Shown piece after piece: positions 1-64,000 of a stretch of 64,000 bases of DNA. The notes under the pieces were generated by a model. The model was not told the DNA's origin and ran no database searches. It saw nothing but the letters and a program-made list of their open reading frames with translations. Within the stretch, counting starts at the first letter, position 1; the number at the start of each line of letters is the position of its first letter. Source of the stretch: Tritrichomonas musculus (Eukaryota > Parabasalia > Tritrichomonadida > Tritrichomonadidae); contig JAPFFF010000021.1 of NCBI GenBank assembly GCA_039105265.1, forward strand, positions 1,736,001-1,800,000. Direction: 5' to 3'. The position numbers and the translations under genes are program-made.

Positions 1-507
1 ACAGATACTGATACAGTTACTGATGCTGAGATACTCCTAAAGATCGTAGATGGCATCACCGATTTGCGCCGAGATGTCAAGCATTTGATTAAGCGTATGA
101 ACCATAAACGCAAACCATCTGCTGATACCCCAAAGGCTGAAGCACATATCAACACCACTCAGGACACCACTCAGGATGCAAATGACTCACCTCCTGAGAC
201 TCCATCTATTGAACATCCTCGACCTCGTTTAAATCGCACCCATATATTCAATCGAAGCAAGTTCCTGGATATTGGGGATCACGACCGATTGATCCAATAT
301 GTCACATCACAGGTGGTAATCGATGCGATCTCCAACGCAGAACCTCATAAACGCGTATCCCTATTGCGTAGACTCATACGCGATAACCTGAAATTGAGTA
401 TCTCCATGTATATGACCCAAAAACTAATCAACACCCATATGCCTATAAACGGTCCACCAAGGGAAACAGCTCCAGACCCAGATGAGATCGATACAACCGA
501 TTTCTAA
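1..507 (+). CDS. 3' part of an unknown Maverick A protein (partial)
   Basis: The reading frame is open from the first base of the window, so this is the C-terminal part of a longer gene; the first in-frame ATG (codon at 97) follows many in-frame codons and is not a convincing start. The visible 168 residues begin with a short amphipathic stretch (AEILLKIVDGITDLRRDVKH), continue with a Pro/Thr/Asp-rich linker, then a helical region of about 70 residues, and end in an acidic tail. I recognise no family. It lies upstream of the polymerase on the same strand and shares the GC-richer base usage of Maverick A, so I infer it belongs to the element. It could be a structural or DNA-binding accessory protein. 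Confidence 0.6.
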   Translation, partial: TDTDTVTDAEILLKIVDGITDLRRDVKHLIKRMNHKRKPSADTPKAEAHINTTQDTTQDANDSPPETPSIEHPRPRLNRTHIFNRSKFLDIGDHDRLIQYVTSQVVIDAISNAEPHKRVSLLRRLIRDNLKLSISMYMTQKLINTHMPINGPPRETAPDPDEIDTTDF

Positions 508-515
508 CCGTAGTC

Positions 516-529
516 CAAAAATATTTTTG
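516..529. promoter_or_regulatory. Palindromic TATTTTTG promoter-like motif
   Basis: CAAAAATATTTTTG reads the same on both strands and so presents the TATTTTTG motif outward in both directions. The same 8-mer stands just upstream of many start codons in both Mavericks. Here no substantial ORF follows it on either side, which suggests either a non-coding transcript or a fossil promoter. Confidence 0.35.
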
Positions 530-928
530 CAAAAACCGACCCCATGATGGATGCGTAATGCATTCTCTAGAGGAACCAACATACGGACCCGGGATTGCAC
601 ATCAATCCCTCAATGAAAATACCTGCATCCACCATGAGGCTGGTTGGGGTTGCAAATGCCGGCAAATGCCCGTATTACCCCTATAATCCACAAGTAATAG
701 CTTACCCAAGGTGTTTAGTGCGCTTGGGCTCTATCACAAATATGGACCGGAAATAATACGAAAAATCGGTATGGCAGTGGATCGAACTCATGCCTGCAGC
801 CGAAGCCCGGAGACATGCTTCATGACCCAACAACTATACCAGTTAGCGCTAACACATATATGATTCCAATTTGCTATTTAATCGAATAAAATTCAAAAAT
901 AGTATGTCATCAACCGCGTTGCGATGAT

Positions 929-936
929 TATTTTTG
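929..936 (+). promoter_or_regulatory. TATTTTTG motif upstream of the polymerase gene
   Basis: TATTTTTG lies 19 bases before the polymerase ATG at 956. Equivalent copies precede other Maverick starts at distances of 5-12 bases, so this is likely part of the element's own start-site or promoter signal. Confidence 0.4.
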
Positions 937-955
937 TATTTTTACCAATGGGCAA

Positions 956-3900
956 ATGAGTAGTAATATTACTAGTTGGAATTTCGATAAAAAGGTTCTA
1001 CCCACAGATGTCGTCAGAGACTATATCAATATCATCAATGAGGAGTTCGATGGGGGTATCTCATCCTACAGACCATATGTTGGACAGCTGAGCAGTCTCA
1101 TAAAGTTCCTGAATGAGAACTCATTTGTAGCTCACACTGGTTTTGATACCGACAATAAGCTCAAGGAATCAGATCTTGAAACATTCGTCAGACGACTAAG
1201 ACTTACGCGTGCTGAGCAGGAGCGTCTCGAGAAATTGGGACTGGAACATGCTGAACGTTTACTGAATAGCAAGATTATTACTAAGAATTTTGCTAGAAAT
1301 ATTCAAGCCACAAATACTGTTGACGCTTATATAGATATTGCCAATGAGGAGTTCGGTGGCAATATCCCATACGACATACCATATAATGAACGACGGAACG
1401 GTTTCATAAAGTTCCTAAATGACAATGCATTCGTATATCGTACTGGGTTTGATCGCGATTATTATCTCGAGGAATCCCATTTTGAGAAATTCTTTGAGAG
1501 ACTGCGTGATGAACAAGAGGATGAGCTGCTGAGGGATGCAACTGACAAGAATCTGATTGCACTTGAGGAGGTCAGACTTGAACGTGAACTCGCTAAGAAA
1601 TCGGAACAGGAGCGTATTGAACAGGAACGTCTCCAGAAGCGGGAACGGAAACTCGCTGAGAAGTCGAAACGCGATCGATTGAAACAGAAGCGGGAACAGG
1701 AGAAGAAACTGGAGCGTGAAAAGCATCGCAAGATTAGTACTAAGAATTTCGCTAAACGTATTATACCCGAGGAAACTGTTGAAGAATATATCGATAAGGC
1801 CAATGAGGAGTTCGATGCCAACATCCAATTCCACAACACATCATATAATGAACGACTGAGCAGTTTCGTAAAGTTCCTGAATGATAATTTATTTGTATAT
1901 CGCACCGGTTTTGATCGCGATTATCATATCAAGGAATCAGATCTTGATACATTCTTCGAGAGACTTGAGACTGAACGAACTAAGGATTACTTCAAGCATT
2001 TCGATAGAGATGCTTACAAGATTGAGGACCGCATTGATGAACGCCAGCAATTGAATACCTGGATTAAGTTCATTCAGCAATTAGATGATGAACACAAAGC
2101 ATATTCATATTTCAACAAGTATTATCCCGAGTATCTCGATAGAGCTGAAATACAAGATATACTCCGAGACAGGACTAAGGTTACAAAACTGAATCATATT
2201 ATCGGTAGTAACGCTAGTATTGATGATAACAAAGCACATTCCTATTTCAACAAATATTTCCCCGAGTATATCGACAGAACTGAAATACATAATATACCCC
2301 GAGACAGGACTAAGGTTACAAAACTGGTCCATATTATCAATGATTCCCCCAAGGCCCCCGAAAATATCGATGATCTCCCCAAGGACCCCGAAAATAATGA
2401 AATACTCGATTACCTCAGTGAGTTCGGTCATGAGTTCAAATCGAAACACACCGATTTCCTCATGGTGAATGAACCTGATAGCTATGATAGGGCTGTTGAG
2501 GCTTGGCGATCATATACCAAATATGCTGATAGTGATTCCAATGAGCGTGAGGATATCGATACCTATGAGCCAATATACATATACTACTTCAACTCGATAT
2601 CCTCATTGAACTCTATATATGACGGCTTGCAACAGGTCTATAAGCGTGAGGTAAAACCATTCAAAATCTATTTCCAACTCTCGGGTGTATTTGAGACCCC
2701 CTATGCTGAGAAAGTGTTTGGGTATTCATGTGAATATGCAGCTAGGGAAATCAATTGGAACAACTATAAATCGGCTATCCCAATTGTGGTTCGTGATGAG
2801 CAATCACTTGATATCGTGAAGTACTATATTGAATCAGTACTGCACTCATATGAGACCTCGACATCTGGAACCAAGTTGATTATGGTAGGATCAGTCTCAT
2901 TCACGGTATCTCGAATGGTCAAGGTTAGTGGTCCAATCAAGGATTTACCTCCTGAGATCAAAAATAGCAAATACATCATCACGGACAATGCCGATGACAA
3001 TCTATGTTGGTACCGATTTCTGGCTGCATGTCTAGATGACCATCTAGTTGACCCTGAATCTGGTTGCAATACTAAGAATCGCACACAGGTAGCTAGGAAG
3101 CTCCTATGCGAGGATCACAATATAGTGTATTCTACTAAGCCATCTCAAGATGCAATCGACCTCCTGAACAACTATCCGGGTACATCAATTGAATCCATGA
3201 AGGCATCTGCCGAGAAGCATCACTTGAATGTGGACATCTATGAGTACTTGGAGGATCTCAAAGTCTATAACCTTCAGGACCAATGGAAATACAATGAGGA
3301 TAACTCATTTAGGAAATCCGCATTGCTGTACACCCAAAATCGAATCATCCACATAATGTACATCAGGAATGCTGAGAAGCTGACCAACATCCATATCTGT
3401 CCAAAGTGTGGCTCATATGCCCATTACGGTCATTACAACATGAGGTGTTTCGAGAACCATGTTAAGAACTGTGATGGTGTATTTCGAAAGCGATTCATAC
3501 CCAATCGTGAACCACTACCATACTGTCCACATATACTCAGTAATCCGGTGTACGAATATTGCTTAGCCTATGGTCTCGAATGGAAACCCAACATATATTA
3601 CATCACCTACGATTTCGAAACTGTTGAACAGCCTGTGAATACATCTATTGGTTCATCCACAACCATCAACTCACGACTGATTCCCCTTAGTGTATCATCA
3701 TGTGTCAAATCGCAATCTGGTTGTACCACAAAGCACTTCTCATTAAGAGATTCATCTGAGTTCATCATCAAGTGGATTGAGTGGTTGTTTGAGCAATCCA
3801 AGCAGGTGTATCACGATAAGGTTCAATACATGAAATCCTTCATCAATCAACCAGTTGACAATCTCAAAACCATTGATCGCAACCTGAATGTGATAACCGT

Positions 3901-6565
3901 ATTTGGATTCAACTCAAGTAGATTCGATAGCAACCTATTCAAGGAGTATCTCAACTACAGTTCAGGAAGCAATTCCATTATCAATCGAAATATGTTCTGG
4001 AGTGTTGAACCCAATAGCATCATTGGTACCACATCCTCATTGAAGCAGTTCATATTGAAGTCACCCAAATACGATACCAAGTTGCGATTCATCGATGCAC
4101 AATCATTTGTCGCTGGAGGTACATTAAGGCAATTCGGTGTAGACTTTGGGGGAGTTGAGAATAGCTCGAAGGGTGTATTCCCATATGAAGCCATCAATAC
4201 TGAGAACTACAATGAGGTCCTCTCAAAAGCAGAGCCATTTGAGTATGAGGCGTTCTACAGCTATCTCAACCAGAAGAATCCATTGACACCAGATGATTAC
4301 AAGCTATATCTCGAGGATGCCAAAAATTATAAAACCCGATGGGACTACCTACTTGCATACAATGATAATGATGTCGAGATGATGATCAAACCCATTGACA
4401 ACCTGATTGCACTCAATGCTCAGTACAACGTGGACCTCATCTCAAACTTATCGCTAAGCAAGAATGCATCCTGTATCAAGTACGCACTCGCATATAAGGA
4501 ATTTGAGGAAGAATTCCATTCTCCAAATGCCGAATACTCTATACAGAATCCCATTAACGAATTCAAGCCAAATCTCAAGTGGTGGCGATTCAAATGCGAG
4601 AACTACTATAACCAGGATGTCAAATATAATCTAGCTCATAAGGACAAACCCAGGAACCTCGATAAATGTGTTTGTGAGGAGCAATTCGATAAGTTCATGG
4701 AGATGTACAACAATCCAGATACTGGCAAGTGCCATCTCTGTGGTGAGCACTTCACATGGACCAACAGACCTACTCTCGATAGAATCAATAATGATATCGG
4801 TCATGAACTCAGCAACTGTAAACTCGCTTGTGCGGAATGCAACAGACTTCGCAGTCGTGATGACCCCAATATAACCAAACTACGAATTCAGCTGAAGAAA
4901 TATTGTAAGATGATGCATCTCCCAACACTCATCAATGACGAACAGGAGTATTACAGCTTACGGAACAACATCACTGGTGGTCTATCCAATGTCATGCATC
5001 GAGTCAACATCAAGGGTCATACCAAAATAAATCGTTTTAGATACAACGCCGTTGATCACAAGGTAATCTCATATGATACTCCACACACGATGACTCATAT
5101 TGTTGGAGTCGATTTCAACAGCTTATACCCATCAGCATTCAGTTCAACCAAACATGATTTCAATCCATATCACGGGGGAGTCATGTATATGCCAGGTTCC
5201 ATGATGGAGCGATTCGAGGTGTACAAGGATGGTACCAAAAATATGAACACCTACAACTCATGCATGCATATCATCAACAGCCAGAAGCTCCGAAAGCATC
5301 CCAAATTCCTGTTCAAAGCGGAGGTCATGTTGAAATGCTCAATATCCAAAATCAACTACTTCATCAATTTCCCACCTGTATTCCGCAATTTCGATATCAC
5401 CAATGATGAGGCCACAATTGGCCCATACATGCACAACTACATAACTCGCAATAAGCTCCCATCTGTTGACAAAACTGAACGGAAGCTGACCATGAGTGTT
5501 GATACAATGGGCACCTATCAGACATTCTCGAATTACTACCTCTGGTTCCTCCTCGACCATGGACTTGTCATCGAGGATATCAAGAGTCTCACCAAATACG
5601 AGGCTCATCGCGGATTCAACCCATTCGTTAGTGAGTTCATGAAACGCCGTCAGGATATCATATCTGGAGTTGCTAAGGGGAATGGCGCTGAAAGCGACTT
5701 GAGCGTGTCGAATGAGAAGTTCTACAAGATCAGCATGAATGGCTCATATGGGTACGATGGGATGAACACCGAGAAGTTCTCCAAAATCAAGATATGCTCG
5801 CGCGATAAGACCTTCCAGAATATCATCTACGACAACTATGTCAGTGGCACCAAATTGAGTGATGACAACTATCTACTCCAGATGAACCCGAAGAGCTTCA
5901 AATGCACGACATGCCTTCAGGAATCATTCTGGACTCTAGATAATGCCAAATTCTGGTATCTCACATTCATATACGAGTTCATGTACAAGTGCCTTGATGT
6001 GGAGCGATTCCATTTCATAGAGGGGGACACTGATAGTGCATATTTTGCGGTTGCTGGTGATGACACCAAGGGGTCCGATCAAGAGTTCAAATACATCATC
6101 AAGAATAGGGCATTCTATGATGAGAACATATATAAGTTCATGCCGAATCCCAATATAAATACAATCGCTGATGAGAAGAAAATACTGGGTCTCTGCATTG
6201 AGAAATATGGTGAGAATATGATTGCGTTAGCCCCCAAGTGCTACACCATATTTAATAGTGGAGCTGTAACCAAGGCACTCAAACTCAAGGGGGTCTCCCT
6301 CAAGAAAAACCGTATTACAAGTGATGATTACAAGGACATCATCGACAATGGTGGTGTGAAGGTTGGCAAAAATATCAATCTGCAAATGGTCATGCGCAAC
6401 AAAATCCAGAGCAAAATCAGTGAGATGTCCATGAGCAAGATCACGGTAAACAAGAATGCTCTCACTGGGACACACACCAAAATGATTGTCCTCGAGAACC
6501 AATCCTGTGCACCATTCATCCACGGACTCACATCAGGGGACTATATTATATGCAATTCGAATTGA
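956..6565 (+). CDS. PolB: Maverick A protein-primed family B DNA polymerase with embedded HNH-like module
   Basis: This 1,869-residue protein is the replicative polymerase expected to copy the linear element from protein-primed ends. Exonuclease motifs: YDFETVE near residue 885, FNSSRFDSNLF near 985-995 and YNDNDVEMM near 1136. Polymerase motifs: A (VDFNSLYPSA, ~1385), B (KISMNGSYGYDG, ~1592), C (EGDTDSAYF, ~1692) and the KxY motif APKCYTI (~1760). Between exo III and motif A, at about 1258-1300, sits a CxxC...LDRI...CxxCN zinc/HNH-like block. The N-terminal 680 residues hold three copies of a ~75-residue module (7-85, 105-195, 260-340), a charged coiled-coil linker and a duplicated AHSYFNKY module. 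LCWYRFLAAC (~684) resembles the Cys box of OTU-like domains, and a Cys/His finger starts with CPKC (~815). Start ATG at 956; all core catalytic residues are present. Confidence 0.93.
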   Translation: MSSNITSWNFDKKVLPTDVVRDYINIINEEFDGGISSYRPYVGQLSSLIKFLNENSFVAHTGFDTDNKLKESDLETFVRRLRLTRAEQERLEKLGLEHAERLLNSKIITKNFARNIQATNTVDAYIDIANEEFGGNIPYDIPYNERRNGFIKFLNDNAFVYRTGFDRDYYLEESHFEKFFERLRDEQEDELLRDATDKNLIALEEVRLERELAKKSEQERIEQERLQKRERKLAEKSKRDRLKQKREQEKKLEREKHRKISTKNFAKRIIPEETVEEYIDKANEEFDANIQFHNTSYNERLSSFVKFLNDNLFVYRTGFDRDYHIKESDLDTFFERLETERTKDYFKHFDRDAYKIEDRIDERQQLNTWIKFIQQLDDEHKAYSYFNKYYPEYLDRAEIQDILRDRTKVTKLNHIIGSNASIDDNKAHSYFNKYFPEYIDRTEIHNIPRDRTKVTKLVHIINDSPKAPENIDDLPKDPENNEILDYLSEFGHEFKSKHTDFLMVNEPDSYDRAVEAWRSYTKYADSDSNEREDIDTYEPIYIYYFNSISSLNSIYDGLQQVYKREVKPFKIYFQLSGVFETPYAEKVFGYSCEYAAREINWNNYKSAIPIVVRDEQSLDIVKYYIESVLHSYETSTSGTKLIMVGSVSFTVSRMVKVSGPIKDLPPEIKNSKYIITDNADDNLCWYRFLAACLDDHLVDPESGCNTKNRTQVARKLLCEDHNIVYSTKPSQDAIDLLNNYPGTSIESMKASAEKHHLNVDIYEYLEDLKVYNLQDQWKYNEDNSFRKSALLYTQNRIIHIMYIRNAEKLTNIHICPKCGSYAHYGHYNMRCFENHVKNCDGVFRKRFIPNREPLPYCPHILSNPVYEYCLAYGLEWKPNIYYITYDFETVEQPVNTSIGSSTTINSRLIPLSVSSCVKSQSGCTTKHFSLRDSSEFIIKWIEWLFEQSKQVYHDKVQYMKSFINQPVDNLKTIDRNLNVITVFGFNSSRFDSNLFKEYLNYSSGSNSIINRNMFWSVEPNSIIGTTSSLKQFILKSPKYDTKLRFIDAQSFVAGGTLRQFGVDFGGVENSSKGVFPYEAINTENYNEVLSKAEPFEYEAFYSYLNQKNPLTPDDYKLYLEDAKNYKTRWDYLLAYNDNDVEMMIKPIDNLIALNAQYNVDLISNLSLSKNASCIKYALAYKEFEEEFHSPNAEYSIQNPINEFKPNLKWWRFKCENYYNQDVKYNLAHKDKPRNLDKCVCEEQFDKFMEMYNNPDTGKCHLCGEHFTWTNRPTLDRINNDIGHELSNCKLACAECNRLRSRDDPNITKLRIQLKKYCKMMHLPTLINDEQEYYSLRNNITGGLSNVMHRVNIKGHTKINRFRYNAVDHKVISYDTPHTMTHIVGVDFNSLYPSAFSSTKHDFNPYHGGVMYMPGSMMERFEVYKDGTKNMNTYNSCMHIINSQKLRKHPKFLFKAEVMLKCSISKINYFINFPPVFRNFDITNDEATIGPYMHNYITRNKLPSVDKTERKLTMSVDTMGTYQTFSNYYLWFLLDHGLVIEDIKSLTKYEAHRGFNPFVSEFMKRRQDIISGVAKGNGAESDLSVSNEKFYKISMNGSYGYDGMNTEKFSKIKICSRDKTFQNIIYDNYVSGTKLSDDNYLLQMNPKSFKCTTCLQESFWTLDNAKFWYLTFIYEFMYKCLDVERFHFIEGDTDSAYFAVAGDDTKGSDQEFKYIIKNRAFYDENIYKFMPNPNINTIADEKKILGLCIEKYGENMIALAPKCYTIFNSGAVTKALKLKGVSLKKNRITSDDYKDIIDNGGVKVGKNINLQMVMRNKIQSKISEMSMSKITVNKNALTGTHTKMIVLENQSCAPFIHGLTSGDYIICNSN

Positions 6566-6570
6566 ATATT

Positions 6571-6596
6571 GGGTCTGCGGGATTTCCCGTCGACCC
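6571..6596. terminator. Hairpin 1 between convergent polymerase and fibre genes
   Basis: Arms GGGTC/GACCC and CGGGA/TCCCG form an almost complete stem. It lies 6 bases after the polymerase stop and before the stop of the convergent fibre gene. Position between 3' ends suggests 3'-end formation or transcript insulation; function is inferred. Confidence 0.45.
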
Positions 6597-6625
6597 GGAT
6601 TTCATGGTGATAACCACTAAATATT

Positions 6626-6651
6626 GGGTCTGGTAGAATTCTACCACACCC
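6626..6651. terminator. Hairpin 2 between convergent polymerase and fibre genes
   Basis: A perfect 16-base palindromic core containing GGTAGAATTCTACC (6632-6645), extended by GGGT/ACCC arms with one C-C mismatch. It stands 5 bases from the fibre stop codon. An inverted copy of the whole two-hairpin cassette is at 17,184-17,263. Confidence 0.45.
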
Positions 6652-6655
6652 AGAA

Positions 6656-8944
6656 TTAGGCCTTAAACACAGCTAATGTGGATCCGTTGATGATACCAGT
6701 TATGATACCCACTGTCATACGATTTATTTTTGAGGTTATCGCGGTCTCACCAGTGAGTATCTTCAGTTTATTATCAGCGTTATCGATGAATACCTCATCC
6801 CCAATGGAATAGCATGAGGAGTCCTCAACCTTAACCATGTAATCCCCATGAGTGGCGAATGTGATACAACTATTGGCTTCATCGATTCTGACGCATATAC
6901 CAACATACTCCTTCCAGGTACCAGTGGTCTTCACACTACATATGCAATCAGTGGTGTCAGCTTCAGTGCTAGGGACCCATTTCGAGTCCTCGCGATGATA
7001 TACCTTACCGGTCATATATACTGGAGCTCCAATGACGAAATCGGTGATGGTGTTAACCGATGACTCGATTGGGGAGTAGTGAGTGATTGTATTTGAACCA
7101 TTTGATGTTATCTTGCCAGAAACATGTAAATTTGAATCAATTGTTGTATTTCTTGCAGTACCAAACATGCTAAATGATTGAAATCTATGACCATCAACAT
7201 ATATAAATACTTCACCAGTATCAGCAGTTTTTGAAGACCTATACATAAAGACAGTATTATAAGTATCATTATATCCAAATCTAAATAAAGCAAGTGTATT
7301 AGAATCAATAGAACTAAAGAAACTTGCAATATTACTTTCGGTACTATTAATTGATAATGAACCATCATCATTTTTTGCCACATATTTAGTCAAGTCAACA
7401 GGTTCAGGAATTTCACTCTTCACTTGGTCAATAGCACGGGTCAATTCTGTTTTCATTGCAAAGTTATCATCAACATATTTCACCGAAGTAATCATATCAT
7501 CGCTCACAGGTTGGTTGCTGATTAATGTGATAGACGCATCATATATATTGGTTAGTGTATCATCCGTGGCTCTCAATGAGACGACACGTGTACCTACACG
7601 AATATCTATTGATTCTTCCCCGGTTGATTCACCCCCAGAGGGGTTGAGAGCTGTCGCATCATCCCCGGTTGATTTGTATATGAGATTTGCACCCTTTCGA
7701 CCAGAATACGTATATTCGGCTTCTTCATATGATGCATCTTCGGCATTTCGTTTGAACTTCACGATAATATTTTTGGTTGTTAATACCCTTCTGATATATT
7801 CATCTGGGATTACACAACCACTATCATTCTGCGCACATTGAATTGTGAATCGTTCTGGACTTTCATCAACAACATTCGAGTCTTTGATAAATGGTGATTC
7901 GATTTGTGCTCTAATGAAATTATATGCTATTGGATTATTATTTCTATGTGCTGCAATATACGATACATATACAATTTTTCCATCATCATGACGCCATATT
8001 ATTCTATCAATGCGTTTGCCATTGCTATCATACCCGTCCATGCTATCAAAAGTGCTAGTAGAACCATTTGGTTTAAATACTACATCAATATGCATTATAT
8101 CATCATCTTGATTATCACCCCAATTAACATCAAATACCAAATGAACTCCAGCATTGGGTAGCTTAGGGGTAATATATGCACCCTCAGATAATTTTGCTGG
8201 ATATTCAATATTCAATTCAGTGCCATATAGTGCGGTGCTCAGTGCAGATTCATTAACCAAATCAGTGGGGATCTCAGGGATATCCGTTTTCAATGCATAC
8301 TCACTTAAGTTCGCAAGCTTCGCATACTCACTTAAGTTCGCAAGCTTCGCGTACTTCCCATCAGCCACATCCTTGGTCTCATACTTGTCTAATTCATATG
8401 CGAGCTCATCTTCATCGACGAACTTCTCATCAGCCTGGGCACTAGTATAATATGGTGTCAAGTCAACTGGTTCCGGGATATCCGTTTTGAGAGCATACTC
8501 ACTTAAGTTCGCAAGCTTCGCGTACGGTTCCAAAGCAGTACTCAATGAATCACTCGTAACGATGTTCTCAGGGACCTCAGGTATTTCAGTAGATAGCGCA
8601 CAGTTTTTGGCGATGTAATCACGTAATTCCCCAATGGCACCATCCACATCTTCACTAGATGCATACTTCAGCATCTCCGTATTGAAATCCTCGGTTTTCA
8701 CATAGTCGAATAGCTGGGTTTGCAAAGCGTATGACTCAAGGTCCTTGGCTAAGGCATATTTTTCGAGATGCTCACCAACTGTACTCGTAATGAGTTCCTT
8801 GATCTGCTCCTGGTTGGGACCAGTTATATTCGAGCCATTGGACCCATTATGGCACATGCATGCATACTTTTTGATGTACTCTATTAGTAACTCGTCAATA
8901 GTGGACGCTTTTATAGAAAATCCACTCTGTTCTATACTGAACAT
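6656..8944 (-). CDS. Tail-fibre-like repeat protein of Maverick A
   Basis: A 762-residue protein of phage tail-fibre style. The first ~240 residues carry short repeats of the form YAKLANLSEYALKTDIPE, including one exact 27-bp tandem duplication, typical of trimeric fibre shafts. The middle is beta-rich with Asp/Asn/Ser/Thr. The last ~145 residues (from GAPVYMTGKVYHR on) form a compact-looking C-terminal domain. No transmembrane segment or signal peptide is visible. The inferred role is a virion surface or attachment fibre. Base composition is uneven: 7,110-7,400 and parts of 7,900-8,150 are more AT-rich than the ends, suggesting exchanged segments. Its ATG is only 18 bases from the divergent ATG at 8,963, so the two genes must share a promoter. 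An unrelated secreted adhesin is the alternative. Confidence 0.75.
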   Translation of the reverse strand: MFSIEQSGFSIKASTIDELLIEYIKKYACMCHNGSNGSNITGPNQEQIKELITSTVGEHLEKYALAKDLESYALQTQLFDYVKTEDFNTEMLKYASSEDVDGAIGELRDYIAKNCALSTEIPEVPENIVTSDSLSTALEPYAKLANLSEYALKTDIPEPVDLTPYYTSAQADEKFVDEDELAYELDKYETKDVADGKYAKLANLSEYAKLANLSEYALKTDIPEIPTDLVNESALSTALYGTELNIEYPAKLSEGAYITPKLPNAGVHLVFDVNWGDNQDDDIMHIDVVFKPNGSTSTFDSMDGYDSNGKRIDRIIWRHDDGKIVYVSYIAAHRNNNPIAYNFIRAQIESPFIKDSNVVDESPERFTIQCAQNDSGCVIPDEYIRRVLTTKNIIVKFKRNAEDASYEEAEYTYSGRKGANLIYKSTGDDATALNPSGGESTGEESIDIRVGTRVVSLRATDDTLTNIYDASITLISNQPVSDDMITSVKYVDDNFAMKTELTRAIDQVKSEIPEPVDLTKYVAKNDDGSLSINSTESNIASFFSSIDSNTLALFRFGYNDTYNTVFMYRSSKTADTGEVFIYVDGHRFQSFSMFGTARNTTIDSNLHVSGKITSNGSNTITHYSPIESSVNTITDFVIGAPVYMTGKVYHREDSKWVPSTEADTTDCICSVKTTGTWKEYVGICVRIDEANSCITFATHGDYMVKVEDSSCYSIGDEVFIDNADNKLKILTGETAITSKINRMTVGIITGIINGSTLAVFKA
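8295..8348 (-). repeat. Exact 27-bp tandem duplication in the fibre shaft
   Basis: Two identical 27-base units (8295-8321, 8322-8348), each beginning GCATACTCACTTAAG on the plus strand, encode consecutive KLANLSEYA blocks. A third copy stands at 8493-8519. This is a recent in-frame expansion of the fibre repeat. Confidence 0.85.
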
Positions 8945-8962
8945 TTAATATAAAATAAAGGT
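8945..8962. promoter_or_regulatory. 18-bp divergent promoter between fibre and large repeat protein
   Basis: Only 18 AT-rich bases separate the start codons of two divergent long genes. Any core promoter must lie here or inside the coding sequences. On the minus strand a weak TTATTTTA form of the TATTTTTG motif precedes the ATG. Confidence 0.4.
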
Positions 8963-11900
8963 ATGCTTAGCCGTATTAGTAAGGAAGTCCAGGATCGCGT
9001 AACCCGTGAGCTTCTTATTTATTTAAATTTACGTGAAGTACCAAATGGACTCATCTATAATATATTGTATGTCATCGATAATCCAAGATTGTTCAATGAA
9101 GAGGCCAAAGAAATACTCGATGATCTGAAAGCCATGTACGATTCATCTAGAAATGGTAAACCACCTTTAAATAGTGTTGTTAATGGTACTGCCGCCAAGT
9201 TAAGAGATCTGAACCAATATTTGATTGACCCACAGTATAAAATCCCAGATCACTCAACCGAGGAGTTCATTAAGTTTTTATCTACTGAATTCAGCGCATC
9301 AGAGTTTGGCCTCCCTAGTACATTTCTTGGCACCCCTGCTATAACAGAGATCTTCCTGGCTATGAAGCACGTCATCGAGATGCCAGACATGTACGGTGAT
9401 GAGATAAAACAGGTAATCAAGGAGATGTTTGAAGCTTGGGATAAATACTACTATTATAAATCAGATGATGCTCACGAAAAAATTGTGAAGGAAAAGATTA
9501 AGCAGTATATCCCCATATACAAAAATATTGAACCATATATGGCACCTCAGCCGATTAGAACTCTTGCTTATTATAAGATCCAGGATCACGCAACCCGCGA
9601 GGTCATTAAGTTTTTATATAGTGAATGTGGTATATCAGATGAAGTCGTGAATAATATTATACAAGTCCTCACTAATATAGAAGTATACGTACCAGAGATA
9701 GTAAATGCAATCGATGAGATGAAACGCGCTTGGGAGTCTACCGACTTTAATAATCCTAATCAGGTTGAACGTTTGAAGCAAAGTCTTATGAATTATGTCA
9801 CGACTTACTTCAAAGATCCATATTCATATTTATGGACCCAAGCGATTGTTACTAGAGATCAACACCCGACATACCGTAAGATCCTTGAGTTTTTATCTAG
9901 TAAACGCAAAGCATCAGATGAAGAAATCCAAAAGTTGAAATGGGGTATCGAAAATTCATATGCTTACAAAGCAGAAGGATTACGTATACTCAATGATCTG
10001 AAAAGTGCTTGGGAGTCTATTACCAACTTTAATGATCCTAATCAGGTTAAACGTTTGAAGAGTCGGCTTGGTACTCTCGCCTACGAGTTCTTCACAGATT
10101 CGGATTTTTATCTGCAACCCCAAGAGCTTATAAATATCGTTGGTAAAGCCAAGGACCCCACATATCGTGAGCTTCTTATGGCTTTACATGACTACGATAT
10201 ATCAGATGAATACATCACCAATATGGTACATGTCATCAATAATCCAGATATGTATAATGATGAGATACTAAATTTCCTCCGAAACTTGAGAAAAGTGTTC
10301 TATGATCACGAACCGATGCGTACAATAGTACCTCATATGCTCGGTTTACTCGATGATCTGGATCTGACTAGTTTTCCCGGTTTCTTCGCGAGTTATAATC
10401 TGCAAAAATATTTGAAACCCAAAGTACCACCCCAACAGGAACCATTAGGGGATATCCCCGGATCGGAACCCCAAGGAGATCCAAGCGAAGTCCCTAGCGA
10501 AGTCCCTATCGCGAAATCATTATGGAATATTCCTGAACCCGAATCTGGCCCGAACCGCGAATTCATTAAGTTTTATACGTTTATACGTGTATATTTCAAA
10601 ATACCAGATGAAGACATCACTAATATGAAACATGTCATCACTAATCCAGATGCGTATAATGAGGAGTTAGTAAATGAAGTGCGTAGCATGATAGATATTT
10701 GGAATACATACGACGATAAGAAACGTGATCGTGAAAAAATTAAAGCAAGACTTAAACCTATTGTCGATACTTTCTTCAGAGACCTGCGTAAATATTTGGA
10801 ACCCCAGTCGAAGCCTCAAGCGAAGCCTCAATCGAAGTCCAAAGCGAAGCCATTAGGAGATATCCCAGGACCAGAACCCAAACCGAAACCCCAACCGAAG
10901 TCCAAAGCGGAACCCAAAGTACCACCCAAAGCGGAACCATTAGGGGACATTCCAGGATCAGAACCCCAGTCGAAGTCCAAAGCGAAGTCCCAGTCGAAGT
11001 CCAAAGCAAAGCCCAAAGCGGAACCCAAAGTACCACCCAAAGCGAAGCCATTAGCGGACATCCCAGGACCGGAACCCAAAGCGGAACCCATCAAAGAGGG
11101 TGATAGTATTGACGTCCAACACCGTAAGCTTCTTGAGTATTTATCTAGTGAATGCGGAGTGTCAGATGAAGACATCACTAATATGACACATGTCATCAAT
11201 AATCCAGAATTGTACGTCGATGCGATAGTAAATGCAATCGATAATATGAGGAAAGCTTATGCACGAACCCACTTAAATGATACTAGGTCTGTTGCAAGTT
11301 TGAAGAACCTCATTAAGCAGACCGCTTCAATGTATTTCAGAAATCCGAATAAATATTTGAAACCCCAAGGAGATCCAATCCCGAAGCCTCAAGCGAAGCC
11401 CAAACCGAAGTCCAAAGCGGAACCCAAAGTACCACCCAAACAGGAACCCCAGTCGAAGCCATTAGGAGATATCCCAGGATCGGTACCCCAAGGAGATCCA
11501 ATCCCGAAACCCCAACCGAAACCCCAGTCGAAGTCCAAAGCAAAGCCATTAGGAGATATCCCAGGATCGGTACCCCAACCGAAGTCATTAGGGGATAGTA
11601 TTGACGTCCAACACCGTAAGCTTCTTAAGTTTTTATCTAGTGAATGCGGAGTGTCAGATGAAGTCATCAATAAATTAATACATGTCATCAATAATCCAAA
11701 TTCGTACAATGATAAGATACTAAATGTGATCAAGGGGTTGAAACACAGATGGGAGATTATCACCAGTAAAGGTCATGATATTAACCCTGGTCGGGACCAA
11801 TATTGGAAGCAACATATTATGACTGATGTCACTACTTTCCTCAAAGAACTAGATCTATATTTGAATCCCCCAGGAGATCCAATCCAGGAACCCCAAGGAG

Positions 11901-14125
11901 ATCCAAGCAAAGTCCCTAGCGTGAAACCCAAACCGAAACCCCAAGCGAAGTCCCTACGGAAATCCCTACTGAAATCCCCAAAGAAGCCATTAGGGGATAT
12001 TCCAGGATCGGAACCCTCAGGAGATCCAAGCGAAGACTCAAGTGATGATGATGATGATGATTATAGCGAAGTCAAGTACCCCAAATACAATAAGATCCTT
12101 AGGTTTTTATCGGTTGTATGCGATATATCAAAATCGTTCATCAATAATATTATACAAGTCATCAATAATTCAGACTTGTACGACGAAGAGATAGTAAATG
12201 CGATCAATGAGATGAAGCAAAATTGGGACAAAACAGACTTTCATAGTAACGATCAGGTTGACGAGTTGAAGAAAAGGCTTACGATGTATGCCAAGACTTA
12301 CTTCCAATATCCGAACCAATATTTGAAACTCCAAGCGATACCCCAAGGAGATCCAAGCGAAGTCCCTAGCGAGGAACCATTAGGGGATATCCCTGAGATA
12401 GCACCCCAATCGAAGTCCAAAGCGGAACCCCCTGGAGATCCAATCGAGGAACCCTTGGAGATTCCATTAGCGGATATACCTGGATCGGTACCCAAGGTAG
12501 TAGCCCCTGGAGATCCAATCGAAGTCCCTAGCGAAGTCCCTATCGAGGAACCACATATCGAGGAGGAAGAGGAGGAACCGGAATTCAAAGCGACATCCCA
12601 ATTGATATCTCAAGCGATGACAAATATATCCCCTGAAATCGAGTATACAAATAATAACATTTTTTCTTCACCTAAAGAAACTATGTCAGAAGCACCATCC
12701 TTTATAGGATCTGATACACTTAACAATTTTAAGGGGATCGAGTCACCAGAAGATGATGATATTGGTAATTGGGGTCATGATGAGGGTACAGCATCATTCA
12801 TAGAAGATCTAACTCAAGAAACCCCATTTGACAATACACAATTATTATCCGAATACCAAGCCAAAAGACGTGGAACCACGGGAATCCGAAAAGGTAAAGG
12901 TTATGAACAAGTATCTGATGCGATGGGTAAGTTTAAAATACACAATTTATCAAAGGTTCATGACACATCTAAATACAAACGCGACTTCCTCGACTTAATC
13001 ATTAATGGGAACTATCGAATTAAATATATTCCAGATGCAGCTCAAAGAGATACTGCACATGAATACTGCAAGAATCATCTCGATGCTGATGGAATACCTT
13101 TATACAGATTATTACCAACCAATTCCCAAGACCCATTAGGCAATTCCATTACTGATCTTAATGGAGACCAGGTTGATGATATTGTCCTTGTTGATAAACG
13201 TGGTAGTCCAGTCATTATAAATGGATATCAACTCGTTCAAGCATCACCATATAAGAAGGCTTGGGCTGCAACATACTCGACAAAGCAAGCTCGTAAACAG
13301 AACCCATTTAATGCGTGGTTGGCTGATATGTTCCAGAAATCGCTTTATAAGGTTAATTGGGAAACTGGTGAGTATGAGCTGGAGGCGAATAAGAGTATGA
13401 GTGATATGATTGATACTTATTCAAAGATTGGATTACCTAAACCCAGAATAAGTAAACGATTAACACCAAATTCATATTGGGCATCTGTGTTCTCCCATTT
13501 ATGGCATTTCTTTTGGAATCAGTACTATAAGCCTGTTGGTCCACTCAGGAAATTAACAGATTATCTCACTAGTACTAATGCAATGTTTGCTGTACTATAT
13601 GATCAACCAGCTCTACGTTCCATTGAAGCTAGTAGAGGTCGGAAGATAGGCTATTCAGATTGGCTCCTTTATAAGAAGGTCAATTCCAGGGAATATAATG
13701 TATCTGTTGGTAGAAAACTTCAAGAAGATACTCAGGACGTCATTAGTAAGCATATTAATTTCACTACTAATGATGCAATGGTTCAAGAGGAAAAATGGGA
13801 TGAACGTTTCAAATTCATCATGAACAGACTCGTTTATGTTGTATTCATAAATGGTATGAAGGTAGACCCTTCTAAAGCGTCAAGTCAAGGGTCGTTGCAA
13901 AAGTTATATAATACTGCTGTTTATGGAGACAAGAAGCGTTTGAAGTATAATCGAGATCAGTACAAAAATAATCTCATCCAATTCCTGGATACTGATCTTT
14001 ATAAGAATAGGGGATATGCTGAATACAAGGAGTCTAAAGCTCAATCAGCTGAAGAGGCTCGTAAAAATGCTGTAAAACAATACTTCATAGACGACTTTGA
14101 GCAATTAGAAGAAGCAGAAGAATGA
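8963..14125 (+). CDS. Giant helical-repeat and Pro/Lys-linker protein of Maverick A
   Basis: A 1,720-residue protein with nine copies of a ~75-85-residue helical unit. Unit cores look like LLEFLSSECGVSDEDITNM followed by HVINNP and a second helix; they start near 8990, 9250, 9580, 9860, 10160, 10550, 11120, 11610 and 12080. From about 10,430 on, the units are separated by low-complexity linkers built from PKSKAEPK, GDIPGSEP and GDPSEVP. From ~12,800 a non-repetitive ~430-residue C-terminal domain follows; it contains DLNGDQVDDIVLVDKRG, an EF-hand/dockerin-like DxNxDxxxD calcium-loop pattern. I do not recognise a family. Its size and modular design suggest a virion tegument, scaffold or tail component, which is inference. 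It converges on the 452-residue gene, with 70 bases between the stop codons. Confidence 0.8.
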   Translation: MLSRISKEVQDRVTRELLIYLNLREVPNGLIYNILYVIDNPRLFNEEAKEILDDLKAMYDSSRNGKPPLNSVVNGTAAKLRDLNQYLIDPQYKIPDHSTEEFIKFLSTEFSASEFGLPSTFLGTPAITEIFLAMKHVIEMPDMYGDEIKQVIKEMFEAWDKYYYYKSDDAHEKIVKEKIKQYIPIYKNIEPYMAPQPIRTLAYYKIQDHATREVIKFLYSECGISDEVVNNIIQVLTNIEVYVPEIVNAIDEMKRAWESTDFNNPNQVERLKQSLMNYVTTYFKDPYSYLWTQAIVTRDQHPTYRKILEFLSSKRKASDEEIQKLKWGIENSYAYKAEGLRILNDLKSAWESITNFNDPNQVKRLKSRLGTLAYEFFTDSDFYLQPQELINIVGKAKDPTYRELLMALHDYDISDEYITNMVHVINNPDMYNDEILNFLRNLRKVFYDHEPMRTIVPHMLGLLDDLDLTSFPGFFASYNLQKYLKPKVPPQQEPLGDIPGSEPQGDPSEVPSEVPIAKSLWNIPEPESGPNREFIKFYTFIRVYFKIPDEDITNMKHVITNPDAYNEELVNEVRSMIDIWNTYDDKKRDREKIKARLKPIVDTFFRDLRKYLEPQSKPQAKPQSKSKAKPLGDIPGPEPKPKPQPKSKAEPKVPPKAEPLGDIPGSEPQSKSKAKSQSKSKAKPKAEPKVPPKAKPLADIPGPEPKAEPIKEGDSIDVQHRKLLEYLSSECGVSDEDITNMTHVINNPELYVDAIVNAIDNMRKAYARTHLNDTRSVASLKNLIKQTASMYFRNPNKYLKPQGDPIPKPQAKPKPKSKAEPKVPPKQEPQSKPLGDIPGSVPQGDPIPKPQPKPQSKSKAKPLGDIPGSVPQPKSLGDSIDVQHRKLLKFLSSECGVSDEVINKLIHVINNPNSYNDKILNVIKGLKHRWEIITSKGHDINPGRDQYWKQHIMTDVTTFLKELDLYLNPPGDPIQEPQGDPSKVPSVKPKPKPQAKSLRKSLLKSPKKPLGDIPGSEPSGDPSEDSSDDDDDDYSEVKYPKYNKILRFLSVVCDISKSFINNIIQVINNSDLYDEEIVNAINEMKQNWDKTDFHSNDQVDELKKRLTMYAKTYFQYPNQYLKLQAIPQGDPSEVPSEEPLGDIPEIAPQSKSKAEPPGDPIEEPLEIPLADIPGSVPKVVAPGDPIEVPSEVPIEEPHIEEEEEEPEFKATSQLISQAMTNISPEIEYTNNNIFSSPKETMSEAPSFIGSDTLNNFKGIESPEDDDIGNWGHDEGTASFIEDLTQETPFDNTQLLSEYQAKRRGTTGIRKGKGYEQVSDAMGKFKIHNLSKVHDTSKYKRDFLDLIINGNYRIKYIPDAAQRDTAHEYCKNHLDADGIPLYRLLPTNSQDPLGNSITDLNGDQVDDIVLVDKRGSPVIINGYQLVQASPYKKAWAATYSTKQARKQNPFNAWLADMFQKSLYKVNWETGEYELEANKSMSDMIDTYSKIGLPKPRISKRLTPNSYWASVFSHLWHFFWNQYYKPVGPLRKLTDYLTSTNAMFAVLYDQPALRSIEASRGRKIGYSDWLLYKKVNSREYNVSVGRKLQEDTQDVISKHINFTTNDAMVQEEKWDERFKFIMNRLVYVVFINGMKVDPSKASSQGSLQKLYNTAVYGDKKRLKYNRDQYKNNLIQFLDTDLYKNRGYAEYKESKAQSAEEARKNAVKQYFIDDFEQLEEAEE
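10430..12570 (+). repeat. Degenerate Pro/Lys/Ser/Glu linker repeats
   Basis: Several blocks of 6-15-base repeats (such as CCCAAAGCGGAA and CCATTAGGGGATATCCC) alternate with the helical units of the giant protein. Near-identity over long blocks points to repeated unequal exchange or gene conversion inside the gene. Confidence 0.75.
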
Positions 14126-14195
14126 ATTTAATCGGGGATATCACCCATATCATTATCTTTGTTAAAACCTTGGAACCCAAACCCTTTGAATTTAA

Positions 14196-15554
14196 TTACC
14201 GGCGGATGCTTGCAGCGGATGGCTTTGCCGTAGATGGCTTCGCCGTAGATGGCTTCGCCGTAGATGGCTTTGCAGCAGACCTGGTTTTAGAACTACTATT
14301 TTTGGACTTAGCTGATGACGGTCTAGGCATCATATCGGGTGGAATATGTATCTTGCTATTCAAACCACGTGATGACAAACCACTAGTAGATGATATATGT
14401 GGAGGTGGTTGGATAGGTTGTATTGGTGATTCAGGTGCCATGAACTGATATATTTCAGTTGATTCACTATTATCAAGGTCCTCAATATGCAGACTTTGGG
14501 AGTTAGAACGCAGTTCGCTAGCGCTCGGCAATGAAATTGCTTCCTGCTTGGGCTGGAATCCGATGTTTTTGAATGATGGTCCAAATGATACCGAATTGGA
14601 TTTGGATGGTGTTGGAGTATCACGTATTCTATCACGCGGTTTGCTAGCAATTCGGTTTTGACTCTTGTTTGGTGTTAGAACCCTAGCTGATGATTGTATG
14701 CTTGGATTACTTATGGCCTCGAAATCGAGCTTGCTTTGCTGTAGTCTATTTCGAATATTTCTAACCAGGTCATACTGTGTTTCATATTTTACGCGATATT
14801 CCTGCTTATCACCATTTTTCTTAGCTAGAGTAATTGGTGCGGTTGCAGGCCGAATATCCGTCGAACGATATACACCATTGCCATCAACCTTGGGCTGTTT
14901 GCGTATATCATTAATACGTTGTTCAGTTGTAATTGGCGTTACACCTGGTGGTGGTGGAAGGGGTTTTGGACGAGGTGCATTTGTGGGTTTTTTGGCAAAT
15001 GCAAACTCAATATTCTTCTCACTTTGTCTGGACTTATTAGGGCTGTGATATACACGAGTGTTTTGAACAATATTCACAGTAGGTATTTGGTCACTCTCTT
15101 CAGCCAATAATGGGATATAAAATCCTACGTCGCTACTCCGCCCAACTGTTAGCCGAACTTTATTAACAATGTTTACCTCGAAATATTTAACTGGCAAACA
15201 TATATTCATATTATCAGTTAGTCGAGTTGGACGTTTCCCTGGGAACTTCTCTAGATAAACAACATCTTTATCGAATGAGTTTTCCCAAGTCCAGATATAA
15301 TCCGCATCATACGAATTTGACAAACAGAAGTAATATTTTATAGACTTAATTCCAATGCCATCCTCATCAGGCTCTTTTCGAGCAAAGAAGTTACGTACAA
15401 ATGGTGGTGGTATTATCACGTGAGGTATTATATAAATGGTGTGACCATTTGGACTAATAGTTATTTGATCTATAGCATTGTTTTTATGTAAATTATCATA
15501 TTGTCCGGGTTCTATCGTGAGAGTATTAGTCGCATGATCATAATGTTTACTCAT
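14196..15554 (-). CDS. 452-residue beta-rich head with basic Ser/Pro tail
   Basis: Residues 1-155 are predicted by eye to be beta-rich (TLTIEPGQYDNL, ITISPNGHTIYIIPH, FEVNIVNKVRLTVG). The rest is disordered, rich in Pro, Ser and Arg/Lys, and ends in four KPSTA repeats. The head could be a single jelly roll and the tail could bind DNA, so a minor capsid or penton-like or core protein is possible; neither is proven. A TATTTTTG motif lies 5 bases before the ATG at 15,554. It precedes the 110-residue gene and the integrase on the same strand, spaced 4-40 bases apart. Confidence 0.65.
   Translation of the reverse strand: MSKHYDHATNTLTIEPGQYDNLHKNNAIDQITISPNGHTIYIIPHVIIPPPFVRNFFARKEPDEDGIGIKSIKYYFCLSNSYDADYIWTWENSFDKDVVYLEKFPGKRPTRLTDNMNICLPVKYFEVNIVNKVRLTVGRSSDVGFYIPLLAEESDQIPTVNIVQNTRVYHSPNKSRQSEKNIEFAFAKKPTNAPRPKPLPPPPGVTPITTEQRINDIRKQPKVDGNGVYRSTDIRPATAPITLAKKNGDKQEYRVKYETQYDLVRNIRNRLQQSKLDFEAISNPSIQSSARVLTPNKSQNRIASKPRDRIRDTPTPSKSNSVSFGPSFKNIGFQPKQEAISLPSASELRSNSQSLHIEDLDNSESTEIYQFMAPESPIQPIQPPPHISSTSGLSSRGLNSKIHIPPDMMPRPSSAKSKNSSSKTRSAAKPSTAKPSTAKPSTAKPSAASIRR
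14211..14276 (-). repeat. 15-bp tandem repeat encoding KPSTA
   Basis: About four copies of a unit read as GTAGATGGCTTCGCC on the plus strand encode the C-terminal KPSTA repeats. Near-perfect identity indicates recent expansion. Confidence 0.8.
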
Positions 15555-15559
15555 TTACC

Positions 15560-15567
15560 CAAAAATA
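15560..15567 (-). promoter_or_regulatory. TATTTTTG motif upstream of the 452-residue gene
   Basis: The minus strand reads TATTTTTG followed by GGTAA and the ATG: one of the two shortest spacings (5 bases) seen for this motif. Confidence 0.4.
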
Positions 15568-15592
15568 AACTCCTATATGGGCCATACTGTGG

Positions 15593-15925
15593 TCAATAGA
15601 TTAGCAAGCAGGATAGCACGAATGCATCGGGTTTTATCTCATTACCATACAGGTCTGTGAACCATATTTTGAAATCCCGCTTGGTCCTATTGAGCATCTC
15701 ATATTTGCGATACTTGGTTTGCCGTCTGTTGGCTAGCATTATGAAGTGGTCACAGTATGGGTCGAATTCAACAATATCCGAGTGTACCATCAAATCACCG
15801 ATGATGGTCTTATTCAGGATAGCTCCCACATACTGCACTACGATGTACTTCTTATTGCGACTATATATGAAGTCCTCAGGTAGCTTAAACTCGGTGGTCT
15901 GTGTATGGAAATAGCGCTTTGGCAT
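15593..15925 (-). CDS. Small 110-residue Maverick A protein, possibly capsid-associated
   Basis: A compact basic and aromatic-rich protein. Its C-terminal block FKIWFTDLYGNEIKPDAF resembles in layout the end of the 448-residue protein of Maverick B (FWIEFYDKNEIKIPLP): a beta strand, an Asp/Asn-Gly-type turn, then a hydrophobic closing strand. That pattern is frequent in virion proteins of Polinton-like elements, so I infer a minor structural role. It sits 3 bases after the integrase stop and on the same strand. No catalytic motif is visible. Confidence 0.6.
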   Translation of the reverse strand: MPKRYFHTQTTEFKLPEDFIYSRNKKYIVVQYVGAILNKTIIGDLMVHSDIVEFDPYCDHFIMLANRRQTKYRKYEMLNRTKRDFKIWFTDLYGNEIKPDAFVLSCLLIY

Positions 15926-15928
15926 TTA

Positions 15929-17155
15929 TTAGATAGCAAAGTACTGCTTATAGTCTTTACCTAGTGATGCATAATTGGGTGCCACGAATCGGGTATACAT
16001 AATGGGGATAGTTACGGTAGCTCGCTCATCATCAGACTTAGGCGTTCGACCAGTTTTGGTTTTGGTATACGGTACATAGAACGCAGTTCCTGCTTGATTA
16101 TCATCATTCAACTGGAATCTACGATATGGCTTCAGCAATTTGCATTCGACGTTCCCATTATGGTATCTAATGAATTCGGCAATCTCATTGAATATGCGCC
16201 TATGCTTCTCATGCTTCTTCTCAGTTTTGGATGTATCGTAATGGACCAATATGATATTGCCCTTGCGATAGCTCAGTAGTCCACCCATTTGCATATTATT
16301 TTTGACTCGACGTAGCCGCCGTTGGCAATCCCTGATGTATCTCCATTCCAAATCTGGGTTGTGCTGCATTTGATTGGGTGTGTAGTATATCCACTTTGGT
16401 ACCCTTGCTAGATACGGGTCATATTGGGTTCCATCACCTGGATAATTGGGATTGGGCATTCGTAGAGACCGATGTGGTGTGTTGTTATAGAAGTGTACCA
16501 TCTGTTGCATCAGGTATGGGTCTCCAATCCGACGATTATCTAAACCGAATGCATTACGGAGTGTCCTGATGGTTGCATCAACGATTTTGTGAGCGTTGTT
16601 GTGTTTGGATTTATCGACAATCACTGCATTGCGGTCAATCAACACATTTTTGGTACCTCTATATTTACTTCTGGATGGATTGTAGCGGCCAAGTATATCA
16701 AGCACTTTGAGTAGGTTATTCTCACCATCGCATTTGATGGTATTGAATTTGAAGTCATCATATTTCTCAAGAATGATTTTGGTGTATGCAGTCTTGATGG
16801 TATCAGCTAGTCTGTTCTTAAGCGGTTCCACAATTAGATACCGTGTGTTGACATTCACCATGATGAGGTAAATGGTTTCATGGACTACCACGGACTCGGT
16901 TCCATTAGCCCTTGTGGTGTAATTCGCAAACATCAAATCGACTTCCCAGCATCCGGGTTCCAATGAGAAATCCGGTTTTGAATAGGGACTGCATGATTTC
17001 AATTTGAAGTCCTTCACGAATGGCTCATGATGAGTTTCTGGGTTGATGATGAACTGTGATGGGTCCAATTTCGATATCTTGGATTTGAATGGGTACTTGA
17101 GCAGCGAATTGTACTCATTGTCGAATATCTTGAACGATTTCCTGTTGTCGGTCAT
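15929..17155 (-). CDS. INT: rve-type (retrovirus-like) integrase of Maverick A
   Basis: This 408-residue protein has the RNase H-like integrase core that inserts Polinton DNA and makes the short target duplication. The first acid is D73 in WEVDLMF and the second is D143 in IKCDGENN. The third position falls in AHKIVDATIRTLR, where the usual Glu is replaced by Asp (D193). The conserved helix with TLRN and the motif FYNNTPHRSL that follows are intact and typical of the family. The C-terminal 150 residues are basic, as expected for DNA binding. No HHCC zinc finger is visible at the N terminus. A TATTTTTG motif precedes the ATG by 8 bases. Confidence 0.9.
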   Translation of the reverse strand: MTDNRKSFKIFDNEYNSLLKYPFKSKISKLDPSQFIINPETHHEPFVKDFKLKSCSPYSKPDFSLEPGCWEVDLMFANYTTRANGTESVVVHETIYLIMVNVNTRYLIVEPLKNRLADTIKTAYTKIILEKYDDFKFNTIKCDGENNLLKVLDILGRYNPSRSKYRGTKNVLIDRNAVIVDKSKHNNAHKIVDATIRTLRNAFGLDNRRIGDPYLMQQMVHFYNNTPHRSLRMPNPNYPGDGTQYDPYLARVPKWIYYTPNQMQHNPDLEWRYIRDCQRRLRRVKNNMQMGGLLSYRKGNIILVHYDTSKTEKKHEKHRRIFNEIAEFIRYHNGNVECKLLKPYRRFQLNDDNQAGTAFYVPYTKTKTGRTPKSDDERATVTIPIMYTRFVAPNYASLGKDYKQYFAI

Positions 17156-17163
17156 TTAATGTG

Positions 17164-17171
17164 CAAAAATA
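17164..17171 (-). promoter_or_regulatory. TATTTTTG motif upstream of integrase A
   Basis: The minus strand reads TATTTTTGCACATTAA then ATG. The motif lies between the integrase start and the hairpin cassette at 17,184-17,263. Confidence 0.4.
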
Positions 17172-17183
17172 GTGGTCTCAATC

Positions 17184-17207
17184 GGTCTGGTAGAATTCTA
17201 CCACACC
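17184..17207. terminator. Hairpin with GGTAGAATTCTACC core (second cassette)
   Basis: The perfect palindrome at 17,189-17,202 with GGT/ACC arms repeats the hairpin at 6,626-6,651. It lies between the end of the 77-residue gene and the start of the integrase, both on the minus strand, so it would sit at a transcript boundary. Confidence 0.45.
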
Positions 17208-17237
17208 CCATATTTAGTGGTTATCTCCATGAAATCC

Positions 17238-17263
17238 GGGTCTGCGGGAAATCCCGTCGACCC
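17238..17263. terminator. Hairpin with GGGTC/GACCC arms (second cassette)
   Basis: GGGTC and CGGGA arms pair with TCCCG and GACCC, as in the hairpin at 6,571-6,596. The two cassettes are inverted copies over about 85 bases. It is 6 bases from the stop codon of the 77-residue gene, so a 3'-end signal is the simplest reading. Confidence 0.45.
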
Positions 17264-17268
17264 CATAT

Positions 17269-17502
17269 TTAGCGGTTATCGCTTGATAATTCAGCGAGCT
17301 CATTCTCGAGTTTGGCGACCTTCTCCTTCAGACTATTGATATCCTCAATCAGTGATTCACGAACGGCTAGTCCATTGCTACCCAGCATACCCCCTTTGAT
17401 GTTATTGAGGTGGCCCTTATACATATAGCACTTCTCCTTGAGATCGTGTTTGATGCGCTTAAGCTCTGGAATCTCCTTCTTGTATTCTCCCAATTCAGTC
17501 AT
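17269..17502 (-). CDS. 77-residue coiled-coil protein
   Basis: Lys/Glu/Leu-rich throughout, with heptad-like spacing, especially SLKEKVAKLENELAELSS at the C terminus. No enzyme motif is seen. It is probably a small oligomerising accessory protein of the element. The ATG at 17,502 is 34 bases from the divergent ATG at 17,537, so the two share a promoter region with T-rich tracts on each strand. ATG start, stop and compact spacing to its neighbours support a real gene. Confidence 0.55.
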   Translation of the reverse strand: MTELGEYKKEIPELKRIKHDLKEKCYMYKGHLNNIKGGMLGSNGLAVRESLIEDINSLKEKVAKLENELAELSSDNR

Positions 17503-17536
17503 TTAGATATGAAAAAAAGTGTTTTTTCAAGATTAA

Positions 17537-17764
17537 ATGTCATATGAAGAACGCCGTGTATTAAGAGATTCAAATGGGCTCACGTATTTCAATCACCTGG
17601 AACGTCACATGCGAAATAGGCGAACTATGAGTTGTACCAAACCCACAGTCCCAAAATATGAAGATAAGGGGTGTGTTGTGCATGACCCAATCATCAAGTC
17701 AACATCATCAACTCTACACCGCTCACTCAATCACCAGGTAATCCCAAATAATTCCAAGATCTAA
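17537..17764 (+). CDS. 75-residue basic protein of unknown function
   Basis: A short basic protein (LERHMRNRRTMSCTKPTVPK) with Cys, His and Arg but no recognised motif. It sits between divergent and convergent minus-strand genes; its stop codon overlaps the stop of the 153-residue gene by a few bases. A T-rich tract and GATTAA precede the ATG. Reality rests on the tight packing and the start context; a spurious ORF is possible. Confidence 0.45.
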   Translation: MSYEERRVLRDSNGLTYFNHLERHMRNRRTMSCTKPTVPKYEDKGCVVHDPIIKSTSSTLHRSLNHQVIPNNSKI

Positions 17765-18222
17765 TGCCTCAGGAGACTGTTCACTGCATCAGTACACTCA
17801 TTCACAGTACTGGTGAGCTGATTTATTTTTGTGGTGATCACGCCAATGGTGTTCTCCAGAGTGGTAATCCGTTTGGTGTATTCATCAACTGTTGACTGCA
17901 ATGCATTGATGTCAGCTCGAATGCTTGCGAATTGGATCTCCACCAGGTTGTCACTATCGGCTGGCTTGGTGATCTTCTTGAGAAACACATTACTGGAGCC
18001 ATCCTTGCCAGTGCGTTTGGTAATCCTGTACTCGCATTCGGGGGTGATTATTTTGTAGGTTTTATTGAGGTAATTGGTGGTCTTCTCATTGAACATGTCC
18101 TTGTACTTCTGGTAGAACAGATCGAACTCCTCTACTGAGTTGAACGTGCGTTGCTCCATCTTGTTATCATTAATAACCCTGATATCGCAATGCGCTATAT
18201 ATTTCATATTATCCGTATTCAT
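17761..18222 (-). CDS. 153-residue protein with C-terminal coiled coil
   Basis: I start it at the ATG at 18,222 (MNTDNMKYIAHCD) because a TATTTTTG motif lies 11 bases upstream; the longer frame only opens with a TTG. The N-terminal ~95 residues look alpha/beta. The last ~55 form a clear trimeric-looking coiled coil (LQSTVDEYTKRITTLENT, then LTSTVNECTDAVNSL). This is a layout common for small virion spikes or fibre adaptors, but no family is recognised. Downstream of and on the same strand as the 83-residue amphipathic protein. Confidence 0.6.
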   Translation of the reverse strand: MNTDNMKYIAHCDIRVINDNKMEQRTFNSVEEFDLFYQKYKDMFNEKTTNYLNKTYKIITPECEYRITKRTGKDGSSNVFLKKITKPADSDNLVEIQFASIRADINALQSTVDEYTKRITTLENTIGVITTKINQLTSTVNECTDAVNSLLRH

Positions 18223-18233
18223 TTCAAAACGGA

Positions 18234-18241
18234 CAAAAATA
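18234..18241 (-). promoter_or_regulatory. TATTTTTG motif before the 153-residue gene
   Basis: The minus strand reads TATTTTTGTCCGTTTTGAA then ATG. This decides the start of the gene against the longer TTG-opened frame. Confidence 0.4.
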
Positions 18242-18272
18242 TATTCATATGTATGTGGATATTCTATGATGA

Positions 18273-18524
18273 TCAAACCTTGTCCAGTATGGATTTGCCT
18301 ATATCATTAGCTTTGCTTACGTAATTGAGTCCAGTGCTGATGGTGTCTACAACTGGTCCAACACCTGGTATGAAGTCGGCGATTGGCTTGATCCTATTGA
18401 TGATCCCCTTACCAATATCAACTGCCCTTGGGATGTTGCGGATGACAGTTTGAGCTGCATTCTTGAGCTTACTGCCGACGTTCTTGAAAGCGTTCTTAAT
18501 CTTCTTGAAGATGCCAATACCCAT
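18273..18524 (-). CDS. 83-residue amphipathic basic protein, minor-capsid candidate
   Basis: Starting at the ATG at 18,524, the protein begins MGIGIFKKIKNAFKNVGSK, a strongly amphipathic basic helix. Gly/Pro-rich hydrophobic stretches follow (IADFIPGVGPVVDTI). This resembles, in layout, the small membrane-active or minor capsid proteins encoded next to the major capsid protein in Polintons and adenovirus-like elements. The neighbouring divergent gene is the capsid protein, only 47 bases away, which supports a virion role. A one-mismatch CATTTTTG form of the promoter motif lies 10 bases before the ATG. Confidence 0.65.
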   Translation of the reverse strand: MGIGIFKKIKNAFKNVGSKLKNAAQTVIRNIPRAVDIGKGIINRIKPIADFIPGVGPVVDTISTGLNYVSKANDIGKSILDKV

Positions 18525-18571
18525 TTGGTATATACAAAAATGTGATTTCAAGCTTTTTTCCAAGATACAAA
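18525..18571. promoter_or_regulatory. Divergent promoter region between minor-capsid candidate and MCP
   Basis: 47 AT-rich bases between two divergent structural genes. CAAAAATG (18,535-18,542) is the minus-strand motif. The capsid side has a TTTTTTCC tract instead, so its promoter element may differ. Confidence 0.35.
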
Positions 18572-20524
18572 ATGAGATACAGGAACGAAAGAGCTCACAA
18601 TTTGAAATACGAGGTTGGGAATGTCAATGACACATTCCAGAAGATGCGAAATATCATCAATGTGAATGATGGTACCAGAAGCTTCTCATTTAGAACTGTC
18701 GATTGCCATGACCAGCCAGCCCCATTTCACCAAGGCCAGTACTCACAGATTTCATTAACACATCCCGACCACTTCATTAGCGATATCGACAAAGGCTTCC
18801 TCACATTCCACATCAAACTCGATTTGCAATTGAACACCGATTTGGCCAAATTGCAAGAGATCAATGATCCAAATAACTTCTATAAACTGTTTGTCGGATT
18901 TAAGTCCTCGAACCAATTGTTTGACAGGCTCGAGATTCTCCATAACAATGTCAATGTCGGATATCAGCAAAATGAATGCATTCGCGAGGGCTTCCTATAC
19001 TCGGTTTTGAAGCCAGAGACTGAGAAGATGCGCCGCAGATTCGTTCACAGCTTATGGGAGAACATCAGCAATTACAGTCAAACTCATGCTGGTTCATACG
19101 TTAATCTCAATAGCTTCAAGGATGGTGGTAAGACCACAACCGAATTCGACTTGAATGTACCATTTGATGACTTGCTTGCATTACAGGCATTTGACTTATT
19201 CCCTAACGGAATCATTGGTGATTTATCCATTAGATTCCAAGTCAGTCCAGCTGGTCTTGTTTGGGCTGCCATTGACCCATACACGGTTGCTGAAGCCAAG
19301 GCATTCCTAGAAGATAATGATACCGTATCCCCAGAGGAACTCGACAAACTCAAACAAATCAAAGCACATGGACATCTCAAACACCAATTCACTCAAATCG
19401 GTAATGAGGCTATCATCCCAGGACCTGGTGATAATCCAAATCCACCATCTCCCGAACCAACACCAACTAAATATCAATTGAAGTATGAAGTTAGAGAACA
19501 ATACGTATCTGCATCTGGAGGTGATTTCGATGATCTGATTGAAAATTGTTCATTAATCTTTGCATTTACAGATGAAGAGTTTACTGAACTTGGAATTGAA
19601 AAGACTGATGATAATAAAGCAATTTGCCAAGCTCATTATACCAAAGAACATGGTAAATTACCTCAACCATCACATGCAGGTCATGTCTACGTCAATTTCG
19701 TATCTAAAACCGAAGCTAATAAATTGATGAGTGCTCATTACTCATCACAACCAGCAACACTCACTGTTAACCGAATGACCATCACTCTCTGTAAGTCCAA
19801 CATGCAAGGCTATGGTGTTTGTGAAGCCACTCGTGCAAGCATTGAATCCATATTACGTGAAGGCCTAGTAATCCCATCTCAAAAGGTCGATTACCATGCA
19901 TTCCCAATTGCAGCAGCCGCTAACGGAATCAAGTCTACATTGAATATCCCATTAATCAATGTCACAAGCATGTCATTGTTGTTCCCCAAGCATCACAATG
20001 ATTTGACTGTATTTGAGAATCCGGTTTACCAAAACTGCTTTTTGAATATTGGTGGTAAGAACTTCCCAGATGAGAATGTCAGTACCATTGGCGCCAGATT
20101 CTTCGAAAGCCAATTAACAGCTGGAGACCTCGATGGTATCACACTCCAATGTTCAAAGGAATTCGAAGATAGCTTCACCATGCCCAAGAACGATGAAAAT
20201 GGTGTCCGATATCGCAATACATTGAGTGATGCCACATCATTTGTATTCAATGTCCAAACTGAACGTGCATCTGCTGGATACTGTTATGATGGCTTAGATG
20301 GTGGCAAAGGCAATATCCAAATTCAAGTCAATGGTCAACCAATATTCACTGGTGATAATGATACATATTACAAGATTATCGAACCAAGTGGCGCCATTGT
20401 TAGACCACCACCTGTACAACTCTGTTTATGCAGAGACACCTACTTCAAGCTCTCACTCGATGGCCTTGAATATATCGATGATGAATCACCAGCTGGCTCA
20501 CAAGTTGATCCAGAAATGGCATAA
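18572..20524 (+). CDS. MCP: Maverick A major capsid protein (double jelly-roll type)
   Basis: 650 residues from the ATG at 18,572 (MRYRNERAHNLKYEVGN); the longer frame opens only with GTG. Length, beta-rich character, the polymerase/integrase/ATPase setting and blocks such as DIDKGFLTFHIKLDLQLN, FDRLEILHNNVNVGYQQNE and LTVFENPVYQNCFLNIGGK match the double jelly-roll capsid proteins of Polintons. It would form the hexon-like capsomer. Between about residues 287 and 393 is a Pro-rich linker (NPPSPEPTPT) followed by a more AT-rich segment that looks like an inserted loop or domain. The main uncertainty is the identification by overall features rather than by a single diagnostic motif. Confidence 0.75.
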   Translation: MRYRNERAHNLKYEVGNVNDTFQKMRNIINVNDGTRSFSFRTVDCHDQPAPFHQGQYSQISLTHPDHFISDIDKGFLTFHIKLDLQLNTDLAKLQEINDPNNFYKLFVGFKSSNQLFDRLEILHNNVNVGYQQNECIREGFLYSVLKPETEKMRRRFVHSLWENISNYSQTHAGSYVNLNSFKDGGKTTTEFDLNVPFDDLLALQAFDLFPNGIIGDLSIRFQVSPAGLVWAAIDPYTVAEAKAFLEDNDTVSPEELDKLKQIKAHGHLKHQFTQIGNEAIIPGPGDNPNPPSPEPTPTKYQLKYEVREQYVSASGGDFDDLIENCSLIFAFTDEEFTELGIEKTDDNKAICQAHYTKEHGKLPQPSHAGHVYVNFVSKTEANKLMSAHYSSQPATLTVNRMTITLCKSNMQGYGVCEATRASIESILREGLVIPSQKVDYHAFPIAAAANGIKSTLNIPLINVTSMSLLFPKHHNDLTVFENPVYQNCFLNIGGKNFPDENVSTIGARFFESQLTAGDLDGITLQCSKEFEDSFTMPKNDENGVRYRNTLSDATSFVFNVQTERASAGYCYDGLDGGKGNIQIQVNGQPIFTGDNDTYYKIIEPSGAIVRPPPVQLCLCRDTYFKLSLDGLEYIDDESPAGSQVDPEMA

Positions 20525-20548
20525 GAAATATGGCATTAGTGGTAAAAA

Positions 20549-20556
20549 TATTTTTG
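20549..20556 (+). promoter_or_regulatory. TATTTTTG motif upstream of the 206-residue gene
   Basis: TATTTTTGCACTTTGGAA precedes the ATG at 20,567. Bases 20,543-20,556 form a near-palindrome like that at 516-529. Confidence 0.4.
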
Positions 20557-20566
20557 CACTTTGGAA

Positions 20567-21187
20567 ATGTCTCTCCATAAGGCTAGAATTCTATCAAGTG
20601 AGAATGATGCGAGTGTTAAGCAAGAGCAGAATGTGAATATTAAGATCGCTGCGAATAGACCTCCACCAGTTCAACCGGTATCATACCCTCAAGTCCCACA
20701 GATGCAACCCCAAATGGGATACACTAAAGGTCTAAACCTCGAAGGGGGTTATCCTCAAAATGGCACACAGGATGCAAATTTTACTACAGCCTCGACAACT
20801 GGTCCATATCCATCAGTTGCTCCAATAAACAGTCCACCGACCGATCGTTCATTAGACCCCGACACTGACGACTTGGGTACCAAAAATAAATTCCTCGAGA
20901 TATTGCTGAATATCTATGAGACCAATCCACTGAGGATGAACAACTATCTAGTGTGTCATAGCAACACACTGATGGAGCTCATTAAGATACTCACTAAGGC
21001 TGACAAGGTTGAGCTGGTCATCAATGAGGACAGTGGGTGCACTGGTTGTGTTTCAAACTCGAAGTACATGAAAATCGATAAGATATTGGTGTCCAAAAAC
21101 GGGGTATCCAATGAGTTGAAATATGGATATAACCATGTATGGACCGAGCTCATAAGGCACTCGATATCACTCAAAATTTGTATTTAA
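20567..21187 (+). CDS. 206-residue protein of unknown function after the capsid gene
   Basis: Start taken at ATG 20,567 (MSLHKARILSSEND). The first ~110 residues are Pro/Gln/Asn-rich and disordered (PPPVQPVSYPQVPQMQPQ). The last ~95 look folded, with LLNIYETNPLRMNNYLVCH and a Cys pair in EDSGCTGCVSNSKYMKIDK. I recognise no family. Position directly after the capsid gene and before the packaging ATPase on the same strand suggests a virion or assembly role. The promoter motif before it implies its own transcript. Confidence 0.6.
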   Translation: MSLHKARILSSENDASVKQEQNVNIKIAANRPPPVQPVSYPQVPQMQPQMGYTKGLNLEGGYPQNGTQDANFTTASTTGPYPSVAPINSPPTDRSLDPDTDDLGTKNKFLEILLNIYETNPLRMNNYLVCHSNTLMELIKILTKADKVELVINEDSGCTGCVSNSKYMKIDKILVSKNGVSNELKYGYNHVWTELIRHSISLKICI

Positions 21188-21197
21188 ATTTGCATAA

Positions 21198-21347
21198 ATG
21201 TCCAGCGCTAGTGAAATCATTATGAATATACTATTGGGGTTGATATTGGTGACCAATGTAGTTGAACTGCTATTACTGGTATCGCTTACAGCTGAAGATG
21301 AACCACCTGAGCTGACTGATGAGCTGAGGCGCACACTATATGCGTAA
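21198..21347 (+). CDS. 49-residue single-pass membrane protein
   Basis: A short ORF of 50 codons with ATG at 21,198 and TAA at 21,345. The translation starts MSSASEIIMN, then has a hydrophobic segment of about 21 residues (ILLGLILVTNVVELLLLVSL), then an acidic, Pro-containing tail (AEDEPPELTDELRRTLYA). It fills the gap between the 206-residue gene and the ATPase (53 bases to the next start), in the same direction and with matching GC. Upstream is AATTTGTATTTAAATTTG. It could be an envelope-, holin- or membrane-remodelling peptide; function is unknown. Confidence 0.5.
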   Translation: MSSASEIIMNILLGLILVTNVVELLLLVSLTAEDEPPELTDELRRTLYA

Positions 21348-21387
21348 GTGGCATCATCGCCACTTAGAGCTTTTCGCATAAAAGCTT

Positions 21388-21395
21388 TATTTTTG
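21388..21395 (+). promoter_or_regulatory. TATTTTTG motif upstream of ATPase A
   Basis: TATTTTTGATTAA then ATG at 21,401, spacing 5 bases. Confidence 0.4.
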
Positions 21396-21400
21396 ATTAA

Positions 21401-22327
21401 ATGTTATATTACAAGCGCCTACAACCAACCCTTTTCGACTATACAGCTATTGAATTATCAGACAGTTCCAGTGAAGATCCAATTGATCTTGATACATTCG
21501 ATAGGTACCAGAGGCAGCAACCGGTTTCCCAGAGATTCGATGTTGACGCAGCTATGAGTGAGGCCTATTCCAAGAATAGGGATAAAATCACGAATGCATC
21601 CATAAGGCCAATCGCTAATGGGATCTATGCGTGGTACAATACTTTGAACATACTGGTAGCATCACAAGGCAAAGGCAAGAGCCATACAGTAATTCGCGAT
21701 ATCATTCAAATGAGTAGACTCAATAATGGGGGGTTCCACCTGATCGTGTATGTGAGTAAGAACGGTATTATAAATGATTCCACATTTGAATCTCAACGCG
21801 AGCTCATCAACTTGCCCATTGAGGTCGTCGCTGATAGTAATGCTGAACGGTATTTGAAGGAGCTTGATCTATGGAAGGAGTTGTATAACAAATATAGCTC
21901 GGTTGGGAAGAGTGTAATAGATGATTCCAAGCTGCAGCAGATGTTTGAGTTCCTCCATATCAGCAAACTCGGGAAACCCAATGTACCACTCAACACCATA
22001 ATCCTGTGCGAGGACTTCATTAAGAGCAAGCTGTTGAAATCAGCATACTTCACAAACTATATCACCCAGTTGCGTCATAAGAACTCAATCGTATACATCA
22101 ATATCCAGTTCTTCAAGGGGGTGCCAACCGATTACAAAAATAACTGCACATCATTCTTCATATTCAATGGGTTCTCACGACAGAAACTCAATTACATATA
22201 TCAGCAGGTGAGCATACCGTGTGAGTTCGAGGAGTTGTGGCAAAAATATAGAACCTTATCTGGACATGATTTCATATTGGTGAACACAGTTGAACATGAT
22301 ATGCAAGTGGTGTACTCAAAGGTTTAG
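21401..22327 (+). CDS. ATP: Maverick A genome-packaging ATPase (FtsK/HerA-like)
   Basis: A 308-residue P-loop ATPase. Walker A is ASQGKGKS at about residues 87-94. Walker B is a hydrophobic strand ending in acids (NTIILCEDF, ~198-206). The conserved NGFSRQKLNYI block and C-terminal strand FILVNTVEHD complete the fold. In Polintons this enzyme is thought to drive DNA into the capsid. The first ~65 residues are polar and variable. Its stop overlaps that of the convergent 159-residue gene. It differs strongly from the second ATPase at 23,168-23,968, showing that two elements are present. Confidence 0.85.
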   Translation: MLYYKRLQPTLFDYTAIELSDSSSEDPIDLDTFDRYQRQQPVSQRFDVDAAMSEAYSKNRDKITNASIRPIANGIYAWYNTLNILVASQGKGKSHTVIRDIIQMSRLNNGGFHLIVYVSKNGIINDSTFESQRELINLPIEVVADSNAERYLKELDLWKELYNKYSSVGKSVIDDSKLQQMFEFLHISKLGKPNVPLNTIILCEDFIKSKLLKSAYFTNYITQLRHKNSIVYINIQFFKGVPTDYKNNCTSFFIFNGFSRQKLNYIYQQVSIPCEFEELWQKYRTLSGHDFILVNTVEHDMQVVYSKV

Positions 22328-22803
22328 GCAAACTCTGGGTCAGCATCCAATACCAAATCCTGATGCTTGCCGATGAATACATCAGGTTCTGCAATATTGT
22401 ATTTTTCACGTAATTTGGCAATGAGATCCTTGGTGTTTATATTGGTTCTCTCAATCGAGTAGTTGTAATACAGGCATTCCTTGTATTCCTGCTTCTCGGT
22501 ATTCCCATTTACGAAGAACTCCTGCATGTTGACACTCAATTTGCGTCTACTATTGGATGTCAATTTGACAAATTCGAGGCTCATCTCCTTGAGCTTATTA
22601 GGGTAGAATCTAATGGTTTCAGTATCATTCTGGAGCGATACATATAGGACCTTCGCGAGGTACAATGAGTTCTTCAAGTTGAATGGGAACTTGTCACATA
22701 ATATCGCGAAATTGCATTGTGCAAATTCATCAGGCTTTGGCGATAGGGATACTAGTGTGTTGATGTATTCGTAGACATTGGAGTAGCTTGGAGTGGCTTC
22801 CAT
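22324..22803 (-). CDS. 159-residue protein at the right end of Maverick A
   Basis: A mostly helical protein (VYEYINTLVSLSPKPDEFAQ; NLKNSLYLAKVLYVSLQND) without recognised motifs. It is the last gene before the element's terminal region and converges with the ATPase, sharing stop-codon bases. I looked for the adenovirus-type protease catalytic pattern expected in Polintons and do not see it here. A GATTTTTTATC tract, a weak form of the promoter motif, lies upstream of the ATG. Confidence 0.6.
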   Translation of the reverse strand: MEATPSYSNVYEYINTLVSLSPKPDEFAQCNFAILCDKFPFNLKNSLYLAKVLYVSLQNDTETIRFYPNKLKEMSLEFVKLTSNSRRKLSVNMQEFFVNGNTEKQEYKECLYYNYSIERTNINTKDLIAKLREKYNIAEPDVFIGKHQDLVLDADPEFA

Positions 22804-23172
22804 TTGGGATGTGATAAAAAATCAATATTCAAATATAAAAATAGGTTTTCCCAAAATCATCTGAGTCCCCGAATATGGAATATTTTTGTCTGTCATGGTC
22901 TGTCCCATCGGTCTGTGTCGCCATCGGAACGTTCCATAAGTGGTCCATAGGTGGTCCCATAGGTGGTCCATAGGTGGGCCATATGCGGCCTATTTTCGGA
23001 ATTTGTATGGGCCCGAATATGGGCGTTTTAAAGGCGTTTTGGGGTAGTATGCGGTATGGGTCCCATATGTGGATTTTGAATTTTCACCCGAATATGGGCC
23101 CAAAAATGGGCCATTTATAGGCGTTTTAAGTGGATTCTATCTGACCCCGATTATTGATACACTATCACTACT
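22804..23172. mobile_element. Right terminal region of Maverick A
   Basis: No gene. A cluster of CCATAGGTGGTC-type repeats stands at about 22,935-22,985, followed by repeated GAATATGGGC and GGCGTTTTA blocks. The last bases are ATACACTATCACTACT (to 23,172). Read inward on the other strand this gives AGTAGTGATAGTGTAT: a 5'-AG start with short tandem tip repeats, as described for Polinton termini. The next bases, from 23,173, are the truncated ATPase of Maverick B. The left terminus is outside the window, so the inverted repeat and the six-base target duplication cannot be confirmed here. Confidence 0.6.
22935..22985 (+). repeat. Short tandem repeat near the Maverick A terminus
   Basis: Three to four imperfect copies of a 12-13-base unit CATAGGTGGTCC. 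GC-rich compared with the surrounding host DNA; probably a subterminal repeat of the transposon end. Confidence 0.65.
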
Positions 23173-23968
23173 GACCCTTATGATTTAGATATTCGATTGT
23201 CGTTGACTTGGTATCGAGATTGTTTGGAGTCTGTTGTAACATCGATGTGAAATCTTCTTTACTGAAACCGCTATAGCATATGATATCAGTGGCCAATCGT
23301 TTAACATTCAGATGAACGAATCGTAATGTTTGAACAGCTATGATACAAGTCAGATTGAAGTGTCTCGTTTTCGTTAGTAACCGACATAGTTCACTGTTAC
23401 CGTTCTTCAGTAATGGGGATCCAGCAGCGTCATCTAATACGAGTAACGTGTTGAACGGATACGATGCGGTCTGATACTGAACTAACTTGGATGCTATATA
23501 TGCTATTCGATCTTCGATTTCCATTAACGAGTGTTTCTGGATGATTCTAGCCATTTCTTCATTAGTTTCAACCATTTTGGATAGCACATGTTTGACCATC
23601 GCATAGTATTTGAGTTTACGTCGTAGATGTCGTTTAAGATATGGAAGTAGATTCTCTTCTTTGATGTAATCAATAGGGGTCTTCACATTCTTGGATAGTA
23701 CTTCAGCTGTTTTATCGAGTTTACCAGACGTGGAACAGAATATGATCTTACTGTAATACGGTTTCGTGAATAGTCGTTCAGTTATCATGATGTGTCGCCA
23801 GATCCAAAACGATTTACCAGCTCCCATCTTACCGATTAGAAAGTAGATACCGTTTGACGAGAATGGATATTCAGGAGCGAGTGGTTTAATCAACGCCATT
23901 TCAATATCTCGTTGATTCTTACGTAATGTGTCTTCGATTAGATCTTCAACTTTCTTGATTTGAGTCAT
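23168..23968 (-). CDS. ATP: Maverick B packaging ATPase, C-terminally truncated
   Basis: 266 residues of a second FtsK/HerA-like ATPase. Walker A is GKMGAGKS (46-53) and Walker B is TLLVLDDAAG. A sensor-like block (LTCIIAVQTLRF) and the YSGFSKEDF motif equivalent to NGFSRQKLN of ATPase A follow. It ends EYLNHKGQ. In ATPase A about 20 more residues follow the matching point, including the final beta strand. The stop codon here is supplied by the terminal bases of Maverick A, so the gene was very probably cut by insertion of A. It is listed as a CDS because the frame is otherwise clean; functionally it may be a pseudogene. Confidence 0.8.
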   Translation of the reverse strand: MTQIKKVEDLIEDTLRKNQRDIEMALIKPLAPEYPFSSNGIYFLIGKMGAGKSFWIWRHIMITERLFTKPYYSKIIFCSTSGKLDKTAEVLSKNVKTPIDYIKEENLLPYLKRHLRRKLKYYAMVKHVLSKMVETNEEMARIIQKHSLMEIEDRIAYIASKLVQYQTASYPFNTLLVLDDAAGSPLLKNGNSELCRLLTKTRHFNLTCIIAVQTLRFVHLNVKRLATDIICYSGFSKEDFTSMLQQTPNNLDTKSTTIEYLNHKGQ

Positions 23969-23978
23969 TTATAGTAAG

Positions 23979-25052
23979 TTAAATGAACTTTCTTATTTGG
24001 TCGGGGATGGTATTTTGATTCATCCAGTATTGACGTTCCATTGTCGATAATTTAGTTGGATGACCTTCACGTAGATATTTCGATTTGATAGTATCTTTAA
24101 CGGTTGAATCTTCATATGTGATCGTATATGTATCTCTCTTTTTGTTATAAGATCGAATCTCTTTAACGATACCACGTTTACCATCTTTGATTGATGTCGC
24201 TAATGGAACGTTATCGGATGACTTCACGAGTTTATATCCCGGTACAGTATCTACAGATCCATCGATAGATCGGATTAGAAACTGATTACCATCTTTGGAA
24301 TCGACGACGTAAGACTCTTTAGATAGATTCGAACGACGTTTCGTTAATGGACTCTTATCAAGAACTACTCTAACTAGATCACCAGGTTTGAAATGATATG
24401 GATTAACTTGACGTTCCATCTTATCGATATACTCTAACTCATCTTCATCTGTTATCTCATTCGGAGATTTATAATTAAGAGATCGATGCGGCATATCGTT
24501 ATAGGATTCTACTAATGATAGTATATCAGTGTTTGGTTCATTAGCTTTCATATCACGAATGGTTCTCATGAATCTGTTAATGATACCGAGTTTGTTATGA
24601 TCGTTATCGGTCGTTGTTGTATATACAATATCATGTTCTCTCATGAAATCGAGTACGGATTTCGATAAGTATGATGAATCTTCATCTGATATGATAGACT
24701 TACACTCAGGTTCTGATTTGATGAACTCGGTTAATGATTTCAACACTTGTTTAGCACCTTTATTGATCATCTCATACGCATATGCTTTACGTGTGTTAAC
24801 GTTAATGAACATCAAATAGTCTGGGTCACCAATGAATGTATCCATTTGAAACGCATGTTGAATCTTCGAATAGATATGCATGAACTTTGGTGGCGGAATA
24901 TGTTGATCGTGAACGACTTTGTTTTGAAGATAGTCTTTAGCTTCATCATCCGTGAAACCATATCTATTAGCGATTCTCTTGAATTTCGATAACGTATTGG
25001 TTGGATACTTAGAATAAACTTCATCAATGGTCTTGAACTTGATTCGACTCAT
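23979..25052 (-). CDS. INT: rve-type integrase of Maverick B
   Basis: A 357-residue integrase unlike that of element A. The core has D71 (FQMDTFIG), D123/D125 (ISDEDSSYLS) and the helix HNKLGIINRFMRTIRD, where the position of the catalytic Glu is Asn (N159). The family motif YNDMPHRSLNYKSPNEI follows. The C-terminal ~150 residues contain an SH3/chromodomain-like barrel (FKPGDLVRVVLDKSPL; SYVVDSKDGNQFLIRS) and a second similar block. It lies 10 bases from each minus-strand neighbour. The loss of the third acid needs checking against the family, since an alternative acid could serve. Confidence 0.88.
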   Translation of the reverse strand: MSRIKFKTIDEVYSKYPTNTLSKFKRIANRYGFTDDEAKDYLQNKVVHDQHIPPPKFMHIYSKIQHAFQMDTFIGDPDYLMFINVNTRKAYAYEMINKGAKQVLKSLTEFIKSEPECKSIISDEDSSYLSKSVLDFMREHDIVYTTTTDNDHNKLGIINRFMRTIRDMKANEPNTDILSLVESYNDMPHRSLNYKSPNEITDEDELEYIDKMERQVNPYHFKPGDLVRVVLDKSPLTKRRSNLSKESYVVDSKDGNQFLIRSIDGSVDTVPGYKLVKSSDNVPLATSIKDGKRGIVKEIRSYNKKRDTYTITYEDSTVKDTIKSKYLREGHPTKLSTMERQYWMNQNTIPDQIRKFI

Positions 25053-25062
25053 TTATAGCGGA

Positions 25063-26409
25063 TTAAGAGTATAACAGTTTACGGTTTTGTAAGAACACCA
25101 TGTCCATTGTGAACACAACATTATCATTGATCGGTAATGGAATCTTAATCTCGTTTTTATCGTAGAATTCAATCCAAAATGTTTCATCGCTATGGTTCAA
25201 CTTATAATATTTGATCGGACAGAATGGTTCGTTAGTTCGACCAACAAGATAATGATTCGATTGAGTTGCAAATGAAGCTACAACTTCACACTCCAAATCA
25301 GTTAATATGTTCTTCAATATATGTTCTTGACGATAATGGTATAGATCGTATATATTGTTTTTGAATGGATTATCAGATCCGATATTGAAGAAACTAGCTG
25401 TATATGGATCGAATTTGATATTATTATATCTTTGTTCTTTAATAGCATCTTCATCTACAACAGGTAAATTCCAATCTTCTTCTTCTTCTTCTTCATCACC
25501 GATATCAGGTTTAACAGGTTTACTAGGTTCTTCATATGGAATTAATCGACCTTCATGATTTATTCTATGTTTTATATAATCATGACTACGATGTCCATTA
25601 TAAAAGGTACTATATGCGGATCTATGAAATTCAGAATCTGCTCTAGTGATCAATAAATCGGATGATCTAAATACACCAAACCAGTCTGAATCTTTTGTTC
25701 GTAATTTCAATATATGTTGATTATTTTCGAACTCATCTTCGATGATAATGTCTTCGCTTTGTAAATAGAACGGTATATGTTCACCGATTAATTCATCACT
25801 TTTAGATAACATCGATTCATAATCATCTTTGATATCTTCTAATTGTTTTAACAAAGTAGTTCGTTCATCTGGAGTTATCTTTCTATCCATGATCTTCTCT
25901 TTCAAATGATTATATAGATTATGATCATCAATAGCTTTTCGTATATGATTGACAATATCGATCCGATTATCATTTGCTGTTACTCTGATATTTACTGGGA
26001 TTTCATATAATCGTACAAACTTTTCCGGTAGATTATCCATAACTATTTCATGTATTTCATCTTCTGATAACGTTTCACATATCTCTTCGTTAACATGAGT
26101 AATCACACTTCTAAGTGTATCATACATATCATTATCAAATTTTCGAACATAAATGATAAACTTAATCCAACCAGTTCCCCATTTAACAGACATATGACGA
26201 ACACCGATTATTTTTTCACTGAGATTGGATGTTCTCCATTCAGCTGGATATTTAAAGTAGATTCTGTTGAAGTGTTCATTGTTATCGGTATAATATTTAG
26301 TGATTCCATATTCACCTTTAACTTTTACCGAATCAACTATAGAGTTATAAACCGTTTCGATTGGTAACGGAATGTGTTCATCTTCTGTGTTATCTCTTCT
26401 ATAACTCAT
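25063..26409 (-). CDS. 448-residue Maverick B protein, possible minor capsid or virion protein
   Basis: An alpha/beta protein of unknown family. The middle (residues ~175-215) is helical, with a charged linker (GDEEEEEEDWNLP) near 315. The C-terminal block TFWIEFYDKNEIKIPLP resembles the end of the 110-residue protein of element A. Conserved placement beside integrase and ATPase, and length, fit one of the standard structural genes of Polintons, but the assignment is inference. A TATTTTTG motif lies 12 bases before the ATG, as in element A. Confidence 0.65.
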   Translation of the reverse strand: MSYRRDNTEDEHIPLPIETVYNSIVDSVKVKGEYGITKYYTDNNEHFNRIYFKYPAEWRTSNLSEKIIGVRHMSVKWGTGWIKFIIYVRKFDNDMYDTLRSVITHVNEEICETLSEDEIHEIVMDNLPEKFVRLYEIPVNIRVTANDNRIDIVNHIRKAIDDHNLYNHLKEKIMDRKITPDERTTLLKQLEDIKDDYESMLSKSDELIGEHIPFYLQSEDIIIEDEFENNQHILKLRTKDSDWFGVFRSSDLLITRADSEFHRSAYSTFYNGHRSHDYIKHRINHEGRLIPYEEPSKPVKPDIGDEEEEEEDWNLPVVDEDAIKEQRYNNIKFDPYTASFFNIGSDNPFKNNIYDLYHYRQEHILKNILTDLECEVVASFATQSNHYLVGRTNEPFCPIKYYKLNHSDETFWIEFYDKNEIKIPLPINDNVVFTMDMVFLQNRKLLYS

Positions 26410-26420
26410 TTAAGTGAAAC

Positions 26421-26428
26421 CAAAAATA
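26421..26428 (-). promoter_or_regulatory. TATTTTTG motif upstream of the 448-residue gene of Maverick B
   Basis: Minus strand TATTTTTGG followed by TTTCACTTAA and ATG. Its presence in both elements suggests a shared Maverick promoter signal. Confidence 0.4.
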
Positions 26429-26436
26429 AACATCAT

Positions 26437-26823
26437 TTACTCTTCATCGTCAGCGAATTCATCTTCATCGAAAGCTCCACATGGTTCAATCCATTCATTG
26501 ATTAACACTAACTTAATGATAGTATCGATTAACTCGATCTTTGAATCCATTTCATCATCATTATCATAGCTAGCTATGAATCGATCATCGAGATCGTCAA
26601 GATCGTCGATGTTGTAGTAGTTAATGATGTTGTCGAGATTGAACTCTGATTCATAGTTGGTATCACTGAGATAATCACGAAGTGATTCTAATAGTTCATC
26701 GACACTGTTGATGTTAGAGAGATCATTGTTATCGGTGAACCATTCGTGATAGTCTTCAATGATTGACTCAATGGTTTCGACTGAATCGATTGATTCGACT
26801 GTGAATTCAATTTCGGTCATCAT
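26437..26823 (-). CDS. Acidic 128-residue protein of Maverick B
   Basis: Extremely acidic: Asp/Glu make up about a third of residues, with few Lys or Arg (ESIDSVETIESIIEDYHEW, IDDLDDLDDRF, FDEDEFADDEE). Two adjacent ATGs are possible starts. No family recognised. A DNA mimic, a histone-binding protein or a transcriptional activator are all possible. It is the outermost gene of the element, 184 bases from its right terminus. Confidence 0.6.
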   Translation of the reverse strand: MMTEIEFTVESIDSVETIESIIEDYHEWFTDNNDLSNINSVDELLESLRDYLSDTNYESEFNLDNIINYYNIDDLDDLDDRFIASYDNDDEMDSKIELIDTIIKLVLINEWIEPCGAFDEDEFADDEE

Positions 26824-27007
26824 ATTATTATTATGATATGACGATAAAAAAATAGTTTGAATCGAAAGTGAGTCAGTTTACATCAATAGAGTGGTCGTTG
26901 ACGAACTTCGGTGTCGAACTACGTAAATGACTGATCAGAGGGGGGTGTTTCACTGCGTTAGGGGTGTGCGGAGCTCATTGAGCGGAGCACCCCCTAACAT
27001 ATCTACT
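26824..27007. mobile_element. Right terminus of Maverick B
   Basis: Non-coding. It contains an imperfect inverted repeat (26,957-26,998; arms GTTAGGGG and CCCCCTAAC with GCGGAGC in direct repeat inside). GC drops sharply after it. I place the element end at ...ATCTACT (27,007) because it ends in CT, like the tip of element A, and host-type AT-rich DNA follows; ATACAT would be the flanking six bases. The exact base is uncertain. Confidence 0.5.
26957..26998. repeat. Imperfect inverted repeat at the Maverick B end
   Basis: GTTAGGGGTGTGCGGAGC on the left faces GCGGAGCACCCCCTAAC on the right with a short loop. Likely a subterminal hairpin used in terminus recognition or replication. Confidence 0.6.
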
Positions 27008-27312
27008 ATACATCAGATAAAAGCTATTTATTTTTATTACATTTCTTTGACAAAATTGATATACGTAATAAAAAAGATGAATTATAATTATTACTTTTAA
27101 TATTATCCAAGATCTCCAAAAACCATCATAGGAGCTCCTGCTTTTTAGACAACATTGAGCATCTTTTTAAAAAAGATATTTTTCAAATCAACAAATTTTC
27201 AATTTTTTTAAAAAGAACAAACGAATCATTCTCTTCTTCTTTAAGAAAGAATTTACAACAGCTGATTTTATTTTAATTAATTACCAAAAAAATTATAATC
27301 TTAAATATTTGT

Positions 27313-28725
27313 AATATTTCATTCCAGAATTACAGCAAAAGTACTCATATCAGCTTGAATTTCCTTCTTTTGATCAATCTATCCTCGAAAATTTTGAAGA
27401 AAAAACGAAGAAGTGGTGAAAATGAATCTTATTTATGTCAAGTAATTTGTGATGTTTTGGAGCACTACGACATTCCATCTTTTATTATATCGATTGGAAA
27501 AGGAGCTTTTTGTTGTTGCAAAGCATTGACTTATATTAGCATCCCATCCTCTGTAAAAACCATTAGATTCAAAGCTTTCTATCAATGCGAGCCACCTAAG
27601 AATATCACATTACCATCAACATTGTCAACAATTGGAGAAATGGCCTTCGAAGAATGAACATCGTTGGAAGAAATAACGGTTCCTAATTCAGTTACATCAC
27701 TAGGACTGGGAGTTTTCATGAATTGTAAATCATTGGAAAAATAATCTGTTCCTTTTTTGTCACCATATATTTTTTGTGGATGTTCGTCTCTTTCTGAATT
27801 GAATCTTCCTTCATGTATAACAAAAATAGAAAAGAGAACTTTTTCTGGTTGCACTTCATTGAAAGAAATCACAATTCCATCGACAATAAAAATCATTGAT
27901 TCAAATTCTTTTGAACGTTGTACATCTCTTACAAAAGTTTGCATTGATCCTTCTATTGAATCAATTGAGTCTGGTGCATTTGAAGGATGCGATCATTATC
28001 ACAGAAAGAAGTGAAACAAAGAACATTTGCTAATTGCAAGTCTTTAAAAGAAATCATATTTGATGATAAAACACTGGAGCTAATTGATGAGTCTGCTTTT
28101 GAAGGATGCATTTCTTTGCATCATTTAAGGATTCCAAATCCAGTGACAAAAATTTAGAACGAAAGCATTTTATGGATGTAATTCATTAGTTCAAGTTTGT
28201 TTCCATTCTTTTTTACAAATCATTGGTGAGAGTGCATTTGAAAGTTCAGGTCTTTTTGGAGTTGATATTTCATCTTCTTTTCCACAAATAACAATCAGAT
28301 TTTTTGCATTCAGAGATTCAACAAAATAGACTAAAATAACAGTTCATAATTCAGAGGCTATTGTTGATTTTGGCGCTTTTAGTAATCAACTCTCTGATTA
28401 TTGCTTTTGTGAATGCTCTTCACTAACTACAATAAAAATACCATCTATTATTTTATCAATAGGAAGAAATTGCTTTGAAGGATGCTCATCACTTACAAAT
28501 GGTATATTTGAATGCCCTTCATCTTTAAAATCAATCGACTATGGAGCCTTCTGCAAATGCACTTCTTTGAAAAAAAAAAAAATTAATTCCTTCATCAGTA
28601 GAAGTTTTTGGAAAGAACATATTTAATAGGTGTTCTTCATTAGAAGAAATTGCAATTCCAAAATCTGCTGATTTAAAAAATACTGGCTTGTCTTCAAAAG
28701 TTAAAGTAACAAGAATATAAAGTAA
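27313..28725 (+). pseudogene. Decayed BspA-type leucine-rich repeat gene
   Basis: At least 12 TpLRR/BspA units are visible (e.g. ISIGKGAFCCCKALTYISIP; IEKRTFSGCTSLKEITIP; SLKSIDYGAFCKCTSL), the large trichomonad family of surface-type proteins. In-frame stops at 27,655 and 27,739 and several frameshifts from ~28,010 onward, including one in the poly-A run at 28,569, break the frame. The N terminus may begin in another frame (LEFPSFDQSILENFEEK from ~27,352). No transmembrane tail is found. Clear pseudogene, 300 bases from the Maverick B terminus. Confidence 0.85.
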
Positions 28726-28905
28726 CACCATATAACTTTTTTTTGATTTTATTTCTTTTTCATGCATACTCAAAATATCTATATAAACAGAATCGTCTTT
28801 CCTCTCAAATTGAAAATCAACTTTTTAGTGACTGCTTTTATAAATATAGTACGTGCATATTAGAAATTATTTAAGCTTAAGTTTGATTCCAAAACATAAA
28901 AATTA

Positions 28906-28938
<33 letters not shown>

Positions 28939-29990
28939 CTTTTTATGATAATGATATATAATTAAACAATTAACACCACTTTTTGAAAGTTGTTCAAAAA
29001 GAGTCTAGTAATAATAATAAAAATAAATAATAATAATAAGAGTAAAAAAAGAGCAATTGTTTAAATACATTAATATATATATGAATTCTCTTATACTTTT
29101 CTTTTTTTAAAGATTCATTATATTGAGGAGAACGTTTAAATATGCATATCAGCTCTATTTTAAATTCTGCATAAACCAAATCAAGAGCTTTATCTAGTAA
29201 ATCTGGACGTGGTGTTGTTGTTTCGCATATTTCTTTATGAGGCTTGTTTTAATATTAAGAAAATAAGGAGCTCCTTCGATGAAGTATTTATCTCTGAAAT
29301 CAAAAAAAAGAAGAGATTTAAGATCTTCTTTCATTCCATAATAAGCGTTCATATCTTCAACGTAATAATAATATTCAATGCACATCTTACTAATACATAA
29401 TTTTGGAAAAAAAATTTAAACAACATTGTGATCATGGAACATTTCATCGAGATTTGAAAGAAGCTTTGTTGGATAACAATGTTTGTTGTATAAAACAAAA
29501 TCTTTTCTGATTTGATTTAAAATTTATTCTCTCATATTGTGAACTTCATAATGTTCATGTAATATTTTTGAATTCATATTGTCTGACTGATTATTTATTA
29601 TTTGCTTTAATTCTCTGATTTCATTTGATTGCTGAATAATTATCTCTTTCATTGAATCCATTTGAATTTTGAATAAATCTAATTCTGTTTGAAATTTTTC
29701 ATTTTTTTTCATTATTTTGTAAACTCTGTGTAAAAAATTTCAACAATTGATTTTTGAGAGAGTATTCAAATTATCATTTTTTTTCTTATGCACCTATATG
29801 GTGATTCGAAGGTTTTTTCCAAAGCTCTTTTTCTTAGAGAGTAGCCCAAGTCCCAAAGAAAGTTGTAATTCCTCTTATAAAAATAAACTTCTGAAAAATT
29901 GAATACATTACTTTGAGAGAAAAAAGAAATTTTCAACACTTTATCGTTTTTTTAGTCAATTTTCAGTAGAAAATGCGGTTTATGTGTACG
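28726..29990. other. AT-rich region with gene fragments only
   Basis: Holds an A/T homopolymer junction (28,907-28,940) and small minus-strand remnants. 29,194-29,385 reads DMNAYYGMKEDLKSLLFF, which resembles the N-terminal region of trichomonad DUF3447/ankyrin proteins; a shifted frame (PDLLDKALDLVYAEF) continues to ~29,090. 29,524-29,712 is a 62-residue coiled-coil fragment (IIIQQSNEIRELKQIINN). Nothing here is a convincing intact gene. Confidence 0.5.
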
Positions 29991-30830
29991 TTAAGTCGAA
30001 CATTTTTGGACAGAGCTTATTTTTTCAATGAATTTCATCATTTCAATTATATTTACATCATCTAGTAAAAATTCAGAATCTTGTCCACACAATTTTTTGT
30101 AAAGCTCTGAAAAAGTTAGTCTCTCAGATAAATTGGATGACCAGCAACTTTCAATTATTTGTTGAAGTCCTTTTTTAATAGGCTTTATGATTTTGGGTCG
30201 TAATCCATTTAGGCTTTTTGATTTGAGCCGCTTTTCATCCAAATGCTTCTCTTTAATAATATTTGAATAACATCTACAACCAAAAGTTATTTCATTCATC
30301 ACCACTCCAAATGCATAAATATCCGATTTTTCGCTATATTGATTATTTTTCAATATTTCTGGAGCTAAATATTCGAAGATTTTGTAATTTGATAAATATT
30401 TGAAACATGATGATTAAAAATTTGAGTCAATCAAAAATCTGATATTACTGGTTGAAAATTATCATCGATATAAATATTTTCAGGCCTTAAATTTCCATGT
30501 AAAATATGATTTTTATGCAGATACATCATTCCAAAACATATTCCAATCAATATTATTTGAAGTTTTGTATTATCATACTTTTCTTTACATTTTCCCTTCT
30601 GATAACGATCCATTATTGATGATAACTGTTCAAAATTAGAGTAATTTGTTAATGTTGTTATGCTTTTATTATTATCAAAATCTGTAAATGAAAAAGCAAT
30701 TAAATCGTTAATTATATGATGGTGTAATTTTATTAATACTTCAATTTCATTTGATATTAGTTTTTGACTGTCCTTTTGTAAGTTTTGTTTATTAAGATTA
30801 ACTCTTGCATTATATCTTTTTTTTTTGATT
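29991..30830 (-). pseudogene. Decayed TKL-type protein kinase
   Basis: Kinase subdomains are spread over broken frames. An N-lobe remnant (EIEVLIKLHHHIINDLIAFS) lies at ~30,680-30,760. The catalytic loop is HGNLRPENIYIDD instead of the usual HRDLKPEN, so the catalytic Asp is lost. QPVISDF then runs into a stop at 30,431. The C-lobe follows in 30,353-29,991 (SEKSDIYAFGVVMNEITFG; LQQIIESCWSSNLSERLTF). The Lys-bearing beta strand is not recognisable. It matches the large TKL kinase family of trichomonads. Confidence 0.8.
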
Positions 30831-31634
30831 TTTTGTTTTCAACCAAATAATTGACACTAAAATTTGTTTAACTGATTGTACTGATTATATTATATTCTTA
30901 GGGGTCAAACTGATGCATTTCATTCATTTTGTTATCATTAAATGATATTTAAAATTTTCCTAACAAAAATATTGAATAGAATTAAATCTCATTCATTGAA
31001 TATTTTCTGAATTACTTTTGAAAAAAGTTCACTTCTCAAAAAAAAAAAAAAAAAAAAAATCTCAAAAAATTGAATGCTATCTTCATCATTTCTTTGAAAT
31101 TTTTGTGATTTTAATTCTGGACTCTCTGAAAAAGATTCTTAAAATCAAAGTATTCCAAAATGTATTGAAACTAAATTTTTACATTCACACTAAAATCATG
31201 ATAAAATGATAAACCCTTGATGGAAATAACAGATCTGAAATTACTAAAAGTTTCCATAACAATTATTAATTAAATATAATGGATAGTAAAAAGAAAAATA
31301 TGAATGAAATATACCATATTTATTTTTGATTTTTTTTTTTTTTGTTTTTTTTTTTTTTTTTGTTTTTTTTTTTTTTTTTTTTTTTTTTTTCATAAAGCAC
31401 AATTATTATTGAAAATGACGAAAATTGTGTTTGAAAAAAACAAATAAATACTTGAATTCATATTTGTTCACAAAATAATTGAAAATTGAAAAACACAAGA
31501 TAAAGTATTCAATTATATAGAATCAAGCAAAAACACATTAAAAATACGAAATCGAACAAATTTTTTTTATTACCGAAAAAATAAAGCATCAGGCATCTTT
31601 AAAAATTTTAATAAATAACAACAAATAAAAAGAA
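30831..31634. other. Gene-free AT-rich spacer with homopolymers
   Basis: Contains an A run at 31,039-31,058 and a ~60-base T-rich tract (31,328-31,390) interrupted by single G. No ORF with protein-like composition is seen. Confidence 0.6.
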
Positions 31635-34619
31635 TTACTTACAAATTAATTCAATCATTTTTTTTGCTATTGAGTATTTTTTCTTTAATTCCTCATTTCC
31701 AGATTTTTTCAAACCGTCGAATGTCATAAAGAGACCATTTCTAAACAACGAATGAGCGTAAATTAACGATTTCTGTTCCCAGAACACGATAAGCTTTCCT
31801 TTATCAGGGAAGTTCATCTGAGTGACTCTGTTGTCCATTCTAAACATGATTCCGTTTTCACTATTCATTGAGTATTTCACGTGTCTCATTGGAATGTTTT
31901 CAGGGTGCTTTGAATCATGCAAGTCCAAGTCATGCGCATTTGATTCCTTGAACATTTTTGAGTACTTCAAAAGCTTCGATACATTTTCGAATCCTTTCGC
32001 TTCATTGACATTGAAAACATCAGGCTTGTAGTCTTCAATTCGAGTCCAAATTTGTATAAATTCGCCAGATGGATCAAGAACAAGCCGCTGCTGGTCACTC
32101 GAAATCATCCCGACTTGGCCATTCTTCATGAAGTAATAAATTTCGCCCTTCTGGTTGTCTGCGACAAAGTTGATGATGCAGTATGGAGGAATGTTGTGGA
32201 GCGTCAGCGGCGAGTTCTTATTTCCAGGCGTATCTTTCCGCTTCCTTTTTAGTGTCTCAGTTGGCTGCGGCCTTCCGTACATCTCGAGCTGCTGGTCATC
32301 TTGCTCTTCTTCTTCTTGCTTCTGGCTTTTCTTTAGAGGAGGCAGCTTTGCTGGCCTCTCTCTTCGCGATGTTTTGGGAGTCCTCTCTCGGCGCGATGGC
32401 TTCTCGTTCCGCTCTGGTTCCATGAGAGGATGAAAGAGGAAGTCTCCTGGCTTCTTTTTTAATGAATATTTATCTTTTTCCTTATTAAACTTATCTTCTT
32501 GCTGTTCTTGTTCAGGCTCAGGCTCAATTTCGGGTTCTGGCTCAGGTTCCGATTCAGGTTCGGGTTCTGATTCGGGTTCAGGCTCAATTTCGGGTTCTGG
32601 CTCAGGTTCAGGTTCCGATTCAGGCTCGGGTTCTGGCTCTGGCTCTGATTCGGGTTTAGGTTCTGGCTTTTGCTTTTGCTTTCTTGGCGTACGGCCACTT
32701 TTGTCTGGCTTAAATGACGATGAATATGCGGACTCTGATTGCTCTTCCTTGTTCTGATTAAGAAACTCATCTTCGTCTTCTTTTGGACGATTTATTCGTG
32801 ACGGTTTTCTTGGATTTTCATTCTTCAAAGGAGGCAGCTTTGTTGGCCTTCTTTCTCTCCGCGACGTCTTTGGCGTGCTCCCTTTCCGAGGCGGGTTATC
32901 ATTCGTTTCTGGCTTCATGACTAGACCTGCAACGAAATCTTCTGATTTCTTTTTTAAAGGGTACTTATCAACTTCTTTAGCAAATTTGCCTCCTTGTTCA
33001 ACTTTTTCTTCCTGTTCCTGCTTTTGCTTTTGCTCTTTCTGTTTCTGCTCTTGCTTTTGCTTCTGTTCTTCTTGTTTTTGTTTCTGTTTTTGCTTTTGTT
33101 CTTCCTGTTCTTGCTTTTGCTCTTGCTCTTCCTGCTTTTGCTTTGATTTGTGCTTTCTTGGCGTACGGCCACTTTTTTCTGGCTTGAATGAGTTTGAGTT
33201 TTCTTGCCCTTTTGAATGCTGATCGTTTTCTTTTTGATCATCAGAATATGATGGTTCATGCGAACTTTCTTCTTTCATAGGCGGCAATTCGATTTTTTCA
33301 TGTCTAACTAGCCTGCTGCGGTGTGCATGTGCTGGGCTTTCTGCATTGGCACTTGGATCATCCAACCGTTTTCTACCTTTTCTATACTTGTAAACCTTAA
33401 CAATGACATTGTACTTGTGGTTCGGATGTCTGTTGTTTAAAGAATCTATTTTTTGCTGCAAATGAGGATGATTAGAAATGTTTGGTAGCTGCTCTTGACT
33501 TTTTTGATCTGAAATGATTGGCAATTTTTCACGGGAGTTTTGATCATGAATACTTGGTAGTTTTTCATGAGGCTTTTGATCAGAAATATTTGGTAATTTT
33601 TCATTGCTTTTTGGATGAGAGGTGTTAGGTGGTTTTTCATTCGTTTTTTGTTGAGAAATTTTTGGAAGTTTCTCTTGCGTTTTATGAGGTGAAATAATTT
33701 GTGGTTTTTCTTGATTTTTCTGAGAAATAATATTTGGAGGTTTTTCCAATAATTTGAAAAAATAGGTATGAGGTGTTTTTTCTGAATTTGTTATAAATGG
33801 ATGTTTTAAAAGAGAGTCGAGACTCGGGCGGTTATTTGGATTTGTTTGCAAAATTTTTTGTATAAAATCTTTCGATGTGGACGACATATTTGGAGGAAAT
33901 GTATAATCGCAATTTAGAATTTTTGTTTCTGTTTTTACTTTATAAGGGGTTAAAAATGGATGAGTACCAGTTAACATTAAAAAAGTACAGACTCCGATGG
34001 ACCAAATATCAGACTCAAAACCATAGCCATCACCATTATTTTTAATCATTTCTGGACATATAAATCCACGTGTTCCACAAGATGTGTGACATCTTTGATC
34101 TCTCGATGTCAATTTGGTACTAATTCCAAAGTCTGATATTTTGATTTTACCATCAGATCCAATTAATAAGTTTTTTGGTTTTATATCACGATGAATTATT
34201 AGATTTCGATGCAAATATTGAACCCCTTCCAAAACTTGCTTAATTATATCGGCTGTATCTAATTCTGAAAACTTTTGTTGTTTTTTTAAAAGATTGTGAA
34301 TTGAATTATATGGACAATATTCTAAAATAATATAATAATTAATTCCATCTTGAAAAAAATCGTAAGCTCGTAATATATTTGGGTGATTAAGAGAACACTG
34401 AATTTTGGTTTCTTCGAATTGATTTTTTACATTAAGCTTTTCTCTTAAGTTTAAAAGAGAAATCGCCTTTACAGCGAATACTTTGTTACTTTTGAACAGT
34501 GATGCTTCGAAAACTGTGGAAAACCCGCCTTTCCCGATTGATCGACGAATTGTGTATATGTCAGTAGTTCCATCTTTATGCGCCCGGATGATTTTTGGAG
34601 GGACTGACGGAATGTCCAT
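31635..34619 (-). CDS. Polo-like protein kinase with long low-complexity linker
   Basis: 994 residues from ATG 34,619; the frame one codon further opens with TTG. Kinase domain: IGKGGFSTV (28-36), K51 in [22 protein letters not shown], the loop [11 protein letters not shown], and the final HPFI near 276, so all catalytic residues are present. The C-terminal ~190 residues contain two polo-box-like units; the second, [15 protein letters not shown] followed by [17 protein letters not shown], matches the polo-box pattern well. Between them are ~500 residues of low complexity: [10 protein letters not shown]-type repeats, KQEQ-rich runs and [11 protein letters not shown] runs. The likely role is mitotic or basal-body control through phospho-dependent targeting. 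It is intact although flanked by pseudogenes. Confidence 0.88.
32500..33140 (-). repeat. Low-complexity tracts in the Polo-like kinase linker
   Basis: Two in-frame microsatellite-like blocks: one encoding alternating Glu/Pro/Ser (32,505-32,670) and one encoding Lys/Gln/Glu (33,000-33,140). Both keep the frame, so they are translated linkers. Confidence 0.8.
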
Positions 34620-35521
34620 CAAAAATCGATGATATTAATTGATGAAGGTAAATAATTTCTAAAAAAATTCTTTCAAAATGTAGATTTTTGAATTATCTAA
34701 AATTTGTAAACAATTCAATAAGTTTCGAAATAATTATATTTCTTTACATTCTTTAGAAATCAAAAACTTATTACTGAAAAATTTATTTTTATGTCGTTTT
34801 TTAAGGAAAAAATTCATTTTAAAAAAATTGTAAAAAAAAATGTACGTTTCTTTTTTAAAAAGTTTAGTGAAATTGTTTTAACGCTTTTTTCAATAAAATT
34901 ATATTTATCTCGAAATAAAAATTATTTTTATGTGATAATTTGTGCTATTCTTATTTTACATTAATACTAGATTTTAAAATTATAATAATATTACTAAAAA
35001 AAAAAAAATTTAAATTAATCGATATGATCTATTATGAAGTTATTTAATATAGATGATGATAAAATTGGATTATTCTAAAGTTATATCACATTTAATATCT
35101 GAAAATTCATTCCTTAATTCATAACTTTAATATTTATCAAATAATAGATTAGATTCAAAAAATATGGGGAATTTTTTCTGATTAAAAAACCAAAATAAAA
35201 CAATAAACATTGTAATAATATTGATTTTTTCATAAAATTTTGTTTTCCAAAAATTCTTTGATTTGAATTGATGATTAATCATTAATATAAATTTATTGCC
35301 TACATTCCGCTAAATTTCAAAGATAATCTAAGGTTAGTCATTATATATATACCAAAAACTTACACACTTCAGATTATTAAAACAAAAAGATTCTGATAAA
35401 CTTAAATTGTAAATCAGCAAATAAAGAAATGCAATTATGCATAACTCTGGAAAGGAATATATTTGCAATAATTATAAATTTAGTGCAAATATCTACTTTT
35501 GAATCTTTGAATCAATAACAA
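34620..35521. other. Gene-free AT-rich spacer
   Basis: About 900 very AT-rich bases upstream of the Polo-like kinase gene. I see no ORF, tRNA or repeat of note. Confidence 0.6.
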
Positions 35522-37151
35522 TTGATCATCAATTCAATTAGTGACCAAAAACGATCAGAAAATAAAGGTCTAATTTCAGTATTTTATCAGGATTTCATTG
35601 AAGAATGTTGGTCGCAAGATCCAGATGAAAGACCGACATCTGATGAGATTGTATATCTTCTGAAGAATGATTCTCGTTTTATCACTGATTTGGTCAACGG
35701 CGATGAATTCTTGATTATGTGGATTCAATTGAACAGTCAGATGAATTGAGTGATATGAATTCAAAGCGATCATTTCAAAAAGTTGTTTATCGCATGAAGA
35801 AGAAAAACAAAAAACAAAACTTCACTCATCAAGATAGTTTTTTGAATCTAAGTAAATTTGAGAAGGGAGAAATCATTCAAAAGAGCGATTTTTCAAAGAT
35901 CATTCGTGTCGTTGATAAAGAAACAAAAGCTGAATATGCAGCCAAAGTATCAATGATTGAAATGGACGATCTTTCTGAGAGTGACATCATTAGTCTCTCA
36001 CGTGAAGTGAATATTTTATCCCAATTGAATCATCCATCAATATTGAAATTTATCGGTTACAGTCCAATAAATTTCAAGAATGAACCGAAGCCAGTAATCG
36101 TCACCGAAATTGTGTCTAACGGTTCATTGGAGGATCTACATCAAGCCAATGAAAATAAGAGAAAAGAAAAAGGCTGGAATTCAACAAAGAAGCTGATCAG
36201 CATCTACGGAATTGCACATAGCATGGCCTATCTTCATTCAAATGACATTCTTCATCGTGATTTGAAGCCAAGTAACACTCTGCTTGATAGCTCATTATAT
36301 CCGAAATTGACTGATTTTGGATTCAGTGTGAAACGCCATAAAGCATCAGGTTTAACTTTCCAATCATCGTTGAAAATAAGTGGCAGCACCTGAAATTTGG
36401 AGTTGTAATGAATTCACAAAGGCAAGTGATGTCAGACTGGACAACCAAGTTGCGCACCACAAGTACGCGCTGATGCTCGCCTTCAGCAACGATGAAAGTG
36501 AAGCCGACGAGCGGAAATTCAAAACTGCCAGGAACCACCTCGAGAAAGCCGCTAGCCAGGGCTTCAGTCTCTCGTGCTTCCTGCTTGCCCGTCTTCTTCA
36601 CGAGCACTTCGAAGAAGACGAAAGAGCTCTGCGGTCTGCGAGAGAAGGAGCAGAGAGAGGCGACAAGTTTTCGCGGTGCATTCTTGGCCACTTCATTGCA
36701 CGAGGAATCGGAGCCAAGAAAAACCGCCAAGAAGGAGTCCGCCTGATGCTTGAAAGCGGCATTGAAGACTACTGCAAGTTGGCCGCGACGGACATCGGCC
36801 TCTACTTCCTCGAGCTTTCCAAGGAAGAAGATCAAAACAAGGAGAACTCAGCCAAGGCCTTCGAGTGGTTTGAGGAAGCCTACAAGATGAAGAAGACGAG
36901 CGCATCAGTCAACAACTACGCGCTTTGCTTTTTGAATGGAATTTTCGTTGAGCGAGACATTGAAAAGGCGAAAGCAATCTTCACCGAAGGAGCTGAAAAA
37001 AGGAGACACAGTGTCGATGTGCCATCTGGCACACATTCTGGAAACACCAGACACAGTCCAATCAATTGAGTATTATAAACGTGCTGCACAACTGGGACAC
37101 AAAGAGTCGCAAGCATGCTATTCTTCAATGATTAAAAATCAAAAATATTAA
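35522..37151 (+). pseudogene. Decayed TKL kinase-Sel1 fusion gene
   Basis: It opens with the C-terminal end of one kinase (DFIEECWSQDPDERPT). A frameshift near 35,712 leads into a second kinase with intact N-lobe (AAKVSMIEMDDLSES), HRDLKPSN loop and LTDFGFS. A frameshift near 36,380 splits the activation segment from APEIW. The C-lobe after KASDV is missing: the sequence jumps to five or so Sel1-type repeats, which are then broken by a frameshift near 37,015. From 36,410 to 37,065 GC is distinctly higher than in the kinase part. Kinase-Sel1 fusions are a trichomonad family; this copy has lost function. Confidence 0.8.
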
Positions 37152-38325
37152 ATAGATCTAGTTTAATAAACTATTGCCGTCATTACTTTTCTAAAATAAC
37201 AAGGGCAATCGTTTTTTCTACTCATGGAAAGTAAAAAACCACCATCTTAAGGTGAAATTTAACTTACTCTGTTAAGAAAATTAACCAAAAAAATCGTAAA
37301 TTTAAATTTTTCCTTAAAATTTTAACTATTTGCTTTTTTGAATATAATTTTTATTTATTTTTACATAATTTTTCAGGAATATACGCACCAATGATCACCA
37401 CGGGGCTGCGCGAATTGCTGGATGAATCGGGAAGCCATTTGAACTATATAATTATGAATTTTTTAGCCAAAATTGAATAAAAAATGTATAAAAAAGTATT
37501 CAAAAAGTTTAAAGGTTTTCAAAAAGTGGTGTAGAAAAAGACGAATACCCAAATAATAATATCTTTAATTCATTGAATATAGAAACAATTAATAAATCCC
37601 ATTTAATTCATTTGATCAGAATAATATGTAAGAAATCTTCCAAATTTGCAGATAAATTATTATTTCATCAAATATCAAAATCATATCAATGATATGATAT
37701 CATCATATGCACTTGAAAATTGTCATGATCTGACAAAAGTTGAATTGAAAATCAAATTCTAATTTACAAACAATAGAAAACTCTACTTTTTTTTTGAATC
37801 AAATATCAAATAAATTTTTATACAATCAACTGTTTCAATAATATGCTATATTGCATTTTACTATTGTAATAATCTTACAAAAGTCCAATTTGAGACAAAT
37901 TCTAATTTACAAACAATTGACTCATATTCATTTTTATAATCAAACATCAATTCAATTTTTATTCTATCAAAAGTTTCAATAATATATTCTAATGCATTTC
38001 AAGAATGTAATGATCTTCAAATCGTTGAAGTTTCAGAAGACACAGAATTGGAATCATTTCCATTGTCAGCTTTCATTATTATGATTCCATCAACTTTAAA
38101 AAACAAAAACAAAAAAAAAAAATATACGATTTATAAGAAAAGCTATTGTTTCTATTTTATTTCATAAATAAAAATATTTTAAAATCTAACCAACTGTATA
38201 TATATATATATATATATATTTGGCATTAAAATGAGACACTTCTTTACATCAATTTAAAAAAAAGTGTCAATCATCCGAAAAAAAAAAACTAAAAATATGT
38301 CATATTTTTATTTCATTTTAAATTA
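37152..38325. other. Spacer with LRR remnants and a (TA)n tract
   Basis: No intact gene. 37,376-37,445 is a short GC-richer block preceded by TTTTTCAG. From about 37,640 to 38,100 there are decayed BspA-LRR units, the clearest reading NAFQECNDLQIVEVSED at ~37,990-38,045. A TA dinucleotide run stands at 38,198-38,219. Confidence 0.55.
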
Positions 38326-39003
38326 ATGAGTGTTTGGCCACATCCTATTAAAGCTGTAATCTTCGATTGTGATGGAACAATTCTTGATACATTACCAATA
38401 TATTTTCAAACGAATGATAAAATTTTAGGTTTTAAATATCCTCGTGAATTATCAAAACAGACATGTGGGAAAAGTGAAATTGAAATATGCAGAATAATTG
38501 TGAATCATTTTAATCTTCCAATGACACCACAAGAATATCTAGACAAAAGAAATGAAATATTAAATGATACTTTGCCAAATTCAGAACTTATTCCACATGT
38601 TGATGATTTAATCAAAAAATTGAAAAGTATGGGACTTAAGATGTCAGTTGCAACGAGTAGTTTTCGTCGTTTGCATGAGCTGAAAACAAAAAATCATAGA
38701 GATTTATTTTCTCTTTTTGATTACGAAATTTGTGGGGATGATGTTAAAAATGCAAAACCTGCACCAGACTCTTTTCTTCTCGCTGCTTCAAAAATGTGCT
38801 GTTTAAAACCTGAGAATGTGCTTGTTTTTGAAGATGCTACAACAGGTGTCAAAGCTGCGAATAATGCAAATATGCCTGTCGTCGTTTATCATAAAGATAA
38901 TGAAGATTTTCGTTCAAATCTTGAGAGCAATGAAGCGAAGCCGACAGTAATCTTAGAAAAATTTGAAAATTTTGACTACTCCCTATTTAATTGGCAACCA
39001 TAA
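38326..39003 (+). CDS. HAD-superfamily phosphatase (beta-PGM / GS1-like)
   Basis: 225 residues with all four HAD motifs: FDCDGTILDT (D14 nucleophile, D16 acid/base), ATSS (motif II), KPAPDSF (motif III Lys) and FEDATTGVKAA (motif IV). The cap lies between motifs I and II, as in subclass I proteins such as pseudouridine-5'-phosphatase, riboflavin phosphatase and sugar-phosphate phosphatases. The substrate cannot be read from sequence. Soluble, no signal peptide. Intact, with full family length. Confidence 0.9.
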   Translation: MSVWPHPIKAVIFDCDGTILDTLPIYFQTNDKILGFKYPRELSKQTCGKSEIEICRIIVNHFNLPMTPQEYLDKRNEILNDTLPNSELIPHVDDLIKKLKSMGLKMSVATSSFRRLHELKTKNHRDLFSLFDYEICGDDVKNAKPAPDSFLLAASKMCCLKPENVLVFEDATTGVKAANNANMPVVVYHKDNEDFRSNLESNEAKPTVILEKFENFDYSLFNWQP

Positions 39004-39313
39004 TAAATAATAATTTATTTTCCCAAAATTAGATAGATTTTTTAGTAGTTCCCAAAATTAGATAGATCGAATAAATGACATTTTCACTTACCTTTTACGA
39101 TATTCAAATTTGTGTGAACTTATAGAATTTTTTCTTAAAACAATTCAAAATTGAATGTTCAAAAGGTAGGGGAAAATTGATATTATTTTGAAGCAGTTCT
39201 TTAAAATGCATTTTTTATTTCATTTTTAAATAATAATATAATAATAAAATTTAATATAAAGATATTTTAATGAAATTATTATATTTTTATATTTCATAAA
39301 ACAGCTTTAAGTT

Positions 39314-40690
39314 ATGCAGTTGAAATGTAAATGTACCAAGTTGTTCAGTTATTACAAGAAAAAAACAGAAATTGATGTAAATTTGAAGACCAAATCTCTC
39401 TATCATTATCTTTTTATTGACCTTAAAAATAGATTTGATAAATCATTGATCAATTATGTAATATTGCTCATAAAAGGTGATATAATTCATCAAGATTTAA
39501 ATACAGCGAAAAAATTGCTTCATAAATTGCTAAATGAGCTAAATTCATCATATTTTTTGTTGTTAGGAATAATTATGATTAATTAAAGAAAAATATTATG
39601 AAGCAATAAAATTAATTGATGAATCTATAAAAATGAAAAACAGAGAAGCAATGTATGAATATGGAAAAATGATTTTTAGACGAGAATTAGGTGTTAATCA
39701 AGAAGAATCATTAGTTTTTTACCAACAATCAATGAAACAACATTTTTTAAGAGCATTTTTTAAATATGGTTTGATGCTAAATAAAAAAGAGGAAAGCATA
39801 TATTTTATTATATTAGCAGCAGATAAAGTTTATCCTAGAGCAATTTACTATTATGCTTCCATATTAGAAACAAATAAAAAAAATGAGAATTACGCTTACT
39901 ATATGAAGAAGGCTTCTGATTTACGCTCTTTATCTATATAATAATGATAGTGATCAAAATAGTATACAGGAAGCATGCAAATTATTTAACAAAGCAAGTG
40001 ACAAAGGTCTTATCGATTCTATGTTTTATTATGGTTTAATAATTTCAGAAGGAGATGGAGTTCATTATGATCCAACAACTGCTTCTAGATACCTCAAAAT
40101 AATGGACAAGTTGATGCAATGGCTCGATATGGCAACATGCTTTTATTTGGAGAAGGTACATCGCCAGATAAAGAAGAGGCTATTAATTATTTACAAAATG
40201 GTATTCGAAAAGGAAATGCTGAAGAATTACGCCTTCATAAAACAATTTGGACATGATGTTGAGATTGATAAAGAAGAGACAATAAAATATTATAAAATTG
40301 CAATTGATAAAGGTAATGCAGATGCAATGAATAATTATGGTTGTATGTTGCAACATGGAGATAGAATCGATGCTAATAAAGAAGAAGCAATTAAATACTA
40401 TAAATGACAATAGATAAAGGAAACCAAAATGCAATGTATAACTATGCATATATGTTGGATTTTGGTGATGGAATCGAAGTAAATAAAGAAGAAGCAATCA
40501 AGTACTATAAAATGGCAATTGATAAAGATTTTCCAGATGCAATGAACAATTATGCATATTTATTAAATACTGGAGATGGAATTGATGCTAATAAAGAAGA
40601 AGCAATCAAATATTTTAAAATGGCTATTGAGAAAGATTGTTCAGAAGCTATGTATAATTAATATTGGATAACGGAGATGTGGTTAAAGTT
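39314..40690 (+). pseudogene. Decayed Sel1-repeat gene
   Basis: A series of ~36-residue Sel1/TPR-like units (MYEYGKMIFRRELGVNQEES; MFYYGLIISEGDGVHYDP; AMNNYAYLLNTGDGIDANKE) is spread over four frames: 39,314-39,586, 39,633-39,941, 40,021-40,407 and 40,404-40,661, with stops and frameshifts between. The last four units are nearly identical at DNA level, showing recent tandem duplication before or during decay. An N-terminal ~60-residue leader lacks Sel1 signature. Confidence 0.85.
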
Positions 40691-40745
40691 GATTAAATTA
40701 GATGAATCTTTATAAAAGTGATATATTAATATTTTATGAACTTTT

Positions 40746-42100
40746 TCACCACCGGATATGCATATTTGGCGTATTTGGAGGTGGATCACCACCAATAAAA
40801 ACTGCGCTGAAGCTGTCGCCTAGAATACTGAATTTAGCACCTTGGATGGTCGTTTCTGTTGGTAAATAAACAATCTCATTTCTTTTTCCACCGTTTAGGA
40901 AGAGTTCGCCATTATGGTCCCTCCCACATGCGAGAATTTTTCCTTCACGAGTCTCAAAAAACGAGTGAAACAAACCTGCGTAAACTGCCCTAATTTCATT
41001 CCCTGAAAGAGACGAAATTTTGGTAAACGTTGAAACTTTTTCAGTTTCTTTTCCAAGGCCAAGTTGGCCATAACCATTTGTGCCAAATGCAAAAACGAGC
41101 CCTTCTTTGCTAGCTGCTAAACAGGATTCATATGTGCCTGATACACAAACAATTTCATAATTTACGAGTTCATTAACTGATGAAAAGTTGAGGATACAGC
41201 TTTGACTTTGTATAGGAGATGAAAAGACTCTGCCACTAGAACTAGAACAATGAGTAATTAATCGCAAAATGAGACACTCGTTGCCTTCTCTCCATCTGGA
41301 AGAGAAAAAGATGGAATGCGTGAGTTAGGATAATGTTTGATTGAACTTCTATTGAAAAAAATTAACTTCAACTTCACTACTGATTGCTGCTACGTACGTG
41401 TAACCGCCAAAAAGTGACAATGGCTCCTTGCCACAAATGTCAAGAAAAACTGGGTCTCCTTTGTTTATATTTGAATCGCAAAGGACGAGTTGAGAGCATT
41501 TGCTACTGCTTTTAGTAAACTTGTAGAGAGTGTAAGATGCTGAACAAACAGCAGAGACTGGAACGAGATTGCTACCGTCTTTATCGTTGATTGAAAACTC
41601 AGTGAAGTGACTGATTGTTTCTTTAGTGAGTTTGCTGCTGATTCTACAATCATTATTGCTGCCAGCACCTAATAGTTGTCCATTTTTCTTGATAATGACT
41701 GCATGTCCTAAAATAATAGAGTACGACAGAAGTGAAGATGGATCGATGGATAAATTCTGAGGTTGATCAACGAATGTGCTGTTTTCGTGAAGTTGACTGT
41801 GGCTATTTTTACCATCAACAGTGATACTTTGTGCGTATTGCTTCGTTCGAGTTGAATGGTCTTTAGCTTTTTTTAATTCACTTTGTTGATTTAATGCTTG
41901 CTCAAGTTTAATTTTTGTTTGATCTAATTCTTGTTTTGTTTGATCTAATTCTTGTTTTGTTTGATCTAATTCTTGTTTTGTTTGATCTAATTCTTGTTTT
42001 GTTTAATCTAATTCTTGTTTTGTTTGATCTAATTCTTGTTTTGTTTGATCTAATTCTTGTTTTGTTTGATAAAATATATAAAATTCTATTTTTCCTAAAA
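40746..42100 (-). pseudogene. Decayed RCC1-like repeat gene with heptad-repeat coiled coil
   Basis: Reading on the minus strand: a coiled coil of repeated KQELDQT heptads (from ~42,070), then ALNQQSELKKAKDH, then RCC1-like blades (IKKNGQLLGAGSNNDCR; DICGKEPLSLFGGYTYVAAI; GLVFAFGTNGYGQLGLG; REGKILACGRDHNGELFL). One heptad copy carries TAA (near 42,004) and the frame changes near 41,340, so the gene is broken. RCC1-type propellers are guanine-exchange or scaffold modules; this family with heptads is common in trichomonads. Confidence 0.8.
41917..42070 (-). repeat. 21-bp tandem repeat encoding coiled-coil heptads
   Basis: About seven near-perfect copies of a 21-base unit (plus strand TTTGATCTAATTCTTGTTTTG) encode QTKQELD on the minus strand. 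One copy has a point change creating a stop. Confidence 0.9.
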
Positions 42101-42706
42101 TATATCCTGTTGATGTTTTTAAAGAAATTGATGAAGGAATAATTGAATTATAAACTGGATTAGATAAATCAGACTACTATTTCAATGCTACATATAACTT
42201 TTTGCATTCAATTTTAAAATTTTACTTTACCCTCTTCAGAAATTACACATGATTTTCTCTCAAAACTGGTCTGATTAAAAAAAAAAATATTCAATTTTAT
42301 ATTTTATATTATGAAAAAGTTGATTTTTAAAAAATAAATATATGCTGTCCTATTTTCAAGCATCCATCTATCTTCTGGCGTAATTTTGAAAGATATGCCT
42401 CTTTTTTGGGAATAAGAAATTCTTAATGTAATTCGCTTAATTCCATCTCAGCTCTTCCTGTTTCTACGTTTAAACATTACGGATTTGTGTTGTTTAAATT
42501 TTTTTCGAAAAAAAGTATGATAATTGCTTTGTTTAGCTTTAAAAATTCATCCATTGTTTTTATAAAAATGTTAGAAGTTATTTGTCTGGTCCAGTTTATA
42601 TGGCCAAAAAAGCATTATAAATAATTGAATTTGGTTGAATAGTTTATGCATTCGTAAATACCTCAAAAAGTTAATCAATAAAATTTTACTATATTTTTTA
42701 TTGTGA
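42101..42706. other. Spacer with a copied fragment of the downstream gene family
   Basis: 42,066-42,110 matches 42,923-42,965 inside the next gene (both translate ..IYKILFFLK), so a piece of an ankyrin-like relative is fused to the heptad repeats. The rest is AT-rich with no gene. Confidence 0.6.
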
Positions 42707-45298
42707 ATGGAAATTCAGGATTATATCGACCAAAACAAAAATCTTTATATCAATTTTTTCGAATATATCGACAGCCATCAAGATGATAGTCACGGATATC
42801 AAAATTTAACAGATTTTTTAACAACTCATGATTATTTAAATAATGTAGAAAGTTTGACAGAATTTTTACTACTTATCTGTAAAGTATCAAACAATCACAC
42901 CAGAGAGAACAATTTAATTGATAATATATATAAAATTCTATTTTTCCTAAAAGATAATCTAATCCACAATTTTACCAAAGTCGAAATATTCAATATTTTT
43001 AAGGGCAACAAAATTCTTCTTCTATTTTTGTTAACCAATTTAATTGAAATAGATGATACAATTATCAATCTTCTAGATGAATTAGATTATATTAAATATT
43101 TTTATTATTTAGCCAAACCTTTCCTTGACAAAGAAAAGCAGCAAGCAATCGAATTCGACCTGAGTCAAAAAAATGACAAAATATTTGAAAACTTTGAAGA
43201 AAAATGCAAAAAAGGAGAAAATGACGATTTTTTATGCGAATTAATTCGAAATGATGAAGTTGAACAATTTATTCGATACGTTAATCAAAATGTAATTCCA
43301 CTTAATAGTGTTATACACACGTCGATTTTTGAAACGAATCCTTTTCTACTCAAACATGAAAACAAAACGACATTCATTGAATATGCTTCATTTTTTGGCG
43401 CCATTCAAATTTTTCAATACTTACGATTAAATTCAATTGAATTAACAGAATCAGCATGGATATATTCAATTCATTCAAATAATCCAGAATTGTTCAGTCT
43501 TTTCAAAGAAAATATTAACTTGCCTTATAATGAAGCTTTTTTTTCAAGATTGCTTAAAGAAGCAGTAAAATGTCACCACAATGATATTGCAAATTACATA
43601 ATTGAGAACTACGTACGAAATAAATATATGCTAAATAAATTCGCATTTCGTTATCATAATTTTTCATTTCTGACATGTGATATGAAAAGAGATTTGGATT
43701 TCTTTAGTGCAATCAAATATCATCACAACAAACTTGCTAAAATTATGATGAAGACAGATGATTACGTTAAATTAAAAATAAATAATGGTTCAGCTTTGAA
43801 ATTAGCTGCAAATTATAATAATCAAGATATTGTTGATATTTTTTTTTCCAAGATTGGCAACGTTATTGAAAAAAGCTTTTTCAAAAACAACAAAAAAATG
43901 GAAAAAATTATAATTCCGCCAACAATTGTACAAATTAAAGAATCAGCATTTCAAGATTGCATATCACTCAAAGAAGTTGTAATACCGCCATCGGTAACAT
44001 CAATAGGACCATATGCATTCAACAAATGCAAATTGCTGAATCATGTGATAATTCCACCTTCAGTTACCAAAATCGAATCCTTTGCATTTGATGAATGTCC
44101 TAATTTAACTGATTTCCAAGTTGATTTCGATAAAACCACTGATTTTGGATTCCGTGCGTATAATGGATGCCAAAATTTCAAGATAACTTATCAGTTCATC
44201 AATGTTCTTCTATTCACCAGTGTCGACAATAAAAATTACGAAAATTTGAAAAATTATTTTAAAAAAGAACAACCATATAAAATAAGGATAAAAACATTCG
44301 ATTCAAGTGATTATATTGGAACACACATTAGATATTTGTTCAGGTGTGATGTTGTGTTTTTATTTATTGATTCAACAAAAAAAATTAATGAACAATTTTT
44401 ATCTGTAAAAAGTTCTGTTTATGACATGGTTATGTGTTTATATTATTTTCGAATCCATGAAGTAATTGTTGTCGTTGACAAAATGGATGATGAATCTGTA
44501 AATTACAGTAAAGAACGATTTGATGAAATTAAAAATGAAATGACATCTATTTTTATTGAAAATGGATTCAATTCAAACCAGTTTCAATTCGTTCCAATTT
44601 CAGAAGATAAACATGAAAACATTGACAATAAATCATCTAATTTTTCATGGTGGATTGGTCCAACGTTGGCTGAAGTTATCAATTTACTTAAACCTCCAAA
44701 ACGTCAATATTTAGATAAGCTTCGTTTTGTTGTATTACATGGTCCAGACACTGATGATTATGACACTGATCATATTTTGGCTGGAATTGTTAAATCAGGA
44801 GTTTTGTCTATGCCTTGTTATCTTAATTCTGCATCCAATGAAATGCGCAATGCTAACTTATTATATAGAAGAGATACTAATGAAAAAGAATACGCTTATC
44901 CTGGTGAATATGATGATTTTACTTATTTTTATTATTTTCCTTCTAAACGTGATTTGTTGGGAGCTTTAACTGAAAAATTAACGAGACCTCTAAAATGCAT
45001 ATCTTTCACAGCAACATTGATCATTCTTAATTCAATCAGTGAAATAAAGGTTGGATGGGATCCAAATATTCAATTTGTTGGTGGATATTTAAAGTGCAAT
45101 TTGGTCAAAATGGAAAATGGAGAAGAAATTAAAAGCGTCCAAAAATATGAACGTGTTAAAGTTACTTTTGAACCATCTGATTTCTTAGCTTTGGAAACAT
45201 ATGATGATTATCCTGGCATCGGAATTTTCAGCATTACACAAAATAATTTTTTAGTGGCAATTGGTTTGATTTCAAGCGTTGAAAAAAAAAAGCAATAA
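42707..45298 (+). CDS. Ankyrin-like/BspA-LRR protein fused to a degenerate EF-1-alpha-like module
   Basis: 863 residues in one clean frame. Residues ~1-380 are of the trichomonad DUF3447/ankyrin-like type (SAWIYSIHSNNPELFSLFKE). Residues ~383-470 are three BspA LRR units (IKESAFQDCISLKEVVIPPS). From ~495 to the end the sequence follows all three domains of eEF1A: a G-domain stretch VVVDKMDDESVNYSKERFDE, then FVPISED, WWIGPTLAEV and LLKPPKR; domain II (VKSGVLSMPCYL); domain III (FTATLIILN, YDDYPGIGIF, AIGLISSVEKKK). The P-loop GHVDSGKS is replaced by TSVDNKNY, switch I is missing, the DAPGHRDF region is reduced to DSSDYIG without the catalytic His, and NKMD is DKMD. Probably a non-hydrolysing binding module; role unknown. 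Confidence 0.82.
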   Translation: MEIQDYIDQNKNLYINFFEYIDSHQDDSHGYQNLTDFLTTHDYLNNVESLTEFLLLICKVSNNHTRENNLIDNIYKILFFLKDNLIHNFTKVEIFNIFKGNKILLLFLLTNLIEIDDTIINLLDELDYIKYFYYLAKPFLDKEKQQAIEFDLSQKNDKIFENFEEKCKKGENDDFLCELIRNDEVEQFIRYVNQNVIPLNSVIHTSIFETNPFLLKHENKTTFIEYASFFGAIQIFQYLRLNSIELTESAWIYSIHSNNPELFSLFKENINLPYNEAFFSRLLKEAVKCHHNDIANYIIENYVRNKYMLNKFAFRYHNFSFLTCDMKRDLDFFSAIKYHHNKLAKIMMKTDDYVKLKINNGSALKLAANYNNQDIVDIFFSKIGNVIEKSFFKNNKKMEKIIIPPTIVQIKESAFQDCISLKEVVIPPSVTSIGPYAFNKCKLLNHVIIPPSVTKIESFAFDECPNLTDFQVDFDKTTDFGFRAYNGCQNFKITYQFINVLLFTSVDNKNYENLKNYFKKEQPYKIRIKTFDSSDYIGTHIRYLFRCDVVFLFIDSTKKINEQFLSVKSSVYDMVMCLYYFRIHEVIVVVDKMDDESVNYSKERFDEIKNEMTSIFIENGFNSNQFQFVPISEDKHENIDNKSSNFSWWIGPTLAEVINLLKPPKRQYLDKLRFVVLHGPDTDDYDTDHILAGIVKSGVLSMPCYLNSASNEMRNANLLYRRDTNEKEYAYPGEYDDFTYFYYFPSKRDLLGALTEKLTRPLKCISFTATLIILNSISEIKVGWDPNIQFVGGYLKCNLVKMENGEEIKSVQKYERVKVTFEPSDFLALETYDDYPGIGIFSITQNNFLVAIGLISSVEKKKQ

Positions 45299-45512
45299 GT
45301 AAAAAATAGATATCATATATCATTTCCAGGAAATGATAATATCTTAATTATTTACTGGAACGTTTTAGAAGGCATTTACATTCCCCTCTCAAATAATTGA
45401 GTTTAATTTGAAAGGGGGATTCAAATTTCAGAATTTTTGAGCGGTTTCTCAAAACCTTATTATTAGTTTTAAATGATAAATTGAAAATTGAGTTGTATGC
45501 AAAAATGACCTA

Positions 45513-46032
45513 GGCTTTTGTATCCAGTGAACTGAGTGTCCATTTTCGACTTTTTGTAAAAAGCTGTCACTTTTTGTGGACATAAAACTGCTTTTTTATT
45601 TAGTATTTTATTCAAAGATTTGTGTTGAAGTATCCAAAAAATTTTTTATTGGATACTTTATTTTTACTTTAATAAACTCATTAATATCAGAAAAAAAGCA
45701 ATAATAAATGTCTTAAACACATACTATTCTGAATTTTTAAAAAACCTCTCAAATATGAATTATAAACTTTTCAAATTCACTAAGAATGATTTTGACCAAG
45801 AAGATCAACATTTGAAATAAAAAAAAAATTCAATGTAAATTTGGAGCGATATAATTGGTCAAACGAAATATACATTCAAAATAATCAATGAAAATTGAAA
45901 GGTGTATCCAAGATTGAATTAAAGTGTCCATTTTGGTTATTTTGGATCCTCAAATTCTCTCAAAAAATAACGAACAAAAATGAGTATCCATTGGATACTT
46001 TTTGAATACAAACTCGTTTGGACACAAAAGCC
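45513..46032. mobile_element. Mariner-type MITE, 520 bp
   Basis: The ends form a 14-base inverted repeat GGCTTTTGTRTCCA (one R difference), flanked on both sides by TA, the mariner target duplication. Inside are no ORFs but several GTATCC/GTGTCC words in both orientations. Size, TIR and TA flanks fit a non-autonomous Tc1/mariner element. The identity of the autonomous partner is unknown. Confidence 0.75.
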
Positions 46033-46161
46033 TAGAAAATGACTGCCAGTTTAGCTTTTAAAACCTTTATGCAAATAAAAGAATCTCTTATTCCAAGTAA
46101 AAATAATAGCTTTATTTAATAAGATAATTTTAATAATTTATTTGAAAATAAAAAATATTCA

Positions 46162-47322
46162 TTAAATATCACGTGAATTATTAGAATGTTGCTCTTCTTC
46201 ATTTTCATTTCGTAGATTTGAGGCCATATTCATGTATCTTTCTGATTCTTCTTCATCAACATCAATTCCGTCGCCATTTCGAAGCATTAATCCGTAATTC
46301 AACATTCCGCACAAATTTCCATTATCAGCTGCTTTTTTGTAATATTCCGCTGCTGCCTTCTTGTTCTGTCCAATTCCGTCTCCTTCTCTAAGCATGGCTG
46401 CAAGGCTGCACATTGCGTTTGTGACTCCGTTATCAGCAGCTTTTTTAATAAATTTTGCAGCTTCTTTTTTGTCCATATCAACACCTTCACCTTTGAACAG
46501 TAATTGTCCGTAGCTGAAGGAAGCTTCGTAATGACCTTTATCTGCGGCTTTTTTGAAAAATTCAGCAGCTTTTCTCTTATCTTCACTAATTATTTTACCT
46601 TGCTCAAGAATGAGGCCATAAACATACATGGAATCAATTTGTCCTCTTTCTGCAGCCTTTTTTATGAAGTCGGTTCCCTTCTTTTTGTCTTCTTGGGTGC
46701 CATCACCATTAAATAATGCTTGTCCGTAACTTGCCATTGCATTAACGTTTCCTTTGTTTGCAGCTCTTCTAAGATACATTAATGATTCTCGTTGGTTGCT
46801 TTTAACTCCTTCTCCTTCTTCTTCTTCTCCTTCTCTGATCATTATTGCATATGCATGCATTGCGTCAGCATTTCCGTTATCTGCAGATTTTTTGAAATAT
46901 TTTACTGCAAGGTTTTTGTTTTGTTCAACACCGTCGCCTTTGGTTAAAATGATAGCATAATAGAACATAGCCTCATCATTACCTTTGTCTGCTGCCTTTT
47001 TAAAATACATAGCTGCTTCTGCTTTTCTATTATCTGAATCAGTTCCGCCATAAATTAAGCGTGCATAATTAGTCATTCCAAGAACATTTCCCAAATCTGC
47101 TGCCTTTTTGTAATAACTGGCGGATAATGAACGGTTCATTTCAATTCCATCTCCTTCTGACAGCATTTGAGCATAGTAAAGCATTGACATAATGTTCCCT
47201 TTTTCTGCTCCTTGATAAAAATATGATGAAGCTGTCTTTTTATTCTTTTGAACTCCATCTCCTCGATAGAATGATAAACCTTTTCTGAATAATTTCATTG
47301 CTTCTGTTTTATTTGCGGTCAT
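46162..47322 (-). CDS. Sel1-repeat protein
   Basis: 386 residues made almost wholly of about ten 36-residue Sel1 units (AMFYYAIILTKGDGVEQNKN; SMLYYAQMLSEGDGIEMNRS). Each forms a helix pair of a solenoid used for protein binding. The N-terminal ~15 residues and a Glu/Asn/Ser-rich C-terminal tail flank the array. No kinase or membrane segment is present. The frame is intact, unlike the Sel1 genes at 36 and 39-40 kb. Partner unknown; such proteins serve as adaptors. Confidence 0.9.
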   Translation of the reverse strand: MTANKTEAMKLFRKGLSFYRGDGVQKNKKTASSYFYQGAEKGNIMSMLYYAQMLSEGDGIEMNRSLSASYYKKAADLGNVLGMTNYARLIYGGTDSDNRKAEAAMYFKKAADKGNDEAMFYYAIILTKGDGVEQNKNLAVKYFKKSADNGNADAMHAYAIMIREGEEEEGEGVKSNQRESLMYLRRAANKGNVNAMASYGQALFNGDGTQEDKKKGTDFIKKAAERGQIDSMYVYGLILEQGKIISEDKRKAAEFFKKAADKGHYEASFSYGQLLFKGEGVDMDKKEAAKFIKKAADNGVTNAMCSLAAMLREGDGIGQNKKAAAEYYKKAADNGNLCGMLNYGLMLRNGDGIDVDEEESERYMNMASNLRNENEEEQHSNNSRDI

Positions 47323-47860
47323 TTAACTATGATGTATAATTATAAATGAACTACATGGCATATATTATATCATATGAAAATTTTGAACTTTTTAATTGAA
47401 AATTTTCATTGAAATTCTTTTTTTTTTTTTTTTTTTTTGTTATTAAAATTTTCAATTAGAATTTTCCAATAGAATTTTCCATTAGAATTTTCCATATTAA
47501 ATTTGTGCTTTTTGTCATATAACAAGACCAATTTGAATACCAAACTATTTTTTCTCCTAAATAAGATAGCAGAAAATCTAATGGAAAATTTTAATAACAA
47601 AAAAATCCAATTGGATTTGAATTAGATTTTAAACTATCTTATTTAAGTAATCTAATTCAAATAAGATAAAATTATGAAGAAAAACATAAAATGGAGAAAA
47701 AGATCAAATTTTTTTTTTCAACTAATTAGAAATGTCTCTCTTGATGATTTTATTGTTTATGTTAACAAGAATAATTTAGCACAAGTCTTAAATCGCCTGT
47801 AAATTCAACTGCGATTGTAAAAAACTTAATCATAAATCAAATATAAAATTCAAAAATGCA

Positions 47861-47897
<37 letters not shown>

Positions 47898-47937
47898 GTA
47901 AATAAAATAGTTTTTAAATACGATTTGCTTTAATCAT
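47323..47937. other. Spacer with a foldback repeat and A/T homopolymers
   Basis: Contains the inverted repeat 47,431-47,605, short TTAGAATTTTCCA direct repeats inside it, and an A run of more than 30 bases at 47,860-47,894. No gene. Confidence 0.65.
47431..47605. repeat. Foldback inverted repeat
   Basis: The left arm (47,431-47,460, ...GTTATTAAAATTTTCAATTAGA) and the reverse complement of 47,577-47,605 agree over about 29 bases with one mismatch and one T length difference; the loop is ~116 bases. Possibly a MITE-like foldback or a cruciform-prone spacer. Confidence 0.7.
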
Positions 47938-50040
47938 TCAAATACAAGCAGCGTTTAAGTTTTTAATTGCACGCATAGTAATTTCATATGCCAATGCGTT
48001 ATAACCGTTTTCTGGTATTTTTCCACCAGTCAGTAAATAGTCATCTTCTCCATCTCCTACCTTTTCAACGTAAGCCTCCAAAGTTATGTACGATGTTGGA
48101 TAAGAGCCGTCATTTTTATGCTTTCCTTTGCTGCTTGGTGTCTTTGTTGAATAAAGGTGCAAAACTTCTAAGAAATCGCCGTCAACAGCGCTCATCATTT
48201 CGATGAATCTTCGTCCTTCTTTGAAGAGGGCATTGCTCTTGTAATCGTTCAAATGTTTAAGAAGCATTTCTGCAGCATCTTTGATTTCATCAAAGGCGGT
48301 TTCACGGTCTGCTACTTTTGGAGAGAGACAATTTGATCCATAAGAATGAACCCAAATTTTTTCTAATGATAAAGCTCCACGTGACCAAATTAAAAGTGCT
48401 TTCAAAAGGGCAAAACGAGCTTGTGAATGAGCTTGGTTCCACTTTCTTTGATTGTTGTCCCAGTCACGAAGAGAGCTGAGACCTAAATTGGTCATTCGTT
48501 GGACTTCCGTCATTTTGCATCGCTTATAATCAGATGGTGAAATTTTGAAAGTTTCTAATGTCTTGTCAGTGAGAAGTAGAAAGAGAGCTGTTGTTTCTGC
48601 TCGGCATTCTTCAAAGGCTAATGCAAGATCTCCAAATAATGTATCAAAATTTTCTCCTTTTTCAGTATCATAGCCAAAATTGGAATTTAAATCTTTCCCT
48701 GTGATTAAGCTTTTTTGGCCAGTTTTGTCTTCGTTGATCGAAAAAAGTCTTCCTGATCCATGTCCATATAATTCATGACATGCAATATGGATTTTAGCTA
48801 CTTCTTCTGTGATGTTCTTTTCTTCCTTGGCTGATGGTTGAGCACGAATATTTTTTGAAGCTTGTTGAACGTTAACGAGAGTCATATTTTTGAATCCATC
48901 AACATTAGATATTTCTGTATAGTTGGGGAGATTTATTCCTATAAATTGTCCATTGGTCATATATGAAATAATTTTTAAAGCGTTATATGTGGGAGCTACA
49001 AATGTTTTTCTTTGGTAAAAAGGAGGAAGTGGAAGTAAAGGGAGAATTTCAGTAGATGCATCAACAAATCTTTGTAATTCCTTTGTTGCTTCATAATCAA
49101 CAGCAGCAATAACTGATTCATATTCTGCTCGATTACCAGAGGGATCATGATATTTTTCTACAAAACCTAAGATTGTCTCGACTGGTGGATGTAAATCTTT
49201 TAGCCAGATTTTATTGTAATCAATGTGTTTTAAAATATCACCAGTTTGATAATGTTCAATAAGTTTATCTATCATTTCTTTTTCAATATCACTTGATGTA
49301 AAGTCTTTTGCTTTTTCCAAGAAATGTACTGAACGTTGAAGTACTTCTGAAAATTGACCTTTAATTAAAACAACATCTTTTTCACGGTATGTGCCGATTA
49401 CTTGAGTAGACTTTTCAATAGATGGTATATGAACTTCATATTGTGTTGATGTACGGACCAATCTTGTATTTTCAATTCGTATTTTAGCTTTGGAAAGTAT
49501 TTCATCAATACCTATTTGTTCTTCGTTTGAAAAGTCATGTGGCGAATATAATGGAGATATTCCTGTTGGATACCATCCAAGTTGTGTTATATTTTCCGGT
49601 TCAAGCGAATAAAGATCATTAATACATTTTTGAAGATGAGGCATCGAATTATTATTATATTCTTTAACAAGAGAAATTAATTCCTCTTGAGAAAGACGAG
49701 GAGTAAATTTTTGACTTCCAAATCCAGAATAATTTCCATTATTGTGATAAAAGTATGCCGCATAACTACAAATCGCTGAAATTTGAAAAGATTTATCTCC
49801 TTTATGATTATATGCATCATAAACAATTTCTGTTGGAAGAGAAGGAATAAATTCTCTTAAAAAATTATGAATGTCTAAAGATTCTTTTGAAATTGACGAA
49901 GCTAAAATAGGAAAGCATGCTTGGCCAGCAAGATGCATATAAGTAGCATATTTTTTATCTCGATCAGAAAGCTGTTCAATAATAGTCTCGGTTTTTAAAT
50001 CATAAACTGTTGGATAATATATACGCTTCTCTGTACTCAT
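47938..50040 (-). CDS. DPP3: Dipeptidyl peptidase III (M49 metallopeptidase)
   Basis: 700 residues, the usual length for the family. The zinc motif HExxxGH is HELYGHGSGR (H422, E423, H427), and the second zinc motif EECRAE is near 476-481; both are intact. The enzyme removes dipeptides from the N termini of short peptides in the cytosol, in late protein turnover. No signal peptide is seen, consistent with cytosolic location. Start ATG 50,040 (MSTEKRIYYPTVYDL). Confidence 0.95.
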   Translation of the reverse strand: MSTEKRIYYPTVYDLKTETIIEQLSDRDKKYATYMHLAGQACFPILASSISKESLDIHNFLREFIPSLPTEIVYDAYNHKGDKSFQISAICSYAAYFYHNNGNYSGFGSQKFTPRLSQEELISLVKEYNNNSMPHLQKCINDLYSLEPENITQLGWYPTGISPLYSPHDFSNEEQIGIDEILSKAKIRIENTRLVRTSTQYEVHIPSIEKSTQVIGTYREKDVVLIKGQFSEVLQRSVHFLEKAKDFTSSDIEKEMIDKLIEHYQTGDILKHIDYNKIWLKDLHPPVETILGFVEKYHDPSGNRAEYESVIAAVDYEATKELQRFVDASTEILPLLPLPPFYQRKTFVAPTYNALKIISYMTNGQFIGINLPNYTEISNVDGFKNMTLVNVQQASKNIRAQPSAKEEKNITEEVAKIHIACHELYGHGSGRLFSINEDKTGQKSLITGKDLNSNFGYDTEKGENFDTLFGDLALAFEECRAETTALFLLLTDKTLETFKISPSDYKRCKMTEVQRMTNLGLSSLRDWDNNQRKWNQAHSQARFALLKALLIWSRGALSLEKIWVHSYGSNCLSPKVADRETAFDEIKDAAEMLLKHLNDYKSNALFKEGRRFIEMMSAVDGDFLEVLHLYSTKTPSSKGKHKNDGSYPTSYITLEAYVEKVGDGEDDYLLTGGKIPENGYNALAYEITMRAIKNLNAACI

Positions 50041-50324
50041 GATATTTTTTTATTGGCAAATTCTATACTAGTATTCAAATATTTTGCATGAATGTTAACA
50101 AAAATAACAATTAAGTTGTTTTTTAAATGATTGATTTTTATCTTGAAATTTTTTTCGTAATCATTGATGTATTAGTTAAATTTTATAATTTTACTTAATT
50201 TAATATTTGATTCCTAAAATTATTATTGCATAAGCATTTTGGAATAACGCAATCATTTTGCTACAAGTTATTATCGCTAATCACTTTTTAAAATCTTTTT
50301 AATCGTCCTAATCTTCGTTTCAGA

Positions 50325-53246
50325 ATGTTCTCCTTCTCGCACGTTTATCCGTCATCCCTTTATACTGAAGGACGGAAACCTCGAAACGTGCGAACGAGAG
50401 TTCTCGGTTTTGTACATCCAAAACAGGTTCTTTATCTTGTGATGACATCTCATCAAACAGAAATTCTCCTCGTAGACGAAGATGGAAAATCGCAAACAGT
50501 ACTAGCTTTTAATCGTTATATTGAAATTATATGCGCAGATATTTCTTATGATTTTGATCTTCTAATCTATACAGAACGAATTCCAAATGGCACCAGATTT
50601 TCTTTTAAATCAGTTATGTATCATATTCATTCTTTTTCTGATATTAAAGCTTTTGAAGATAATTCTCCAATCACATCTTTTTTCCTACCAGATATCAATA
50701 ATAATAGCAGCAATATCGCTCAATCAAATTTGACTAAAAAAGAATATCTCTTTGTCAATATAATTGGAAATAGAATTGCATACTTTAGAGCAACTTTTGC
50801 AAATAAAAAACTCCAAATAAAGCAAGAAAGATTAGCATTAAATTTGACAAACTGTAGAAGTTTCTTTTATAATAGCAGTCGAAACCATAGATTAATTTGT
50901 GCGATTACACGAAATAACACAGCATATTTTTATTCTTTTGGCAAAAACAGATATTATTATCATACTTCCTATAAGCTTACATCCTATGAGGCAATTAATT
51001 TTAACAAATATGACTTATTTAATCTTTCAAAAAGTAATTTTGTCAATAGTTCTACAAATAAAAGCAGTGGTGGTTTCAGTATTTTTGGATTTTCAAAAGA
51101 TAAAAATAAGAATAATGTTAAATTTGAAAATAAAGAAAGTATCACAATTTCACCAGAAACATCTGTTAAATTAATGAATGCATATGCAACTCTTCCTCCA
51201 GAATTAGCATTATTGCCATCGGTTCCTTCAAATAATCCATTTTTTCGTTTTTCTAATGGAAATATGTATGTAATTCGACTTATTCCACTACCGAGTTCAA
51301 ATTCAAATTCGAAATCACTTCCAGATAATGATTCAATAGAAGCTTTTTCAACAGCAACAACAACAGCGCCTACATCATTCTGCAAAGATTTTGCTATTAT
51401 TGAACAACTATATAGAGGAGAAGAATTTCCACTTGCATTTACTATTACGATTGCTGAGCAAAGTTACTCGAGGTTGATAGAAGTGCCTAATGTACAGCCT
51501 GATGTACCAATCAATTTTTTAAGTTATGATAATATCGTATTTGCTTTTGTATTAAATTCTTTTGTTGCGATGATTGATTTTATGGCATTTCCACCATCAA
51601 TTTATTTTTTACCACGATGTCTTTCACAAGGTCCTCCAATTGATTCAAACGAAAATCATATTTCAGATTCTCAAAAAGCTTGTTGTGATATTTCATCTAC
51701 TACTGGGAGTTTTACTGTTGACTTGGAGTCAGGTGAAGTTTATCAAATTAAAATATCAATGGACGAAATTCCTGATAATTTACACTTGAATTTTCATGAT
51801 CGTAAACTATTGAAAATATTTGCAACTCTTATCGCTAGACTTCCAAATTGTGTTTCTTTTTCATCTGTAATTAACAAATTGCCAATGAACGAGATCGGAA
51901 CACTTATTTATTTCTTTCATGCTATTTTTCAAATTGGTCTTGCAATGGAATTAAATGGAAAATCAAAATCATCTTCATCAGCTCCATCAAAAGCAATTAA
52001 ACAACCACCTAAATCAAACCCAGTTCATGCATCAAAGATATTTCGGCAAGATAATTTAATTAATACTTCTTTATCATCAAGTTCATCAGCTTCAGGTGGA
52101 GGTATTTCTTTGACTTCCTTTGATGATGCTTCACTTGTAAAAAATTATAATACTCCAAATCAAAGTCAAAACCAAAATTTTACTTATAATAGAAACTATA
52201 ATCATAATTCTAGTAAGCCAAGAATAAAGCATTACGGAAGAACGGTCCATGATTTAGGTGATATGCATCCTCCTTTATCAAAAGAACAACTATCAATGCT
52301 GGAGGAAATGAGTAAAGAATTTCCTTCACATGGAAAATATACTCGTGTTGATTCTTTCCTTTATCTTCTATACCAATTTAGGTCATTGAACGTAAGAGAA
52401 CGCGAAGCTCCTGATGTAGCAATGCATCATCTTCACTCGCAAAATAAATTGTCCCATTTAATTAGAGCAGGTTTGGATGAATGGGAAAAATTATATAAGC
52501 CAAATGAAGCAACAAAATTCATTCTTAATGCAGTTGTAATTAATGAAGCTATTAAAAGTTCAGCACCTTTGATTTCTTGTTTAGAATTAGAAGTTGCTGC
52601 AATGGCTGATTCAATTTGTCCACAGACAATAAGAAATCATCTTAGATGCTCAGCCAAACTCTTTGGAATTTCAGGAGATCGGCTCGATATTGTAGACCAT
52701 AAGAAGAAGAAACGTCATGGGAGAAATTCTACTGTATCTATGAATCTAAAAAGTTTATATAGTTCTTCAAATTCTTTAAATCAAAGTCTTTCGCCTCGTT
52801 CAGGTTCTATTCTTAGAAGGAAAACGTTAACTGGAAGTGTGACTGTCTTTTCATCAAGTAGGCCTATAAGAGGAAAAAGAAATTCTCTTACTTCTTTCCC
52901 ATCTAATATTCAGTCAAAACTTATTAAAATCAAAAAAGGGAATTCCTCTTCAAACTTTTTCAGACAATTGAAATTTATTGAATCAAAAAATAAAGAAAAA
53001 AAGCAAAATACCATAAACTCTATTCCAAAATCATTGGACCCTGAAGTTTTCTGTAAAGTTTTGATGACAAGAGAAGAAGTTGAACTAAGATACTGGTCAA
53101 ATAGGCTTCCTTCTGAATTTAGAGAAATTTTTGGAGGTTCGAAAAATGGATCAGACTCAGAAATTAATAGTATTGTTTTATCTAAATTGACTGAATCACA
53201 ATGGTCTCGGGCTGACACTACTTTTAGTTCTGATTGTATTGATTGA
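50325..53246 (+). CDS. Large beta-propeller-like protein, possibly GSAP/pigeon-like
   Basis: 973 residues. The first ~500 are beta-rich with repeated strands (VLYLVMTSHQTEILLVDEDG; YLFVNIIGNRIAYFRATF; GSFTVDLESGEVYQIKIS), resembling the propeller of gamma-secretase-activating protein/pigeon. I see no single diagnostic motif, so this is tentative. The second half has long Ser/Asn-rich disordered stretches (SSSSSASGGG; NYNTPNQSQNQN) and a helical segment near 650-780. A basic, Ser-rich C-terminal region (RSGSILRRKTLTGS) could be phosphorylated. No membrane segment. Single clean ORF. Confidence 0.55.
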   Translation: MFSFSHVYPSSLYTEGRKPRNVRTRVLGFVHPKQVLYLVMTSHQTEILLVDEDGKSQTVLAFNRYIEIICADISYDFDLLIYTERIPNGTRFSFKSVMYHIHSFSDIKAFEDNSPITSFFLPDINNNSSNIAQSNLTKKEYLFVNIIGNRIAYFRATFANKKLQIKQERLALNLTNCRSFFYNSSRNHRLICAITRNNTAYFYSFGKNRYYYHTSYKLTSYEAINFNKYDLFNLSKSNFVNSSTNKSSGGFSIFGFSKDKNKNNVKFENKESITISPETSVKLMNAYATLPPELALLPSVPSNNPFFRFSNGNMYVIRLIPLPSSNSNSKSLPDNDSIEAFSTATTTAPTSFCKDFAIIEQLYRGEEFPLAFTITIAEQSYSRLIEVPNVQPDVPINFLSYDNIVFAFVLNSFVAMIDFMAFPPSIYFLPRCLSQGPPIDSNENHISDSQKACCDISSTTGSFTVDLESGEVYQIKISMDEIPDNLHLNFHDRKLLKIFATLIARLPNCVSFSSVINKLPMNEIGTLIYFFHAIFQIGLAMELNGKSKSSSSAPSKAIKQPPKSNPVHASKIFRQDNLINTSLSSSSSASGGGISLTSFDDASLVKNYNTPNQSQNQNFTYNRNYNHNSSKPRIKHYGRTVHDLGDMHPPLSKEQLSMLEEMSKEFPSHGKYTRVDSFLYLLYQFRSLNVREREAPDVAMHHLHSQNKLSHLIRAGLDEWEKLYKPNEATKFILNAVVINEAIKSSAPLISCLELEVAAMADSICPQTIRNHLRCSAKLFGISGDRLDIVDHKKKKRHGRNSTVSMNLKSLYSSSNSLNQSLSPRSGSILRRKTLTGSVTVFSSSRPIRGKRNSLTSFPSNIQSKLIKIKKGNSSSNFFRQLKFIESKNKEKKQNTINSIPKSLDPEVFCKVLMTREEVELRYWSNRLPSEFREIFGGSKNGSDSEINSIVLSKLTESQWSRADTTFSSDCID

Positions 53247-54348
53247 TTTTTATATGTTATTATTTATTTTTATGAATTTTGATTGATACTATATTTTTAT
53301 TAACTAGGTTCAAATCTAAGCGTATTTTAAGCACTTGGTAAGTACAAAAGCGGTATTTTTCATAATACAATTACAATTTTTCTGGATATTTTAGAAAATT
53401 TTGATTTGTTGCAAGTGGAGGAAAAATGAAATATATATTTTGTATTTTATATACTATATTCAATAGCTCTAAAATGTGAGTATTATTTAAATTAATTAAT
53501 ACTATTCTTACAAAAAGTCAGTAAGAATCAAGTCATGTTTAACTTATTTTTGATTCTTTATTTTATCTAGTAATTATCAGGACGTCCAAAATTTCATAAT
53601 ACATGTGTTGCATTGAAATTTATCTGACGATGAAAAAAATATGCTATTTTTTTTTTTTTTTTTTTTGTTCCTGATCGTCAAAAATGCCCCCGTGAATTTG
53701 TATTTATATTTATAATGAAAAATAAAATTAAATATATTATATGTTTTTTATTTTAAAATAAATAATGTAATAGAAATATTTTCTTTCTCTTTTTGAAAAC
53801 AATCTTGCTAATCTCTTTTTATGAGTATTCTTTATATATGTTTCTGTATGTTAAATATGATTTTTTTGGTTTTTTACATATCTTATATAGTAACTTTTAC
53901 CAGATAATCCAGTTCATTATAATAGAAAAAAAAAAAAGATTTTTCCAATTTTGTTTAATTAGTATTAATTAATACTAATTACAAAAATTTTGAATAATTT
54001 TTTGACAATAGAAAATTATTGTTTTTTAATCGAAAATATAAATACAATTTTATTTATAATCATACCTAATAATATATACAACACATAATATTTCATTTGA
54101 AAGTTTTTGAATATAGATAAATAGTCTATAATATGGAATAATTGAAAATATTACTTAATTAAATATTAATTTTTGGTTAATAATTTTAGAAAATATCATA
54201 TTTAATAATTAAAATCATATAAATAATTTAAATGTTGAGATAAATTAAAAATAAAGATTAAAATATTGAATAATTTACACATTATATTTTCTGAGTATAA
54301 ACCTCTAGGTTCTCATAAATTTTTTCTTTGTCAAAATTCTTTCAAAAA
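53247..54348. other. Gene-free AT-rich spacer
   Basis: About 1.1 kb with very high A+T, a T run at 53,647-53,666 and no protein-like ORF. Upstream region of the next gene. Confidence 0.65.
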
Positions 54349-57141
54349 ATGGAGAGTAATACTATAAATATTTATGAAAAAATACAAGAGACACAGATAG
54401 GAATTCAATCAAAAATGTCTTTCACCCAAATGTTGGATGAGCACTCATTTGAATTCAATTGTGATCTTTTTGAGAGTAACTATCTTACTCATTTAATTGC
54501 AGACAAAATGCATTATGCACGAATTTTGATGATTCACTCTTTAGCACAACCAAAACAAAATATTATTAATATTAGCAAAAAAATAACGCTTTTTCATAAC
54601 AAGATAAATGAAACAATAGTTAATGTAAATGAAGTATCAAACTTATCTAATCTTAAAAGATTATCAGAAAATTTAAAAAAATTGAAATTGCAAGAAAAGT
54701 TAGATTCATCGCTAGCTGATATAGTTTCGTTGAGTACAATTCCTTCTCTGTTTTTGATGTTTTTGGAAAAAAAAGTATTTCAATCATTTATTCAGTTCAT
54801 TGGAGATTTAGAGTATGAAGACGAAAAAGGTAATATTTATCATGACTTACAAATTACATTTTGTCGATCTCTTTTTGTTTCACCAATGTTTCTCAATTTT
54901 TCAAATCACGTTTTTTATCCAATTTTCAGCAAATATTTTAATGGAGAATTCCAATTTTTTTCAGAAAAAAATATTAAAGAAATTCAAACCCAAATTTTAC
55001 AATCTTTTACAGCAAATCTTAAATATTTACCCTCTTTTATTAACGATTTCCTTCAAATAATGGGATCTCAATATAAATTGCAAATTTCAACTATTCTTCA
55101 AAAAAATTTCTTTGAACCTATGTATCATTTCCCTTCCTTATTTATGGTTACGGATCCATTTTATAATGTTGATAAAATCAAAAAGCAATTCATTGATCCA
55201 CTTTTGCCGAAGATATTTAACCCATTAATTAAAAAATTTTCAGATATAATCGAAAATAACAATATTGCATATAATTCATATCTGAATACACAATTTTTAT
55301 TAATGTATCATTCATTTAAACCAAGTATTCAAGTAATTGATATTATAGACATTGCTGTAAATACCAAAATAACTGGCATTCTAGAAGGAAAAGAACCTTC
55401 TGAAGTAAGTTTTAATTTCGATGAATATGTTTTATATAAAAATGACGTTTGTTTTGATATGAATAATGATGATATGGACCAACAATTTGAAATACTTAGT
55501 AAAACTCGTGTCGGAAGAAATGATTATGATGGTCATTTCAGGAAATTGATTAAAGAATCACCACCTATTCCATCAACATATCATAATCCAAAAGCAGGAA
55601 AAGATTTTAGATCTTTCTTTTTCAAAATTATTGATAACTCTTTGATTGACAAGTTTAATCCTTTTGTTAGTTCTAAAGACAAACTTACATATTTATTCCT
55701 TAAAAAAGGATTATTTATTAAGCAAGATAGTATAGAAGAAAAGTTTGATTTAATGATTAAAAATCACAGTGAAATAATCGATGCTGTTTCAGGAATTGAA
55801 CGATTAAAATCCCAAGCAGTTCAATATTTTACTAAAAAAGAAAAAGTATTTGAAGAAATAAAAACGCTGCTAATTACTATTTTAACTGAAAAGATTGAAA
55901 TAGAAGATTTCTTTAAAAAATCTCTGGCAACTTTTAAAATCGATAAAATATTAGCAAGCAAAGATGAATATAACGAACTTTTCATTAAATATTATAAATT
56001 TTGCTATGATAAGACAACAGAAATTATTTCTATTAATAATGAAACCGATCTAACTTGTCTTTATTTACGTATTTTTGCGCATAGATTTTATACTAATCTT
56101 AATTTTAATTTATATATATCGCGTCGACGTGATTTAATTAAATATGACAATTTATTTTATACATTCGTAACAACTAACTTTGAGAAAGTTATTGATTTTA
56201 TAACGAAAGAAAAAGATACACCAAAGCTTGTACACAATATTTTGGCCAATATATTTTCAATTAAAAGGCATGCTCTCAAGCTTAAAAATGCATTAGAAGA
56301 TAATTCAAATCCATATGAAAAATTTATTAATGTTTCTGGTGTATGCGACGCATTTACTAGAGAATTTGGTGTAGATGATAAAGATTTAAAGATTTCTCTT
56401 AGATTAATCCTCTTTTCTTATTCCAATTCTCAGCATTTATGCTCAGCTCTTGCTTATATTTATGAATTTTTACATTATAAGCCAAAAGAAGGTGAAATTA
56501 GTCCTTTTTATAATTCTTTTACGAGCATAACTGAGTTGGCCCAATTTAATTTGGTTTTAATCTATAATGATTTGATGCCCTCTTATCAAATTCCTTTTCA
56601 TTACATATTCAAAACGCCTTATGAATATGTTGAATTTATAATTTCGGGAGATAATACTGAAAATATTGTCAATACTTTTAATACAGTTATGAAAAGCACT
56701 AAATGTTTGGAAAAAGTTTTGAAAGATGACGAAAAAATTGATTTTATTCAAAGAATTAATCGAGAAAACATTGAATTGCATATTTCTGTTTCTAGTAACA
56801 ATTTTTGTTTTAAAGATATAACAATTAAAGTTTTTAAGGATCTCGAATCAATTCGTTTTGATGATCTTCCTAATTATTACATACGTTGGGGATTTTACGG
56901 TACATCTGCTGCTAATTTTTCACTTTCCGTTAGATATAATGAAGAAAAATTCAGTCATTTAGATAAGCTCGCCATTAAATTTATTGTTCCTCAGGAAAAT
57001 GTAAATAAACAGAATTTGGCTAGATATAGGTATGGCAATAATACATTAGAAAGGAATGAGAATTCGTTGTCACTACTAATGTATAATTTCATTGAGGAAA
57101 ATGAAATTCCTGACTTGAGTAATGTTCGTTTGAAGAAATAA
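54349..57141 (+). CDS. Large helical protein of unknown function
   Basis: 930 residues from ATG 54,349 (MESNTINIYEKIQ); the longer frame opens with TTG. Almost entirely helical by composition, Lys/Asn/Phe/Ile-rich. Segments such as DLQITFCRSLFVSPMF (~180) and the C-terminal YIYEFLHY to LAQFNLVLIYNDLMPSYQ region (~700-745) are reminiscent of RasGAP/VPS9-type GTPase regulators of trichomonads, but I see no arginine finger or other decisive motif. Probably a cytosolic small-GTPase regulator or scaffold; low certainty on function, high on the gene itself. Confidence 0.8.
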   Translation: MESNTINIYEKIQETQIGIQSKMSFTQMLDEHSFEFNCDLFESNYLTHLIADKMHYARILMIHSLAQPKQNIINISKKITLFHNKINETIVNVNEVSNLSNLKRLSENLKKLKLQEKLDSSLADIVSLSTIPSLFLMFLEKKVFQSFIQFIGDLEYEDEKGNIYHDLQITFCRSLFVSPMFLNFSNHVFYPIFSKYFNGEFQFFSEKNIKEIQTQILQSFTANLKYLPSFINDFLQIMGSQYKLQISTILQKNFFEPMYHFPSLFMVTDPFYNVDKIKKQFIDPLLPKIFNPLIKKFSDIIENNNIAYNSYLNTQFLLMYHSFKPSIQVIDIIDIAVNTKITGILEGKEPSEVSFNFDEYVLYKNDVCFDMNNDDMDQQFEILSKTRVGRNDYDGHFRKLIKESPPIPSTYHNPKAGKDFRSFFFKIIDNSLIDKFNPFVSSKDKLTYLFLKKGLFIKQDSIEEKFDLMIKNHSEIIDAVSGIERLKSQAVQYFTKKEKVFEEIKTLLITILTEKIEIEDFFKKSLATFKIDKILASKDEYNELFIKYYKFCYDKTTEIISINNETDLTCLYLRIFAHRFYTNLNFNLYISRRRDLIKYDNLFYTFVTTNFEKVIDFITKEKDTPKLVHNILANIFSIKRHALKLKNALEDNSNPYEKFINVSGVCDAFTREFGVDDKDLKISLRLILFSYSNSQHLCSALAYIYEFLHYKPKEGEISPFYNSFTSITELAQFNLVLIYNDLMPSYQIPFHYIFKTPYEYVEFIISGDNTENIVNTFNTVMKSTKCLEKVLKDDEKIDFIQRINRENIELHISVSSNNFCFKDITIKVFKDLESIRFDDLPNYYIRWGFYGTSAANFSLSVRYNEEKFSHLDKLAIKFIVPQENVNKQNLARYRYGNNTLERNENSLSLLMYNFIEENEIPDLSNVRLKK

Positions 57142-57329
57142 ATGTTAAATTATTTTGCAAATATTTTAGTTTTTATTTTTATTATTTCATAATTCTTATT
57201 TATATTGCTGTTTTGCTTCTTATGTATATATAGTTGTTTTAATTAAAATAAAAGAGGCAGGAGAGTTTTAAGATATATTAATAAATCGACCAAATATTGA
57301 TTCAAATTTCTTATTTTGATAGAAGTTAA

Positions 57330-58661
57330 ATGGGAATTTCCCCAAGCGCCAGTAATGTTGCAGATAATTTACCTTCAGATTTTCCAAAAGATGTCGTCTT
57401 TTTTCATCTAACAAATTTAACCAATACGTGCTATTGTAATAGTGTTCTTCAAACTTTTCTTTTTTCTAATGACGTTGCAGGTTATTTTTTGAATTTAATT
57501 AGTATATGCAATATATTCCCAAACAACTTAAAAAATACGCCACTTTTTAATTTTCTTTTAATATATAATAAAAAACTTCAATATGACAAATCTTTATTAT
57601 CTCAAGATAATGATAATGTTGATATAGACAAAAAAAATTCAATTTCTCGTGATATTTATATTCGTCCATCAGCATTCCTTGAATCTATTTATCATGAAAC
57701 TAGTCAATTTGTTAGAAATCAGCAAAATGATTCTCATGAATTTTTACTTTATCTGATTTCATCATTTGATAAAACAATTTCTCAGCTTAAAAAGTTTTAT
57801 TTAACAGAAGGAAGTAATTCAAATACTGTGAAACTACAAGCAGAAAACAAAACTGAAAGCATTGATAATAATTGTCCAAATAGCAATGTTGATAATGAAA
57901 AAGTTTCATCTCATAATGATAATGCTCAAAAAGAAAATAATGATAGTAGTATAAATAACGATGATAAAAATAATGATGGAATCATCAAAAAAATAAAATC
58001 AATTCAGCTTTTTTCATTGTTATTTGAAGGAAAACGTTCATCAAGTTTCGAGTGCGCTTACTGTCATCAAATTCAAGAAAAAATCGAGAAATTCACTTAT
58101 CTTGATATTAGTATTCCCCTGGAAAACAATAATAAGCAATTGGATCTCCAAAAATTAATTGATTTTTCGCTCGATCCGGATAATATCAGTGCAGATGAAG
58201 GTTGGGTTTGTGATAATTGTAAAAAGAAAGGTGTTAATGTTGAAATTACTTCTTATATCAAAAATATTCCTCCGACCCTTCTCATTCAGCTTCAGCGTTT
58301 CAAATACAGCAAACAAACAAAAATAATGGAAAAAATCAATAAATATGTGAAAATTCAAAATGAAATTCATTTAAATAGCGGAGATGGGCCTAAAAAATAT
58401 AAATTGCATACAATTATTTGCCATATAGGAGGATCCCTTTATCAAGGCCATTTTGTTGCAATTCATCGAGTTCCTAGAGACAAATCAGATATTGATTCAG
58501 ATACGAATAATTCATCAAAAGCAGGAGATTACTATATTTTGGCAAGTGATTCAACAGTGAAATTAGTTGATCAAATGACAGTTCATTCTTTAATCAAAGG
58601 TCAAACTCAAGATGGCTCTTCTTATACACCTTATGTACTATTATATGAAATCTCGAATTAA
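57330..58661 (+). CDS. Ubiquitin-specific protease (USP, C19), USP12/46-like
   Basis: 443 residues with the full USP core. Cys box NLTNTCYCNS (C34), NDSHEFLLYLISS, fingers with paired CxxC (CAYC and CDNC), the ISYIKNIPPTL-like strand followed by LQRFKYS, His box YQGHFVAIHR (H374), and the final ASDSTVKLVD with the third catalytic acid near 407. It removes ubiquitin from proteins. A ~60-residue Asn/Asp-rich insertion lies between the Q/DE box and the fingers. The N terminus MGISPSAS fits an N-myristoylation signal, suggesting membrane attachment. Confidence 0.92.
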   Translation: MGISPSASNVADNLPSDFPKDVVFFHLTNLTNTCYCNSVLQTFLFSNDVAGYFLNLISICNIFPNNLKNTPLFNFLLIYNKKLQYDKSLLSQDNDNVDIDKKNSISRDIYIRPSAFLESIYHETSQFVRNQQNDSHEFLLYLISSFDKTISQLKKFYLTEGSNSNTVKLQAENKTESIDNNCPNSNVDNEKVSSHNDNAQKENNDSSINNDDKNNDGIIKKIKSIQLFSLLFEGKRSSSFECAYCHQIQEKIEKFTYLDISIPLENNNKQLDLQKLIDFSLDPDNISADEGWVCDNCKKKGVNVEITSYIKNIPPTLLIQLQRFKYSKQTKIMEKINKYVKIQNEIHLNSGDGPKKYKLHTIICHIGGSLYQGHFVAIHRVPRDKSDIDSDTNNSSKAGDYYILASDSTVKLVDQMTVHSLIKGQTQDGSSYTPYVLLYEISN

Positions 58662-58940
58662 AATATTAATTATGTTTTATGAGATTCTGCATCTAATAGT
58701 CATTTGTTTATAATATATTTTACTTCATTTTTTGTTTTTAATTATAAGTAAATATTTAGATATTAAATGCAGAAAAATTTATTCTTAATAATTAACACGC
58801 CAATACTCAATTAATGTCTGTTTGATATTTGTATAAATGTTGTTATTTTTTTTTCCATTATCTAGTAAATTATATTAAATCTGAATTTTAATTAAATATA
58901 GGACTGCGTATAAATAATGATGAGTTTAATAAAAATAAAA

Positions 58941-59876
58941 TCATTCTTTATTTTCACTTTCCTTTGCTTCATCAGTTGTTGGTGGGATAGGTATGATTTC
59001 ACCATTCTCATCTTTCTGGAAATTTGGTTCTGGTGTTGGTGGCCGATGAGCAATGGCAGATGCAACTGGAGAAGGAGTTATTGTTGGTGGTTGAGCAGGG
59101 AAAGAAACAGATTTTGCTGGCTTCTCTGTATCTTCTTCTTCTTCTTCAATCTTTTCTGCAGCATCTTTCAGTGATGGGAGTAATACATCTCTTTTTAAAG
59201 ATTGTTCTTTCTGTTGTGATTGCTCTTCTTCATTGTTTTTCTGTTGTTCTTGTTGTTCTTGTTGTTGCTGTTCTTTCTGTAATTGACGTTGTTTAAGTTC
59301 TTCTTGTTGCTGTATTTGCAATTGCTGTTGTTTTGTAATATTCACACGAACTTTCTCTATTATATCTTTGTTTGTCGACGTGTTATTTCTGATTCGTGCA
59401 TCTCTTTCTTCTTTAGTCTCATTTATTACTTGTGAATCAACAGCTGCATCATAAAGGCGATCCAATGCCTCATTAACTTTTACAAGTGACAAAATTGAAA
59501 CAGCTATTGTTTTATTATCAACTGCAGAATCCGTTAAATCTGTAATAAAGCGTTGGATACGATTCATAACTATAGGAATGGCTTCAAGTGACGTTTCAGT
59601 AGGTAATGCTGGTTCAGGCTTTCGGGTCAAAGCTGAAATAACTGATTTTTGAAGATCTACTAATTCTTGACGCTTTTGTTCTACTAATTCTTTCTTTTCT
59701 TTTAATTGCTGTTGAAGTGCTTTTGCTCTTGGAATTACTATGTCCAAATCGTCCATTATTTTCATATTACTAGAAAGCTGTTCTTTTAAATTTTGGTTTT
59801 CTTGTTCGATAACTATTGCATTCTGAATCGACTCAACAGCTAGGCCTATAGCTGCAGCTCCAATATCTTTCGTCAT
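58941..59876 (-). CDS. Coiled-coil protein with Gln-rich region
   Basis: 311 residues. An N-terminal segment is followed by a strong coiled coil (NQNLKEQLSSNMKIMDDL; LQQQLKEKKELVEQKRQELV, to ~75). A helical central part (~85-150) and a second coiled coil very rich in Gln/Glu (LQIQQQEELKQRQLQKEQ) follow, and then a Pro/Glu tail with short acidic runs. No enzymatic motif. Cytoskeletal or scaffold role is possible. Faces the USP gene tail to tail. Confidence 0.75.
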   Translation of the reverse strand: MTKDIGAAAIGLAVESIQNAIVIEQENQNLKEQLSSNMKIMDDLDIVIPRAKALQQQLKEKKELVEQKRQELVDLQKSVISALTRKPEPALPTETSLEAIPIVMNRIQRFITDLTDSAVDNKTIAVSILSLVKVNEALDRLYDAAVDSQVINETKEERDARIRNNTSTNKDIIEKVRVNITKQQQLQIQQQEELKQRQLQKEQQQQEQQEQQKNNEEEQSQQKEQSLKRDVLLPSLKDAAEKIEEEEEDTEKPAKSVSFPAQPPTITPSPVASAIAHRPPTPEPNFQKDENGEIIPIPPTTDEAKESENKE

Positions 59877-60004
59877 TAAAATAGATTTTTATAAAATAAA
59901 CTATTCAAACATCAATAACGTTTAATAATTCAACAATTCAAAAAAGTTTTTAATGTTTTTCAATAATTATCAATTTTTTAATTATCATTTGATCGTTTTT
60001 TCAA

Positions 60005-61371
60005 ATGTTAAATGATAATCAGAAAGACATCCTAAGGCAAAATGTATCTTCATCCCTTTTAAAATATGATATACTCGAGGTAATTAAAATTTTAGATCAA
60101 TATCCATCTTTATTACTTGATGCAAATTATAAAATTGAGTATTTTTTTAATTATTTTTTACTAACGTCAGAGATTCGAATTATCAATTTATACTTCCAAA
60201 ACATGGTCTCACATTGTTGCATATTGCTGCATACGCTGATTTTCTGGAGGCCTTTATCTATTTTTCAGAAAGAAAAAATGTACCATTAACAATACTTTCT
60301 CTCAATTCGTTTCTTCCACTTCATTATGCACTTTCGTGCAATTCATTAGAAATAGTTAATTATATTTTTTTCAAAGTTCCCAATTTATTTACTGATGAAA
60401 CTCAGATAAAAAATGTTGATCATAGTTTACTTTATTATGCAATCGAGTCAAATAACATAAGAATTGTGCAATCCCTATTTAATAATGGATATTCAGTCAG
60501 GAGTCAATTCAATTCCAATGATTTAATAAGTATCGTCAATTCAACTGTAATCAAACGGCCTTCATTGTTTCCATACGTTATTGAGCAAATTGGAAGTTCG
60601 TTAAATCCTTTTACTAAGCCGAACAACAAATTATCTCTTGTAATGCTTTCAATTATTTCTAACAACAGTGAGCTTGTTCAATCGTTGATTGAAAGTGGTC
60701 TTGATGAAGCACTTGACTCGATTAGTTTTGATGGAAATATCGCTTTTTTTTATGCCTGTTTTAAAAAAATGGAAGATGCTGCCAATCTAATCTTAGAAAA
60801 TATGAAAAAAGTTGAAGATAATATTCTTTACTTAAATAGTATTTGCTACTCATTATGCAAACTTTGTAGTCCTTCACTCGTTAAATTAGTTCTATATTCT
60901 GGAGATTACAATATTATTCGTGAGTATAATAGCTCAAATGTTTTAAATGTTTCTAATGAAAAAGGAGTTAATATTTTGAAATTAAATTCTAACAAAGATC
61001 CACCACTTTTTGGTCTTCTAGATGATGTTAACTTAAGAAAAGAGAATCTTCACAAAGTATTTAAAATAATCATGCTTTTTTTGGAAAAAGGTTATCCAAT
61101 TGATTTCCAGCCAGAAGGGAAAAACACTTTATTAGGTGAGGCCTGTTTAGGCTTGTTTCTTAATAATGAAAAACCTATTGAATTGATTAAGTTTTTATTA
61201 GATAATGGAGCTAATCCATTTGCTATTGTTTCTGTTAAGAAAATTCCACTTTTCGATTATTTAGTAAAAATGGGATCAACGAGAGAAAGAAAAGTTGAGA
61301 TGCAGCCGTTAATTGAACTTTTCAAACCTTATGTTGAAAATCATATTAGAGCAAAAAATGAAGAAAAATAG
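60005..61371 (+). CDS. Ankyrin-repeat protein gene with one frameshift
   Basis: The first frame (60,005 onward; MLNDNQKDILRQNVSSSLL) runs to about residue 63, IINLYFQ. The following frame continues with PKHGLTLLHIAAYADFLEAF, a good ankyrin unit that starts before its own first ATG at 60,214. The switch falls at CCAAAACATGG near 60,195-60,205, so a single base in the AAAA run would restore one frame. Later units include LPLHYALSCNSLEIVNYIF and SLLYYAIESNNIRIVQSLF. Either a sequencing error, a recent pseudogene or a slippery site. About 450 residues in total, soluble. Confidence 0.75.
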
Positions 61372-61536
61372 GAATAAAGCAAGATAAATATGTTAAATGG
61401 GTGTCAATAAACAGGAAACAAAAAATGAATTCTTTTTTTTTTTTTATTAAAATCACATAATAAATAATATTCGTATTAATATGCGTAACGATAAATAATT
61501 GTAATTTTCTATTATTAGTAATTTTCCTTTTGTAAA

Positions 61537-63726
61537 TTAAAATAATCGCACATTATGAACATCGTTGCAAAACTGTTCCCAATCAACTTTAGTTTTATCT
61601 TGATTGCACTTATACTTTTCTATTAATATTTGTAATTCAAATGGTTCAAGAACAATATCTATTTTACTTATTCTGTTTGAAAATTCTTTAGCGTCTATTG
61701 GCCTTCCTTTTGGAACTCCAGCAAAATAATCTAAAATTATCTTTCTACGTGCAGCGATTTTTGCATGAATCTGACAATTTATCAAATGTGCATTATCATC
61801 AATCTGATTTCTGGCGAGATCTGGAGACAGAATCCATTTAACCTCATCCCCAGACATTTGCATATTTTCTAAAATATTGACAAGTGGGAGATAATAAAAG
61901 CGATCTGGATAATCTTGATGGCAAAACTGTTTAAGAAGCATATTAACCTCTTTCTGTGTCACATCAAAGCGAACCAAGCTGAAGCAATTTTGAAGACGAT
62001 TTGAAGGAACATATCCAAGTCTTAATCTATCATTTATCAAGAATATGTCACTTGGAGAAAGAATATTTTTAACTGTGAATGCTTTTAATTTTTTGATCAA
62101 ATTATTAATATCAGGGTCGGTAATATTTGTCGAGTTTGGAGATGAAATTGATGAAGAAGATGAGAATGATGTGCTTGTAATTGGCATTGAATTATTCTGC
62201 TGAGAGAAATTCGATGAATTATTTGTATTAAATGAATTTGATTGAAGAGATTTTTTAACGCTTTCAATGTCTTTGCATAGTTCAATATACATAAATTCCT
62301 TATTTCCATAATATTGAATTAAACTCTCTAATGCTTTTCTTGAAAGTCTTGGGAATATTGTAAGCATATATGAATTAAATTGATATGGCTGGATGAATCC
62401 AAGTTTTAAGTTATCAATATCTCTCAAATCATCAAAAATACTTGATAATGTTTTGATTTCATATTTTGCAAATTCTGTTAATAATATCTCAATATTATCA
62501 GGAATCACCTTCTTTTCTGGGATTTTTTGATTATCATCTAATGAACGAAACAAATGTGAACTTGAAGCTGAATTTAACTGAGGCTTTGGAGTTGAGTCAT
62601 TCATTCTTCTTGTGGTTTGCATTTCTTGATATTTTAATACTAGTTGTTCTGGCTCAACATCGGCATCAAAATCGCGCCACTTAATAAATGGGACTCTTGA
62701 TCCAGGGTATTTTTGCTGTAAACAATCAAGTTCATATTCTGATAGAGGAAACTCATATTGACTCAAAACGCTATTAACAAGTGAAACAGGAAATTCACCA
62801 CTTTTTTCACGATCAAATCTTTCAAAACGAGGTGTAAGATATAATTGCTTTTCAGCTAAGAAGATTTTAATTTTGTTGATTGTATTTTTAGTATCCGATA
62901 AAACTGTACTTGATGTTGAAACTTGATCAACTTTATTTATTATAATTGAAGGATCAACTGCACCATTTTCTATTTGGCAAAATTTAGCTAAAAAATTGAT
63001 TTCTCTTGAGTTTAATTGAAGATTAGCGCTGTTAATTAGCCTTGTGAATGAATAAAATGTCATTGGTGTTTGGTATCCTTCAAAAAATCCAGAAAGTAAC
63101 ACTCTTCTCCCTTTGCAAATAGATTTTATTCGATCGATAATAGCATTGATGTCTGGATCTTCAGAATATGAAGTTTTTTGGTTTCTAATTAATTCTTTCT
63201 CAGCAACGTTTGCTTTTTTAATATCTTCAATAAAAGCAACGTAATTAACTTTTTCTTGGACTTTATAAAAATCAATGATTTCATTCAGATCTTCTTGATT
63301 AATACGAATTCCAGTTGATGATAAAACCGATGTGAAAACTGAAACATCCACTTTTCCTGTTCTTAATCTATCGCGGCAAGTAAAGATAGACCAAAAATCA
63401 ACATTTTGGCGTTGAAACTGTCGTGCTAGTGTGAAAATAATATATGGAGGAGTTTTTGGTGGCTCCGGTGGTTGGTTTGGAATACTATTAATTGCATTTT
63501 CAACTTCAGTAATTGAGATAATTCCGTTATTTGAAAAATTTTTAGCAATTACTGGTGCTGTTGGAAAAGATTTCATAGCTCTTAAAAAGTCGTTTTCTTG
63601 GATGTAACTTCGATTTAAACGATTGTAAGGAAGAAGTAGATCATGGAAAGTCATTTTTTGATCATTAAGACGCTTGCGAATATCAAGGAGTGAGTTATAA
63701 ATTTCCTCTCTTTGCGTTGTTGTCAT
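61537..63726 (-). CDS. EF-hand-like repeat protein
   Basis: 729 residues built from repeated helix-loop-helix units such as RDRLRTGKVDVSVFTSVLSS, FDREKSGEFPVSLVNSVLSQ, DNLKLGFIQPYQFNSYML and NDRLRLGYVPSNRLQNCFS. Most loops lack the full set of calcium-binding Asp/Glu residues, so they are probably structural. A Ser/Asn-rich linker lies near 505-540. This fits the large EF-hand family proteins of trichomonads, often linked to cytoskeleton or flagella. Intact frame, start ATG 63,726. Confidence 0.85.
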   Translation of the reverse strand: MTTTQREEIYNSLLDIRKRLNDQKMTFHDLLLPYNRLNRSYIQENDFLRAMKSFPTAPVIAKNFSNNGIISITEVENAINSIPNQPPEPPKTPPYIIFTLARQFQRQNVDFWSIFTCRDRLRTGKVDVSVFTSVLSSTGIRINQEDLNEIIDFYKVQEKVNYVAFIEDIKKANVAEKELIRNQKTSYSEDPDINAIIDRIKSICKGRRVLLSGFFEGYQTPMTFYSFTRLINSANLQLNSREINFLAKFCQIENGAVDPSIIINKVDQVSTSSTVLSDTKNTINKIKIFLAEKQLYLTPRFERFDREKSGEFPVSLVNSVLSQYEFPLSEYELDCLQQKYPGSRVPFIKWRDFDADVEPEQLVLKYQEMQTTRRMNDSTPKPQLNSASSSHLFRSLDDNQKIPEKKVIPDNIEILLTEFAKYEIKTLSSIFDDLRDIDNLKLGFIQPYQFNSYMLTIFPRLSRKALESLIQYYGNKEFMYIELCKDIESVKKSLQSNSFNTNNSSNFSQQNNSMPITSTSFSSSSSISSPNSTNITDPDINNLIKKLKAFTVKNILSPSDIFLINDRLRLGYVPSNRLQNCFSLVRFDVTQKEVNMLLKQFCHQDYPDRFYYLPLVNILENMQMSGDEVKWILSPDLARNQIDDNAHLINCQIHAKIAARRKIILDYFAGVPKGRPIDAKEFSNRISKIDIVLEPFELQILIEKYKCNQDKTKVDWEQFCNDVHNVRLF

Positions 63727-64000
63727 TAAATCTCGTAAAAATTATTCTAATTCAATATTGTACGTTAAATGAATTGTACGTTAAGAAAAGTTTTATATGA
63801 TTGTCACAATGGCTTTATAGCATATCAAGTAAATGTCATCATATTTGCTTTTTCCATTTATGTTTATCTGATTTTTATTAATTTTGCTCATCGATTCTAT
63901 ATGATTTATTAAAGAAAATGTATGGCCAATTATGTATTAAAAAAGTAGAACGAGAATTATATTTTATATAAAATGAAAACCAATATTTTGTCATTTATCT
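63727..64000. other. Upstream region of the EF-hand-like gene
   Basis: AT-rich, with the repeat TTGTACGTTAA at about 63,757 and 63,775. No gene is visible to the window end. Confidence 0.5.

Follow-up and report, generated by a model that had tools for sequence, protein, structure and literature searches.

A leucine-rich repeat protein of Tritrichomonas musculus with a C-terminal EF1A-like module lacking the nucleotide-binding motifs

Within a 64,000-nucleotide stretch of the genome of Tritrichomonas musculus, a commensal protist of the mouse gut, we identified a gene that joins a scaffold of BspA-type leucine-rich repeats (LRR) to a C-terminal module of the elongation factor 1A (EF1A) type. 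This stretch is referred to here as the window (G000:C21:1736001-1800000) and belongs to an assembly of 193,395,805 bases in 746 contigs. The architecture is real and unusual, and it is made more interesting by its relatives in the same genome. Its similarity to EF1A and its place among EF1A sequences indicate that the module is a member of the EF1A superfamily by descent. Our preferred reading, held tentatively, is that it is a pseudo-GTPase derived from an EF1A of the trichomonad line and retained as a folded domain for docking or sensing; this draws on the similarity and the predicted fold, the loss of the nucleotide motifs, the joining to LRRs, past constraint on the sequence and the presence of related modules on kinases.

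Architecture of the window gene and its EF1A-like module

The gene is an uninterrupted frame on the forward strand (42707-45298, stop included) of 863 amino acids. Residues 1-370 (42707-43816, +) belong to a very large family, for which a genome search gave 2784 first-look candidates, 107 of them scored. The initial annotation had described a fusion to ankyrin and leucine-rich repeats. The LRR part of that description holds far above the Pfam cut-off, with LRR_5 at residues 371-491 (43817-44179, +; E 1.6e-22, 80.2 bits, cut-off 27.7), whereas the segment closing the N-terminal region (residues 334-382) is ankyrin-like only, its Ank_2 match (E 5.4e-5, 24.1 bits) falling under the cut-off of 27.3. 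The same N-terminal family and LRRs occur without EF1A in two other loci, L061 (Pfam) and L054 (by eye), so the window gene looks like a scaffold to which an EF1A module was added.

The module was modelled as residues 489-863 (44171-45295, +); position 44190, given earlier as its start, is not a codon start, as 44189 and 44192 are. The last 375 residues match EF1A chains in the PDB in a single stretch (module residues 46-372; best E 5.7e-21), and eRF3 and Hbs1 match more weakly. Together with the match of the predicted fold, this E value rules out chance similarity. Pfam recognizes GTP_EFTU at residues 534-653 (E 1.1e-6, 28.8 bits, above the cut-off of 26.5) and places GTP-eEF1A_C at residues 767-855 just under its cut-off of 27 (E 7.8e-6, 26.7 bits).

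Alignment with the canonical EF1A of the same genome revealed that the nucleotide motifs are lost, as in a pseudo-GTPase. The canonical G1 motif, GHVDAGKS, has no counterpart; at the expected place of the P-loop in alignment and model, after the first strand, stands TSVDNKNY (residues 504-511; 44216-44239, +). There is no switch I, KTFDSSDY (residues 529-536; 44291-44314, +) replaces DAPGHRDF (G3), VNKMDD has become VDKMDD, giving DKMD for NKMD in G4 (residues 591-594; 44477-44488, +), and SGFAGDN has become SEDKHEN (G5). Thus, the module has none of the nucleotide features of a working EF1A, namely the P-loop G....GK[ST] (G1), switch I, DxPGH (G3), NKxD (G4) and G5. These motifs had been called altered, and all are indeed lost, but some 50 residues have been deleted from the first half of the G domain and not merely changed; TSVDNKNY had been set against GHVDSGKS, a motif without a counterpart here.

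Beyond the G domain, the domain II-like region (residues ~671-760; 44717-44986, +) was delimited by alignment, model and fold comparison and is so diverged (15% identity over 84 columns) that it is scarcely recognizable by sequence. The domain III-like region (residues ~764-858; 44996-45280, +), delimited by Pfam PF22594 and PF03143, model and fold comparison, is 34% identical to canonical EF1A. The predicted structure retains both domains and matches the three-domain EF1A fold, the VIA-align result being a re-alignment of Foldseek's own best 1000. The model's alignment contained EF1A rows, so the model is not independent of homology, and its first 50 residues have a pLDDT of 40-60, with low confidence in the helix 1 region. 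The earlier claim that the module tracks eEF1A through three domains is borne out by the PDB matches, by the fold and by the quoted strings, all present in the frame (KMDDESVNYS, GPTLAEV, PPKR, DYPGIGIF, SSVEKK), although for domain II barely by sequence. That the module still binds nucleotide in some unorthodox way seems highly improbable: Ski7, also classed as GTPase-like, has been solved with GDP or GTP according to entry titles, but here the P-loop lysine, switch I and the NKxD asparagine are all absent and the helix 1 region is modelled with low confidence.

The G+C content is 39-43% in 2-kb blocks over window positions 1-24000 and mostly 23-36% thereafter, with one block of 40%; four large open reading frames scanned in the first part (1869, 762, 1720 and 408 aa) gave nothing above the Pfam cut-offs, and this G+C-rich 24 kb could be an inserted element. 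At 35755-37069 (+), a kinase fragment (212 aa) precedes another open frame (198 aa), and the two look like one broken kinase-repeat gene. No Rfam match at gathering scores was found within the window.

Relatives of the whole gene and past constraint

Among 3368 candidates, only three public proteins matched the window protein at E <= 0.001. P0001 (865 aa) has the entire, identical architecture, with 11 differing residues among those aligned and a different end (KKKSNK vs KKKQ). P0002 (624 aa) shares 62% identity over residues 1-327 and 56% over residues 566-861; between these stretches it lacks the closing part of the N-terminal region, the LRRs and the beginning of the module, so not all parts are needed. 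P0003 is a fungal EF1A-family protein. Inspection of 45280-45345 by eye showed that the frame of the window gene ends in an A-run, where the end of P0001 differs, and that a short inverted repeat lies after the stop. Within the genome, three relatives are broken or remnants: the C15 copy has pieces of N-terminus, LRR and EF1A in the original order, the C45 copy retains LRR and EF1A, and the C9 copy is a C-terminal remnant. An assembly artefact at the LRR-EF1A junction, which the initial annotation had named as a danger, is ruled out by P0001, P0002 and the decayed C15 copy.

Nei-Gojobori estimates, made over stretches readable in one frame, gave dN/dS values of 0.23 (124 codons) and 0.37 (89 codons) against C15, and of 0.15 for the LRR (94 codons; dS 1.50, near saturation) and 0.31 for EF1A (119 codons) against C45. 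As these copies are now broken and drift freely, the ratios while both genes worked were probably lower. Simulated drift over residues 566-863 introduced on average 6.0, 12.3 and 18.0 stops at 0.1, 0.25 and 0.5 changes per site, and the frame stayed open in 4/2000, 0/2000 and 0/2000 runs, respectively. Conservation between the window gene and P0002 is about equal in the module (64%, 48% and 60%) and the N-terminus (63%). These comparisons indicate that the coding sequence is one with past purifying selection, both halves being constrained; of the suggestion that the gene is under selection or very young, the first part is upheld as regards the past and the second is not.

The three decayed relatives mean that the window gene may be dispensable, and they raise the question of whether it is a by-product of gene shuffling that was formerly constrained and is heading for the same broken state. 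In the same direction point the frame-broken condition of 3 of the 11 non-canonical EF1A loci described below and, according to the genome paper, the repetitive nature of 42.67% of the published assembly (756 contigs, 193.49 Mbp, G+C 29.47%; PMC11978803). However, the 863-codon frame is open, the dN/dS values are low, P0001 retains the frame, and the joined ends of P0002 stay open at 38-44% divergence, and we regard such a fate as unlikely.

No protein named from T. vaginalis or T. foetus was found among the best 120 of 151 matches (proteins of ~692-2201 aa), nor in 120 of 222 matches from a search that scored the 8000 candidates sharing most words, many matches in both being nameless, nor among the three whole-protein matches. 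A phage collection gave a single weak EF-Tu-like match in one record. No description of an LRR scaffold with an EF1A module was found in searches of open-licence PMC papers, in agreement with the earlier remark that the architecture is undescribed.

A family of non-canonical EF1A modules

A PF22594 profile search of the genome gave 16 places above cut-off. Canonical EF1A is present on C5 in two copies of identical protein; they lie inverted and ~24 kb apart (G000:C5:6491563-6492879, +, and 6516495-6517811, -), either as a palindrome or through an assembly effect. Of the other places, one is an eRF3-like gene (C1) and one an Hbs1-like gene (C6); the remaining 12 are non-canonical modules, which are spread over 11 loci, the window gene included. 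The frame with the module is open at eight of these loci and broken at the remaining three (C4, the second C10 locus and C23). Five loci encode kinase, coiled coil and EF1A in one open frame, namely C29 (L044, 869 aa), C16 (L045, 892 aa), C10 (L009, 1258 aa), C12 (L010, 2076 aa) and C13 (L014, 1820 aa); in C31 (830 aa), an N-terminus to which no Pfam domain was assigned precedes coiled coil and EF1A, and C20 (441 aa) is EF1A alone. The C12 gene (L010:2686-8913, -) carries two EF1A modules, identical where both are present, and the second is cut by a stop inside domain III. Close public proteins were found for C29 (P0004), C31 (P0006) and the second C10 locus (P0042, with an open frame), and P0020 is an additional public kinase-EF1A protein. 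All six kinase rows examined have the glycine loop, AAK, HRDLK and DFG.

Activities appear to be lost by degrees in this family. G....GKS is retained at every open non-canonical locus except that of the window gene (seven loci) and in P0020 and P0042. The DAPGH histidine, the trigger of hydrolysis in EF-Tu, is retained in C10 and C12 and replaced in the other seven of these nine (by C in C31 and P0020, N in C29 and C20, S in C16 and P0042, and F in C13), and other G motifs are changed in single members, such as NKLE in C13 and NEMD in P0042. In domain II, the EMHH stretch, which belongs to the aminoacyl-end pocket, is changed in 9/9 and is different in eRF3 and Hbs1 too. From these changes, we infer that the P-loop-bearing modules may have given up aminoacyl-tRNA delivery and mostly hydrolysis, and that the window subfamily, whose module is the most diverged of all, may have given up the nucleotide itself.

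Identity to canonical EF1A is unevenly spread: in C29, C31 and P0020, domain III is 69-73% identical and domain II 35-44%, and in C16, C10, C12, C13 and C20 the gap is smaller (41-55% and 32-44%) or, for C13, absent (43% vs 44%). The better keeping of domain III in the first group, the retained fold and the binding of actin by eEF1A would suit a moonlighting adaptor, cytoskeletal or other, that retains a GTP-independent side activity of EF1A such as actin binding; with domain III of the window module just 34% identical to canonical EF1A, however, we give this idea little credence.

A tree of 20 rows included 12 modules from T. musculus (nine) or T. musculus-like public proteins (P0002, P0020 and P0042, the last representing the second C10 locus); the incomplete second C12 module and the pieces of C4, C23, C45, C15 and C9 were left out. 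The 12 rows fall on one side of the tree (support 100/98), the window module pairs with P0002 (100/100, branch 2.19), and for a group of all 11 non-canonical rows without canonical EF1A the support is 67/92, which neither establishes nor rejects it. The five eRF3/Hbs1 rows form a 100/100 group that excludes the window module, so its descent from eRF3 or Hbs1 is unsupported. A single clade of the six kinase-borne modules was rejected (AU p 0.0074), for a group chosen after the tree was seen and with long branches. The kinase domain of C29 finds its closest genome match (75%) at a locus outside the 16 EF1A places and shares 35-42% identity with the remaining five kinase rows. For the C16 kinase, the top matches (55-56%) lie at loci lacking EF1A, and C13 and C10 rank 30th and 32nd among the 132 places scored out of 5238 first-look candidates. 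Together with the differing N-termini of C31 and the window gene, these kinase matches make several joinings, or swaps of the N-terminus, the simplest account, as far as sequence comparison can tell; as the tree holds no other parabasalid EF1A, the joinings are undated.

Bacterial effectors are known to act on EF1A, and plant NLR receptors carry integrated decoys. By analogy, the module might be an integrated bait for toxins or effectors directed at EF1A, with the attached repeat or kinase reporting the attack. The sensor-like partners (kinases, LRR), the worn activity motifs, and the probably repeated joining and frequent decay would fit such a bait, but no attacker is known, and a bait should retain the attacked surface, which sits badly with the divergence of the window module; we consider it improbable. 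A broader proposal strikes us as slightly less doubtful: in this protist, EF1A would serve as a portable sensor that has been attached several times to the C-terminus of kinase, coiled-coil and LRR proteins from lineage-expanded families. Its hydrolysis and aminoacyl pocket worn, it would act as bait for attackers or as a gauge of translation, and the window gene would be the nucleotide-free end of the series.

Under the docking or sensing reading that we prefer, an EF1A of the trichomonad line would have lost its nucleotide site and been retained as a fold on the LRR scaffold, and in the kinase versions the related module would bring the kinase to the translation machinery or let the kinase sense it. 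Elsewhere, EF1A acts with ribosome or rescue factors, eEF1B, tRNA and actin, which would be the candidate partners. Taken together, our results suggest the reuse of an EF1A-type factor as a docking or sensing part in this genome.

EF1A is among the most conserved proteins, and here 11 non-canonical loci, including five open kinase fusions and one LRR fusion without a nucleotide site, provide a natural series from histidine kept through histidine lost to P-loop lost. This series allows one to ask what use the EF1A fold has without GTP and whether signalling proteins watch translation by means of it. Caution is also advisable where EF-1alpha serves as a phylogenetic marker, as T. musculus has diverged EF1A modules, though within larger genes; a study of Parabasalia argued from its own data that anciently diverged EF-1alpha paralogues were unlikely among its sequences (PMC3253790).

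Comparison with known systems

The window module resembles eEF1A and aEF1A in its predicted three-domain fold, the order of the domains and stretches in the later G domain and domain III; it differs in being without P-loop, switch I, G3, NKxD and G5, in a domain II almost unrecognizable by sequence, and in being fused behind an LRR scaffold. With Saccharomyces Ski7, it shares a logic, an EF1A-type fold with a recruiting N-terminus, and not a common descent: Ski7 originated in the Hbs1 branch, whereas the window module falls outside the eRF3/Hbs1 group (in a tree without a Ski7 row), the GDP- or GTP-containing structures of Ski7 contrast with a module without a P-loop, and the N-terminus of the window gene belongs to another family. 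Ski7 is described in one study as confined to some yeasts and as no longer carrying EF1-family motifs in its post-G and C domains (PMC2613156). A survey of translational GTPases covers the remade N-termini of Hbs1, Ski7 and eRF3 and leaves Trichomonas, kinase and ankyrin unmentioned (PMC4342817), and the terms 'elongation factor' and 'ankyrin' occur 0 times in the main text of the T. musculus genome paper (PMC11978803).

Trichomonad BspA-like proteins have LRR_5 in common with the window gene, but L061 and L054 are without the EF1A module. GCN2 is a kinase with a dead, HisRS-like sensor derived from translation. The kinase-EF1A relatives resemble it in joining a kinase to a translation-derived domain; the domain of GCN2, however, is not EF1A, and the window gene has no kinase. 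Finally, the public protist proteins P0124, P0126, P0127 and P0131 are likewise long, otherwise unrelated proteins that end in EF1A, but their EF1A parts score far higher on Pfam and their N-termini differ; P0124, which has a VWA domain (Pfam), is not on the trichomonad side of the tree, and P0126, P0127 and P0131 look mutually related by eye.
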